From: Caryophanales bacterium
GTDB lineage: Bacteria > Bacillota > Bacilli > Paenibacillales > CANHCR01
Assembly (NCBI GenBank): GCA_947459205.1
Contig: CANHCR010000016.1
Location: 1-51,141 of the forward strand
Direction of reading: 5' to 3'
DNA length: 51,141 nt
The position numbers and the translations under genes are program-made. This document shows, one piece after another, positions 1-51,141 of this stretch. The stretch's first letter is position 1. Each line of letters opens with the position of its first letter. Below the pieces are notes generated by a model. The model was not told the origin of the DNA and made no database searches. It saw only the letters and a list, made by a program, of their open reading frames with translations.

Positions 1-17
1 GGAGTAACGGAAAACAT
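1..17 (-). CDS. 5' end of a gene running off the window, possibly ylbG
   Basis: Only the first five full codons (M-F-S-V-T) are inside the window. They are preceded by a strong ribosome binding site, AAGGAGG, 7-8 nt before the ATG, and lie 17 nt after the ylbF stop. In B. subtilis ylbF is followed by ylbG, a short UPF0298 protein that also begins M-F, so ylbG is the natural guess. The identity rests on synteny and spacing only. Confidence 0.4.
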
Positions 18-34
18 AATCGATATCCTCCTTA

Positions 35-478
35 TTAACTGCATTTGCCGCTGCAGCCACCATCGCCGCAACCGCCTTTATTTTCAAGTTCGATATTGTT
101 CGGTACGATAATCGTCTCAGAAACCGAAGAAGCAATGATTTTCGACACCTCAAATAGCAATTGATCGACCGCGCTCTCGGCGTTGCGAAACGTCTGTACG
201 ATCTCGAGTTGTTCCAATTCATCTTGAACGGCAACGGCTTCATCAAATGTTCGGTTGTAATCCGGGTGAAAATGACCGTACTTCTCGCAATCCATAAAGG
301 CTTGCCGTTTGGACGCGAATTCAGAAAGCAAGCGGCGTGCATGGTCATCCTCATTCATTCGTTTTTTTGATTGCAAATAATGGCTAGTAAGTTCGCTATG
401 TTTGATCATTTCGGCAAGTCCATTTACCGACGTAAGCAGTTCCGTCACATCCAATGTGCGGTTCAACGTATCATTCAT
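35..478 (-). CDS. ylbF: YlbF/YmcA family protein, RicF-like (147 aa)
   Basis: Helical YlbF-type protein. In B. subtilis, YlbF (RicF), YmcA (RicA) and YaaT (RicT) form a complex carrying Fe-S clusters that directs RNase Y to mRNA and operon transcripts and affects competence, biofilm formation and sporulation. Visible here are the family core with the H-P-D-Y motif near residue 73 and a C-terminal Gly/Cys tail with three cysteines (GGCGDGGCSGKCS), like the cysteine tail of B. subtilis YlbF. The frame stays open 53 codons upstream, but the ATG at 478 has a GGGAGGG ribosome binding site and gives the usual family length. It is followed by a probable ylbG and preceded by a CBS-domain gene, matching the B. 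subtilis ylb cluster. Confidence 0.88.
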   Translation of the reverse strand: MNDTLNRTLDVTELLTSVNGLAEMIKHSELTSHYLQSKKRMNEDDHARRLLSEFASKRQAFMDCEKYGHFHPDYNRTFDEAVAVQDELEQLEIVQTFRNAESAVDQLLFEVSKIIASSVSETIIVPNNIELENKGGCGDGGCSGKCS

Positions 479-561
479 TGTTCTCCCTCCCTCGCACAAA
501 TCTATCATATCACGAATGATGCAATAATGTAATAAAAAAGGCAGAAATGGACATGTGCAAT

Positions 562-608
562 GAAAAAACGGCACGATGAAAGGCGAACCTATCGCATCAT
601 CACACCGT
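562..608 (-). terminator. probable intrinsic terminator after the CBS-domain gene
   Basis: On the minus strand an 11-bp stem (ACGGTGTGATG with CATCGTGCCGT, three G-T wobbles) encloses a loop of about 19 nt and is followed by TTTTTTC. It lies between the CBS gene stop at 643 and the ylbF start at 478. The wobble pairs and long loop keep confidence moderate. Confidence 0.5.
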
Positions 609-642
609 TTGATATTATCAAAATCCAACTCTTTCAAGAACG

Positions 643-1065
643 TTACGGTCGCGAGATTCCGCTGAGCGCATGTCCTGCTGCAAGATCGCTTCGTTCTTCA
701 CGCGCCAGATCGGCCAATGTAAGAACACCGTGTAATTTGCCGTTTTTGGAGACGACTAGACGTCTCACTTGCTGTTCCGACATCATCTCAGCCGCTTTTT
801 GCAACGATGCATCCGCCTCGATGTGTACGACTTTTTCGGTGCAAATCGTAGTGATGGGTAAGTGAAGCTCTTTCTGTTCGCTCATTGCCCGAATCACTAA
901 ATCACGATCGGTCACTACACCGATGATTTGTTCATTTTCCATTACCGGCAAAAATCCGATATCATGCTCTTTCATTAACTGAGCGGCGCGCAGTAACGAC
1001 TCATCCTTTGCAATCGTTACATCATGCGAACTCATAATGTCCGCTACTTTATTCGGCATCTGCAT
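643..1065 (-). CDS. CBS domain pair protein (140 aa)
   Basis: A stand-alone Bateman module of two CBS domains, roughly residues 7-66 and 72-130. Each ends in the typical V-(V/L)-(T/S)-x-x-D-L signature (GVVTDRDLV and GVLTLADLA). Such proteins bind adenine nucleotides or other small ligands and act as sensors; the partner is unknown. In B. subtilis the CBS protein YlbB sits a few genes upstream of ylbF, so this could be its orthologue in a contracted cluster. Residues after 130 form a short polar tail. The domain call is firm; the cellular role is not known. Confidence 0.85.
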   Translation of the reverse strand: MQMPNKVADIMSSHDVTIAKDESLLRAAQLMKEHDIGFLPVMENEQIIGVVTDRDLVIRAMSEQKELHLPITTICTEKVVHIEADASLQKAAEMMSEQQVRRLVVSKNGKLHGVLTLADLAREERSDLAAGHALSGISRP

Positions 1066-1121
1066 ATCCCTCCATAGTGGTCATCTAGGTACGAATGCAG
1101 TATGCCTCTTGTATCGTGAAA

Positions 1122-2318
1122 TTATGCATGTTCACGCATGTAATCGAGCACCATGCCAATCAACAATCTGCCCGCAGTCGGCAAAGCATCTTCGTCAAAA
1201 TCAAACTTACGATTGTGGTGATCATAATGACACTGTTTAGCCTCATTCCCCGCACCGACAAACATGAAGCATCCCGGCTTTTGCTCCAAATAAAAGGCAA
1301 AATCTTCGCCTGCCATAATCGGTTTCAACTTGCGTGTCCGAGGTTTGCCGAACAAATCGGCAGAGACGCGCAAGCAGCGAAGCGATTCATACTCGTCGTT
1401 CACGACGGAGCTGAAACCACCCTTGTAATCGACATGAGCCGTTGCACCATATAATGCGGCTGTTTGCTCCGCAATCTCTCGCACGCGACGTTCTGCAAGC
1501 GCTCGCACCGGTTCGATGAACGTCCGCACTGTTCCTTTAATTTTGCAGCGATCGGCAATAATATTGAAATTTTCACCTGCTTCGATGACACCAATCGTCA
1601 CTACACATGATTCAATCGGATCAATATTTCGACTGACAATCGTTTGTAAATTTAATACCGTCTGAGCACCAACTAAAAGTGCGTCCACACTGTTATGCGG
1701 CTGCGCTGCATGGCCGCCGCGGCCGACAATATCGATTTCAAATTCCTCGGCAGTAGCCATAATCTCACCCGCTGCACAATGAACCTCGCCAGTCGGAAAA
1801 AGCGACCATAGGTGAATGCCGTAAATGACATCGACGTCGTCTAACACACCGGCATCGACTAACATTTTTGCGCCGCCCGGATATGTCTCTTCTGCATGCT
1901 GAAAAATAAATTTCACATTGCCGCGAAGTGCATGACGATGTTCAATGAAAACTTTGGCAACCCCGAGCAAATTAGCCGTATGACCGTCGTGTCCACACGC
2001 ATGCATTGTGCCCTCTACTTGCGAGCGATATTCGACTGTTTTCTCGTCGGGTAAAGGCAAAGCATCGATGTCAGCGCGAAGTGCGACTGTAGGTCCCGGC
2101 GCACCACCCCGCAATAATCCGATGACCGCTCCAGGTCCATCTTTATAACGACCAACACCTTCTGTCACTTCGATAAATCCAAAAGAACGCAAAGTGTTTG
2201 CGATAAACGCAGCGGTCTTATGTTCTTGATGAGAAACTTCAGGTTGCTGATGAAGCATCCTGCGCCAGGTTACAATCTCCGGCATGATGCGGTCTAACAT
2301 GGCAAACATAGCATCCAT
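1122..2318 (-). CDS. M20D family amidohydrolase / N-acyl-amino-acid hydrolase (398 aa)
   Basis: Metal-dependent M20 peptidase-like hydrolase of the hippurate / N-acetyl-L-amino-acid / N-acetyl-diaminopimelate deacetylase group. The metal-binding motif HACGHDGHTANLLG is present near residue 102, followed by a family-typical histidine-glutamate pair (FQHAEETYPGGAK), a dimerisation lid with GRGGHAAQPHNSVDA, and a C-terminal MAGEDFAFY. The substrate cannot be told from sequence. The ATG at 2318 is chosen because GAGGGGG lies 8 nt upstream; an ATG nine codons earlier has no ribosome binding site. It is transcribed divergently from the yugN-ftsW pair. Confidence 0.85.
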   Translation of the reverse strand: MDAMFAMLDRIMPEIVTWRRMLHQQPEVSHQEHKTAAFIANTLRSFGFIEVTEGVGRYKDGPGAVIGLLRGGAPGPTVALRADIDALPLPDEKTVEYRSQVEGTMHACGHDGHTANLLGVAKVFIEHRHALRGNVKFIFQHAEETYPGGAKMLVDAGVLDDVDVIYGIHLWSLFPTGEVHCAAGEIMATAEEFEIDIVGRGGHAAQPHNSVDALLVGAQTVLNLQTIVSRNIDPIESCVVTIGVIEAGENFNIIADRCKIKGTVRTFIEPVRALAERRVREIAEQTAALYGATAHVDYKGGFSSVVNDEYESLRCLRVSADLFGKPRTRKLKPIMAGEDFAFYLEQKPGCFMFVGAGNEAKQCHYDHHNRKFDFDEDALPTAGRLLIGMVLDYMREHA

Positions 2319-2412
2319 TGACTGTGCCCCCTCACTTGAAATCATATCAATATTTTAACAAAAACAAAGGCGAATGTCATCGCAAGCGTCAATTCACATC
2401 ATTCAAATTTAC

Positions 2413-2441
2413 TTGCACAGAATGTTAAAACATACTATCAT
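2413..2441 (+). promoter_or_regulatory. candidate sigma-A promoter for yugN-ftsW
   Basis: TTGCAC, a 17-nt spacer, then TATCAT, in the divergent intergenic region about 50 nt before the GTG start at 2492. Each hexamer matches the consensus at four or five of six positions and the spacing is ideal. Prediction only. Confidence 0.5.
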
Positions 2442-2491
2442 TATGATAAGCGTTTACAACCATTTCAGTTCTTTTACAGGAGGCATTTTTC

Positions 2492-2836
2492 GTGATCATT
2501 AGCAGTCATGGTTTGGAAAACATTAAGGTTGAGTTAGAGCAGTTGGATGTAGCTGGCGAAGCGTGTGGATTCATTCGTTGGCAGTGGGAATATTATCGTG
2601 CAACTTATGATTTACAACTTGAGGATCCAGATAAAAAAGCGGACTACTTTCTACGCATCAACACGCGCGCCATCAAAGGAAAATTAGAGGATCCTGAAAC
2701 TGAGTTGGCTGTCGAGGATGTGTACATCGGACGAGCAACATTCCCGCACGGTTTGGATTATCAATCACAAGTTCCTGAATCGATTTTGCACCAAGCAAAA
2801 TTGAAGCTTGCGGATTTGAAAAAATCGTTGTCTTAA
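2492..2836 (+). CDS. YugN-like family protein (114 aa)
   Basis: Small acidic protein resembling the YugN family of Bacillales, whose function is unknown. Visible traits are an N-terminal stretch predicting beta/alpha structure, a central FIRWQWEYYRATYDLQL segment and a C-terminal lysine-rich helix. The GTG at 2492 is used because CAGGAGG lies 8 nt upstream; the first ATG is poorly placed relative to that site. It is the first gene of a two-gene unit, ending 24 nt before ftsW. No signal peptide or membrane segment is present, so it is probably cytosolic. Confidence 0.75.
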   Translation: MIISSHGLENIKVELEQLDVAGEACGFIRWQWEYYRATYDLQLEDPDKKADYFLRINTRAIKGKLEDPETELAVEDVYIGRATFPHGLDYQSQVPESILHQAKLKLADLKKSLS

Positions 2837-2860
2837 AATCTTGTTCGGATGTGAGAGCCA

Positions 2861-3997
2861 ATGGAACTGACCAGGAAAATCAATTCTGATTTTTATTTGC
2901 GGCTTGCTGCATTCGCTTTAATCGGCTTCGGTTTCATCATGGTTGCCAGCGCGAGCACCAACTTCGCCGCATACTATTACAAAGATGCCTGGTACTTTAC
3001 GACACGTCAAGCAGTCTGGGTCGTTGTCGGCATTGGTTGCATGTTTGCTGTTTCTAAATTGCGTCCGCATTTCATCGAGAAGCATACCGGCAAATTTTTT
3101 GGTTTAGTCATGCTGATGTTGCTCGGCGTATTAATATTCGGCGTTGAGCGCAACGGTGCAAAGAGTTGGTTAGGAGTCGGATCGTTTGGCATTCAGCCGA
3201 CAGAATTCGCGAAAATTGCAATCATTCTCGGTCTTGCCAAACTGATTGCAAAACGCAAAGAGTTGTTTAGCGATATAAAAAAAGGGCTTGTTCCCTCTTT
3301 GATTATGATGCTAGTCGTTGTCGGACTCATCATGGCACAACCCGATTTCGGTTCGACAATGATCATTTGCGGTGCGGCGATTTCGATGTTGTTTGTCGGC
3401 GGTGTCCGTCTCAAACATTTGTTTATGCTTGGCGGTATAGCGGCAGTTCCACTGACGATTTACGGCTTATCTCTCATCGCCAACGGTAGTTACAAAATTG
3501 ACCGTTATTCTGCTTTCATTAACCCTTGGGCAGATATGGAAGGCACTGGATTCCAACTCGTTCAATCGTTATTCGCATTCGGTCATGGCGGACTCACGGG
3601 AGTCGGTTACGGAGAAAGCATTCAAAAACTACCGATGTACTTGCCAATGGCTTACAACGATTTCATCTTCCCCATCATCGGCGAAGAATTCGGGTTCATA
3701 GGCGTGTTTCTGTTTTTCGCTTTGTTCTTAGGATTCCTCGGTCGCTCGTTAGTGATCTCGTTGAAATGCGACAATCTGTTTTGGATGTTAACTGGTGTTG
3801 GTATTGTTACGATGTTGAGCTTACAAGCAATCATCAATATCGGCGGCGTAACGGGCAGCATGCCAATGACCGGTGTAACGTTACCGTTCATCAGTTATGG
3901 CGGTTCCTCCCTGCTTGCAACCTTGATATGTGTCGGTTTACTGCTGAACATCTCGATTTATAACAAAAAGAATAATCAAAAAAACGTGTCCGCCTAG
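2861..3997 (+). CDS. ftsW: FtsW, SEDS-family septal peptidoglycan glycosyltransferase (378 aa)
   Basis: Polytopic membrane enzyme of the SEDS family (FtsW/RodA/SpoVE) that polymerises lipid II glycan strands at the division septum with a class B PBP. About ten hydrophobic helices are visible. Family signatures include SWLGVGSFGIQPTEFAK, the long extracellular loop with GYGESIQKLPMYLPMAYNDF (containing the conserved catalytic-region Asp) and the C-terminal motif GVTGSMPMTGVTLPFISYGG. FtsW rather than RodA is preferred because ylaN lies nearby, as in B. subtilis (ylaN-ftsW), but SEDS paralogues are hard to separate without a tree. The stop codon lies in the loop of the downstream terminator. 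Confidence 0.85.
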   Translation: MELTRKINSDFYLRLAAFALIGFGFIMVASASTNFAAYYYKDAWYFTTRQAVWVVVGIGCMFAVSKLRPHFIEKHTGKFFGLVMLMLLGVLIFGVERNGAKSWLGVGSFGIQPTEFAKIAIILGLAKLIAKRKELFSDIKKGLVPSLIMMLVVVGLIMAQPDFGSTMIICGAAISMLFVGGVRLKHLFMLGGIAAVPLTIYGLSLIANGSYKIDRYSAFINPWADMEGTGFQLVQSLFAFGHGGLTGVGYGESIQKLPMYLPMAYNDFIFPIIGEEFGFIGVFLFFALFLGFLGRSLVISLKCDNLFWMLTGVGIVTMLSLQAIINIGGVTGSMPMTGVTLPFISYGGSSLLATLICVGLLLNISIYNKKNNQKNVSA

Positions 3998-4009
3998 GAC
4001 ACGTTTTTT
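3981..4009. terminator. bidirectional intrinsic terminator between ftsW and the Asp23 gene
   Basis: AAAACGTGTCC, loop GCCTA, GGACACGTTTTTT: a stem of about nine bp flanked by A- and T-runs, so it can end transcripts from both convergent genes. The ftsW TAG stop is partly in the loop, so coding sequence and terminator overlap. Confidence 0.88.
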
Positions 4010-4027
4010 GTTTAGATTTATCAGAAA

Positions 4028-4399
4028 TTACATAACACGTGGCAATTCTTTTTCTTCCTCTTTGTAGTCCACGCCCTCAACTTTCACAATCACTTGTTTT
4101 ACTTTGAGACCTGTCATATATTCCACTTGCTCGATGACATTCAGTTGCAAATTCCGACAAACTTCTTGGATTTTCATCTTGTATTTAATCACAACGCTTA
4201 ACTCAATGATCGTCTCTACTTGCCCGACTTCTACGCGCACACCACGTTGCTCGTTTTTGCCGTAAATCCACTTCGTGATGTCACTGAATCCACCCGTCAT
4301 GCTCGCGATGCCAGGCGTCTCAAGTGCTGCTAGTCCAGCAATCGTTGCAACCACGTTATCGGAAATTTGAATTACGCCATCCGTATGTTCTTCCATCAT
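4028..4399 (-). CDS. Asp23/Gls24 family envelope stress protein (123 aa)
   Basis: Small cytosolic Asp23/Gls24 (DUF322) protein, a family linked to alkaline or cell-wall stress and often membrane-associated through partners. Typical features are the start GVIQISDNVVATIAGLAALE, the GVRVEVG strand and the C-terminal VIEQVEYMTGLKVKQVIVKV. Its length is normal. The first of two ATGs is used, with AGGAGTG 7 nt upstream. Several paralogues usually exist per genome, so a specific YloU/YqhY-type name is not assigned. It is convergent with ftsW and downstream of ylaN in the same direction. Confidence 0.87.
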   Translation of the reverse strand: MMEEHTDGVIQISDNVVATIAGLAALETPGIASMTGGFSDITKWIYGKNEQRGVRVEVGQVETIIELSVVIKYKMKIQEVCRNLQLNVIEQVEYMTGLKVKQVIVKVEGVDYKEEEKELPRVM

Positions 4400-4506
4400 A
4401 TTGAATCACTCCTACTGTGAATTTAGATGCGTCATGTAAGCGTTTCATAGTTCTTCTAATGTCATTGTACGGTTTTTTATTTTATTTGGCAATATCAGAT
4501 TTTGGC

Positions 4507-4542
4507 GAAAAAACGAGCGTCCTTGCGTTAAGAGCGCTCGTT
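4507..4542 (-). terminator. intrinsic terminator overlapping the 3' end of ylaN
   Basis: On the minus strand an AACGAGCG / CGCTCGTT stem (8 bp, 15-nt loop) is followed directly by a T-run. The ylaN stop codon is in the loop, so the last codons of the gene form the 5' arm. Confidence 0.75.
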
Positions 4543-4824
4543 GTTTTTTTCCATCGCTTCATAAAGTTCGTCCAAATTACGTTGCAGCTGGTTGACGATT
4601 TCTTTGCCTAGCAATTCACTGATCAGTCCCACTTTTACAGCAAATTCGACTTCTTTTGACAAACCGAACATCTGCGTGTCAAGAACCTCTTCATAAAGCG
4701 GGCATTTTCGCGTCGATAAATTGTCCATTTGCACTTCGATAAGCTTTTGGATTTTATCGGCATCTTCCTGCAAAATCGTAATTGTCTTTTGAATCAACAT
4801 CAGCATAAAGTCCGAAGACGGCAT
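4528..4824 (-). CDS. ylaN: YlaN family (UPF0358) protein (98 aa)
   Basis: Short helical UPF0358 protein. The diagnostic block [20 protein letters not shown], continuing into M-F-G-L-S, is nearly invariant in the family and is present at about residues 32-56. In B. subtilis YlaN is essential under normal iron supply, and in staphylococci it has been linked to iron binding and relief of Fur repression; that role is inferred here by homology. It lies near ftsW as in B. subtilis, although on the opposite strand. Its 3' end is built into the terminator. Confidence 0.92.
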
Positions 4825-4882
4825 CCTATTCCCTCCCCGATTGTATAAGGCCTATCTCCATATTAGTGCATCCAACCGTACA

Positions 4883-5995
4883 TTACAAATATTCAGGATT
4901 CAGATGCAATAGTTCAGGATGGACGAACAAACCGTCCTTGCGAATTAAAACATCGTCGAAATATACTTCGCCGCCGCCATACTCAGGACGCTGAATTAAT
5001 ACCAAATCCCAGTGTACCGCGGAACGGTTGCCGTTATCTGCCTCTTCGTACGCCTGACCCGGTGTAAAATGCAAACTGCCAGCTATTTTTTCGTCAAACA
5101 ATATATCCTTCATTGGGTGTAAAATATGCGGATTGAAGCCTAGGCTAAATTCACCGATAAAACGCGCACCTTCATCTGTGTCCAAAATTTCATTTAGTCG
5201 CTGACTGTTGTTCGCAGTCGCTTCCACAATTTTCCCGTCTTTAAATGTGAACGAAATGTTTTCGAAGGACGTGCCCATATAAACACTTGGACTGTTGTAG
5301 CAAATGGTTCCGTTCACGCTATCTCGTATCGGTGCAGTAAACACTTCACCGTCCGGGATGTTAAATTTGCCGTCGCATTTTACTGCAGGAATATCTTTGA
5401 TAGAAAATGACAAGTCTGTTCCTGGGCTAGTGATACGCACACGATCGGTGCGATTCATCAACTGCAAAAGCGGCGTCATCGCTGTCGACATTTTCGCATA
5501 ATCCAAATTGCAGACGTCGAAATAAAAGTTTTCAAACGCTTCCGTACTCTGTGAAGCGAGTTGTGCCATCGCTGCATTCGGGTAACGCAACACGCACCAT
5601 TTGGTCTTCTTCACACGAAGTTCAAGGTGCACGGGTTTAACGTAGTACTCCATGTAGTCTTGCATGCGTTCGCGCGGCACATCAGACATTTCAGTGGCAT
5701 TCGCACCGGCACGAATCGCAATGTAAGCATGCATATCTGCCATCCGTTTCGCATCGAATTCTGCTTGCTTCTGAATCTGCTCGCGGGACGCTTGAAACAA
5801 TAATGTCCGTTGTACCGTCGAATCGGACAAATGAACGAACGCTTGCCCGCCCGCTGCATACACTTCCTCAATCAGACATTTGACGATTTCGTGTTCCTCG
5901 CCGAGCATGTCAATCAGCACGCGTTCTCCAGGTTGTACTGAGACCGAATAGCGCACCAAATTACGTGCCAAAACTTGCAAACGCGGATCTCGCAT
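4883..5995 (-). CDS. M29 family metallo-aminopeptidase (370 aa)
   Basis: Aminopeptidase of family M29 (AmpS/PepS/aminopeptidase T), a cytosolic dimetal enzyme removing N-terminal residues from peptides. Metal-ligand and catalytic regions are recognisable: IPDGEVFTAP (Glu), IGEFSLGFNP (Glu), SLHFTPGQAYEEAD (His and Tyr region) and SAVHWDLVLI (the HxD pair). The length is slightly below the usual 400-410 residues. The ATG has AGGAGTGG upstream. It starts 32 nt after the tyrA stop with no terminator between, so it may receive read-through from the aromatic supraoperon. Confidence 0.87.
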   Translation of the reverse strand: MRDPRLQVLARNLVRYSVSVQPGERVLIDMLGEEHEIVKCLIEEVYAAGGQAFVHLSDSTVQRTLLFQASREQIQKQAEFDAKRMADMHAYIAIRAGANATEMSDVPRERMQDYMEYYVKPVHLELRVKKTKWCVLRYPNAAMAQLASQSTEAFENFYFDVCNLDYAKMSTAMTPLLQLMNRTDRVRITSPGTDLSFSIKDIPAVKCDGKFNIPDGEVFTAPIRDSVNGTICYNSPSVYMGTSFENISFTFKDGKIVEATANNSQRLNEILDTDEGARFIGEFSLGFNPHILHPMKDILFDEKIAGSLHFTPGQAYEEADNGNRSAVHWDLVLIQRPEYGGGEVYFDDVLIRKDGLFVHPELLHLNPEYL

Positions 5996-6027
5996 GACTA
6001 TCCACTCCTATGAATGTAAATATTAGA

Positions 6028-7161
6028 TTAGCGAATGAACACGGATAAACCTTGTTTTCTGAGCAATTTCACTGCCTTATCCATCTCTTGTTCGTTGCGA
6101 TAAGAAAGCCGTAACACGCCAGGTACATCGGTTCTCGTCTCCATGATTTGAATGTTGCGAATGTTGATTTGATGCTCGCCGTGAAGTGTCGTAATTTGTC
6201 CGAGAATGCCCGGGTTGTCGGGAACATCAACATAAATTTCATAGGCCGAAAAAATCATGCCTTTTCGTTTTTCTGGAATTTGACTGCGAAACAGCCCAGA
6301 ACGAGAAAATGCATCGACAATTGCCTCGCCATCATCCGTTTGCAACATGTTTTTGAAGGTACCGATTTCTCGACCCCAATCCTCTAACAAGCGCAGCAAA
6401 ATGTCCTTGTTGTTGAGCAAAATATCGCGCCATATGAACGGTTCAGCAGAAGCGATTCGTGTTATGTCTCGAAAACCGCCGGCAGCAAGTGTTTTGTAGT
6501 AATCGTTACCTTCGTTATACCTCGAGATTTGATTAACTAGCGCAACCGCAATCATATGTGGCAAATGGCTAATTGCACCGACAATTTCGTCATGTGAGCG
6601 CGCGTCCATTTTCACCACATTCGCTTTCGTCATATGTAACAATCGCTCGAGCCGAGTGTAGCTTTCTAATGGTGTATCGCTAGACGGTGTCAGCACGTAA
6701 AATGCGTTTTCGAACAAATCGGAAGTCGACGCTTCCACGCCAGAACGTTCCGAACCCGCCATCGGATGACCGCCGATGAAATGAACAAAGCGATTGTCGT
6801 GGTCGAACGGTAACTGGTTGGCGATTTGCGCAGCGCACTCCATCACAGACTGTTTCGTACTTCCCACGTCGGTCACGATACAACCGCGCTTCAAAGGATG
6901 TTTGTATATTTCATTCAAATATTGATCCAAGTTACCGACCGGAACGCATAGAAAAATAAAGTCGGCGTCGCGAACCGCCTCACTGAATGAAGACGTCGCG
7001 ACATCCACCACATTATAATCCAAATATTTTTCGAGCGAACTCGCTCGCGGCGAGTGGCCAACGACGGTTACACCTGGCTTGCCTTTGAAACAAAGAGCAA
7101 GTGAACCGCCGATTAAGCCGACGCCGAATATCGTGATTTTCACAGGAGCGCTATGTTCCAC
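6028..7161 (-). CDS. tyrA: prephenate dehydrogenase TyrA with C-terminal ACT domain (377 aa)
   Basis: Oxidatively decarboxylates prephenate to 4-hydroxyphenylpyruvate for tyrosine. The N-terminal Rossmann fold begins with ITIFGVGLIGGSLAL; the catalytic region has GGHPMAGSERSGVEAS and SHLPHMIAVAL; an ACT domain at about residues 300-377 (DVPDNPGILGQITTLHGEHQ) probably senses tyrosine. The start is GTG at 7161, overlapping the hisC TAG by one base (TAGTG), which suggests translational coupling. It is the last biosynthetic gene of the supraoperon, where B. subtilis also has tyrA. Confidence 0.95.
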   Translation of the reverse strand: MEHSAPVKITIFGVGLIGGSLALCFKGKPGVTVVGHSPRASSLEKYLDYNVVDVATSSFSEAVRDADFIFLCVPVGNLDQYLNEIYKHPLKRGCIVTDVGSTKQSVMECAAQIANQLPFDHDNRFVHFIGGHPMAGSERSGVEASTSDLFENAFYVLTPSSDTPLESYTRLERLLHMTKANVVKMDARSHDEIVGAISHLPHMIAVALVNQISRYNEGNDYYKTLAAGGFRDITRIASAEPFIWRDILLNNKDILLRLLEDWGREIGTFKNMLQTDDGEAIVDAFSRSGLFRSQIPEKRKGMIFSAYEIYVDVPDNPGILGQITTLHGEHQINIRNIQIMETRTDVPGVLRLSYRNEQEMDKAVKLLRKQGLSVFIR

Positions 7162-8246
7162 TATTGAGCGAGCACCTCACGCAGCGCTTGAATAAACGCC
7201 TCATTTTGTTGTTGCGATCCGACAGTAACGCGAATGTGCGTCGGGAAATCTAGTTTATGACCACCGCGCACGATAATCCCGCGGCGCAGCAATCCGTCGA
7301 ATACAGGTTCTGCGGGACGCTTTACATCAACCATGACGAAGTTTCCGAATGCAGGAAAATAATCAAGTCCGAGCGCTTCGAACTCGCTGCACATGTAATC
7401 GATGCCTTTGCGGTTTTGTTCACGGCAGAAGGAGATGAATGCATCATCGAGCAGAGCCGCTTTCGCCGCCGCTTGCGCCAAACGACCCGTATTGAACGGT
7501 TCTCGCACTTGGTTGATCGAGCGGATGGTCGCCGCACGTCCGATGCCATAACCGATTCGCAACGCTGCCAGCCCGTATATTTTTGAAAATGTACGTAAAA
7601 TGACGAGGTTCGGATATTGTTTCAACAGTTCGAGACTGTTCGGGAATTCAGGATGATCGATATACTCAACATAGGCCTCATCAAGCACAACCATCACAGA
7701 CGCAGGCACTTGATCGAGAAACGATTGCACATCGCTATGAGTGACCATCGTGCCCGTCGGATTGTTCGGGTTGCAAATCCAAACGATGCGCGTGCGCTCA
7801 TTCACACTTGTGAGCATCGCAGGCAAATCGTGCGTACCGTCACGCAGCGGCACTTCGATGCACGTCGCCCCTTCCACCTGCGCATTGTGCTTATACTGCG
7901 GGAAGGTGTGACTTGCCATCACCGTCTCGTCACCCGGGCGCAAGAAGGCGCGCGCAATCATCAAAATGACTTCGTCAGAGCCAGCACCAAAAATGAGTTG
8001 ATCGCTATTCACGTCAAGTTTTTCGGCAAGCACCGCACTTAAGTCAACACTCGCACCATCTGGGTATAAACTCAGATTGCCCAAGTCGGCGAGCAACGCC
8101 ACTTTCGCCTGTTCGGAAAAACCGAACGGATTCTCATTCGAAGCCAATTTGATGACTTCGGCCAAACCTAATTCTTTTTTGACTTCCTCAATCGGTTTCC
8201 CAGGTTGATACACTGGCAAATCGACAATATTCGCTTTCGGTTGCAT
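7161..8246 (-). CDS. hisC: histidinol-phosphate / aromatic aminotransferase HisC (361 aa)
   Basis: PLP-dependent class I/II aminotransferase. In B. subtilis the hisC gene of this supraoperon serves both histidine and tyrosine/phenylalanine synthesis. Visible motifs are ASNENPFGFS, WICNPNNPTGT, VVLDEAYVEY, and FSKIYGLAALRIGYGI with the PLP-binding Lys. ATG at 8246 (M-Q-P-K) is preferred because the TGAGGTG ribosome binding site, formed by the trpA stop region, lies 6 nt before it; a GTG three codons earlier sits inside that site. It is followed by tyrA with a one-base overlap. Confidence 0.94.
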   Translation of the reverse strand: MQPKANIVDLPVYQPGKPIEEVKKELGLAEVIKLASNENPFGFSEQAKVALLADLGNLSLYPDGASVDLSAVLAEKLDVNSDQLIFGAGSDEVILMIARAFLRPGDETVMASHTFPQYKHNAQVEGATCIEVPLRDGTHDLPAMLTSVNERTRIVWICNPNNPTGTMVTHSDVQSFLDQVPASVMVVLDEAYVEYIDHPEFPNSLELLKQYPNLVILRTFSKIYGLAALRIGYGIGRAATIRSINQVREPFNTGRLAQAAAKAALLDDAFISFCREQNRKGIDYMCSEFEALGLDYFPAFGNFVMVDVKRPAEPVFDGLLRRGIIVRGGHKLDFPTHIRVTVGSQQQNEAFIQALREVLAQ

Positions 8247-8256
8247 AGGTGTCACC

Positions 8257-9066
8257 TCACACTTTTAATTCTCGCACAAATTTTTGGATTTGCAAGAGAC
8301 CGTCTTGTTTATCCGCTTCGTTGCCTTCTAACAGCGGCAACACGGATTCAATTTGATGAACGATTGCACTGCCGACTACAACTGCATCGGATTTTGGTGC
8401 TAGTTGTAGCGCTTGCTCGCGTGTCGAGATCCCAAAACCGACGGCAATCGGCAGATTCGTCGCATCTCTCACCTCTTCGAGAAATTGATCGATACCGGAA
8501 TAAAAATCAGCGCGCATGCCTGTTACGCCGAGCGAGGAAACGCAATAAACAAAGCCGGATGCGCCATCGACGATTTTGCTGATGCGGTCCTTTGAAGTCG
8601 GGGCAATGAGCGGAATCAAATGAATCTGATGCTTAGCCGCCAATGCAGCCACTTCAACCGCTTCCTCAACTGGCAAATCAGGGATGATGATACCGCTGAT
8701 TTCGTGCTCGACGAGCATTTCGAAAAAGCGTTCCAAACCAAGTTGTAGCACCGGGTTAAAGTAGCCGAACAGTACAAACGGAATCGACACTCCCTCTTCA
8801 CGTGCACGCTTAGCGACACGAATACAATCGATGATCGATACCTCGTGACGCAAAGCCCTTTGCGAGGCGCGCTGGATAACCGGACCGTCTGCAAGCGGAT
8901 CGGAGTATGGTACGCCGAGTTCGACAATATCTGCCCCGGCAAGTTGTAGCTGTTTTAAGATCTCAACGGACGTTTCGATATCGGGATCGCCGACTGTGAT
9001 GAACGGAATGAGCGCCGTTCCCTGCTGCGCACGAATGTTGGCAAACGTTTGGTCAATCGCGTTCAC
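8257..9066 (-). CDS. trpA: tryptophan synthase alpha subunit TrpA (269 aa)
   Basis: Cleaves indole-3-glycerol phosphate to indole and glyceraldehyde 3-phosphate; the indole is channelled to TrpB. The catalytic Glu (DIVELGVPYSDP) and Asp (DPLADGPVIQ) are present, with the phosphate loop VGFGIS and GIIIPDLP. Its length is typical. It uses a GTG start that overlaps the trpB TAG by one base (TAGTG), with GGGAGGG 8 nt before, so coupled translation with its partner subunit is likely. Confidence 0.97.
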   Translation of the reverse strand: MNAIDQTFANIRAQQGTALIPFITVGDPDIETSVEILKQLQLAGADIVELGVPYSDPLADGPVIQRASQRALRHEVSIIDCIRVAKRAREEGVSIPFVLFGYFNPVLQLGLERFFEMLVEHEISGIIIPDLPVEEAVEVAALAAKHQIHLIPLIAPTSKDRISKIVDGASGFVYCVSSLGVTGMRADFYSGIDQFLEEVRDATNLPIAVGFGISTREQALQLAPKSDAVVVGSAIVHQIESVLPLLEGNEADKQDGLLQIQKFVRELKV

Positions 9067-10259
9067 TACAATTTCCCTCCCAAATGTTTCATGATCGTCT
9101 CGACGTCTTTGTCACCGCGTCCAGAGACGTTGACAACGATGATTTGATCTTTGTCGAGCGTCGGCGCCAATTTTGCCACATCTGCAATCGCATGCGCCGT
9201 TTCTAGCGCAGGAATGATTCCTTCCGTGCGGCTGAGTAGTTGTAAGCCAGCCAATGCCTCTTCGTCTGTAATTGGCGTATACTCTGCTCTGCCGATGTCT
9301 TTCAAATACGCATGTTCAGGGCCAACACCAGGATAATCAAGTCCAGCCGAAATCGAATGCGCTGGCAACACTTGTCCGAATCGATCTTGCAGCAAGTAAC
9401 TCATCGAGCCCTGAAACACACCGTGCGTTCCTTTGCTCATTGTCGCCGCATGTTCGTCCGTATCAACACCTTTACCTGCCGCCTCGACACCGCGCAGTTT
9501 GACCGTCTCATCTTGTACGAACGGGTAGAAAATACCGATCGCATTGCTGCCACCGCCAATACAAGCGACGACATAGTCTGGCAAGCGCCCCGTTTGCGCC
9601 AAAATCTGCGCGCGCGTTTCGTCTCCAATGACTCGTTGGAAATCACGCACCATCATTGGATACGGATGAGGACCTACCGCCGATCCAAGAATGTAAAACG
9701 TATCATCGACGTGACTCACCCAGTAACGGAGCGTCTCATTGCCGGCATCCTTCAGCGTGCGCGTGCCCGACGTGACGGGAATCACCTCTGCACCGAGCAA
9801 ATTCATCCGAAAAACGTTCAGACGCTGACGTTTCGTATCTTCCTCGCCCATAAACACCTTGCATTCCAAACCGAGCAAAGCGGCGATGGTTGCAGTCGCT
9901 ACACCATGTTGACCCGCGCCTGTTTCGGCAATCACTTTCTTTTTCCCCATCCGTTTGGCAAGCACCGCTTGACCGATGGTGTTATTAATTTTATGAGCGC
10001 CGGTATGGTTCAAATCTTCACGCTTAAGGTAGATTTGTGCGCCGCCAAGATGTTGAGTCAAACGTTCGGCATAGTACAAGCTCGTCGGACGCCCAGAATA
10101 TTGACGTTGTAAGTATTTGATTTCCTCAATAAATTGCTCATCTTGCGAGTAGTGCAAATACGCTTGTTCCAACTCCAATAGCGCATTCATCAACGTCTCT
10201 GGCACGTATTTGCCGCCGAATTTTCCGAACTTGCCATTGATATCAGGTACCGTAATCAT
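9066..10259 (-). CDS. trpB: tryptophan synthase beta subunit TrpB (397 aa)
   Basis: PLP enzyme joining indole and serine to make tryptophan, TrpB1 type. The PLP lysine is in [15 protein letters not shown], followed by [20 protein letters not shown] and the phosphate-binding GGGSNAIG. Length and motifs are complete. The ATG at 10259 lies inside the end of trpF (17-nt overlap), so ribosomes finishing trpF can restart on trpB. Confidence 0.97.
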
Positions 10260-10917
10260 ATGCTCTCACTCTTTCTACAAATGTTATGATTTTCAGTAAA
10301 TCTTTCTCGCCAGCCGTTTCGACACCGCTTGAGACATCGACGCCGTACGGTTTGTGATGTTGTAAAAGTTGTGCTACGTTATCAGGTTGCAATCCACCAG
10401 CTACGTATAGCGGGATATCAACCGAAGCGCACCAAGCCTTGATATCATCAATCACTTCCCAGCGGAACGTTTTGCCAGAACCGCCGCCATACGTTGGATC
10501 ATGTGTATCGATTAACATCAAATCGATCGAGCCGACATAAGGTTTTGCAGCATGTATGATATCGATGGATGAACTGCCGTCTTGTAATGAAAATGCCTTC
10601 ATCACCGGAATGTTGAAAGTACGCCGGATGTTCGCGCACAACTCAGGTGTTTCATCGCCGTGTAATTGCGCAATATCGAGCGGTACTGCACTCAAAACCG
10701 CAAGCAATTCAGCTTCCGGCTGGTTACGAAAGACGCCGACGCACTTCGGTGGCGCTGTGAATTCTGAGCGAATCTCGGCGATTAACGATGCTGCAACTTC
10801 AGCAGTTACTTGCCGTTTGCTCGCAGCGAATACAAAGCCGAAGCAGTCAACTTCGACATCCTTAAGAGCATGAAACAACTGATTATTGCGAATGCCGCAA
10901 ATCTTGATGTTCGTCAT
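10243..10917 (-). CDS. trpF: phosphoribosylanthranilate isomerase TrpF (224 aa)
   Basis: Amadori isomerase acting after TrpD. The TIM-barrel motifs KICGIRNN (catalytic Cys), [20 protein letters not shown] and GVDVSSGVE are present. It overlaps the trpC stop by four bases (ATGA) and trpB by 17 bases. It is a stand-alone TrpF, not fused to TrpC. Confidence 0.96.
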
Positions 10918-11702
10918 GGCAACGACCCCATCAATTGATATACGCCCGCTTCGACATCTGCATGGCGCATGAACGTCTCGCCAATCAGTAGCGCACGCGA
11001 GCCAACATCTTGCAAATACGCGACTTCCGCCGCCGTGGCAATCCCGCTTTCGCTGACGACCGGAATGGTTGCTGGAATATGAGCAAGCAGTTCTTCGGTT
11101 GTGCGAATGTCAGTGGCGAACGTGTGCAAGTTGCGGTTGTTGATCCCTAGCAAATGCAAATCAACTTCAAGCGCGCGCTCCAATTCTTCGCGGTTATGGA
11201 CTTCGACCAGCACGTCCATCCCAAGATCGACAGCCAATTGGTGAAAATCGTGCATCTGCTTGGTCGAGAGCGCGGCCGCAATCAACAAAATTGCGTCGGC
11301 ACCGATGATTCGCGCCTCCAAAATCTGACTTTCATCGACAATAAACTCTTTGCGCAATAGTGGCAAATTTACAGCCTCGCGAATCGCGCGCAAGTAGTCA
11401 TTCGATCCTTGAAAATATTGCTCGTCCGTCAACACGCTAAGACAGTCAGCGCCAGCACGCTCATAGGCGAGCGCCAGTTGCACGGGTTCAAAATCAGCAC
11501 GAATCACACCTTTTGACGGCGATGCTTTCTTCACTTCAGCAATCAAGCCAATCGATCGTTTCGGACGCTCTACTAACGCCTGCACGAAACCGCGACATCC
11601 TTGCATCGCCGATATTTCACGCTCCATCTGGGCGATGGAGGTGCGCTCAAGTAATTGCGCTACTTCATTTTTTTTCGTCGCTAAAATTCGTTCTAATATC
11701 AT
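10914..11702 (-). CDS. trpC: indole-3-glycerol phosphate synthase TrpC (262 aa)
   Basis: Closes the indole ring from CdRP. Motifs: AEVKKASPSKGVI with the catalytic Lys, LLRKEFIVDESQILEAR, GINNRNLHTF and VVSESGIATAAEV. Standard length. The ATG has AGGAG 9 nt upstream and follows trpD by 12 nt. Confidence 0.96.
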   Translation of the reverse strand: MILERILATKKNEVAQLLERTSIAQMEREISAMQGCRGFVQALVERPKRSIGLIAEVKKASPSKGVIRADFEPVQLALAYERAGADCLSVLTDEQYFQGSNDYLRAIREAVNLPLLRKEFIVDESQILEARIIGADAILLIAAALSTKQMHDFHQLAVDLGMDVLVEVHNREELERALEVDLHLLGINNRNLHTFATDIRTTEELLAHIPATIPVVSESGIATAAEVAYLQDVGSRALLIGETFMRHADVEAGVYQLMGSLP

Positions 11703-11714
11703 TCTGCAATTCTC

Positions 11715-12749
11715 CTAATCTCGATTCGTCGCGGCAATTAACTGTTCCAATTGATCTCTCGCTTTGCCGCTATCTATCACGTTTTGCGCAAGCGATACAC
11801 CGCCCGCAATCGAATCGGCCAATCCGCTCAAATAGAAACAGGCAGCGCTATTCAAAACAACGATGTCGCGGTTTGCTCCTTTGACACCATTCAAGATTTG
11901 TACAATCAGTTGTGCATTATGGGCAGCGTCACCGCCGTCAATTTCAGTAATCAACGAGCGTTCAATACCTAGTGATTCAGGGGTAATGGTATACGTATCA
12001 ATCGCGCCATCTTTCAACTCACTGACAACGGTCGGTGCGCTCACGCTGATTTCATCCAAACCATCCTCACTCGCCACGACGAGCGCTCGTTTGAGTCCAA
12101 GTTCCTTGAGTACACCGGCCATTAATGGCGTAAGTTTGCGGTCATATACGCCGACCAGTTGACGATCAGCACCAGCCGGGTTGGTGAGCGGTCCTAGCAG
12201 ATTAAATACTGTGCGAATCCCGATTTCTTTGCGCGGAGTTGCGGCATGACGCATCGATCCGTGAAAGAGTGGCGCGAACATGAAACAGAGGCCTGTTTCA
12301 CGCAAACAACGCGCAGCTTGTTCAGCCGTTATTTGAATGTTTACGCCGAGCGCTTCTAATACATCAGCACTGCCGCTCTTACTCGAAATCGCTCGATTGC
12401 CATGTTTCGCTATACGCACGCCGCCTGCTGCCGCAACAATCGCAGACGCCGTCGAAATATTGAACGTATGCCGTCCGTCACCGCCCGTACCGCACGTATC
12501 GAGTAAACCATCGTGCATCGTATCTACACGCAGCGCCTTTGCCCGCATCGTTTGCGCAAAACCAGTGATCTCTTCAATCGTCTCGCCTTTCATGCGCAAT
12601 CCGGTAATCAGTGAAGCGATTTGCGCAGGCGTCGTCTCACCGTCCATCACCTGCGCCATCACAGATGAAGTCTCTGTTCTAGTAAGTGACTGTCCAAGCA
12701 CTACTTTTGCAATCGCTTGTTGAATCGTGAACGCTTGCTCGTTACTCAT
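11715..12749 (-). CDS. trpD: anthranilate phosphoribosyltransferase TrpD (344 aa)
   Basis: Transfers phosphoribose from PRPP to anthranilate. It carries DTCGTGGDGRHTFNIST and KHGNRAISSKSGSADVLEALG, the PRPP and Mg binding segments. It starts 3 nt after the trpE stop, with AAGGAGGG upstream. No trpG lies in the operon, consistent with Bacillales in which the shared glutamine amidotransferase (PabA/TrpG) is in a folate operon. Confidence 0.96.
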   Translation of the reverse strand: MSNEQAFTIQQAIAKVVLGQSLTRTETSSVMAQVMDGETTPAQIASLITGLRMKGETIEEITGFAQTMRAKALRVDTMHDGLLDTCGTGGDGRHTFNISTASAIVAAAGGVRIAKHGNRAISSKSGSADVLEALGVNIQITAEQAARCLRETGLCFMFAPLFHGSMRHAATPRKEIGIRTVFNLLGPLTNPAGADRQLVGVYDRKLTPLMAGVLKELGLKRALVVASEDGLDEISVSAPTVVSELKDGAIDTYTITPESLGIERSLITEIDGGDAAHNAQLIVQILNGVKGANRDIVVLNSAACFYLSGLADSIAGGVSLAQNVIDSGKARDQLEQLIAATNRD

Positions 12750-12752
12750 CGT

Positions 12753-14282
12753 TCAGCCCTCCTTAAACAATCGTTCGGCCATGCGAATCGCGACCAGTGA
12801 GGCCTTCGCTTTGTTGACCGTTTCCATGTACTCATTCTCAGGCACCGAGTCAGCGACAATGCCAGCGCCCGCTTGTATATATGCCTTGCCATGTTTAAAA
12901 ATAATCGTGCGTATCGTGATGCAAGTATCGAGGTTGCCAGAGAAACCTAGATAGCCAATCGCCCCTGCATACGCACCGCGCGCATTCGGTTCGAGTTCAG
13001 CAATGATCTCCATCGCTCGCAGTTTCGGAGCTCCCGACACCGTTCCCGCTGGCATGCAAGAGATGAACGCGTCATAAAAATCGCGATCTTCACGCATCTC
13101 TCCGACCACATTGGAAACGATATGCATTACATGTGAGTAGCGCTCAATTTCCATAAATGAGTCGCAGTGAACCGTGCCATACTTGCTGACGCGTCCGATA
13201 TCGTTGCGGCCAAGATCAATGAGCATGCGATGTTCAGCCAATTCTTTTTCGTCAGCGAGCAAATCCTGCTCCAAAGCGAGATCTTCTTCCGCCGTCTTGC
13301 CGCGCGGTCGAGTGCCTGCAATCGGCCTCGTTTCCACCTTATCTCCTTCGACTCTGACGAGCAACTCCGGTGACGCGCCGACAATTGTTTCCTCCCCCAT
13401 TTTTAGCACATACATATAAGGTGAAGGATTCATCGTGCGCAGTACGCGATACACTTGGAGCGGTGAAACGTCCGTATCGATTTCAAAACGTTGCGATAGA
13501 ACGACTTGGAAAATGTCGCCGGCACGGATGTATTCCTTGGCGTCGAGCACATTTTGCAAAAACCGCTCTTTCGTCATATTCGAGCGAAAATCTAAGTTGG
13601 CGTGGACATCGTCGGCCGAAATAATCGGCGCCAGCGGCACGCTGAGCGGACTCGTAATTACTTCCAGCAATGCCTCTATTTTATCACATGTTTCCTGGTA
13701 AGCGAGAGGCAAACGCTCACTTTCTTGTGGCACATGCAAATTGGCGATAATTTTGATGCGCTGCTTTAGGTGGTCAAAAACAATCACTTGATCGCAGAAC
13801 ATAAACTGAAAATCGTTCATTTGCAAATCGTCGATTGCATGCTCTGGCAAACGCTCGTAGTATTGCAACAAGTCGTAACCGAAAAAGCCGACTGCACCAC
13901 CTGTAAAACGCGGTAATTCATCAATTTGCGGACTGCGATAGTGCGCCAACAACGGTTTCAGGGCTTGCAGTGGCTTCCCGTCAAGCGTACGTACGGTGCC
14001 TCCCTCATTGACCTCAATCACACCGCGTTTACAGCGAATCGTCAAAAACGGATTGGTACCGATAAACGAGTAGCGCGCCCATTTCGAACCACCTTCTACA
14101 CTTTCCAGTAAAAACGCATGTGACTCTCGATAAAAATGTTGAAACAAGCGAATCGGCGTTTCCGTATCAGCCAGTACTTCTCTGACGACCGGCACAAGAT
14201 TGTAAGACTTCGCATATTCGGCAATTTGTTGTAGTTCCAAATGTTCCACCTCATTCGAGATAATAACGGGGCAAACGTACAT
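12753..14282 (-). CDS. trpE: anthranilate synthase component I TrpE (509 aa)
   Basis: Converts chorismate and ammonia/glutamine nitrogen to anthranilate; first enzyme of the tryptophan branch. The N-terminal domain has the LLES tryptophan feedback motif (HAFLLESVEGGSKWARYSFI). The C-terminal chorismate-binding domain has PIAGTRPRGKTAEED, DLGRNDIGRVSKYG, GTVSGAPKLRAMEI and GAYAGAIGYLGF. The ATG at 14282 is preferred: GTAGGGG lies 7 nt upstream and forms the 3' arm of the attenuator hairpin. The frame stays open 11 codons further, but those codons run through the hairpin. Expression is probably controlled by TRAP through the leader just upstream. Confidence 0.96.
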   Translation of the reverse strand: MYVCPVIISNEVEHLELQQIAEYAKSYNLVPVVREVLADTETPIRLFQHFYRESHAFLLESVEGGSKWARYSFIGTNPFLTIRCKRGVIEVNEGGTVRTLDGKPLQALKPLLAHYRSPQIDELPRFTGGAVGFFGYDLLQYYERLPEHAIDDLQMNDFQFMFCDQVIVFDHLKQRIKIIANLHVPQESERLPLAYQETCDKIEALLEVITSPLSVPLAPIISADDVHANLDFRSNMTKERFLQNVLDAKEYIRAGDIFQVVLSQRFEIDTDVSPLQVYRVLRTMNPSPYMYVLKMGEETIVGASPELLVRVEGDKVETRPIAGTRPRGKTAEEDLALEQDLLADEKELAEHRMLIDLGRNDIGRVSKYGTVHCDSFMEIERYSHVMHIVSNVVGEMREDRDFYDAFISCMPAGTVSGAPKLRAMEIIAELEPNARGAYAGAIGYLGFSGNLDTCITIRTIIFKHGKAYIQAGAGIVADSVPENEYMETVNKAKASLVAIRMAERLFKEG

Positions 14283-14324
14283 AATAAAACCCCTACTTGC
14301 AATAAATCGTTGCAAAAGTAGAGG
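14281..14324 (-). terminator. trp leader attenuator: terminator / ribosome-site hairpin before trpE
   Basis: Minus-strand RNA reads CCTCTACTTTTGCAA, a 7-nt loop, TTGCAAGTAGGGG, then TTTTATTATG: about 13 pairs with a 2-nt bulge, then a broken T-run that ends in the trpE ATG. The 3' arm holds the probable trpE ribosome binding site, so the hairpin could act at both transcription and translation. Its 5' arm contains CTCTACT, exactly complementary to AGTAGAG, which occurs twice in the upstream triplet repeat and would form the competing antiterminator. Confidence 0.75.
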
Positions 14325-14399
14325 TGATCATACAATAGCAGCACACACTTGTGCCCGCAAATTGCAAATAGACATTCAACTGGTTTACGCCTCACGCGT

Positions 14400-14484
14400 C
14401 TAAACTGTTCTCATCTCTGCTCTACTGTGCTCTACTCTGCTAAACGAACTTGCTAAACTAGCTTACTTACTCTTAACTTTACTC
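14400..14484 (-). promoter_or_regulatory. TRAP (MtrB) binding site in the aroH-trpE leader
   Basis: On the minus strand nine NAG triplets (TAG, GAG, GAG, CAG, GAG, GAG, GAG, CAG, TAG) follow one another at an exact 5-nt period over 14400-14442. Ten more NAG triplets, less evenly spaced, extend upstream to 14484, seven nt after the aroH stop. TRAP is an 11-mer whose subunits each bind one (G/U)AG with 2-nt spacers, and mtrB is in the same operon. Tryptophan-loaded TRAP binding here would block the antiterminator and favour the hairpin at 14281-14324. Confidence 0.85.
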
Positions 14485-14490
14485 GAAATC

Positions 14491-14868
14491 TTATTGCAGG
14501 TCAACCAAATCAGGGCGCAAGCGCACCGCTTCCCGCAAGTATACATGCTGAATTTCAGCCTGTGACTTCGTCGTGTTGACATGAATCATTAAGCGAATGC
14601 ATTTCGGGAGGCTACCAGGTACGACCATTTCCTGCGAACACATTAATGGCACCAAGTCCCAGCCCTCTATGTAGCGAATCGCGCGCGCAGGAAAGGTGGC
14701 ATCAAGATCTGTCGTCACTGTAATGAAGATGCTAGCAATTTCATCGGCTTTTAAACCGTTACGGTCACTTAACGCTTGGAGTAGTTCACTAGTCGCAAGC
14801 AAAATTTGTTCTTCTGAATTTTGTTCGACTGTCGTCGCCCCGCGAATACCACGCATCACTGTCACCAT
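14491..14868 (-). CDS. aroH: chorismate mutase AroH type (125 aa)
   Basis: Monofunctional trimeric chorismate mutase of the B. subtilis AroH fold, converting chorismate to prephenate for Tyr and Phe. The N-terminus MRGIRGATTVEQNSEEQI includes the active-site Arg; the CSQEM Glu, the later Arg (LPKCIRLMIHVN) and Tyr (QHVYLREAVRLRPDL) match the known active site. The ATG at 14868 has GAGGAGG 7 nt upstream and lies inside the aroB end (7-nt overlap). The TRAP site begins just after its stop. Confidence 0.95.
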   Translation of the reverse strand: MVTVMRGIRGATTVEQNSEEQILLATSELLQALSDRNGLKADEIASIFITVTTDLDATFPARAIRYIEGWDLVPLMCSQEMVVPGSLPKCIRLMIHVNTTKSQAEIQHVYLREAVRLRPDLVDLQ

Positions 14869-15971
14869 GCACGCACCTCCTCGACCATCAATTGATGAAC
14901 CACTTCACGAACCGCATCGACTGCGATGTCACGTCTGATTTCAACCGTGCTGATCGAAGTCGGAATAATGAAGACCAGCGATCCGTCTTTGAATTTTTTA
15001 TCATGCATCATCGCCGACATGATGGCTTCTATCGCAAAATGTTGAGGGATTCGTGTCGGTAGTGCTAATTTGGCAAATAAACGCTCGTATGTGTCGAGGA
15101 TTTCGGTTCCATAACCTAGTTTCGCTGCTAATTTGGCCGCACCGACCATACCAATGGCAATTGCCTCGCCGTGCAGCAACTCTTCATATCCAGCAACCGC
15201 TTCAAGCGCATGACCGATTGTGTGTCCTAAGTTGAGGATTGCACGCAGGTCATTTTCGCGTTCATCGCGTGACACGACTTGTGCCTTCACCGCGCAACCG
15301 TTATATAGGGCGTAAGCAATCGCCTCTTCATCGAGTGCGAGCATGCGCTCAACGTTAGCTTCAGACCACGAAACGAACGATGCATCCCAAATGAAACCGT
15401 GCTTGATGACCTCAGATAGTCCTGCGCGAATTTCACGAATCGGCAAAGATTTTAACGTATCTGTATCGTAGAGAACGAGTTGCGGTTGATGAAAGGCTCC
15501 GATAATGTTTTTTGCCATAGAATGATTGACGCCAACTTTGCCGCCGACACTACTGTCATGCGCTAATATTGTGGTCGGCAATTGCACAAATCGAACGCCG
15601 CGCATGAAACTGGCAGCAACAAAACCCGCCAAATCACCGACAACCCCGCCGCCTAAAGCGAGTACCACACTGTTGCGATCCAAACCAGCTTGAAGCGCTT
15701 TGCCAATGAGTGCATCAAGCATCGACAAAGACTTCGATTTTTCGCCGGAAGACACAATGGCCGAGTGCACCTCATAACCACCGCTACGTAACCGTTCGCT
15801 GACAAACTCCAAATAAAGCGGTGCAACACTCGAATCCGTAATTACGAATAACTTATGTTTGACCGCTACACCGACATCCGCTAAATGCCGGCAAAGGTCA
15901 TGCAGCAAGCCACTGCCGATACGTATCGGATAGGAGCGCTCGCCTAAATCAACAATCAGTTCTTTCATCAT
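14862..15971 (-). CDS. aroB: 3-dehydroquinate synthase AroB (369 aa)
   Basis: NAD- and metal-dependent second enzyme of the shikimate pathway. Motifs: ALGGGVVGDLAGFVAASFMR (NAD/substrate), LPTTILAHDSSVGGKVGVN, EVIKHGFIWDASF and LNLGHTIGHALE (metal ligands). Full length. It starts one base into the aroC stop (TGATG), with GGTGGAG upstream. Confidence 0.96.
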   Translation of the reverse strand: MMKELIVDLGERSYPIRIGSGLLHDLCRHLADVGVAVKHKLFVITDSSVAPLYLEFVSERLRSGGYEVHSAIVSSGEKSKSLSMLDALIGKALQAGLDRNSVVLALGGGVVGDLAGFVAASFMRGVRFVQLPTTILAHDSSVGGKVGVNHSMAKNIIGAFHQPQLVLYDTDTLKSLPIREIRAGLSEVIKHGFIWDASFVSWSEANVERMLALDEEAIAYALYNGCAVKAQVVSRDERENDLRAILNLGHTIGHALEAVAGYEELLHGEAIAIGMVGAAKLAAKLGYGTEILDTYERLFAKLALPTRIPQHFAIEAIMSAMMHDKKFKDGSLVFIIPTSISTVEIRRDIAVDAVREVVHQLMVEEVRAW

Positions 15972-17134
15972 CAGTATTGCTCCACCTGTGCAAGGTACGT
16001 TTCGTAATTACGACGAATTTCTTCGATCGAATCGCCGCCAAACTTCTCGAGAAACGCTTTGGCAACTTCCCATGCGACGACATTTTCCATCACAACACTC
16101 GCAGCTGGCACCGCACAAGCATCGGAACGCTCCACTTGCGCCTCGAACGCTTCTTTCGTGTCGATATCAACACTGCGCAGCGGTTTGTAAAGGGTCGGAA
16201 TCGGTTTCATCACACCACGAACGACAATCGGCTCGCCGGTCGTCATGCCGCCTTCAAATCCGCCCGCACGATTCGATCCGCGGTGGAATCCGCGCTCTTG
16301 AGTGTACAAAATCTCATCATGCACACGCGAACCGGATGTTTTGCCTGCATCGAAGCCAATCCCGATTTCACAACCTTTAAACGCTTGAATCGAGACAACT
16401 GCCTGGGCGATACGCGCATCCAATTTACGATCCCACTGGACGTGACTACCAAGTCCAACCGGCACGCCTTCAATAATGCACTCAACGATACCGCCGACTG
16501 TATCACCGTCTGCTTTCGTTTTATCAATCAAAGCGATCATTGCCGCTTCCGCATCTTGATCAACGACGCGCACCGACGATTCTTCCGTGCGCTGAATTAA
16601 CTCATCGATTGGCAAATCGTGACGTATTGCTTCGACTTCGCCGATACGAATCACTTGACCTGCCACTTTGATGCCGAATTCAAGCAGCAATTCACGCGCC
16701 AAAGCACCGCAGGCTACGCGAATCGTCGTCTCACGTGCGCTTGAACGCTCCAAAATGTTACGCAAATCACGTTGATTGTATTTCAGTGCACCGTTTAGAT
16801 CAGCATGACCTGGACGCGGACGATGCACGCGGCGACGCTCTTCATCCGTACCCTCAATTGGTTCAACGTTCATAATTTTCGTCCAATGTTTCCAGTCATT
16901 GTTGTGCACGACAAGCGCAATCGGTGCACCCGTTGTTTTGCCGTGACGCACACCACCGACAATTTCCGCACGGTCTTTCTCGATTTGCATACGACGACCG
17001 CGGCCATACCCTTTTTGTCTACGTTCCAATTGAAAATTGACACGCTCTGTCGAAATTTGCAAATTGCTTGGAAAACCTTCGACAATCGCCGTTAATTGTG
17101 GTCCATGGGACTCCCCAGCTGTTAAATATCGCAC
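15971..17134 (-). CDS. aroC: chorismate synthase AroC (387 aa)
   Basis: FMN-dependent enzyme converting EPSP to chorismate (named AroF in B. subtilis). Motifs: [20 protein letters not shown] at the N-terminus, [48 protein letters not shown] and [13 protein letters not shown]. It uses a GTG start with AAGGGGG 8 nt upstream. It opens the aro-trp block and has its own promoter-like sequence upstream. Confidence 0.96.
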
Positions 17135-17166
17135 AAAATGTTCCCCCTTATTTCCATAACGCCTAC

Positions 17167-17196
17167 ATTATATTACAGCGGACAATACGAACGCAA
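17167..17196 (-). promoter_or_regulatory. candidate internal sigma-A promoter upstream of aroC
   Basis: On the minus strand TTGCGT, an 18-nt spacer, then a perfect TATAAT, in the 75-nt gap between ndk and aroC. It would let the aro-trp-his-tyr block be transcribed separately from the quinone genes, as in the B. subtilis supraoperon. Prediction only. Confidence 0.55.
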
Positions 17197-17209
17197 AAAC
17201 GCTGCATGT

Positions 17210-17653
17210 TTAAATCCAAGGCTGTACTGCACGCGTGTAGTTTACGATTTCCTCATCTTTGAAATAGAGTGCCATTTCTCGGGTGGCGCTTTCGACAGAA
17301 TCCGCGCCATGAATCAAGTTAAAGCGCGTATGTGACGCGTGATCACCGCGAATGGTACCCGGTTCTGCTTCGAGTGAATTCGTCTTGCCAATTAATTTCC
17401 GTGCGAGTGCTACGATTTGATCACCCTCCCAAACCATCGCCATTACTGGTCCAGACGTAATGAATTTGACCAAGTCCGGGAAAAAAGGTTTGCCGACATG
17501 TTCAGCATAATGCTGTGCCGCCAATTCGTCATCAATCAGCATAAACTTCGCAGCCACCATCGAAAATCCTTTTTGCTCCAAGCGCTTAATGATTTCACCA
17601 ATCAAACCGCGTTGCACTCCATCAGGTTTAATCATCAAAAACGTGCGTTCCAT
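17210..17653 (-). CDS. ndk: nucleoside diphosphate kinase (147 aa)
   Basis: Equalises NTP and dNTP pools by phosphate transfer through a phospho-histidine. The N-terminus [20 protein letters not shown] and the active-site motif [12 protein letters not shown], with the catalytic His, are present. Standard length. Its place between hepT and aroC is the same as in B. subtilis, although cheR is absent here. Confidence 0.96.
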
Positions 17654-17693
17654 ACAACAACACTCCTTCTGTAATTAGTCAACTACTTGTGTC

Positions 17694-18668
17694 TCAGTAT
17701 GTGCGTTCTTCGATGAAAGTAGCAATTTTTCGCAAATCAGACTTTGCTTTGCAATCAGGTAACCGATCTAGCGCCTGCTTCGCATTTTCGATATAGCGAT
17801 GTGCGATCGCTCGCGTCGCCTGTACAGCGTCATGCGCACGAATTTGTTTGACGAGCGATTCGACCAACGCCGGCTCCCCTGTATCACGGAACAATTCCAA
17901 TTGTTCGGTAATGTAAGGACCAGACTCGGGTTCTTGCATCGCTAGCAAGTAAGGCAAGGTGATGTTGCCTTGACGTACATCACTGCCTGGCGGTTTGCCG
18001 ATTTGCGCCTCTGTCCCTTCGATGTCAAGCAAATCATCAGTAATCTGAAACGCCATACCAGCGTGATAACCAAAATCATAGAGCGCACGCACATACTCTT
18101 CGCGAGCATTGACGGCAATCGCACCCAATTGACAACTAATAGCAAGTAGTAGTGCTGTTTTCCGTTTAATGCGCAATAGGTAATCTTTCAGTGACTGATT
18201 CAATTCGAAAAACAGTCTAATTTGCTCCATTTCACCCAAACACATTTGCACGATTGCATGCGACAAAATTTGATGAATGCGTGGATTCTCGAGATTTGTT
18301 ACATCGATCAGCGCGCGCGAGAAAATGTAATCGCCAGTATACATCGCTACTTTGTTGTCCCATTTGCTGCGAACAGTCAATTGCCCGCGCCTTTTATCGG
18401 CGTCATCAATGACATCGTCATGAACAAGCGTCGCCATGTGAATCAATTCAAGCGGTACGGCAATATGCTTCAGTCGATCCAAGTCATATTCGCCGAATTC
18501 ACCAGCCAATAGTACAAAAATCGGGCGAATTCGTTTGCCACCTGCTTTCGCCAAATGCAACGAGCTTTGTTGTAACAACCGTAGATCGGTTTGAATCGAA
18601 CGCTCGATTTCCGACTCTATGCGCTGCATATCTTTTTTCATACGCATATATATATACATTAAGTTCAT
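17694..18668 (-). CDS. hepT: heptaprenyl diphosphate synthase component II HepT (324 aa)
   Basis: Catalytic trans-prenyltransferase subunit making the menaquinone side chain together with HepS. Both aspartate-rich motifs are present: LVHDDVIDDADKRRG (FARM) and FQITDDLLDIEG (SARM), as well as GGKRIRP. The ATG at 18668 overlaps the mqnA stop by four bases (ATGA) with AGGTG upstream. Later ATGs within the first 12 codons are possible alternatives. The hepS partner is four genes upstream in the same transcript. Confidence 0.93.
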   Translation of the reverse strand: MNLMYIYMRMKKDMQRIESEIERSIQTDLRLLQQSSLHLAKAGGKRIRPIFVLLAGEFGEYDLDRLKHIAVPLELIHMATLVHDDVIDDADKRRGQLTVRSKWDNKVAMYTGDYIFSRALIDVTNLENPRIHQILSHAIVQMCLGEMEQIRLFFELNQSLKDYLLRIKRKTALLLAISCQLGAIAVNAREEYVRALYDFGYHAGMAFQITDDLLDIEGTEAQIGKPPGSDVRQGNITLPYLLAMQEPESGPYITEQLELFRDTGEPALVESLVKQIRAHDAVQATRAIAHRYIENAKQALDRLPDCKAKSDLRKIATFIEERTY

Positions 18669-19462
18669 GATTTCACCTGTAGCGCTTCATGATAAGCCTG
18701 AAGGCCCTGCTGTTCTATGACGCCAAACGTATAGCACAACTGACGATAATAACGTCGCCAGAACATCTCGTCGCCACCGATTGTAAGCGTTGCTTGGCGA
18801 ATCAAGGTTTCAATTTGACGTAAGCCAAGTTGCAAACTTTGTGATAATTGTTCTGTAATATCTACAAGTTTTTCACGGTTACGTTCGGCGTAACTCTTTC
18901 TGACTGCCCAAACGGCATAAGTCATCGAATGACCCGTTACGCGATGCCACCACTCACCCAAATCGGTTACATATCGTGTCGGCGCTTGAAACGATGCGCG
19001 AATGGCATCATCACCTATCAGCAACGCACCTTCTGCTTTGCATTCATCAAACATAAGTTTTAAATCAGGTTTGCTGACGACATATTGCGGACTTCCCGCA
19101 CCGTACTGTTCGAGCAATATTTTGAGCAAATGTACAGATGTCGCCGATGTGTCGGCTAATGCGATGCGTCCAGAATAAAGTTGTTCTAGCGGGCAATCGT
19201 GAAACAATAGAATTGACGATACCGTGCCGTGTGCACTGATCGACAAATTCGGGATCAATTCGAATAATTCTTCGTTTTGCAAGTAAGCATAGGAAGAGAT
19301 AAAGCCCATATCTATTTCATCGTTAAGAATGGCGCGATTCAATTGTGCGGGCGTCATCTCATAGACAATCGATTCTGACGCGAACGGTCCTGCAGGGAAT
19401 CGATAAAAAACAGGCCAAACGTTCGCGAAGTTAATTTTGCCAATCCGTGTGATGTTACTCAT
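18665..19462 (-). CDS. mqnA: chorismate dehydratase MqnA, futalosine pathway (265 aa)
   Basis: First step of the futalosine menaquinone pathway: dehydrates chorismate to 3-[(1-carboxyvinyl)oxy]benzoate. The N-terminus MSNITRIGKINFANVWPVFY and the solute-binding-protein-like fold with GFISSYAYLQN, LLIGDDAIR and TDLGEWWHRVTGHSMTYAVW are typical of MqnA. ATG at 19462 is chosen for its GGAG site; a GTG three codons upstream is also in frame. It overlaps ubiX by eight bases. This ties the pathway's chorismate use to the aro genes in the same operon. Confidence 0.9.
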   Translation of the reverse strand: MSNITRIGKINFANVWPVFYRFPAGPFASESIVYEMTPAQLNRAILNDEIDMGFISSYAYLQNEELFELIPNLSISAHGTVSSILLFHDCPLEQLYSGRIALADTSATSVHLLKILLEQYGAGSPQYVVSKPDLKLMFDECKAEGALLIGDDAIRASFQAPTRYVTDLGEWWHRVTGHSMTYAVWAVRKSYAERNREKLVDITEQLSQSLQLGLRQIETLIRQATLTIGGDEMFWRRYYRQLCYTFGVIEQQGLQAYHEALQVKS

Positions 19463-20063
19463 GATGTCCACTCCATCGTGTAAACAAGCGGTGGTTCATA
19501 TTCATACTGTCTAACACTTTTCCGACAAGGAAATTCACCAAATCTTCAATCGATTGTGGTTGTTGGTAAAAAGCAGGCATCGCCGGAATGATGCGACATC
19601 CCAAGCGAGCGAGTTTCAACATATTTTCCAAATGAATAGCATGCAAAGGTGTTTCTCTGGGAACAATCAACAATTTGCGTCCTTCTTTGAGCATCACATC
19701 AGCTGCGCGCTCGAGCAAGTTACTCGATGCTCCCTGAGAAATCGATGACAACGTCCCCATCGAACAAGGCATGATGACCATGCCCTCTACGAGAAACGAT
19801 CCGCTAGCAATCGAAGCGCCGATGTTTTGCAGTTTGTGATATTCGTAACGATCCGTAGCCTCACCAAATTGTGCGAGCAAAGTTTCCGCACGATGACCGA
19901 CATCCCACCCCAGTTCGTCGTGAATCACTCGCCACCCTGCCTCGGTAATAATGATGTGGACGAAACGATTCTCTTTCAGCAATTCTCGAATGAGTGTGAC
20001 GCCGTAAATGACGCCACTTGCACCGGTGATGCCGACTACCCACTGACCTTCCTTAAAACTCAT
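19455..20063 (-). CDS. ubiX: flavin prenyltransferase UbiX / MqnM-like (202 aa)
   Basis: UbiX-type flavoprotein that makes prenylated FMN for a UbiD-type decarboxylase. Signatures are VVGITGASGVIYGVTLI and VIMPCSMGTLSSISQGASSN. In the futalosine pathway UbiX- and UbiD-like proteins act on the late 6-naphthoate intermediates, so this copy between ubiA and mqnA most likely serves menaquinone. A UbiD-like partner is not in this window. It overlaps ubiA by 11 bases. Confidence 0.9.
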   Translation of the reverse strand: MSFKEGQWVVGITGASGVIYGVTLIRELLKENRFVHIIITEAGWRVIHDELGWDVGHRAETLLAQFGEATDRYEYHKLQNIGASIASGSFLVEGMVIMPCSMGTLSSISQGASSNLLERAADVMLKEGRKLLIVPRETPLHAIHLENMLKLARLGCRIIPAMPAFYQQPQSIEDLVNFLVGKVLDSMNMNHRLFTRWSGHHE

Positions 20064-20928
20064 ATAGAATCACCACGTCGAGTAGAGTACAAACAAATAC
20101 CGTCACACTGAGCAGACCATTCATCATGAAAAAGGCTTGGTTCAATTTGGATAAATCATTCGGTTTGATAATCAAATGCTCGTAAATCAGCAATACCGCT
20201 GAAATCATCAAACCAATCAAATAAATCCAACTAAGCGGCGAAAAGAAATAAAGTAATAACAAGCACAGAAAGGCAACACCATGTGTGATGCGTGCGAACC
20301 AAAACGAAGTCTCTATCCCAAATCGACTTGGAATTGAAAACAAGCCCTCTTTGCGGTCAAAATCCGCATCTTGACAAGCGTAAAAAATGTCGAATCCTGC
20401 AATCCATAAAGCTACGGCGCCAAACAACAAATATGCCTGCCACGGCGCTGCTCCACTAAGTGCAATCCAACCACCGAGCGGTGCAAGTGCAATTGTAATC
20501 CCTAAATAATAGTGACAGAGCCAAGTAAAACGTTTGGTATACGAATAGGTAATCAAAAAAAACAATGCGACCGGCGAGAGCATCAAGCAAAGCGGATGTA
20601 ATTGTGCGGCTGCAAACATCAATAGGATCAAAGAACCAACGATGAACAAAATAACTGTACGGTGTGAAATTAATTTGGCTGGCAAGGCCCGCATCGAAGT
20701 GCGCGGGTTTTTCAAATCAATCGTTTTATCGATCAATCGATTCAAAGCCATCGCAGCAGTACGAGCGCCAATCATCGCTAGTGTGATCCAAATCGTTTGC
20801 GTAATGGTCGGCAAGGAGTTAACTTGAATCAATCCAGCCAGCAACGCCCCAACATAAGCGAACGGGAGCGCAAAAACGGTATGTTCAAATTTAATCATGT
20901 CGAGAAAAATTTTCGTTTTGGCTATCAT
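20053..20928 (-). CDS. ubiA: UbiA-family prenyltransferase, MqnP-like (291 aa)
   Basis: Membrane prenyltransferase with about eight hydrophobic helices. The two Mg-diphosphate motifs are visible as ALNRLIDKTIDLKNPRT and ACQDADFDRKEGL. By context (ubiX and mqnA next door, hepS/hepT in the same operon) it most likely attaches the heptaprenyl chain to the futalosine-derived naphthoate, the MqnP role, rather than to 4-hydroxybenzoate. Transcribed after menG with an 11-nt gap. Confidence 0.9.
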   Translation of the reverse strand: MIAKTKIFLDMIKFEHTVFALPFAYVGALLAGLIQVNSLPTITQTIWITLAMIGARTAAMALNRLIDKTIDLKNPRTSMRALPAKLISHRTVILFIVGSLILLMFAAAQLHPLCLMLSPVALFFLITYSYTKRFTWLCHYYLGITIALAPLGGWIALSGAAPWQAYLLFGAVALWIAGFDIFYACQDADFDRKEGLFSIPSRFGIETSFWFARITHGVAFLCLLLLYFFSPLSWIYLIGLMISAVLLIYEHLIIKPNDLSKLNQAFFMMNGLLSVTVFVCTLLDVVILYEF

Positions 20929-20939
20929 GAATGTACTCC

Positions 20940-21656
20940 TTATTCTGCTAACGGCTTCTGACCAATGTGCAGTGCCGCAACACCACCAGTCAGTGGATAA
21001 GCAACTACACTTTCCATACCTACCTTTTCAAAAATATGAGCCAACTGTTTGTGGTCAGGAAACATCGCCAATGACTCTGGTAGCCACCTATATTGTTCGT
21101 AACTCTTGGCAAAAAGTTTACCGAGAACCGGCAAAATATAACGGAAATAGCCATAATAAATCGCCTTAAACGGTTGACTGACTGGTTTCGACAATTCAAG
21201 ACAGACAACTTTGCCACCAGGTTTGACGACGCGCATCATTTCTTTGAGCACTTGTTCGATATCTGGTACATTGCGCAGTCCGAAACCAATAGTGGCAAAA
21301 TCAAAGCGATTGCTGTCAAACGGCAACTCCATAGCGTTCCCTTGGACAAGTTGAACTTGATGTTGCAAGCCAAGTTGATCTAATTTCGTTTGCCCATAAT
21401 CGAGCATATGTCGACTAAAGTCGAGTCCGACAATCTCCCCGCTCTGACTTGCGCGCGCCAGTGGAATCGTCCATGCACACGTACCGCAACACAAATCAAT
21501 CGCCGTTTGACCAGGCTGGAGATTCATCTTCTTCATCGTAAACTTGCGCCACGCCTGATGTCGGCGAAAACTAAGCAAGTCGTTCATCATGTCATACTTC
21601 GGAGCAATTTTTTCGAATACGGAAAGTACGAATTGCTCTTTCTGTTTGCCTTCCAA
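20940..21656 (-). CDS. menG: demethylmenaquinone methyltransferase MenG/UbiE (238 aa)
   Basis: SAM-dependent C-methyltransferase doing the last step of menaquinone synthesis. Motifs: SVFEKIAPKYDMMNDLLSF, the SAM loop AIDLCCGTCAWTIPLA, FGLRNVPDIEQVLKEMMRVV and KPGGKVVCLELSKP. The start is taken as TTG at 21656 (L-E-G-K-Q-K-E-Q-F): AGAGGGG lies 9 nt upstream and it gives the family N-terminus. The open frame runs 43 codons further into hepS, but no ribosome binding site supports a start there. Confidence 0.93.
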   Translation of the reverse strand: MEGKQKEQFVLSVFEKIAPKYDMMNDLLSFRRHQAWRKFTMKKMNLQPGQTAIDLCCGTCAWTIPLARASQSGEIVGLDFSRHMLDYGQTKLDQLGLQHQVQLVQGNAMELPFDSNRFDFATIGFGLRNVPDIEQVLKEMMRVVKPGGKVVCLELSKPVSQPFKAIYYGYFRYILPVLGKLFAKSYEQYRWLPESLAMFPDHKQLAHIFEKVGMESVVAYPLTGGVAALHIGQKPLAE

Positions 21657-21675
21657 GATGTGCAACCCCTCTCCG

Positions 21676-22521
21676 TTATTGGACCGCATTCGGCGCCGGC
21701 GCAACATGTGCCAGCAATGGAGCGGAAAACTGTTCCCATAACTGTTCGAGTGACTCGTCGTTCCATTGACGAACGAACTTTTCAAACAAGCGAGCCTGCT
21801 CTTTAAATAAGTTCATAATATATTCTGTGATATGGTACTTAATCGCCAGCCCTTCCAACCAAGACTGCTCATAATGACCGTTGCGAATTTTCATCTTCTC
21901 TTCGTTATTTCCGTGCTCCAACACGAACCAATGAAGCAAACGATTCGCTTTGGCCGGCGCCTTCCATTCCGTCCATAAGACTTCGCATGCGGTCAACACA
22001 GAGAGCAGCGAATCCCACTTCTCATGTAATGATTCGGGGATTAGCGACTTAAACGACTCGATTACCGGCAACTTCATTTGCACGGACCATTCCAAATATT
22101 GCTCGACGCTCAATCGCATGTTTTGCGTCGTTTCGTACATTTGAATTTTGAGGTGATTGACTTTGCAGACCGCTTCCGCAAGCGCCCGCACCATTTTCAC
22201 ATCGCCGCACTGGGCAAGCAATTCATAGTAACGACTACTGAAATAGTCGCCGGCCAAAACCTTCAATTGCATCGCACGAAACGCCAACAAATCGGGCAAT
22301 TTATTATTGACTGGCACCTCATCGTGCGTGTCTAATCCGTGTTGAAGCAACGAGGCGACTAACGCATAACAATCGCTCAACTTCTGGTCGGACGTATATT
22401 TCAGCAAAAGCAAACGCAGCCACTCCATTCTGAGCGTCACAAATGGTGGCAATTGCGTATACTTTTGAATCATCGGGTGCGACAAATAGTCACTTGCCAA
22501 TTGTTTGATTGAATCGTTCAT
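21676..22521 (-). CDS. hepS: heptaprenyl diphosphate synthase component I HepS (281 aa)
   Basis: Non-catalytic partner of HepT that sets chain length. Recognised from the hepS-like stretches LLQHGLDTHDEVPVNNK, RAMQLKVLAGDYFSSRYYEL and HGNNEEKMKIRNGHYEQSWL, and from its place between mtrB and menG as in B. subtilis. It is longer than B. subtilis HepS at the C-terminus, ending in a Pro/Ala-rich tail. The ATG has a GGGGGAC site. Confidence 0.9.
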   Translation of the reverse strand: MNDSIKQLASDYLSHPMIQKYTQLPPFVTLRMEWLRLLLLKYTSDQKLSDCYALVASLLQHGLDTHDEVPVNNKLPDLLAFRAMQLKVLAGDYFSSRYYELLAQCGDVKMVRALAEAVCKVNHLKIQMYETTQNMRLSVEQYLEWSVQMKLPVIESFKSLIPESLHEKWDSLLSVLTACEVLWTEWKAPAKANRLLHWFVLEHGNNEEKMKIRNGHYEQSWLEGLAIKYHITEYIMNLFKEQARLFEKFVRQWNDESLEQLWEQFSAPLLAHVAPAPNAVQ

Positions 22522-22595
22522 GGCTGTCCCCCATTTGATGCAGTCTTATGTGGCAATTATAGCATATGAGCCAATGAATTCATAATTTTCAGCGA

Positions 22596-22814
22596 TTACT
22601 CCTGCGTATCGACGACACCATAACGAGTATAAACGACTGCGTTGCCCCGGACCTTTATCGCAGACGTATGCTCAGTGAATTGAGCGATCATGATTTCACC
22701 CTTGTCCAACTTCTCCGTGTGATGAAATTTCGTGTCGCGCCCGCGAGTTAAACCAATCACTTGAACGCCATTTTCTCTAGATTTGATCACGAAATAATCT
22801 TGGTTCTGTTCCAT
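22596..22814 (-). CDS. mtrB: TRAP, trp RNA-binding attenuation protein MtrB (72 aa)
   Basis: Tryptophan-activated 11-mer ring that binds (G/U)AG repeats in RNA. The sequence is very close to B. subtilis [44 protein letters not shown] and [11 protein letters not shown] keep the RNA-binding Lys/Arg and the tryptophan-pocket loop residues. An AAAGGAG site precedes the ATG. It is the first gene of the supraoperon and its predicted target lies eleven genes downstream, between aroH and trpE. A folE (mtrA) gene is not found upstream; the neighbour is a divergent secreted esterase. Confidence 0.96.
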
Positions 22815-22882
22815 TGTCAGATCTCCTTTTTGTTTGCTAATATTATGTTATCACAATTTTCATAAAAAAATGAGGTGAGGCA

Positions 22883-24844
22883 ATGAAAAAGTGCTTGATT
22901 ATGCTGTTGCTGGTTGGGTTGTTTGCGTGCTTGATTGCTCCGTTCAATACGCTTGCTAAACCGACTTATACCGAACGAAACGACGTATCTGTGCTAGTCA
23001 ACGGTAAAAATATGAACACTGGCGATACGCCGATTATGCAGAATGGTACTTTCCTGCTACCATTTCGCAGCCTACTGACATCGATTGGGGTGCCGAATCG
23101 ACCGGAACATATCGCATACAATGCAAACACAAAAGTGATTACTGTCAATCATCAAAATATGAGTGTGCAATTGACAGTCGGCAAAAGGGTGGCACTCGTC
23201 AATCGAAAGTTTGTGACAATGGATACGACTGCACTTATCAATCAACGCAATCAGAAAGTATATGTCCCTGTGCGATTCTTGGCAGAAACATTGAACAAGA
23301 CGATCACTTGGTCAGCAAGCGCCAAACGGATTACAATTAGTGACAAAAAGCCTCAACCGGACCCGAATCCTAATCCTGATCCGAAACCGCCAGTCGATCC
23401 GCCGCCAGTCAAACCTTATGTAAAACCGAGCGGCATTGTCAACGAAGTATCACTCGACGGTCGGACTATCATTCATACGCAGTTCCCGTCTACCAATCTT
23501 GGCAATAAGCGTTCCATTCGCGTATATCTTCCCGCTTCCTACAAGACAAATAGTCAAAGTAAATATCCGGTGCTCTACATGAACGACGGTCAAAATGTAA
23601 TCGGCGCGGGTGGGCCGTTCGGAAGTTGGAAAACGGACGTTGCCGCGAATCAATTGACGCAGGCGAACCTGATCAACGAAGTCATCATCGTCGGAATCGA
23701 CAACACACCCAATCGAGCCAATGAATACAACTATACTGGGTCTGGAATTGTCGTCGATTACGGAAAGTTTATCGTCGAAGAAGTCGTACCGTTTATTAAC
23801 CATGAGTATCGAACATTGACTGGTCCGAAAAATACGGCGATTGTCGGTTCATCATACGGCGGAAATTCGGCCCTCTACGTGGGTTGGCGCCATTCGGATA
23901 TGTTCGGCAATATCGGCGTGTTCTCATCGACACTCGTTTGGAATGACTTTGCCTTGCTTAAACTGATTCAAAACGAGATTGTCAGCAACAAAAAAAATCT
24001 GAAGTTATGTATCTATGTCGGCGATAGCGAAAAATTAGATGAAGACGGGAACGGTCTCGCAAACTATGCCGAGTGGACGATTCAACTGGCCAAATTGTTC
24101 CATGACAATGGGTATGTCGTCGGCAAAGATATGTTATACATGATTGGCGAAAAATCGGCTCACAACGAAGCGGCCTGGGCTGCTCATATTGATCAGCCGT
24201 TGCGATTCTTCTTCGGAAAAAATGCCAGTCCACAACCAAGCTCAATGGATGTCAAACTTACGGCGGGTGAAATCGATTTGTCAGGGACCGTTACTAACGT
24301 TTGGGCATTTCCTTATTTGATTTACAGTAACGGGATGCGTACGATATTCCCTGCCGCGCTACTTTCGAATAATGCATTGCAAATTTTCAATCGTTCCTTC
24401 GATCAGTTGACGTTCAAAAACCGAGCATCTACAACACCACAAACGGTAAATTTGAACTACACGTTCGGCTCACTCAGTGCCCAAAATTCGCTACGCATCG
24501 TCTCGAATGCGCAAAACAAGGTGAAAGTCAAAGTCGAGTTGCTCGCTCCTATAAGCACGGTGCAAAAAGTATACATGACGGGTGATTTTTCCGCATGGGG
24601 ACAAAACATCAACTCTGACTACATTCTCAATCGTGCTGGCGAACGCAACGGTCTCGCCTTCTATACAGCCGATATCGTGCTTGATAAAAATAAAACATTG
24701 GCATTCAAATTTCGTGCCGGCCCAGACTGGAAGTTTGTCGAAAAACGTGCAAATGGAGCGGAATCCGCGAATCGCGAGTTGAGGACATTTGACCGCGATG
24801 TAACCGCAACGTATACGGTCGAACGTTGGAGCGGCACGCCGTAA
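22883..24844 (+). CDS. secreted esterase with CuAO-N1 domain and carbohydrate-binding tail (653 aa)
   Basis: Domain order: signal peptide (1-25), copper-amine-oxidase N1 / stalk domain (about 35-152, with VLVNGKNM, LPFRSLLTSIG, YVPVRFLAETL), Asp/Pro-rich linker (155-180), putative esterase of the PF00756 alpha/beta-hydrolase type (185-445), an unassigned beta region, and a C-terminal starch-binding-like module (545-650, VYMTGDFSAWGQNI). The GSSYGG nucleophile elbow puts Ser324 as catalyst, with His427 and an Asp of GDSEKLDED as partners. The ATG follows GAGGTGAGG. A polysaccharide-bound ester (for example acetyl or feruloyl groups) is a guess. It is divergent from mtrB and ends at a strong terminator. 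Confidence 0.85.
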   Translation: MKKCLIMLLLVGLFACLIAPFNTLAKPTYTERNDVSVLVNGKNMNTGDTPIMQNGTFLLPFRSLLTSIGVPNRPEHIAYNANTKVITVNHQNMSVQLTVGKRVALVNRKFVTMDTTALINQRNQKVYVPVRFLAETLNKTITWSASAKRITISDKKPQPDPNPNPDPKPPVDPPPVKPYVKPSGIVNEVSLDGRTIIHTQFPSTNLGNKRSIRVYLPASYKTNSQSKYPVLYMNDGQNVIGAGGPFGSWKTDVAANQLTQANLINEVIIVGIDNTPNRANEYNYTGSGIVVDYGKFIVEEVVPFINHEYRTLTGPKNTAIVGSSYGGNSALYVGWRHSDMFGNIGVFSSTLVWNDFALLKLIQNEIVSNKKNLKLCIYVGDSEKLDEDGNGLANYAEWTIQLAKLFHDNGYVVGKDMLYMIGEKSAHNEAAWAAHIDQPLRFFFGKNASPQPSSMDVKLTAGEIDLSGTVTNVWAFPYLIYSNGMRTIFPAALLSNNALQIFNRSFDQLTFKNRASTTPQTVNLNYTFGSLSAQNSLRIVSNAQNKVKVKVELLAPISTVQKVYMTGDFSAWGQNINSDYILNRAGERNGLAFYTADIVLDKNKTLAFKFRAGPDWKFVEKRANGAESANRELRTFDRDVTATYTVERWSGTP

Positions 24845-24861
24845 CAGCTTGTCTCAATCTA

Positions 24862-24900
24862 AAAAATGCCTCGCACGAAATATCGGTGCGGGGCTTTTTT
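24862..24900. terminator. bidirectional intrinsic terminator
   Basis: GCCTCGCAC, 9-nt loop, GTGCGGGGC (one T-G wobble), with AAAAAA before and TTTTTT after. It lies between the convergent esterase and TPR genes and can serve both. Confidence 0.88.
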
Positions 24901-25960
24901 ATGTGCGCAGATTTTGATTGGAAACGATATCACTGAGCGGTTTCATATCCAACAGGAGATGCTTACGACTCATCTGTTTGTATTGCGCGAATCGACGTTC
25001 CAGTTCAATCCTGGTGTTAGATTGTTCGGGATATTGGCTGATCAGCGCTTCGATTTGCAGCACCTTTTGTTTCGATTCCACCATCAAGTCATAATCCAAC
25101 TGGTATGATTCTTCGAGCAACTGCAAGACATGTGCGTTTTCCTCGATGCGATATAGCGGATTAGAAAGCAACTCAATCAACATGTTCATTGACTCGGCAA
25201 TCATATTTGCATCATCATAGATGCGGTACAGCACAACATGTACATCAAACAGGTGCCGGCTGTGTGCCCCGTACCGCCTGTTTTTCGCTCGGATCAACGT
25301 TTTACTATAACGGATGGCCTCGACAAATTTCGATGCCGACTTGAGACGCAAGATGAGTAATCGTAAATGTTCCAACGTAAAATCATGGAGTGTTCCAAGT
25401 TTTTTTAGACTATGATCGTACAACTCCCGCATCAGGTCTACTGCTTGTTCATGTTCTTCCCTTTTGCTGTACAGTTCTGACAATGTCTCAGCAAAGGCAA
25501 CAACCAGATAATGCTTAAATTGATGTTGCATTCGTAGTTCCTCGAAGATCGGTTCAAGGAATTGAAAAAGTTGTTCGCTCTTCCCGGCGCTTCGATAGGC
25601 ATTGACTAAACCAAGCATCACGGTGTCACACAATTTGTCTTGTTCCGAGCGCGAGGCTATACAATCAGCATAAAGACGTTCATACACGGGTACGGCAAGT
25701 TCATATTGCTTCATTTTTAACAAAGTATTTGCGATTCGCTCGCGCACTGACAGCAGTCGGTCTTGCGACTCGCCGGTTTGTTGTTGCAGACCTGTTAACA
25801 ATGTTTCATAGTAGTTCAGCGCGTTCTCAAACTGAGCCTGCTCTAAGGAAATGTTCGCCAAACGTTCCAATGCATCGAGCGTCTGCGGGTGGCTCTCCCC
25901 TTTTGTGTTGCACATTTTGATATACGCCCGTGTAGCTTGATTCAACGCATCGTTACTCAT
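24899..25960 (-). CDS. tetratricopeptide-repeat protein (353 aa)
   Basis: Almost all helical, with several degenerate TPR-like units, for example ALERLANISLEQAQFENALN, QYELAVPVYERLY and KFVEAIRYSKTLI. The repeat length of about 42 residues resembles kinesin-light-chain type TPRs. No signal peptide, membrane helix or DNA-binding motif is seen, so it should be a cytosolic protein-interaction scaffold. It follows the J-domain-like gene by 16 nt in the same direction, suggesting a common transcript and perhaps a complex. Function unknown. Confidence 0.72.
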   Translation of the reverse strand: MSNDALNQATRAYIKMCNTKGESHPQTLDALERLANISLEQAQFENALNYYETLLTGLQQQTGESQDRLLSVRERIANTLLKMKQYELAVPVYERLYADCIASRSEQDKLCDTVMLGLVNAYRSAGKSEQLFQFLEPIFEELRMQHQFKHYLVVAFAETLSELYSKREEHEQAVDLMRELYDHSLKKLGTLHDFTLEHLRLLILRLKSASKFVEAIRYSKTLIRAKNRRYGAHSRHLFDVHVVLYRIYDDANMIAESMNMLIELLSNPLYRIEENAHVLQLLEESYQLDYDLMVESKQKVLQIEALISQYPEQSNTRIELERRFAQYKQMSRKHLLLDMKPLSDIVSNQNLRT

Positions 25961-25976
25961 ATTCCACCTACCGCAA

Positions 25977-26831
25977 TTAATTCAAATAGGGACCTCGTGA
26001 CGCTTGTGTCAGTTGTAAAAATTGCGTCCACTCGATCAGCGCCTGTTCATGTTGCTTTATGAAAGCTTGCAACTCAGCAAGTCGCTTTTCTACCTGCTGA
26101 TCATCCTCAAGAAAGGCGAGCAACGTAAACGGATGACGGGTTCGTAAACCATCTAATTCAGCAATTAGTTTCTTCACATAAGCGGCTAGTGAATCTCGGC
26201 GCGTTTGCAATGATTCAAGAATCGACGGCACATTTTCTATAGCAATGTTGCCAGAAGCCAAGCCGCCCGTTCGATCACGTTCAGTAGACACCATATCGAA
26301 CAATACACTCAGCATATCCAAATGATTCTCTTCATAAGCGACGAGCACGCGACGCCAAATTGCCTGCAACTCTTCCGTCAATTCTGGATTCACATCAGGG
26401 TGCAGCCATTTCACCAGTTGTCGATACTTTTTCTTCAGTTCAGCCATCTGCGCATGCGACAACACGTCGGCCTGACGCCACGCTTCCATTCGCTCCAAAT
26501 CTGCAGACATATGCTCCAGTCGTTTCAAATACTCTGCTTGTTCTACATCCAACTTCCGTTCGATTTCAGCGAAATCGATCGGTTGCTCGCGATTGATGGC
26601 CACCTGAACCATTTCACAGGCCCGCTTCATCCGTGCCACCTTACATTCAAGTTCAAACACCTTATATTCGAGATGACCGACTTTTTCCAAATAGGCCATC
26701 TTCAAACTTGGGCCAACATGATATAACTGATGGTCACGCTCCTCTAGCAATGTCGAAACTTGCGTGGCATAGCGCGCCACCTCTTCCTCCAGCGCAAGCA
26801 CCGCTGGATGGATGATTAGTTTATCTGACAT
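25977..26831 (-). CDS. coiled-coil protein with J-domain-like HPD motif (284 aa)
   Basis: Residues 1-125 are strongly charged helices that look like coiled coil. Residues 127-175 resemble helices II-III of a J domain, with KKKYRQLVKWLHPDVNPEL carrying the His-Pro-Asp that activates Hsp70 (DnaK). Another helical region follows (195-284). The first J-domain helix is not obvious. ATG at 26831 is chosen for the AAGGAGG site 7 nt upstream; the frame continues 23 codons further without one. It is paired with the downstream TPR gene. A role as a specialised DnaK co-chaperone is an inference from the HPD motif. Confidence 0.72.
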   Translation of the reverse strand: MSDKLIIHPAVLALEEEVARYATQVSTLLEERDHQLYHVGPSLKMAYLEKVGHLEYKVFELECKVARMKRACEMVQVAINREQPIDFAEIERKLDVEQAEYLKRLEHMSADLERMEAWRQADVLSHAQMAELKKKYRQLVKWLHPDVNPELTEELQAIWRRVLVAYEENHLDMLSVLFDMVSTERDRTGGLASGNIAIENVPSILESLQTRRDSLAAYVKKLIAELDGLRTRHPFTLLAFLEDDQQVEKRLAELQAFIKQHEQALIEWTQFLQLTQASRGPYLN

Positions 26832-26865
26832 GTCGACACCTCCTTTTAAGAATCTCACTTCTACT

Positions 26866-27654
26866 TTATAACGGCGTAATGTTCGGAGTGCCCTCAGCAA
26901 TCACAGCCCACATGCCACCGCCATCTTTTTTCAACGTGATCAATCCATCCGTGCGATAATCCTTATAATCATTGTTTGGTGCAAAGCGAATCGTCTGCAC
27001 CACTCTGACTGTCACCTCACTCGCTGTACTACTGACGATATCGGCCGAATCGAGTGTTGTATAGAATTCATAGTCAGTAAATAACACCGATGCAGTATCG
27101 TACAATTGATCATATTTTGGATAATCCTCATGGTAGGTGTTCATATAGCCTTCCAGATGATATTGATTGGAGTATTCGACATTTTTTGCGACCGTGTGTA
27201 AGATTTGCTCTTCTTTGCTGGCGATCAATATGTTACGGTTAAATGCGTTCCAACTTACTTCTAATCCGGATGCTTCTGCAACAAAACGAAGTGGAACCAT
27301 CGTAATTCCGTTGCCGATGAATGGAATTTGACTGAGCGTAATCGTCTTTCCGTTGACAACAGCTGATTTACTTCCGACTTTCAGTGTAATTTTCTGTCCA
27401 TTTTTCATACCGTTTATCGATTTCGTAGTCGCATCGTAACTTACCTGGTAACCGAGTTTCGCAAACAATGATTTGAATTCGACCAGTGTCGTCCCATTCA
27501 ATTGGAGCGGTGGTGCTGCAAATGCGATTTTATCCTTGCCCAAAAACACCTGAATGAAATAGCCGTTTTCGCGATCGATGAGCGTATTCAATTTGCGCAA
27601 TTCGATGATTAAACCGTCATATTCTTGCGAAATCGGGTTATTGGCGATATACAA
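26866..27654 (-). CDS. 3' part of a split LRR-CuAO gene (262 codons from the first usable start)
   Basis: Carries the end of a leucine-rich repeat (QLYIANNPISQ), then a CuAO-N1 domain (about residues 45-148, with LVEFKSLFAKLGYQVSYDAT and TMVPLRFVAEASGLEVSWNA), then a C-terminal domain of about 110 residues with alternating beta strands. It is in the same frame as the upstream LRR ORF and separated from it only by a TAG. The only possible start, TTG at 27654, has no ribosome binding site and falls inside an LRR, so this is probably a disconnected part of one gene. A minority reading is that it is translated separately or by readthrough. Confidence 0.6.
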   Translation of the reverse strand: MYIANNPISQEYDGLIIELRKLNTLIDRENGYFIQVFLGKDKIAFAAPPLQLNGTTLVEFKSLFAKLGYQVSYDATTKSINGMKNGQKITLKVGSKSAVVNGKTITLSQIPFIGNGITMVPLRFVAEASGLEVSWNAFNRNILIASKEEQILHTVAKNVEYSNQYHLEGYMNTYHEDYPKYDQLYDTASVLFTDYEFYTTLDSADIVSSTASEVTVRVVQTIRFAPNNDYKDYRTDGLITLKKDGGGMWAVIAEGTPNITPL

Positions 27655-27669
27655 TTGTTCGATATTCGG

Positions 27670-28230
27670 CTAGTTTTCGACACGGAGTTCTGTAATTCGG
27701 TTGTCCGAGAAGTCAGCATAGGTTCCTTGAAAATCGTACAGTCCAGAAAGTGAAGTCAGTTGATTATTCACTGCTTGTATTGAATCCAGTGCCTTAGATG
27801 TCGACAAGACGGATAGATTGGTCAAACGGTTGTTATTCACATTTAAATCAACGAGCAGTTTTTTATTTGCTAATGCGTCAATATTGCGAATTTTGTTGCT
27901 TTCCACATCAAGAGTGACCAGATTCGAGAGCGAACGAAGCGGCGTCAGGTCGGCAATCAGATTGCCAGACAAATCGAGATCCGTCAAGTATTTCGCATAT
28001 TGCAACCCTTGAATGTTTTTGATGTTCAGATTTTCGGCCACCAACTTTTTCAGTTTTGCTAAATCGGTTGTTGTGACCGTTGCTTTATTTAACTTCAATT
28101 GCTTCAAAATTGCAGTTTCTAATGTGCGGTCTGGTATCACCTTTGTCGTAGCGGCAACTGAAGCGAATTGAACCACCGTTAGCAGAACAACAACGATAAG
28201 GAGTAATGATAACCCATTTTTTTTGAACAT
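27670..28230 (-). CDS. secreted leucine-rich-repeat protein, truncated by in-frame stop (186 aa)
   Basis: An N-terminal signal peptide (MFKKNGLSLLLIVVVLLTVV, ending near VAA) is followed by an internalin-type cap and four or more 22-residue LRRs (LTDLDLSGNLIADLTPLRSL, LVTLDVESNKIRNIDALANK and so on). Translation stops at a TAG in RITELRVEN-stop-PNIEQLYIANN, which interrupts an LRR at the position of an expected Leu (TTG to TAG is one base). The intact product would be about 455 residues and include the CuAO-N1 domain of the next ORF. It looks like a recent nonsense mutation, if not a sequencing error. Confidence 0.72.
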   Translation of the reverse strand: MFKKNGLSLLLIVVVLLTVVQFASVAATTKVIPDRTLETAILKQLKLNKATVTTTDLAKLKKLVAENLNIKNIQGLQYAKYLTDLDLSGNLIADLTPLRSLSNLVTLDVESNKIRNIDALANKKLLVDLNVNNNRLTNLSVLSTSKALDSIQAVNNQLTSLSGLYDFQGTYADFSDNRITELRVEN

Positions 28231-28301
28231 GAAAACTTCCTCATTTCATCACAAATAAGAACATTGATACCTAATTTACTCATGGAATAAGCAATTAGTC
28301 A

Positions 28302-28327
28302 ATAAAAAAAGCCGCCTCTCAGCGGCG
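28302..28327 (-). terminator. intrinsic terminator after the M23 peptidase gene
   Basis: On the minus strand GCCGC, 6-nt loop, GCGGC followed by TTTTTTTATT, 18 nt after the stop at 28346. It ends the GH18-M23 pair and separates it from the LRR gene. Confidence 0.88.
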
Positions 28328-28345
28328 TAAATCGAAACCTGTCTA

Positions 28346-29437
28346 TTACTGATTCTCCCACCATTTCAGATAGGTGAATGGGTTGATTGGTGTCCAAGTC
28401 GATGTGGAAGTATCATACATCCCGAAATGCAGGTGCGGTACGAATTTGCCGGACGTCCCTTCGGGACCATATCCACTTGATCCAACATAGCCGATCAACT
28501 GCCCTTTTTTCACGATTGCGCCCTCAGCAATTCCTGGAGCGTAAGCAACCAGATGCGCATAGTATAGAGCGATTTTTTGCTCGCCTGCTCGAATGGTTAA
28601 GCGATTGCCACCTAATGTGCTCCAACCTTTACGCAGCACCTTGCCATCGTACGAAGCAAATATCGGTACCCAAGTTGAGGCGAAAATATCGATTCCTTCG
28701 TGAACACGTGGTGCAGCACCCGCATTGAACAGCCGTTCAGTGCCGTAGTCATTGGTGAACGGTACATAGGAGCGATCAATTAGCGGAAATAAGCCATCGG
28801 CCAATTGCGCTGGCGGCGGAATCGATGATTCTGGCGGTATGAACAGCCGCTGACCAATCGAAAGTTGCAGCGATTTCAAATTGTTGGCGGCGATGATCTC
28901 ATCGACTGTCGATTGCCTTTTGATGGCAATGCCATACAATGTCTCGCCGCTTTGTACGACGTGATACGGATCAACGGTATACAAATGCTGGGCGGGATAG
29001 ATGACATCGCTGCTCAAATTGTTCCACTGTTTGATTAAATCGATCGTCGTCCGATACTTTTGCGCGATAAGCCACAAACTGTCGCCTGCTTGGACAATAT
29101 ATTGTCGCTCGCGCCGATAATCTTTGGCAAGCGGATATACCGCATATACGGAGATTTGCGCTTGTTTGTTCGTGCTGTCAATCGTGATTGGTGAATCCAT
29201 AATGACAGTCACACCGTTTTTACGTGCAACATTTGAACCGATCTCGAACGCTAATTCGACTTCGCCGCGTTTGGCGGTAATGATTTTGTTCGTTGCATCG
29301 AAACGTACCGTTGATTGCAAGGCCTCAAACACTTGGCGTAAGTTCACCGTCGGGCTTTGTGCAAAGGCTGCATGTGGATAGAATGTCATTAGCAACGAGA
29401 TGACGAAACTGATGCTTAAAAGTTGTTTTATTTTCAA
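28346..29437 (-). CDS. LysM / M23 peptidoglycan endopeptidase (363 aa)
   Basis: Signal peptide (ending AAFA), a short degenerate CuAO-N1-like region (about 27-100), two LysM motifs (about 113-155, YIVQAGDSLWLIAQKYRTTI; and 157-203, HVVQSGETLYGIAIKR), then an M23 LytM-type metallopeptidase. The zinc ligands of the peptidase are visible in RVHEGIDIFAS and the catalytic H-x-H in FVPHLHFGMY, with YYAHL between. It should cut peptide cross-links in the cell wall. TTG at 29437 is taken as the start because GGAGGGA lies 7 nt before; an ATG at 29452 overlaps the preceding stop (TAATG) but has a poorer site. It shares a transcript with the GH18-SLH gene. Confidence 0.87.
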   Translation of the reverse strand: MKIKQLLSISFVISLLMTFYPHAAFAQSPTVNLRQVFEALQSTVRFDATNKIITAKRGEVELAFEIGSNVARKNGVTVIMDSPITIDSTNKQAQISVYAVYPLAKDYRRERQYIVQAGDSLWLIAQKYRTTIDLIKQWNNLSSDVIYPAQHLYTVDPYHVVQSGETLYGIAIKRQSTVDEIIAANNLKSLQLSIGQRLFIPPESSIPPPAQLADGLFPLIDRSYVPFTNDYGTERLFNAGAAPRVHEGIDIFASTWVPIFASYDGKVLRKGWSTLGGNRLTIRAGEQKIALYYAHLVAYAPGIAEGAIVKKGQLIGYVGSSGYGPEGTSGKFVPHLHFGMYDTSTSTWTPINPFTYLKWWENQ

Positions 29438-29451
29438 CGAAAATCCCTCCA

Positions 29452-31662
29452 TTACTGTAGCTGTCGATTTCGATGCAGACGATTGAGAATGACTGCCATT
29501 TGTGCTCTGGCAGTAGCGTTGCTCGGTGCAAAAGTTTGACCACTCATCCCGCTCATGATGCCGCTCCGATATATGGCGGCAATCGCTTCATAGGACCAAC
29601 GTGTTGGCACAATATCGGTGAACGGCGGTGGCGGTTCGGCAGGCGTCGATGGTGTCGCAAGTGCAAGCGCACGCACAAGCAATGTCGCCAGTTGTTCACG
29701 GCTGACCGCTGCATTTGGCGAAAATGTTTTGGCTGTCCCCAGTGTCGCAGACGAAGTGCCCGCCACGATTCCTCGCTTATGTGCCGCTTCTATCAAGCCG
29801 AATGCCCAATGCGATTGCGGAACATCGGAAAATGAAGGAGTGCCCTTGGACTCAGAGGGTTGAAAGTCAAGAAATCGTGCCAATATGACGGTCGCCTCTG
29901 CCCTCGTCAATGCCTGTTGCGGTGCAAACTGTTCCGGTGCGAGTCCTGTCATCCAGCCGCGTTCCGCCGCGAGAAAAATCTCCTGTTCAGCCCAGTGTTC
30001 AAGCGCGACATCACGGAACACCCGGCCATTTAACCAATCGGCAAAATAGTCCCATGTGCCAGCCGCTTCTTGATATAGACTCCAACTACCGGCACCCTTG
30101 ACCCCATAGCGCGCCAACATACGCAATTTCTGCTTCAGTGAGCGCTCATTTTCATACCACAGTATATATTGCCCAGAATCGCACCATTTACCCGCAATGT
30201 ACATCCCGCCGCCCTGCGGAATATCAAACTTCATGTATGGTGATTGCTTCGTTTCGTCGAACGCGAATTGTCCATCGTAGCGCTCGAGCAAAGACGACAC
30301 GCGTGAATTGGAGACGCCTATGCCCTTAATCGTTGAACCATTGTTCGCAGTCACTTCTTGCGCGACGCTCCACAGCCGACCATAAAACGGCACGCCCATC
30401 ACCAATTTGTCGCGCGCAACACCTTCGTTCAGTGCGAACTGCAAAGATCGCTCAAAAAATCCGAGCGATGAGACAGGGCCAGGATCACTCCCCTCCCACG
30501 ATTCGTCATACGCCATGATCATCAAATAATCAGCAACTTCTGATAGTGCCGGATAGTCATAAAAACCATGCCAACCATTGCGCCAGCCGTTCGGATTCGC
30601 TGCGACGGCGACTGACAGTTCTTTTTCGGGCGGCAACTTGTTCCGTAACGTGCGTACAAATTGAGTGAATGCATCGCGATAAGCGGCGCCGACGCCTTCG
30701 ATATCGATATTGACGCCATCTAATTGATGTGCGGATACGGCAGCCACCACCTCATCGGTCACGCGCTCCGTTTCGTTTAATGCATCAATGCCGATTTGTC
30801 GGTTCCAGTGATTGCTTAGAAAAGGCACAACTTTGATGCCACGCCGCTTCATCTCGGCGATGAACGACGCATCGAGTTTCCATGTCACGCTCAACTTACC
30901 ACCGCTTAGCAAATCCAAGTAATTCGGTGACACCATGGTGAGCGTGTTGTTCGTTTGATTGATTTGATTCACATAACTCGCTGGATTCCCGAAATATAGA
31001 TACGACAGGTTCGTGCGACGCTCACTTGTTGTCGCGGCCGCGAGCGTTGATTGATCGCTGATTAATGGAAACCTGACTTCAAACCTTTGTTCCGTCAGAT
31101 GCGTACTTAATGTGACAGTTGCACCCGCATAATCGGCATCTACCGTGCGCGCTGCCAACTTGGTAAAGGCAAGCACATTCAAGTCCCCTTTTAAACCCAT
31201 CTGTTGAAGCGTGTTGTTCGCTGATTGCATCGCCATTTGCAAATCAACTTGAGGTGTAAGGCACATCACCAGGAGCAACGAGTAACTGCTCAGCATGGTT
31301 AACAGTTGACGTTCCGATTGCGGCTTTGCAATGATTGTTAACGAACGAACTGTGTTTTTATTGGCGTTCATTTGTGCTTCTAGTCGTAAAAAGTCATGCG
31401 AAAAAATAGCAGGATCTTTAGTCTTTTTCAACGACAATCCCATTGCAAGTTCATCGTTCAATGAATTCCAGAGCGCAGCAATCTCATCTGTTCGTAATTG
31501 TTGAAATGCATTGGCATACGTTCTCAAACGCTCATGTTGAACCATTCGTTGCTCGCTCGGATGGATTTGCGGTGTAACTGGCGATTGTTGTTTCGGTGTA
31601 CAAGAAATCAAGATGAAAAGCGAACTGAGAACAAGCATCAACTTCCGCAAACGATGTTTCAA
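29452..31662 (-). CDS. GH18 family glycosidase lipoprotein with three SLH domains (736 aa)
   Basis: Lipoprotein signal with lipobox LISC (Cys21). Residues 45-210 are an unassigned alpha/beta region. A GH18 domain (about 215-565) has the catalytic DGVNIDIEG (Glu322) and the strands YLMIMAYDESWEGSDPGPVS and VMGVPFYGRLWS, like YaaH/SleL-type spore and wall glucosaminidases. Three SLH domains (about 570-736) follow, a module binding pyruvylated wall polymer. Being both a predicted lipoprotein and an SLH protein is unusual. TTG start with GAGAGGGGG upstream. Followed directly by the LysM-M23 peptidase gene, giving glycan- and peptide-cleaving enzymes together. Confidence 0.88.
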   Translation of the reverse strand: MKHRLRKLMLVLSSLFILISCTPKQQSPVTPQIHPSEQRMVQHERLRTYANAFQQLRTDEIAALWNSLNDELAMGLSLKKTKDPAIFSHDFLRLEAQMNANKNTVRSLTIIAKPQSERQLLTMLSSYSLLLVMCLTPQVDLQMAMQSANNTLQQMGLKGDLNVLAFTKLAARTVDADYAGATVTLSTHLTEQRFEVRFPLISDQSTLAAATTSERRTNLSYLYFGNPASYVNQINQTNNTLTMVSPNYLDLLSGGKLSVTWKLDASFIAEMKRRGIKVVPFLSNHWNRQIGIDALNETERVTDEVVAAVSAHQLDGVNIDIEGVGAAYRDAFTQFVRTLRNKLPPEKELSVAVAANPNGWRNGWHGFYDYPALSEVADYLMIMAYDESWEGSDPGPVSSLGFFERSLQFALNEGVARDKLVMGVPFYGRLWSVAQEVTANNGSTIKGIGVSNSRVSSLLERYDGQFAFDETKQSPYMKFDIPQGGGMYIAGKWCDSGQYILWYENERSLKQKLRMLARYGVKGAGSWSLYQEAAGTWDYFADWLNGRVFRDVALEHWAEQEIFLAAERGWMTGLAPEQFAPQQALTRAEATVILARFLDFQPSESKGTPSFSDVPQSHWAFGLIEAAHKRGIVAGTSSATLGTAKTFSPNAAVSREQLATLLVRALALATPSTPAEPPPPFTDIVPTRWSYEAIAAIYRSGIMSGMSGQTFAPSNATARAQMAVILNRLHRNRQLQ

Positions 31663-31726
31663 ATCGCGCCCCCTCTCTGCAACGTTTTCTCATATTAAGG
31701 TGCCACTTGACCCGAAAAACTATGCA

Positions 31727-31762
31727 AGAAAAAACGCCGCCCACAGTAGAGTGGACAGCGTC
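31727..31762 (-). terminator. intrinsic terminator after the XRE regulator gene
   Basis: On the minus strand a 12-bp stem (GACGCTGTCCAC with GTGGGCGGCGTT, including T-G wobbles), a 6-nt loop and TTTTTTC. It begins at the TAG of the gene at 31762-32208. Confidence 0.8.
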
Positions 31763-32208
31763 TATTTTCGTGCAATTCGTTCAGCTAGCGAAAGGAGCAA
31801 TTGCAAATCGTTATCGGAGCAGGTGGATGCACTTTTTATGATGGTGACCATATCATGCCATTTCTGATGGTCGAGCGCAGTGAGGTATGCTTCGTTAAAT
31901 TGGCAAAAAAAATGCCATTTGTGATCAAAAAAAATAGTCTCTGTCTTCGCCTCGCCAAATTGATCTGGGCGCTTGCTCGCTCCATTGCCGGTTAATAACC
32001 AGTCTGCAGAAATTGCCATCGCCTCGGATATACGTAGCAATGTTTCACCGCTCGGCATCGTTAGTCCGTTTTCTAAATTGCTGACCGTCGCCGATGTTGA
32101 ACCAATCAACTTTGCGAACTCATCCATTGAGATCCGGTGCAACTTGCGAAGTTCACGAATACGCGTGCCAATTTGCAGCTTACGCTCGTCTTTTTGCTTG
32201 CCGTTCAT
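31762..32208 (-). CDS. XRE-family HTH transcriptional regulator (148 aa)
   Basis: N-terminal Cro/CI-type helix-turn-helix at about residues 12-72 (RIRELRKLHRISMDEFAKLI then SATVSNLENGLTMPSGETLL). The C-terminal half is a helical domain without recognisable family, containing FFDHKWHFFCQFNEAYLTAL. A GGTGA site precedes the ATG. It is divergent from a second small HTH gene overlapping sda, so it may control that promoter and its own. It resembles phage-type or SinR-like repressors in layout, but no other phage genes are nearby. Confidence 0.85.
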   Translation of the reverse strand: MNGKQKDERKLQIGTRIRELRKLHRISMDEFAKLIGSTSATVSNLENGLTMPSGETLLRISEAMAISADWLLTGNGASKRPDQFGEAKTETIFFDHKWHFFCQFNEAYLTALDHQKWHDMVTIIKSASTCSDNDLQLLLSLAERIARK

Positions 32209-32256
32209 TAGTCACCAACTTTCACAGAACGTTCATTAAATATATTAAGCGTATCA

Positions 32257-32285
32257 TTGACTTTACTAATTTAATTAAGTATATT
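32257..32285 (+). promoter_or_regulatory. candidate sigma-A promoter for the HTH-sda pair
   Basis: TTGACT, 17-nt spacer, TATATT in the 166-nt divergent region. Both hexamers match the consensus at five of six positions. A tandem 9-bp repeat (TTTGAGCAT twice, 32307-32324) lies just downstream of the expected start site and could be an operator. Confidence 0.6.
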
Positions 32286-32374
32286 TTGGACAGAGAACGA
32301 ATGATATTTGAGCATTTTGAGCATATTATAACATGATTCTTACACTTCGCATACACTCGAAAGGAGTAGCGATT

Positions 32375-32590
32375 TTGTCCGATAAACAAATTACGCATCT
32401 TGGTTGGATCATCATCGAACGCTTGGCTGAGCTCAAATTGACACGCAAACAGTTTTGCCAAATGTACAATATTCCTGAAAGCCGTTTGTCGAACTTGATG
32501 ACAGGGCTACGTCCGGCCAAAAGATACCGTGGCCAAGTCATGCGATTGCTAAATATCAAGGAGTCCGATTTGCATGGACCGTCTAACTGA
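32375..32590 (+). CDS. small HTH (Cro/CI-like) protein (71 aa)
   Basis: Short single-domain protein resembling an XRE helix-turn-helix: IIIERLAELKLTRKQFCQMY then IPESRLSNLMTG. TTG at 32375 (L-S-D-K-Q) is chosen because AAAGGAG lies 8 nt upstream; earlier in-frame codons have no site. Its last 17 bases overlap the sda start, so the two are probably co-translated. Probably DNA-binding; target unknown, perhaps the divergent promoter region next door. Confidence 0.75.
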   Translation: MSDKQITHLGWIIIERLAELKLTRKQFCQMYNIPESRLSNLMTGLRPAKRYRGQVMRLLNIKESDLHGPSN

Positions 32591-32744
32591 CAAACTATTA
32601 CTTGAAACATATGTGAACGCCCTGAAATTTGAGTGCGATCCTGACTTTATCGAGCTATTGCTGCTTGAACTGCACAGACGAAAGATTGCCATCCCCGTAT
32701 CACAAACTACAACCAGACCGACGCCGTATCAAAAGAAGGAATAA
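32574..32744 (+). CDS. sda: Sda-like sporulation histidine kinase inhibitor (56 aa)
   Basis: Reading the frame from ATG 32574 gives a 56-residue peptide with MDRLTDKLLLETYVNALKFE, then CDPDFIELLLLELHRR. This matches the B. subtilis Sda pattern (M-R-K-L-S-D-E-L-L-I-E-S-Y, then DFIELI and ELxRR), a helical hairpin that binds and inhibits KinA and KinB and so delays sporulation when replication is disturbed. It has a 10-residue-longer C-terminus with Thr/Pro. AAGGAG lies 10 nt upstream. It overlaps the HTH gene end by 17 nt and, convergently, the mqnD 3' end by 38 nt. The match to Sda is by eye, but the core is distinctive. Confidence 0.85.
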   Translation: MDRLTDKLLLETYVNALKFECDPDFIELLLLELHRRKIAIPVSQTTTRPTPYQKKE

Positions 32745-33558
32745 GTTGATTCGACATCGCGCGTGTAAATAAACTCTCAATCGATCGACGTCCCCGCTCA
32801 CCGATATCATAAGAAAATTCATTGACATACAGTTGAATGTGTGCGTGGACCACCTCTTCGCTCAGTTCTTGAGCATGAGAACGAATGTAGTCCAGTGATT
32901 GCTTTGGGTTCGATTGTGCATATCGAAGCGAGTCGCGAATGTGGCGTGCCAGTTGCTTGCCGTCACCTAACGTTCGCCGTGCCACGATTGCGCCGAGCGG
33001 GATGAGATGACCGCTGCTTCTCTCCCACCAATCGCCAAGATCAACCAATAACTGAAGTTGATAATGCTGATAGGTAAACCTCGCTTCATGAATGACCAAC
33101 CCGCCGTCATACACACCGTCGACAATTCCCTGCATGATGTGATGAAATGGAACCACAACAAATTCGTGGTCTACTTGCGAATAGTGTTCTGCGATGAACA
33201 ATCGTAATAGCAAAAAGGCAGTGGAGCGCTCGGCAGGAATCGCAATTTTTCTACGGATACTAAAAAAATCACCGGGATGATTTTGCGAGCGCGACAAAAG
33301 CAGCGGGCCGCAGCCTTCACCAAGTGCACCGCCGCATGGTAACAATCCGTAAGTTTCGATGACGAACGGAAGTGCCGCATATGATATTTTTAATAAATCA
33401 AACGGCGGATATTTGGCAAACGCCCATTCATTCGTTTGATCAATATCAGCATGTGTCACTTTAATCGAAGGAGCACCAGCAAGCAATCCATGTGACCAAG
33501 CATGAAAAATATACGTGTCATTCGGGCATGGTGAATAAGCCGCGGTTAGCAATGTCAT
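32707..33558 (-). CDS. mqnD: 1,4-dihydroxy-6-naphthoate synthase MqnD (283 aa)
   Basis: Converts cyclic dehypoxanthine futalosine to 1,4-dihydroxy-6-naphthoate. The N-terminus AAYSPCPNDTYIFHAW is diagnostic, followed by KISYAALPFVIETYGLLPCG and HEARFTYQHYQLQLLVDLG. The ATG at 33558 has AAAGGAG 5 nt upstream and overlaps the mqnB stop by four bases (ATGA); the longer frame has no ribosome binding site. Its 3' end overlaps convergent sda. Confidence 0.93.
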   Translation of the reverse strand: MTLLTAAYSPCPNDTYIFHAWSHGLLAGAPSIKVTHADIDQTNEWAFAKYPPFDLLKISYAALPFVIETYGLLPCGGALGEGCGPLLLSRSQNHPGDFFSIRRKIAIPAERSTAFLLLRLFIAEHYSQVDHEFVVVPFHHIMQGIVDGVYDGGLVIHEARFTYQHYQLQLLVDLGDWWERSSGHLIPLGAIVARRTLGDGKQLARHIRDSLRYAQSNPKQSLDYIRSHAQELSEEVVHAHIQLYVNEFSYDIGERGRRSIESLFTRAMSNQLIPSFDTASVWL

Positions 33559-34250
33559 GCTCTCTCCTTTGCGTTCAGTTTGCCGAAATCGATTTTTGAG
33601 ATTCGAGAAAACCCCTCGCTCAAGCCGGCAAACGCTTCCTGCAACTTCCATTCATCACGACGTCGCGGACCTACTCGGTTGGAAATCGAACGAACTTCAA
33701 GAAATGGGATGCCTAACTCTTGAGCAACCATAGCAACACCGAAACCTTCCATTGCTTCTACCGTTGCGTTTGGCCAGCGTTTCTTTAGTTTAGATGCTGT
33801 CGTACTTGTTCCGGTTGCTGTTGAAACAGTCAGAACATCGCCTAACCGACAATTTAGTGCAGATTGAAATGATTGCAATATGACAGCATCTGTACAGTAC
33901 ATATTTTGACCGAAACCAAGCGCATCCAACGTCAGAAACCCATGCCGCGATTCTGCACCGGCATCCGCCCAAATCGAGCGCTTTGCCAACCAAATTTCCC
34001 CTGAATCTATGGAATTATCCTCATCGCATGTAAATTTACCGCCAATACCTGCTGACAGAATCAAATCAATCTTTTGCCCGCAACCGATACGCTCTGTGAG
34101 CGCTCTCGTCGATTGCACGGCAGCTGTCACGGGACCGACGCCACATAGCAGCACCTCGAATGTAGCTATCGATGCAAAAGATGCATGACTGAGTCCACTA
34201 AGCACCGCTTGACGTTCCGCCTCTACCGCCGTAAACACGATAATCTGCAT
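33555..34250 (-). CDS. mqnB: futalosine hydrolase MqnB (231 aa)
   Basis: Nucleosidase releasing hypoxanthine from futalosine, of the MTA/SAH nucleosidase-like phosphorylase fold. Motifs: IIVFTAVEAERQAVLSGL, ILSAGIGGKF and AMEGFGVAMVAQELGIPFLE with the base-recognition Glu region, and VRSISNRVGPR. Context with mqnD supports futalosine over MTA as substrate. First gene of a two-gene unit; mqnC and mqnE must lie elsewhere. Confidence 0.92.
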   Translation of the reverse strand: MQIIVFTAVEAERQAVLSGLSHASFASIATFEVLLCGVGPVTAAVQSTRALTERIGCGQKIDLILSAGIGGKFTCDEDNSIDSGEIWLAKRSIWADAGAESRHGFLTLDALGFGQNMYCTDAVILQSFQSALNCRLGDVLTVSTATGTSTTASKLKKRWPNATVEAMEGFGVAMVAQELGIPFLEVRSISNRVGPRRRDEWKLQEAFAGLSEGFSRISKIDFGKLNAKERA

Positions 34251-34305
34251 GATTTTGCACCACCCACATAGGATGCTTTCAGTGTATAAGATAAGCGATT
34301 GAAAT

Positions 34306-34348
34306 GCAAAAACCCCGCACTTTAGGAACTAATCACTGAAGTACAGGG
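34306..34348 (-). terminator. intrinsic terminator after the CDGSH gene
   Basis: On the minus strand CCCTGTACTTCAG pairs with CTAAAGTGCGGGG (12 of 13 positions including wobbles), 10-nt loop, then TTTTTG. It sits 22 nt after the stop at 34371. Confidence 0.7.
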
Positions 34349-34370
34349 CCTTGCATATCGCTACATATTA

Positions 34371-34565
34371 TTAAGCTCTCACTTGACTGTCGAATTTCCC
34401 TTTGTGCGCACCGTCGCAGAACGGTTTGTTGCTGCTCAAACCGCAACGACACAAATAAGTCGATTCCTTCGTCTCAATTTTGTTTCCTTCTCCGTCAATC
34501 AACTCGATCTCACCTTTGACTAACAATGGAGCGTTATCAATCACCGTAATTTTCACATCCGCCAT
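34371..34565 (-). CDS. CDGSH iron-sulfur domain protein (64 aa)
   Basis: Small protein with one CDGSH motif, CRCGLSSNKPFCDGAHKGKF, in which three Cys and one His ligate a redox-active [2Fe-2S] cluster. The N-terminal half is a beta strand region (ITVIDNAPLLVKGEIELIDG) typical of stand-alone bacterial members. No membrane anchor. GGAGGTG precedes the ATG, behind a near-consensus promoter. It is divergent from an HxlR regulator, suggesting redox-linked control. Confidence 0.92.
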   Translation of the reverse strand: MADVKITVIDNAPLLVKGEIELIDGEGNKIETKESTYLCRCGLSSNKPFCDGAHKGKFDSQVRA

Positions 34566-34587
34566 TTATTTCACCTCCTCTCATTAA

Positions 34588-34604
34588 GTAACTATTTGTA
34601 ACTA
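34588..34604. promoter_or_regulatory. candidate HxlR operator: direct repeat GTAACTA
   Basis: GTAACTA occurs twice exactly 10 bp (one helical turn) apart, between the -10 region and ribosome binding site of the CDGSH gene, in the intergenic region shared with the HxlR gene. HxlR/DUF24 regulators often bind AT-rich repeats containing GTAAC/TACT. Inference only. Confidence 0.4.
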
Positions 34605-34632
34605 ATATAATTTTTATACAAGCCATTGTCAA
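34604..34632 (-). promoter_or_regulatory. sigma-A promoter of the CDGSH gene
   Basis: On the minus strand a perfect TTGACA, 17-nt spacer, TATATT, about 40 nt upstream of the ATG at 34565. Confidence 0.72.
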
Positions 34633-34650
34633 CCACAGACTATTTTTTTC

Positions 34651-34679
34651 TTGTCAGAAAGAAGCAATGCTCATATAAT
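34651..34679 (+). promoter_or_regulatory. sigma-A promoter of the HxlR gene
   Basis: TTGTCA, 17-nt spacer, perfect TATAAT, ending 54 nt before the ATG at 34734. It points away from the CDGSH promoter, 18 bp from its -35 element. Confidence 0.72.
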
Positions 34680-34733
34680 GAAATTACAAAAATTGAAATT
34701 CGAAGTACTGTTTTTGACATCGAGGTGACTGAC

Positions 34734-35075
34734 ATGAGCGACATCGAACGTGTAATTTGTCCAAAAATCGCGAAAGCGATGAAGATTTTGTCCAAACGCT
34801 GGACGATATTAATTATTAGTCAATTGATGAAAGGGAAGATGCGGTTCCATGAATTGGAACGTTCGATTCCAGAATTGAGCGGTAAAGTGTTGTCGGTACG
34901 TTTAAAGGAAATGGAGTTGGACGGATTGATTTCTCGCATCTCGTACCGTGAAATTCCACCGCGAGTCGAATACTCACTCACGCAAATGGCGCAGGATTTA
35001 ACGCCTGTGATTGATACGTTAACAGTATGGGCAGACTTATACATGAACGAAGAAGACAATCAAAAAAGCGGTTAA
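34734..35075 (+). CDS. HxlR-family (DUF24) transcriptional regulator (113 aa)
   Basis: Winged-helix regulator of the HxlR/YodB type. Conserved pattern: CPKIAKAMKILSKRWTILII, MRFHELERSIPELSGKVLS, RLKEMELDGLISR and PPRVEYSLT. The conserved N-terminal Cys (Cys8), used by many members to sense quinones, aldehydes or hypochlorite, is present. ATG at 34734 is preferred for its GAGGTG site; the open frame extends 36 codons upstream through the promoter. Divergent from a CDGSH gene, its likely target. Confidence 0.92.
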   Translation: MSDIERVICPKIAKAMKILSKRWTILIISQLMKGKMRFHELERSIPELSGKVLSVRLKEMELDGLISRISYREIPPRVEYSLTQMAQDLTPVIDTLTVWADLYMNEEDNQKSG

Positions 35076-35089
35076 CTACCGCTTTTTTT
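35062..35089 (+). terminator. intrinsic terminator overlapping the HxlR stop codon
   Basis: AAAAAGCGGT, loop TAACT, ACCGCTTTTTTT. The TAA stop is in the loop. Symmetric A/T runs suggest a short but efficient terminator. Confidence 0.82.
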
Positions 35090-35124
35090 CATATACATTA
35101 CATATACTTAAGGAGGCATTACAT

Positions 35125-36924
35125 ATGTTAGGAAAAATTGCAAAGTGGTTCACTGCAATGAAAAAATCTGTACAATCCGGGTTACAACGTTTTCCTGAAG
35201 CCATCATTATGGCCGCATTAACAACGATTACCTTCATTGCATTAAACCACATTGAACAAGCCACTTTTGATACGGATCGTTATGATGGCGTCGTCGATAT
35301 ACTCGGCAATCTCGGCATGGTACTTGCGCTCGGCGTTGCGGCTTTTCTCGTCAAATCCGTATTATTCGAACGTTTCCGCGATAAAATTTGGGCAAATCAT
35401 GTCATTTCTCGTCCGCTAAGCGTAATTTTGATTTTGGCGTTGCTGACCACCTACTACTTCACGCTACAAGCAGACACTGATTTTGTGACGGGGGCAAGAT
35501 ACGCTGCTTTGAGCGCATCACTATATCTCATCTTTCTGTTTCTCCCCTACTTTTGGAGACGCGCTCACTTTGAGAAGTATGTACTTTTCGTCTTGCTCAG
35601 ATTCGCCATCACCTATTTATTTGCATCGATTATTGTTGGTGGATTTTCAGCGATCATCTTAACAATTGATGCGCTCTTCCCAATCAACATCGCTGGTCAA
35701 CTGCTGCCCGATGTTGCCCTAGTCGCATTCGGTATCTTTGCCCCAATCTTTTTCTTATCGTACATCCCTAAATTTGAAGAAGACATGGAACCCGTCGAAT
35801 ACGTATCCTTTTTACGCATTTTGTTGGCTTACATTGTGATGCCTATTTTAGCCATCTACACACTTGTTTTGATTGTATATCTACTAAGCATTCTGATCTC
35901 TACCTCATGGCCAAAAGGCATCGTCTCCAACATGGTGCTATGGTTCTCTTTAATTTCGACGTTTATACTGTTCATCACCTACCCAATCCGTGAAATGAAT
36001 CGTTGGACGACATTATTTTGGCGTTTTTTCCCGATGTTTCTCATCCCAATGTTGCTCATGATGTTCGTTGCAGTCGGCATCCGCATCAATGCTTATGGTG
36101 TCACTGAAAGTCGCTACATTGTCGTAGCACTCGGCATTTGGCTATTCGCCAGTATGGTTTACTTAAGTATCGGACGAAACATCCGCAACATTTGGTTACC
36201 GATTACATTCGTCATTTTCTTGATTGTTTCCGTATTCAGTCCAGTGAACTTGTTTTTCGTTTCTAAGGACAGTCAAAATGACCGATTAGAAAAAATCTTA
36301 AGCAAGTACGAAATGCTCGAAAATGGAAAATTCATAAAATTACCGAAAAGCGAAATCGACAAAATCAGTGAGTCCGATCGCGAACAAATCAAAGCTATCT
36401 TTAGTTATTTCTATGAAAACCACGATGTCAAGGATATCCGCTCCGTCCCTAGCGAATTCCGCTTAGCTAATTCAATGGATTACTTCGGTTACATATGGTA
36501 TGGTAATCAATTCTATGATGAAACTGGAAAAACACAATCTTATAATCATTACTTGAAATCAGTCGAAATTGTCGATGTTGAGAACTACGATTCCTTCATC
36601 GATTTCAACAATTACAACGGTGAGAACAAGACATTCAAAATAGGCGACCTTCAAATTGAATACGTTTCAATGAGTCAAAACCTTCGTTTGACCAAAAACG
36701 AGGTAGAAATCGGCAACATTGAAGTTCGTGAACTAGCCAAAGAAGTGCATAAAAAACACAAAGGAAAAGATCAATTATCCTTACAACAGATGACGAGTGT
36801 TTTCGAAAACGAAGAGGTTAAACTGAACATTCAATTCACTAGCATTTTCGGAATGTCGGATGCTGCAGCCAAAGAGATCACAGTTGATAGCGCATCGTTC
36901 TACTTGCTCATTGATCGCAAGTAA
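35125..36924 (+). CDS. DUF4153-like polytopic membrane protein (599 aa)
   Basis: About ten or more transmembrane helices in residues 25-375, starting RFPEAIIMAALTTITFIALN, followed by a soluble C-terminal region (about 385-599) rich in charged residues with EKILSKYEMLENGKFIKLPK. The layout matches DUF4153 proteins of Bacillota, whose function is unknown. AAGGAGG lies 8 nt before the ATG. It stands alone between two terminators, so it is probably monocistronic although codirectional with the HxlR gene. Confidence 0.75.
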   Translation: MLGKIAKWFTAMKKSVQSGLQRFPEAIIMAALTTITFIALNHIEQATFDTDRYDGVVDILGNLGMVLALGVAAFLVKSVLFERFRDKIWANHVISRPLSVILILALLTTYYFTLQADTDFVTGARYAALSASLYLIFLFLPYFWRRAHFEKYVLFVLLRFAITYLFASIIVGGFSAIILTIDALFPINIAGQLLPDVALVAFGIFAPIFFLSYIPKFEEDMEPVEYVSFLRILLAYIVMPILAIYTLVLIVYLLSILISTSWPKGIVSNMVLWFSLISTFILFITYPIREMNRWTTLFWRFFPMFLIPMLLMMFVAVGIRINAYGVTESRYIVVALGIWLFASMVYLSIGRNIRNIWLPITFVIFLIVSVFSPVNLFFVSKDSQNDRLEKILSKYEMLENGKFIKLPKSEIDKISESDREQIKAIFSYFYENHDVKDIRSVPSEFRLANSMDYFGYIWYGNQFYDETGKTQSYNHYLKSVEIVDVENYDSFIDFNNYNGENKTFKIGDLQIEYVSMSQNLRLTKNEVEIGNIEVRELAKEVHKKHKGKDQLSLQQMTSVFENEEVKLNIQFTSIFGMSDAAAKEITVDSASFYLLIDRK

Positions 36925-36940
36925 AAATCGAATGAAAAGC

Positions 36941-36972
36941 AAAAAAAAGAGCGGCTATCCGCTCTTTTTTTT
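36941..36972. terminator. bidirectional intrinsic terminator
   Basis: AGAGCGG, loop CTAT, CCGCTCT, with eight A before and eight T after, between the convergent DUF4153 and DUF6583-like genes. Confidence 0.9.
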
Positions 36973-36975
36973 GTG

Positions 36976-38649
36976 CTATTGCAAGAAGGAATCGAGGAAC
37001 GACAATCGTTGCTGGTTGTTCGCATAGAACTCAAGCGCTTTTAATGCATAAGCCTCTCCAGCCTCGGCTAACTGTTCATCTGTAGCGCTACCGATATCAA
37101 GTGAATTATTAGCCGTCAATTTCGGTAACTCAATTCGATCTGGATACGTACGCTTCCCTTTCAAAGTAATTTGTATGTCGGTTACAGGAAACAACGCAGC
37201 AAGTGCACTGTCAGGCTTATCAAAATCAAGTGATAATTGATAACGATAATTCGTGGAGTCTTCACTTCGTTCACTATCCTCAGACCAACTCCCAGACAAA
37301 GAAATTTTGTCTGTATCAGGTGAGTTGAAGTCTACAGAAAACTTAAGCTCCTGTTTTTTTATCTGATCTTTATTGATTGTATCCATTGTCGACTTCCAGT
37401 TGAAATCAACGGGTTGAACTTCGTCTTTGATAGATAAATTGATCTTCAAGTCTTGAACGAGTTTTTGATCCTCACTAGTTTCGCTATTTTCGAATGAGAA
37501 GCGGAGACCACCATCATTTTTCTTCTCATTAGCAACAATATCGACTTTCGAGATATGAAATCCATCTATCTTCAACTGATCTATACCGACGACAACATCT
37601 GTTTCTTGATCAGCAAAATGAACTTGTCGTGATATGATGTTTTTGTCACCATCGATGTAAAGTGTCATATGAACATCTTCCATTTGTTCAGAAGCACCAT
37701 CAACCTTAAGTTCATGATAAATATCTTCCATAGCCTTTATCATTTCCGTTTTGCTTACCTTATCTTCAATAGGAAGGCCTGACTCCTCTAGTAATTTTAA
37801 AATTTCACTATACTTCGCATACATCAGATTTTGAAAATCCTTGTTCAACACAACGTTTTTGTACATCTCATCCAACATCTGATCTAGTTGTTTCGGCGTG
37901 AAAGTTAACGTTAATTTTCGTGTTTCAATTGATTTTCCACCTATTTTGTAAGTCACATCTTTTTCGATTTGTACCTGTTCATTCGTAATGTTATTTACAT
38001 ACGCATCCAATATACCGGAAAGAATCGGTCTTAGTTCGTCATTATCAAAGTTTAGTACTTTCATCCATTCTTCGGAATTTACGATCCGTTGTGGCAGTGC
38101 GGATTGTGCACCTAATTTTTCTTGAAGTTTCTTATTTTTCAAATCTAATTTTAAATACAACTCAGGATCAATCGTTGGTATCGATAATGCGAGCACATCA
38201 TTTTCAGAGGCTAAAGCAAGATCGAGCCATTTCTCATCGTCTGTTTTCAAAGTTAACGTAGAACTTATTTTTTTCTCTTTATCATTTAGTACGGAGTCCG
38301 TCAATAATGTGGTTTTATTCAAAAAGTCAATCAACTGATCCCCGATTTCACCAAGGCTTTCCTTCGTATTAATTTGAAACGAGAGTTCATCTTGCGTTCG
38401 AATGTTTTTCGATAATGACTCTGACACTAGCTCAAGCGAATCTTTTACCTCATCAGATAGTGACAAGAAATTCACAAACTCTGTCTCTAAGTAAATATTC
38501 TTCGGACTTTTCCAAACATCATATTTAAAGTAAGCAACAAATACTGATACTGCAAAGATTAACAAAGCTGCGGCAGAGATTAAAATGAGATTCCGCTTTC
38601 TTCCCCTTCCTTTCACAGGTTGCCATTGCGGTGTTTCCTCGTTCGACAT
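36976..38649 (-). CDS. membrane-anchored extracytoplasmic protein, DUF6583-like (557 aa)
   Basis: A short basic cytosolic N-terminus (about 20 residues), one transmembrane helix (NLILISAAALLIFAVSVFVA), then a long extracellular part of mixed helices and beta strands rich in Asp, Lys and Ser with no catalytic motif. The layout (anchor, then SPKNIYLETE, repeated LK-x-D-strands) resembles the DUF6583 family of Bacillales, a tentative assignment. ATG at 38649 has GAGGAGT 9 nt upstream; the frame extends six codons further. It follows the CotH gene beyond a terminator, so it may have its own promoter. Confidence 0.65.
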   Translation of the reverse strand: MSNEETPQWQPVKGRGRKRNLILISAAALLIFAVSVFVAYFKYDVWKSPKNIYLETEFVNFLSLSDEVKDSLELVSESLSKNIRTQDELSFQINTKESLGEIGDQLIDFLNKTTLLTDSVLNDKEKKISSTLTLKTDDEKWLDLALASENDVLALSIPTIDPELYLKLDLKNKKLQEKLGAQSALPQRIVNSEEWMKVLNFDNDELRPILSGILDAYVNNITNEQVQIEKDVTYKIGGKSIETRKLTLTFTPKQLDQMLDEMYKNVVLNKDFQNLMYAKYSEILKLLEESGLPIEDKVSKTEMIKAMEDIYHELKVDGASEQMEDVHMTLYIDGDKNIISRQVHFADQETDVVVGIDQLKIDGFHISKVDIVANEKKNDGGLRFSFENSETSEDQKLVQDLKINLSIKDEVQPVDFNWKSTMDTINKDQIKKQELKFSVDFNSPDTDKISLSGSWSEDSERSEDSTNYRYQLSLDFDKPDSALAALFPVTDIQITLKGKRTYPDRIELPKLTANNSLDIGSATDEQLAEAGEAYALKALEFYANNQQRLSFLDSFLQ

Positions 38650-38670
38650 ATTGTATGCACTCCTCAAATG

Positions 38671-38724
38671 AAAATAAAGCCAAGTAACAATGGATTCATT
38701 TTACTTTAAATCCGGTTACTTGGC
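38671..38724 (-). terminator. strong intrinsic terminator after the CotH-kinase gene
   Basis: On the minus strand a perfect 10-bp stem GCCAAGTAAC / GTTACTTGGC, with a second GGATT / AATCC stem inside, followed by TTTATTTTC. It begins 25 nt after the stop at 38750. Confidence 0.85.
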
Positions 38725-38749
38725 TATACATTATATGGTTTTCAAAATG

Positions 38750-41700
38750 TTATTCGGAAAAAGCGATCCCGTTTCGAATGACTCCATTATGAAGCGTCCA
38801 CGTTCCGTGTGAGAACGAGTAATCTTTTCCGCCGTTGCTATCCCAATTTCCTCTACCATCATGGAAGGCAACTTTGTGGACGATTCCTGGAACACTAACT
38901 AAGAACGTTCCAGCATAGTCGGATTTTTGCATACGCAAGCCAGGAAGTGCGGTCCATGCACCATTCGGGGATGCTTGATAATGTATGTAAGCATCTGCAA
39001 AGTTGGCTTTGCTGTAATAAATCGTCGTCCCAAGAGTTGCTGCTCGAATCGAATTTGCCTTCACTCGGAAGAAGTTTGTGTTGTCATCACCAGATAACAC
39101 ACGGTAGAAACTTGCATTGCCCCAAGATGCTGGTACATCACTAATCACCATGTCCTCACCTGTATCATTCGCAACATGAGGAGCGATTAATTTATGCCAT
39201 GCTTTCAATCGAGTCGCACTCTTTTTCGCATCCAATAAATTATTTTTTTCATCAATCAATGCAAGTAAATGTTGTTTATACTGTTCACGATATTGAGGGA
39301 CTGAAAGGATTGTCGCTGGAAGCGGACTGCTGATGTCAACCGGTCCCCAGTTGAATGGATTTTGACGACCTGCATCATTTACGATTGATGAAGTACCTAA
39401 ACTGTTGTCATAGTCATATGGAATCATGTAAAACTTATTGTTTTTATCAAGATAAAAATAATAATTGTTTCCGTTGATCCACAAATCATCCCAACTACCT
39501 ACAGCTACGTTTACAGCGAGGTATCGCAAAAACAAATCGATGTCAATATGATCATTCAACCATGTTTCGCTACGATTCATATCATTCAAATCAGTGATGA
39601 ATTTGTACAATTGAGGACGACCGTTCGTCTCAATTGACTTTTTATTTGTTTTCAAATCATAAGCAACGAATATGTTATTGTCCGGATCTTCAACACCTAC
39701 TCTTAAATCCAAGTCTTGTGGCACAAAGTCTGCAAGACCTTTATTTACGTGTGTAACATTGTTGCCCTTCCATAGGTTTCCGGTGTTATTGTCTGGAAAA
39801 CGTTTATTTATGAAATCCTGATTAATCGCTTCAATCATTTCATAAACTCCGTAGTATGCAGTCTTATTCGATTCCTTAATTTTAATCGTCAGCTTCGCAT
39901 AACTGGACATTGGCGCTGTCCATACATTGTATCGCTTGTGCAAATCATATGCGTATACTTCGCGTGCATGTAAGGCGTCGTCTTTGAACCATTTTGTATT
40001 CATATCATTCAATCCGCGAAAACGTTGCGACTTATTAAACTTAGAGAATTTAAAAGCAAAATGTGCATGATTCCAATCTGGATTGATCGGATTATGAGGT
40101 TGTCCTGTTGTGCCTTCAGGGCGACGACGACTAGTATTTCCGCGAAGTCTAAAACCGATATTATTTAATTGATCAATCTCACCATTTTTGTTAAATGTGT
40201 AATCTGCTGCAACCTCAATCTCGTTTTGCGGATTCGCATCAAAATTGGAGAGCAATTTATTCCACTCGGCCGTAGAAATCTCGACCGTAATCTCAGGTAG
40301 TGCCGTTTTGTCAAACACGTAGTTCAACTGAGTATCACTGAACACTGGATGCAAATCGTTTGCTGTTACATTTACAGTCGTTTTCGCGATTGCAGCAGGA
40401 TTATCAACAGATGAGATGGAAATTTCAGCAGTACCAATTGCCTTCGCTGTAACGAGACCATCTTTCACTTCTACAATTTCAGGGGCATTTGAACTCCAAA
40501 CTAACCCTTGATTGGTGGCAGTTGCCGGTGTCACACTAGCGCTCAAGTAATCTGTTTCTCCAACTTTCAACGAATACGTCGGATAGTCAGCAGTCACCGC
40601 ACTCACTTTATTTGAAACTGTAGATATCGTATATACTAACGTTTGATCATTGAAAGTAATCGTATATTGTCCCGCAGTTCCTCTGATAAAAATATCATTT
40701 CTTGCTTGTTGGTCCGCAATTCGGTCATTATTATCATCGCCGAAATTGCGTAACCAGTTACCATGCACATCAAATTTGAAACGATCATCCATTCTACCAT
40801 TGAAAGTAGTAGTAATTTGCCACGTATGATCAGATACCAAAGTCATTCGACCCGACGTGTCAAAATTATTGTTAGTGCCTCGAATGAACATTTGTGCAAA
40901 ATTAGAGACGAGACGATTCTCAACATTCGCTGTATATTGTGCTCCACCGTTATGATCAGATAGCACATTACCTAGTGAGTCATATGCTTTCACTTCATAT
41001 TTGATGATAGACTTTGCAGTAAAGCGACCGAGATTTACTTGCCAACGATCACCATCATTTGAAGATGAGAACTTTTGCATCTCTACTGTTTTTGCTGCCC
41101 CGCCATCATCAGTGGTGTAAATCACTTCTACTTTATTAGCTGCTTGAGCAGGTTTTGTCAACGTGCTTACGTTGATGTTCGTAGCAGAAGTGATATTTCC
41201 GTTTGTTGGTGAATGAGCCGTACCAGATAAGGAAGCAAGCGTAATTGGTGTGAATGTAGGCACTCCCTGCTGTGCAACCCCGTTCGCAACTTGCCAATCA
41301 CCAGGTGTAAAGAAATAGTCTTTTCCATTGTTGTTGTCCCATATATTCGCGCCGTTATTAAAGGCAGCTTCCACACGTTCAGCATTGCCGATATCAATTG
41401 TTACAACTTGAAAACCTTGAATTTCTGAAGGTACCATTTTCATACCTGGAGCCTGTGTCCAAGTACCGCCTTCGGGTTTATAGTGGATAAACTGATTCGT
41501 ATTGTTAGATTTATAAAATACTCTTATCTTATTTTGTTTCGCAGGTGTTGGTGCGGACGCCACGACTTTATTGCCGATGACATGAGACGTTCCACTCGAA
41601 ATCGAATAGTTTAAGGAATTGTTGTTATCCCAAACACCTGCTCCATTATTGAATACTGCTTCCAAACGATCTGCAGCTCCAATCGTAAGAGAAGCAACAT

Positions 41701-42502
41701 GATAACCAGGCACTTCAGATGGTTCCATTTTAACGCCAGGAGCCACTGTCCACGTACCACCAATTGGTCTGAAATGAATAAATGCATTGGCTTGCGATGT
41801 TCTGTAATATACCTTTGCAACATTCGCCGCCCCAGTTGTAATCATTGCTTGATTGCTCGCGGTTGATGAGTGTCCTGCGAAATCGAAAGCAGTCACGGTA
41901 TAAGTATAACTCGTTCCAGCACTAAGATTTTGATCCGTGAATGTCGTAGCAGAAGTAGATCCAACAACGACACCGTTTCTCGACACCGAATATCCGTAAA
42001 TCCCCAAGTTATCGACTGCAGCTGTCCAAGATAACCTAACTGAAGAAGGTGTAATATTCGAGGTTGAAAGTTCCGGAGCAGCATATGGAGGAATGTAGTC
42101 CTTCACTTGAATCGGAATACCTCTTCGCACAACACCGTTCTCAATCGTGTAAATGCCTTCGGTTAGACGATAATCGTTACGTCCATTGTTGTCCCATAAA
42201 TTGCCGCCATTATTGAAAGCAGCTTGAACCGCTTTTCCGCCATTCAACGGGATCGAAATTTCGAAGAAATCATTGAACGAGGACAAAGTCATCGCTCGAC
42301 CTGGTGAAGCTGTCCATGCTCCGCTGTCGATTCGAAAGTGAACATTTGCTTTTGAATAACCAACATTTTTGTAGTAAATTTTCACCTCATTCAACGTGAG
42401 GTTCGCTCCCGCAGTAAACGGAATGGACGACGTTGCTATGAGAAAACAAAGCATCAACATCCAAAATTTAAAGCTTGATCTCGTCCTTGTCATCATCTTC
42501 AT
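38750..42502 (-). CDS. secreted CotH-kinase family protein with four starch-type binding modules (1250 aa)
   Basis: Domain order: signal peptide (1-32), CBM25/53-like module (38-125), Fn3 (140-223), CBM (228-313), CBM (325-411), an Ig-like stretch (420-530), a beta module starting MFIRGTNNNFD (538-627), Big2 (632-712, AVTADYPTYSLKVGETDYLS), CotH kinase domain (725-1140), CBM (1157-1245). The binding modules share W-T-x-x-P-G and FNNG-x-x-WDNN. The CotH domain has FRLRGNTSRRRP, YYGVYEMIEAI, WDDLWINGNNYYFYLD and MIPYDYDNSLG with the Asp-rich catalytic site. CotH in B. subtilis phosphorylates coat proteins; secreted Paenibacillus-type members have unknown targets. AAGGAG lies 6 nt before the ATG. 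Confidence 0.88.
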   Translation of the reverse strand: MKMMTRTRSSFKFWMLMLCFLIATSSIPFTAGANLTLNEVKIYYKNVGYSKANVHFRIDSGAWTASPGRAMTLSSFNDFFEISIPLNGGKAVQAAFNNGGNLWDNNGRNDYRLTEGIYTIENGVVRRGIPIQVKDYIPPYAAPELSTSNITPSSVRLSWTAAVDNLGIYGYSVSRNGVVVGSTSATTFTDQNLSAGTSYTYTVTAFDFAGHSSTASNQAMITTGAANVAKVYYRTSQANAFIHFRPIGGTWTVAPGVKMEPSEVPGYHVASLTIGAADRLEAVFNNGAGVWDNNNSLNYSISSGTSHVIGNKVVASAPTPAKQNKIRVFYKSNNTNQFIHYKPEGGTWTQAPGMKMVPSEIQGFQVVTIDIGNAERVEAAFNNGANIWDNNNGKDYFFTPGDWQVANGVAQQGVPTFTPITLASLSGTAHSPTNGNITSATNINVSTLTKPAQAANKVEVIYTTDDGGAAKTVEMQKFSSSNDGDRWQVNLGRFTAKSIIKYEVKAYDSLGNVLSDHNGGAQYTANVENRLVSNFAQMFIRGTNNNFDTSGRMTLVSDHTWQITTTFNGRMDDRFKFDVHGNWLRNFGDDNNDRIADQQARNDIFIRGTAGQYTITFNDQTLVYTISTVSNKVSAVTADYPTYSLKVGETDYLSASVTPATATNQGLVWSSNAPEIVEVKDGLVTAKAIGTAEISISSVDNPAAIAKTTVNVTANDLHPVFSDTQLNYVFDKTALPEITVEISTAEWNKLLSNFDANPQNEIEVAADYTFNKNGEIDQLNNIGFRLRGNTSRRRPEGTTGQPHNPINPDWNHAHFAFKFSKFNKSQRFRGLNDMNTKWFKDDALHAREVYAYDLHKRYNVWTAPMSSYAKLTIKIKESNKTAYYGVYEMIEAINQDFINKRFPDNNTGNLWKGNNVTHVNKGLADFVPQDLDLRVGVEDPDNNIFVAYDLKTNKKSIETNGRPQLYKFITDLNDMNRSETWLNDHIDIDLFLRYLAVNVAVGSWDDLWINGNNYYFYLDKNNKFYMIPYDYDNSLGTSSIVNDAGRQNPFNWGPVDISSPLPATILSVPQYREQYKQHLLALIDEKNNLLDAKKSATRLKAWHKLIAPHVANDTGEDMVISDVPASWGNASFYRVLSGDDNTNFFRVKANSIRAATLGTTIYYSKANFADAYIHYQASPNGAWTALPGLRMQKSDYAGTFLVSVPGIVHKVAFHDGRGNWDSNGGKDYSFSHGTWTLHNGVIRNGIAFSE

Positions 42503-42510
42503 TCACAGCT

Positions 42511-42530
42511 CCTTGTTTTTTCTAACAAGG
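42511..42530 (-). promoter_or_regulatory. hairpin covering the ribosome binding site of the CotH gene
   Basis: On the minus strand CCTTGTT, 6-nt loop, AACAAGG: a perfect 7-bp stem whose 3' arm supplies most of the AAGGAG ribosome binding site. There is no T-run, so it is not a terminator. It could lower translation unless opened. Structural prediction only. Confidence 0.45.
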
Positions 42531-42617
42531 ATAGAATAAAGGCTTACACAACTAGCTTCAATAAAATTTCGTGACGATATTGTGACAAGGTATAACAGTT
42601 AACCAATTGTTCACAAT

Positions 42618-45600
42618 TTACTTTGCGCTATACGTCACTATATATCCTAATTCTTGAATAAAAAATTCTGTAGGAATATAAACCGTGCGATTCGTAAGAA
42701 CTGGCGCCGTTCTAAACGTTTTGTTAAGTTTGTCATTGACTCGGTAAGTTTTGTTATTCGCCGTAATTTGGACTTTATAACCGGTTCTCGATCCAATAAT
42801 TGTGCTTGTTTTCGTATTAAACGATGAACTTAATCCGATTGCATCAAACAAAGGTTTATACGGCAGGAACACGACACCGTTTCTAACAACAGGCAGTGTG
42901 GTACTCGGCAGTCTAATTAGCTTTCCGTCTAACGATACAGAATTTCCCTTTATCTCTAACCAGGATTTACGAGTGTAGGTAAAAGTCGCGCTATTCGGTG
43001 AAATGTTTCCTGCCCTATCGATAGCAACCACATGGTACTTAATAGCTGTTCTGTTTGCATTTTTAATATCAAATCGATTCGTTGGAGAACTTCCCAATAG
43101 AACGTTGTTAGCAAAAATGCGGTAAGAGGCAATCCCTGATTCATCAATCACTGCGTTCCAACTTAATTGCAAGGTGCTATTATTTGGTTCAACCATTCGT
43201 AAAGCAGTCGGCGCAGGCGGCTTTATTAAATCCAGAGTTCGCACCGATGTTTCGACACTAAACGGTGAATAAACAGTATTCGGATAAACAGAGCGAACCT
43301 TAACAAGATAGTTGGTAAAATTAGATAAACCAGTGATTTTCGCCGTTTGTGCAGGTACTTTAACTGTTTGGGTCAACTTGTTATTAACATAAATTTCATA
43401 CGATAAGATTCTTGCGTCTGAAAGAACTGTCCAATCCAAATCGAACGAAGTGTTTGTCACATTTCTCGTTTTTAAATTTGTCGGAGTTTGAATGACAAGT
43501 AGCAGCGTTGTTTTCACTTCCAGTGGATTGCTCTCCAATGACTTGTTATCTGCAAGGTCAGATGCAACAACACGAACATTATAAGAGGTGTCTGCGACTA
43601 AGCCTGTAACTGTAAGTTTCGTCGTATTCGTTTGTCCAACCAATTTGTTGTTCAACATTACAGCGTAGTTTTTTATTCCAACATTATCTGTAGAAGCCGG
43701 CCACTCAACCGTAAATGAATCATGTTTTACATTTGTTGCAATCAAATTTTGAGGTGTAGATGGCGGCGTATTATCCGAGGTTCTAACGACAAGCGCTTTT
43801 GATAATCCAGAAACGTTGCCAGCAACATCTCTTGCTCGCACTGTTAGATTGTAGTCAGTATACGGTTTTAAGCCTGTCAACTGATATGTCGGATTTGGAA
43901 CCGTTGTTAACCTTGTAGCGCCACTAAAAACATCATAATTAGCAACTGCGACATTATCAGTCGATGCCCCCCAGGAAATAGTTATTTCGCTTTCCGAAGT
44001 TGCGTCAACCTTTAAATCGCTCGGAACTGACGGTAACACATCATCAATCGTGCGCACATCAATGGTATTACTTGCAGCAGAAAGATTACCCGCCGCATCG
44101 TAAGCACGGACGGACACCTTATATGTTTGAAAAGCCTTTAAATCACTAAATGTGACTTGATTTGTGGACACTTTCGATTTCAAAAGCCCGTCAAGCAATA
44201 CTTCGTAACCCGTCACACCTGCATTATCCGTTGATTGACTCCAAAACAATCGGAATCCATTCGAAGTAATTGCACTTACCTGCAAACTAGTCGGTACAGA
44301 CGGCGGAGTATTGTCTAATGTTCGAACTTGCAACGGACTGCTCGTAGCAGATACATTGCCAGCTAAATCAATCGCACGAACCGCGAACGTAAAATTTGTA
44401 AAATCTTTTAGATTTGTCAGTACATACGATGTCTCTTTGACATTTGCAATCTGTGCTCCACCTAATAAAACATCGTAAGACGCTACACCAACATTATCAG
44501 TAGATGCGGTCCAATTGACTCGGAAACCACTAATCTGTATTTCCGATGCAAGCAAACCACTCGGAACAGATGGCGCAGTCGTATCCGCTGTGCGCACGTC
44601 CAAAACGTTGCTAGGCGCTGAACGATTGCCTGCTGCATCCCGTGCAACAATCGTTACTTTATAATTTTGAAATGGTTTTAAATCGCTGAATGTCACTGTA
44701 TTGACAGTGACCGTACTTTTTAAAGTGCCGTCCAAAAATACTTCATAAGCAGTAACACCCGCATTGTCAGTAGAAGCCGTCCAATTCAAACGGAAACCAT
44801 TTTGAGTAATTAAACCCGACTGAAGTGCACTCGGTATTGTTGGTGCAGTCACATCTAGTGTTCGCACTTGCACAATGCTACTAAATGACGATACATTTCC
44901 AGCAACGTCCACTGCTCGTACGGATGCGTTATACGATGTAAATTCATTGAGTCCGCTAAATACGTAAAACAACTCTTTCGTATTACCAACCAACGTGTTA
45001 CCCAAATAAACATCATAACCAGCAACGGCGATATTATCAGTCGATGCATTCCAGTTCAATAGAAAGCCACTCGCACTAACTTGTCCTGTACTTAACCCCG
45101 CAGGTACACTAGGTGGCGTTGTATCCGTTGTGCGAACATCGAATGCTGTACTAGGTAGAGACACATTTCCTGCAGCATCCTTCGCACGGACCGTTACCTT
45201 GTACCACTGAAATGGTTTTAAATCAGTGTAATTCACATTATTAACGCCTGACGTTGATTTCAGCACACCGTCCAGGTAGACATCGTAACCGGTTACGCCG
45301 GCAATGTCAGTTGAGGCTGTCCAGCTCAAACGGAATCCACTAGGGGTTATCGAACTCGCGGACAATCCCTCAGGTACGCTTGGCGGCGTTACATCCAGTG
45401 TGCGTGAAGAAACCGCTGTGCTTTGCGCCGATACATTGCCTGATTGATCGCGTGCTCGAACTGAAATCTGATATGTGGTAAATTCCTTAAGATCAGATAT
45501 CGTGATTGACGTCGATGCAGTGTTTTGAAATAGCTGTCCATTAACAAAAACATCATAGCCAGAAATGCCCGAGCGGTCCGTAGAGGCTGTCCAACTCATT

Positions 45601-48600
45601 TCAATCGAATCAGACTTAACAGTTCCCACCTTCAAACCGCCTGGTACCGTCGGCGGAGTTAAATCGAGCGTCCGCACATTGACAGGCTGACTCAACGCAG
45701 ACAAATTGCCGGATTGATCACGAGCGCGTACAGTGATAGCGTATGATGTGAACTCTGCGAGACCTGTAAAAACAAACGTTGTGGATGTTACGGTGCTGCG
45801 AAGTGTGCCATCCAAAAACACATCATATCCTGACACACCAGAACCAGCAACATCGGTAGATGGATTCCATGTGACCGTGAAGCCATTGCGTGTAATTGAA
45901 GATTCAACCAACCCAAGCGGCGTGGTTGGTGCTGTTTTATCCAAAGTTCTCACAGAAATAGAACTCGACTTAACTGACATATTCTCATAAGGATCAGAAG
46001 CAGACACATCAATCACATAAGATTGAAACTCTTGCAAATCTTTAAAAGTATAACTCAGAGAATTACCTGGCACTGTAGCTATCAGTACATTGTTTAAGTA
46101 GAGATGATAGGCAGATACTCCTGAACTATCAGTGGATGCGCTCCATCTAACTGCTATAGAGTTTTCGGTGGTTGACTGGCTCACCAGATTGGGCGGTCTA
46201 GTTGGAGCAGTAAAATCTACCTCAGCAATTAAATTTGTATTTGGCAGTGTTACTAGATTCATAGCGCTATCAAACACATTTGCACTGATTCGATAGGAAC
46301 CAGACGGCAGTTGTACATATTCTTGAATGTTAAACTTGTCCTCGTCATTGACGATCGCTGTATACTCATATTTAATCAAGGAATTTGCGATAGATGTAAG
46401 CGTAACCTTTACTTCCATGCCTGCTAAACTTCCTGTATCCCCCGCAACGATTTGACCAGAAATGATCAATTGGTTTTGTTGGGAATGAATAACGGGAATC
46501 GTTGCGTTCATATCCATGACAGGGATCGTCGAATTAACGCTTAATGAGCCTGTGATTTTCAATGAAGCATATTCAGAATTTACAAAACTAAGCGTGTAAG
46601 CGAATAATCCGTTTCTTAACAAGTCACCTTGACGAATTTCATTGTAAGAATTAAAATTCCAGACGCCACTTTCGTCCGTCCACAAATAATAATCAAACAC
46701 TTCCTTCGTCAGTTGATCCGTGAATTGTAAAACAAGCATTTCGTTCAACACATTCGTGGTACCGCTCAATTCGATCATAGGTTGATTAAAAGTTAGTGTG
46801 GAAGCATAGTCATCCATCAACAAATAACCGTCTTCAGCGGTTGTCAACACTTTAAACATCAAGGGTTCTGTACTATTCGCTGCTGCATCCGTTACAAAAG
46901 CAATGGCTCCTATGTCTGAATCACGAGGAAGCGTTTTGTCAATGACAATACTCCAAGAACCGTTGGAAACGGTAGTCGTAAATTGCAAATCAGGCAAAGT
47001 CGTTCGGAACTCGCCGTCCCCGTCGATGTCCAAAATGACGGTAATTCGGTCGCCGTTTGAACCTGTCCCCCGTACGATTGGTTTGTCTTTTCTAATCTCC
47101 GAAAAATCAGTATCCAATGCGAACTCCGGTTCGCTGAGATCCATCTCTAAGATGATACTAGTATATATCTGATTCACTTCCAATGTATCTTGTGACAGAA
47201 ATTTACCTTCAACAATGAAATCGATTACATAAGCACCCTCTGAAAGTTGATTGAAAATGACTCCGCTCAAATCCCCTGCGCTGTTCCATCGCCCGCTTGT
47301 TACTACTTCAATCAATTCCTCGGCGTTATTTGCTTTCATTTGAATGACTGAACCGACAGGAGCTGTGGTCGTGCCATTCAACACCAATTCGTTATTGTTG
47401 GACAAAATATAACCGTCAGATAAGTTAAGGTAATTATCGACTACAGTTATCCGTAGTTCATCACGTTCGAACCTTAGAGTTGCACTGTCATGACCAAGTT
47501 CTGCTTGTTCGTTTTGAACATAGACGTCAATCTGGTACGTTTTTCCGGAAAGTAATAAACCGATTCCGGTTTTTCCGATTTCAGCACTCCAAACACCATT
47601 TCTAGAAACCGTTTGCAAAGTCCTAGTAATCGAACCATCGGAAATTTTGAACAATAAAGGAATCGAATCCGCCGGCCCCTTAGAAGAGTAAACTTGACCA
47701 CGAATGATTGGCGCAGATGAAGTAACCACCAATCCGTCATATTCTCTGTCGGAAGTGATGCTGACTGTAAGGTCGGAAAACGCAGGTGGAAGTTCTAGCG
47801 GACTATCATCCGTAAAAATTAAAATTCCACCATCCTTTTCGGTTGTTACATATGCATCACCAGAGATCGTTACCGGTTCATCATCTAGTGGCATGAAAGC
47901 AACGCGTAATACTATCGATTTGCTGCTAAGTGAGGGCAATGAATCGATCGACCACGATAATTGGTTGAACTGGTAAACGATCGATTCGTTGATAATTGGC
48001 AAATTTAACACACTAAAATCTTGATGCAAAATATCTTGCATCATTACGTTGGTAGCGTCTGCCAATCCATCATTAGTTACGGTATACGTTATCTCATATT
48101 CTTGCTCCACGTTTACATAAGGTGGCGATGTGCCTCTAATCTGCTTTGTGATTTCACGACTCATTGAGAGATGATTTTCAATTAAATAGATTGGCAACAA
48201 CGTTTGGAACGTTGCACCGCCATTCAAGATGGAATCTTTCGTAATATCAATCAAAGATCCTCTAGTAGATGTGCCGACGACGAGACGAACAGGACTTTCA
48301 ATGAAGACAGAATTGGTATAGTAATGAATCGTATCAATGGGGATTTGCATATCTAAGAAATACGTGCCCGTATTCAAATTAGGTTCTACTCTCACGAACG
48401 AATCGGAACCATCCTCGCCAAACGGGAATTCCGTAATAATCTCGTTACTCACGAATTTCTGCTCTTTATTCACATAAGAGATAAACAAAGAGTCTCTTAC
48501 ATTTGATGAGCCGTTGATTCCAAAGGCGCCGGCGATATTGCCAGTGTTATCTACCAACTGAGCGATGGCGCGAAAATCGTTCGCAAACCCGCCGGCATTC

Positions 48601-48923
48601 TCATTGCGCGGATCACCATTCAGACTGATTCGTAAAAACAATTTATTGTTGCTGACAGCATAATGAACCGCGCTTGCGGAACTACCAGAAGTGACATCTA
48701 GGTATGCAGGCGTATTCGTGCCGTGATCAGATTTAGGGTCAGCAAACACCTGATTCAAACGATTTTTATAGGGAGTATATTCGACATCCCATTCACCACT
48801 ATTTTGATTGTTAATTGTCGCAGCCCTCGTATCAAAAGAAAGGCAATAAAATAATGCGGATAGCAAAATCCCGCAGATTAACCATATCAATGCTGTTTTC
48901 GACAAACGATATACTGTAACCAT
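42618..48923 (-). CDS. giant secreted Fn3-repeat protein (2101 aa)
   Basis: Signal/anchor segment (8-30), an N-terminal beta domain (about 40-250), a DUF11-like domain (about 252-362, EYEITYTVTNDGLADATNVM), four to five Ig-like modules (about 383-905), twelve fibronectin type III domains of about 90 residues (906-1985), and a C-terminal CuAO-N1/stalk domain (about 1990-2101, VVFLPYKPLFDAIGLSSSFN). Typical Fn3 signature: W-x-A-S-T-D-N-x-x-V-x-x-Y, ending V-R-T-x-D. Domains 4-9 alternate between two subtypes. No LPxTG or SLH anchor is seen. GGAGG precedes the ATG. Likely an extracellular fibrous or matrix protein; partners unknown. Confidence 0.88.
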   Translation of the reverse strand: MVTVYRLSKTALIWLICGILLSALFYCLSFDTRAATINNQNSGEWDVEYTPYKNRLNQVFADPKSDHGTNTPAYLDVTSGSSASAVHYAVSNNKLFLRISLNGDPRNENAGGFANDFRAIAQLVDNTGNIAGAFGINGSSNVRDSLFISYVNKEQKFVSNEIITEFPFGEDGSDSFVRVEPNLNTGTYFLDMQIPIDTIHYYTNSVFIESPVRLVVGTSTRGSLIDITKDSILNGGATFQTLLPIYLIENHLSMSREITKQIRGTSPPYVNVEQEYEITYTVTNDGLADATNVMMQDILHQDFSVLNLPIINESIVYQFNQLSWSIDSLPSLSSKSIVLRVAFMPLDDEPVTISGDAYVTTEKDGGILIFTDDSPLELPPAFSDLTVSITSDREYDGLVVTSSAPIIRGQVYSSKGPADSIPLLFKISDGSITRTLQTVSRNGVWSAEIGKTGIGLLLSGKTYQIDVYVQNEQAELGHDSATLRFERDELRITVVDNYLNLSDGYILSNNNELVLNGTTTAPVGSVIQMKANNAEELIEVVTSGRWNSAGDLSGVIFNQLSEGAYVIDFIVEGKFLSQDTLEVNQIYTSIILEMDLSEPEFALDTDFSEIRKDKPIVRGTGSNGDRITVILDIDGDGEFRTTLPDLQFTTTVSNGSWSIVIDKTLPRDSDIGAIAFVTDAAANSTEPLMFKVLTTAEDGYLLMDDYASTLTFNQPMIELSGTTNVLNEMLVLQFTDQLTKEVFDYYLWTDESGVWNFNSYNEIRQGDLLRNGLFAYTLSFVNSEYASLKITGSLSVNSTIPVMDMNATIPVIHSQQNQLIISGQIVAGDTGSLAGMEVKVTLTSIANSLIKYEYTAIVNDEDKFNIQEYVQLPSGSYRISANVFDSAMNLVTLPNTNLIAEVDFTAPTRPPNLVSQSTTENSIAVRWSASTDSSGVSAYHLYLNNVLIATVPGNSLSYTFKDLQEFQSYVIDVSASDPYENMSVKSSSISVRTLDKTAPTTPLGLVESSITRNGFTVTWNPSTDVAGSGVSGYDVFLDGTLRSTVTSTTFVFTGLAEFTSYAITVRARDQSGNLSALSQPVNVRTLDLTPPTVPGGLKVGTVKSDSIEMSWTASTDRSGISGYDVFVNGQLFQNTASTSITISDLKEFTTYQISVRARDQSGNVSAQSTAVSSRTLDVTPPSVPEGLSASSITPSGFRLSWTASTDIAGVTGYDVYLDGVLKSTSGVNNVNYTDLKPFQWYKVTVRAKDAAGNVSLPSTAFDVRTTDTTPPSVPAGLSTGQVSASGFLLNWNASTDNIAVAGYDVYLGNTLVGNTKELFYVFSGLNEFTSYNASVRAVDVAGNVSSFSSIVQVRTLDVTAPTIPSALQSGLITQNGFRLNWTASTDNAGVTAYEVFLDGTLKSTVTVNTVTFSDLKPFQNYKVTIVARDAAGNRSAPSNVLDVRTADTTAPSVPSGLLASEIQISGFRVNWTASTDNVGVASYDVLLGGAQIANVKETSYVLTNLKDFTNFTFAVRAIDLAGNVSATSSPLQVRTLDNTPPSVPTSLQVSAITSNGFRLFWSQSTDNAGVTGYEVLLDGLLKSKVSTNQVTFSDLKAFQTYKVSVRAYDAAGNLSAASNTIDVRTIDDVLPSVPSDLKVDATSESEITISWGASTDNVAVANYDVFSGATRLTTVPNPTYQLTGLKPYTDYNLTVRARDVAGNVSGLSKALVVRTSDNTPPSTPQNLIATNVKHDSFTVEWPASTDNVGIKNYAVMLNNKLVGQTNTTKLTVTGLVADTSYNVRVVASDLADNKSLESNPLEVKTTLLLVIQTPTNLKTRNVTNTSFDLDWTVLSDARILSYEIYVNNKLTQTVKVPAQTAKITGLSNFTNYLVKVRSVYPNTVYSPFSVETSVRTLDLIKPPAPTALRMVEPNNSTLQLSWNAVIDESGIASYRIFANNVLLGSSPTNRFDIKNANRTAIKYHVVAIDRAGNISPNSATFTYTRKSWLEIKGNSVSLDGKLIRLPSTTLPVVRNGVVFLPYKPLFDAIGLSSSFNTKTSTIIGSRTGYKVQITANNKTYRVNDKLNKTFRTAPVLTNRTVYIPTEFFIQELGYIVTYSAK
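42971..46208 (-). repeat. twelve tandem Fn3 domain repeats (~270 bp unit)
   Basis: Each unit of about 90 codons runs from PPSVPxxL to VRTxDxT. Domains 4, 6 and 8 share KPFQ/KAFQ-x-YKV and D-A-A-G-N; domains 5, 7 and 9 share the shorter AVRA/TVRA-x-D-x-AGNVS pattern, giving a two-domain (about 540 bp) super-repeat. Domains 11 and 12 are the most diverged. Confidence 0.8.
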
Positions 48924-48942
48924 CTGTAGTGCCTCCGAATTG

Positions 48943-49296
48943 TTAAAATGAAATCAGATCATCAAGCGCGGCACGCAATGCCTGCTCAGCGATTTGCGCT
49001 TTCAATTCATCAAAAGTTTGGGCCGTAGCAATCTCTTGCAAGATCGATAACTGTTCCGTAATCGTATCATGCAAATCAGGCGCTGTTGCCTGCACCACCT
49101 CGCTAAAGGTAGCATATTGTTGTTGTAATTGGTCGGTCGCTTCCTTCAGGGAATCCTGATTTTTTTGCTGAATGCTTTCAGCGACTTGCGGAATCGTTTC
49201 TTTCATGCCGAGCGCCCCATCAACCATCTCACTCACACCGCAAGCAGCAAGAAAAAAAGTAAAACATAATAAACCGATTACATAGTATTTTTTCAT
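48943..49296 (-). CDS. small helical lipoprotein (117 aa)
   Basis: Signal peptide with lipobox LAAC (MKKYYVIGLLCFTFFLAAC), so the mature protein is membrane-anchored at Cys19. The rest is helical and Gln/Glu/Ala-rich (QQKNQDSLKEATDQLQQQYA), with no family recognised. ATG at 49296 is preferred, with GAGGTG upstream; a GTG three codons earlier is in frame. It lies 19 nt before the 2101-aa Fn3 gene, in the same direction, so the two are probably co-expressed and may act together. Confidence 0.75.
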   Translation of the reverse strand: MKKYYVIGLLCFTFFLAACGVSEMVDGALGMKETIPQVAESIQQKNQDSLKEATDQLQQQYATFSEVVQATAPDLHDTITEQLSILQEIATAQTFDELKAQIAEQALRAALDDLISF

Positions 49297-49397
49297 CACA
49301 GACACCTCATATTTAATAATGTTGTTTGATTATATTTTAACCTTTCTACATAAAAACACAAACTATTATTTCAAGTATAAATGTATTCTACATGAAT

Positions 49398-49454
49398 GAA
49401 AAATCCCCTCCAAGAAAACCAAGTTTCATCATAAAACTTGAATTCTTGAAGGGG
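49398..49454 (-). terminator. large intrinsic terminator after the cadherin/Fn3 gene
   Basis: On the minus strand a long interrupted stem: CCCCT / AGGGG, CAAGAA / TTCTTG and CAAGTTT / AAACTTG around a 7-nt loop, then ATTTTTC. It starts 19 nt after the stop at 49473 and separates this gene from the lipoprotein-Fn3 unit. Confidence 0.78.
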
Positions 49455-49472
49455 ACTATGGCATTTAAACTA

Positions 49473-51141
49473 CTAAGGCAGTGTCGTCACCGTCACCGCA
49501 TTGCTCGCTGCGGACAAGTTGCGTTCCGCATCTACTGCGCGCACAGTGAACGTGTGTTCTGTGTTCGCCGTCAAGTTACGTGCATTGAAGAACGTCGTCA
49601 ATGCGTTTGCTGTACCGAAGTACGTACCGTTTCGATAAATATTGTAAGCCGTTACTGCAATGTTGTCGGTTGAAGCCGTCCAGTTAATACGCACACTCGT
49701 TTTGGTAATGTTACTGCTCGTCGCATCGCTAGGCGCCGTCGGTGCAACGAGATCCGTCACAGGTGTCGTGCTAACAGAGATGGCTTCCGTCAACGTCGAT
49801 TGGTTGCCCGCCGCGTCAATCGCGCGCACCGCAATTTGATGCGACTCATTCAACGCCAAGTTTGCGAATACGAACGATGTCAATCCGTTACGCACCGTCG
49901 CCACTTGCACGCCGTTGCGCAACACTTGGTAACCCGTCACGCCGACATTGTCTGTCGAGGCTATCCAACTGACCGTAAATCCGGTTCTTGTAATTGCGCT
50001 CGCTGCAAGGTTGGTCGGCACGCTCGGTGCCACACCTTCCATTGTCGTGATTGTAAATGGCGCAGACAAGGCTGAACGATTTTTCGCCGCGTCTACCGCT
50101 TGCAAACGGACCGCGTACGAAGTGAGTGCCGATAAGCCAGTTAATTCCGTCCGATTTGCAGGTACTGTTTTGACTAATGTGCCGTTAACAAATACGTTAT
50201 AAGCAGTCACACCCACATTATCTGAAGAAGCTACCCAATTGAAGAACGCAGCATCTTTTGTGACCAGCGATGTGCTGATGGCACCTGGTACTGTAGGAGG
50301 TTGAGAATCGGCAGTGCGCAGGATGACCGGCACACTTTGCACCGAACGATTTTTCGCCGCATCAAATGCCATCACTGTAATCGTGTACGGAGTGTTTTGT
50401 TTCAAACCAGAAATCGTAAAGCGATTACCTTTGATAGTGCCGACAAAATCTCTGTTGCGATACACGTTATAACCCGTCACACCGACGTTATCCGTGGAAG
50501 CATCCCACTGAATACGCAGACTGGTCGGCGTCGATTCAATCGTCGTGATATTGACTGGAACCGATGGTGCAACCACGTCTGGTGTCGTAAATGTGACTGC
50601 ATTGCTGCTCGCCGATTTATTACCAGCCGCATCTACAGCGACAACCGTCAAGTTGTGCGCCACACCGGAAGCAATGCCCGCTACATTGTACGGCGATTCC
50701 GTTGCCGTCGCAATCAAAGTCGCACCATTGTAAATTTCGTAGCTAGTCACGCCAACGTTATCGGTTGACGATGTCCATGACAATGTCACACCCGTACCAA
50801 TAACGTTAGAAGACGCAAGATCTGCAGGTGCAGAAGGTGCCGTATCGTCCACATCTGAAACGGAAATCGAAATAGATAGTTCATACGTCAAGCTGCCGCT
50901 ATCCGTCACACGTACACGAACAGAGTAACTTGCTTTCGTTTCAAAATCTAGACTTGCATTGGCACGAAGACTAGTGCCATCAATGTTGAAACTAGCGTTG
51001 TCCGCATCACCGTCACCACTCACCAATGTGAACGCAGCAGTGTCGTTTGCATCGATATCCGTCGCGCTTAGCGAACCGATAACTGCATTGGCACCTGCAT
51101 TCTCTGAAATCGTATTCGCAGAGGAAGATAGATTCGTCGGA
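49473..51141 (-). CDS. 3' part of a cadherin-like / Fn3 surface protein, 5' end outside the window
   Basis: The frame is open to the window edge (first full codon at 51140), so the true start is upstream. The visible N-terminal part is a cadherin-like repeat: ISENAGANAVIGSLSATDID, then SFNIDGTSLRANASLDFETK and ISVSDVDD. Five Fn3 domains follow (for example LSWTSSTDNVGVTSYEIYNG and ITVMAFDAAKNRS), ending shortly after the last one (AVTVTTLP) without an anchor. Its Fn3 domains resemble those of the 2101-aa protein downstream, but with more G/C at third codon positions by eye. Probably a large secreted adhesin- or matrix-type protein. Confidence 0.88.
   Translation of the reverse strand, partial: PTNLSSSANTISENAGANAVIGSLSATDIDANDTAAFTLVSGDGDADNASFNIDGTSLRANASLDFETKASYSVRVRVTDSGSLTYELSISISVSDVDDTAPSAPADLASSNVIGTGVTLSWTSSTDNVGVTSYEIYNGATLIATATESPYNVAGIASGVAHNLTVVAVDAAGNKSASSNAVTFTTPDVVAPSVPVNITTIESTPTSLRIQWDASTDNVGVTGYNVYRNRDFVGTIKGNRFTISGLKQNTPYTITVMAFDAAKNRSVQSVPVILRTADSQPPTVPGAISTSLVTKDAAFFNWVASSDNVGVTAYNVFVNGTLVKTVPANRTELTGLSALTSYAVRLQAVDAAKNRSALSAPFTITTMEGVAPSVPTNLAASAITRTGFTVSWIASTDNVGVTGYQVLRNGVQVATVRNGLTSFVFANLALNESHQIAVRAIDAAGNQSTLTEAISVSTTPVTDLVAPTAPSDATSSNITKTSVRINWTASTDNIAVTAYNIYRNGTYFGTANALTTFFNARNLTANTEHTFTVRAVDAERNLSAASNAVTVTTLP

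Follow-up and report, generated by a model that had tools for sequence, protein, structure and literature searches.

In Bacillus subtilis, Sda is a DnaA-activated, LexA-repressed replication and DNA-damage checkpoint protein that stops spore initiation while the chromosome replicates or is damaged, and its C-terminal tail has a role in its stability. The protein is rapidly proteolysed (PMC5295017) and contacts KinA through L21 and F25 (PMC7430163). With the terms used, a literature search combining Sda with Paenibacillus found no paper. Among the 250 sampled genomes of the order (the Paenibacillus group, to judge by its named loci), we found Sda in 228, and the best-matching copies mostly adjoin a zinc-ribbon gene and a ferredoxin-NADP-reductase-like gene (named by resemblance, not by profile). 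In the 300 bp upstream of these canonical sda genes there are three to eight DnaA boxes, whose positions hardly vary, e.g. about -175, -163, -121, -110, and -84. Near-fixed arrays of this kind were observed across families of the order (L002–L030 and others), a pattern that suggests a conserved DnaA nucleoprotein architecture. That the boxes keep their places in front of sda throughout the order suggests that the link by which Sda holds back sporulation during replication or damage is old and conserved. Sufficient upstream sequence was available for 55 distinct Sda proteins, of which 28 are preceded by at least three DnaA boxes and 27 by at most two; the box-poor group consists mostly of extra copies in scattered contexts, and the surroundings of box-less copies in the order are highly varied. 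At two loci of family code f10 (L068 in G009 and L070 in G017), sda has zero to one DnaA box and immediately follows a small gene other than the HTH gene described below, encoding 120 and 77 aa, respectively, in what looks like a polycistronic arrangement; these small genes are apparently homologous, and the L070 one has no Pfam match.

The window, by which we mean the whole 51,141-nt stretch of DNA analysed, carries an sda gene in a different setting, between a small helix-turn-helix (HTH) gene and mqnD:

31762-32208, minus strand: XRE/HTH_3 regulator of 148 aa, transcribed divergently to the small HTH gene (Pfam HTH_3, 55.3 bits)
32209-32374, no strand assigned: predicted divergent promoter/operator region (promoter scan; stretch shared with genome G173)
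32375-32590, plus strand: small phage-repressor-like HTH protein, 71 aa (phrog_1468 match; probable TTG start)
32558-32563, plus strand: AAGGAG within the HTH gene, a Shine-Dalgarno-like site 10 nt ahead of the sda ATG (read from the sequence)
32574-32744, plus strand: sda, encoding a 56-aa member of the sporulation histidine-kinase inhibitor family, ATG at 32574 and stop at 32744 (Pfam, phmmer)
32707-33558, minus strand: mqnD (menaquinone biosynthesis), convergent with sda (Pfam VitK2_biosynth, 220.5 bits)

The sda frame translates as MDRLTDKLLLETYVNALKFECDPDFIELLLLELHRRKIAIPVSQTTTRPTPYQKKE and scores 54.1 bits (E 1.3e-14) with the Pfam Sda family (PF08970), for which 22.6 bits is the cut-off, residues 1-44 aligning to profile positions 1-44 of 45. 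Among Sda proteins of solved structure, phmmer matched the peptide by sequence to 3d36_C (E 3e-5), 1pv0, and 3fyr. We conclude that it is a member of the Sda family, as proposed for this 56-codon frame in the first-pass annotation, whose overlaps of 17 nt with the HTH gene (the HTH stop ends at 32590) and 38 nt, tail to tail, with mqnD (which ends at 32707) are both exact by coordinates. Its remark that the gene is easily missed is right only in part: NCBIfam gave no match for the frame at 32574-32744, but in public annotation genes of this kind routinely bear the name 'sporulation histidine kinase inhibitor Sda', so this one is hidden only in a relative sense. The overlap with mqnD is confined to the sda tail, the Sda domain ending at about 32705, and mqnD is probably a bystander. 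We note that mqnD adjoins a futalosine hydrolase gene, so that 32707-34250 on the minus strand holds genes of the futalosine menaquinone pathway. In a genome-wide search, the window sda was the sole Sda match in the 2.52-Mb genome, which also encodes Spo0A.

We next considered the control sites of this gene. Allowing one mismatch, no DnaA box was found within 300 bp upstream of the window sda or anywhere in 30974-32763; this covers the intergenic region 32209-32374, for which a scan had been proposed together with the suggestion that control differs from that in B. subtilis, and the outcome fits that suggestion. A LexA-type site (GAACN4GTTC, at most one mismatch) was likewise not found in 31093-33363. 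Because the organism's own oriC (the dnaA-dnaN region) contains a dense cluster with many exact TTATCCACA boxes, the DnaA-box consensus is valid in this organism. Moreover, its own orthologue of the ferredoxin-reductase gene (78% identical) lies on another contig with neither sda nor the zinc-ribbon gene beside it. Together, the box, LexA, and ferredoxin-reductase results place the window sda away from its usual location and its usual control sites. Because the promoter features that define the DnaA-controlled Sda checkpoint were looked for and not found, we conclude that the window sda is not a member of that checkpoint. Sda itself is ordinary in this order; its location is unusual.

The protein differs from B. 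subtilis Sda at one of the two KinA-contact positions, with Cys instead of Leu at position 21, while F25 is kept. A charged residue among the last two positions was found in 11 of the 27 box-poor Sda proteins, the window's included, versus only 1 of the 28 box-bearing ones (Fisher p 0.0009, with relatives that are not independent of each other). Because Sda is rapidly proteolysed in B. subtilis, such a changed tail might alter stability. The replacement of L21, the charged and lengthened C-terminus, and a long tree branch are also what would be expected of a decaying Sda that no longer inhibits a kinase, in which case the checkpoint would in effect have been lost in this organism. We regard this as improbable, given that the frame is intact, the match covers the full domain well above the cut-off, F25 and most conserved positions are kept, the Shine-Dalgarno sequence is good, and this is the only copy in a genome with Spo0A. 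A further alternative is that the hairpin acts on the co-encoded regulators, instead of or besides a sporulation kinase. SinI acts on SinR in this manner, the window Sda is likewise a small helical-hairpin protein encoded together with HTH regulators, and Sda domains are reused elsewhere, being fused to a PAS-HisKA kinase at locus L079; nevertheless, because the peptide matches the kinase-inhibitor profile across the whole domain, we consider this alternative very improbable. Most likely, the window Sda still works as a sporulation-kinase inhibitor, under an XRE/HTH switch. As for the fusion itself, L079 (G027:C3, 409-1593, minus strand) encodes an N-terminal Sda domain (Pfam Sda, 30.1 bits) on a PAS-HisKA-HATPase kinase with matches to the kinase domains, and may represent an inhibitor domain built into a sporulation kinase; an ORF at L225 (G173:C49) resembles it in its Sda profile match, length, and C-terminal sequence.

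Because the family alignment begins there, the start of the HTH gene is most likely TTG 32375, which is preceded by AAAGGAG at 32360-32366. The protein matches PHROG 1468, a family of phage transcriptional repressors, with 52.6 bits (residues 4-64 on positions 3-63 of 67), and its Pfam HTH matches are below cut-off only. Its family alignment has 19 invariant columns over 16 sequences, and a homologue is encoded by 85 out of 250 genomes of the order in one search and by 149 out of 399 in a second. At 126 HTH loci, many of them redundant, an XRE partner was divergent at 68, convergent at 20, and undetected at 38, and a more sensitive search of a larger set gave 114 divergent XRE/HTH pairs. Because the XRE gene on the opposite strand is the consistent partner, we conclude that the conserved unit is the divergent XRE/HTH pair, usually without sda. 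An sda gene is missing from the vicinity of most HTH homologues, and in genus code g19, to which Saccharibacillus belongs, at least 13 genomes keep the HTH gene without any Sda match; HTH-sda as a generally conserved pair was, therefore, rejected. In named genomes, an exact-peptide search with the window HTH alone found nothing, and a search with the family alignment found 74 loci, Paenibacillus oryzae among them. In viral contigs, the window-type HTH found no relative and the broader family found five loci. In Paenibacillus, a UreF-like gene (named by eye) or a gene for a PAS-like protein is often found beside the small HTH gene (L034, L037, L042, and relatives), and two tandem XRE genes are present at some of these loci.

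Searching the HTH loci with the Sda profile revealed two further loci with sda directly behind the HTH gene. In P. oryzae, XRE (minus strand), HTH (plus strand), and sda (plus strand) are arranged as in the window, with a 4-nt ATGA overlap between the latter two; a second sda in this genome has seven DnaA boxes while the HTH-linked copy has none. G250, which belongs to another order of Bacilli, has the three genes in the same arrangement, HTH and sda being ~100 nt apart, and this sda is the only one there. The pairing pointed out in the first-pass annotation thus recurs, although the partner conserved with the HTH gene is the divergent XRE gene. In a concatenated XRE and HTH tree (a quick tree, with the window on a long branch), the window, G250, and G173 form one clade with SH-aLRT support of 98, and P. 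oryzae lies elsewhere. G173 has a box-less sda on the same strand, 5.2 kb downstream, and the genes in between include RadC- and ArdA-like ones (named by eye), a spacing that is compatible, if weakly, with an ancestral HTH-sda tandem broken by insertion. At L256 (G173:C133, 3033-8579), a box-less sda adjoins ArdA- and RadC-like genes, as if in a mobile or anti-restriction island. A phage or plasmid origin of the window sda was rejected based on no phage match and four weak plasmid matches; in the two annotated plasmid regions viewed, no HTH gene directly overlapped sda.

Could the arrangement be a positional accident, in which sda was relocated in this lineage to its place after the HTH gene, its expression there coming from read-through or a cryptic promoter in hth and having no regulatory meaning? 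That the XRE/HTH pair is without sda in most genomes, and that box-less sda genes turn up in so many contexts, would agree with this. However, the same short-spaced tandem is present in P. oryzae and G250, two of the three genomes have no sda besides the HTH-linked one, and the overlap is tight in two of the three modules. By our own rough estimate (HTH copies × Sda copies × ~210 allowed positions, divided by twice the genome length), well below 0.1 chance tandems would be expected over ~160 HTH-bearing genomes versus the three observed; because of this low expectation, the three tandems are unlikely to be accidental. Overall, we consider an accident rather unlikely. With respect to a common origin of the HTH-linked copies, the Sda tree gave AU p values of 0.36 and 0.52 on 48 columns.

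Between the XRE and HTH genes, we identified a -35-like TTGACT (32257-32262) and a -10-like TATATT (32280-32285) separated by a 17-nt spacer, in which lies the imperfect palindrome ACTAATTTAATTAAGT (32265-32280); these are consensus matches, and the scan gives no more sites than shuffled sequence. A 36-nt promoter stretch is identical at 25 of 36 positions to the same place in G173, and 0 of 60 shuffles were as good; comparisons of other pairs of loci were not above chance. An operator palindrome common to all three modules was rejected as not significant beyond the window and G173. The predicted RNA fold over the sda start and Shine-Dalgarno sequence is ordinary.

Based on these observations, our working hypothesis, to which we give slightly better than even credence, is that the window encodes a functional Sda that has been freed from DnaA control and is the distal product of an HTH-sda transcript from an autoregulated phage-type XRE/HTH switch. 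Specifically, HTH and sda would be co-transcribed from the divergent promoter, where XRE, and perhaps the small HTH protein too, would bind operators and autoregulate as a phage immunity switch does. Once some signal relieves this repression, the cell would produce HTH and Sda at the same time, and the Sda would then inhibit sporulation kinases, putatively of the KinA/KinB type, and so hold off Spo0A. The 17-nt overlap may couple translation of the two genes, but sda, having its own AAGGAG, would not need this. This reading draws on the identity of the protein, its status as the sole copy in a genome with Spo0A, the lack of DnaA and LexA sites despite a boxed oriC and boxed canonical sda genes, and the organism's own ferredoxin-reductase gene with no adjoining sda. 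It also draws on the modules in P. oryzae and G250, the well-supported clade, and, in G173, the box-less sda and the shared promoter stretch. Against it count the absence of a nearby sda at most HTH homologues, the separate Shine-Dalgarno sequence, the Cys at position 21 (although F25 is kept), an Sda tree compatible with related as well as unrelated HTH-linked copies, and a promoter and palindrome that are consensus matches, the palindrome not being significantly common beyond the window and G173. Because the DnaA switch has been lost and the arrangement recurs in two distant relatives, the Sda brake is probably set by a signal other than DnaA-linked replication.

More tentatively, and on balance doubtfully, a phage-derived XRE/HTH switch may have captured sda repeatedly, or once and anciently, such that immunity-type and possibly stress- or prophage-linked bistable control replaces DnaA timing, fully so in the window genome and G250. 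That a genome can have as its sole sda a copy that lacks DnaA and LexA sites and follows a phage-type regulator gene implies that rewiring of the checkpoint is possible. Such a genome is a natural test of whether sporulation, to be orderly, requires Sda timed by replication; in P. oryzae, which has one sda of each type, the two could be compared directly within one cell.

Compared with known systems, the window Sda shares with B. subtilis Sda the PF08970 family, a similar length, F25 and the hairpin core residues, and a genome with Spo0A; it differs in its Cys at position 21, its longer charged tail, the lack of DnaA and LexA sites and of the canonical neighbours, and its position behind an HTH gene. 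The protein is homologous to that of the canonical Paenibacillales loci, which have three to eight fixed boxes and mostly uncharged C-termini, neither of which applies to the window. The P. oryzae 1DrF-4 module (L112, NZ_LYPA01000052.1) is identical in gene order and orientation, and its sda also overlaps the HTH stop and lacks DnaA boxes, but its regulators belong to another subclade (XRE ~20% identical), its overlap is 4 nt rather than 17 nt, and its genome has the second, DnaA-boxed sda. The G250 module (L205/L263) has the same gene order, regulators of the window's own clade, and a sole sda, but has the gap in place of an overlap and two weak DnaA-box-like sites with one mismatch. Finally, the window HTH is 44% identical to gp04 of the Mu-like phage BalMu-1 (PHROG 1468), an early-region repressor that is accompanied by a separate divergent repressor gene, as the window HTH is by XRE; in BalMu-1, other genes lie between gp04 and the divergent repressor, and there is no link to sda.
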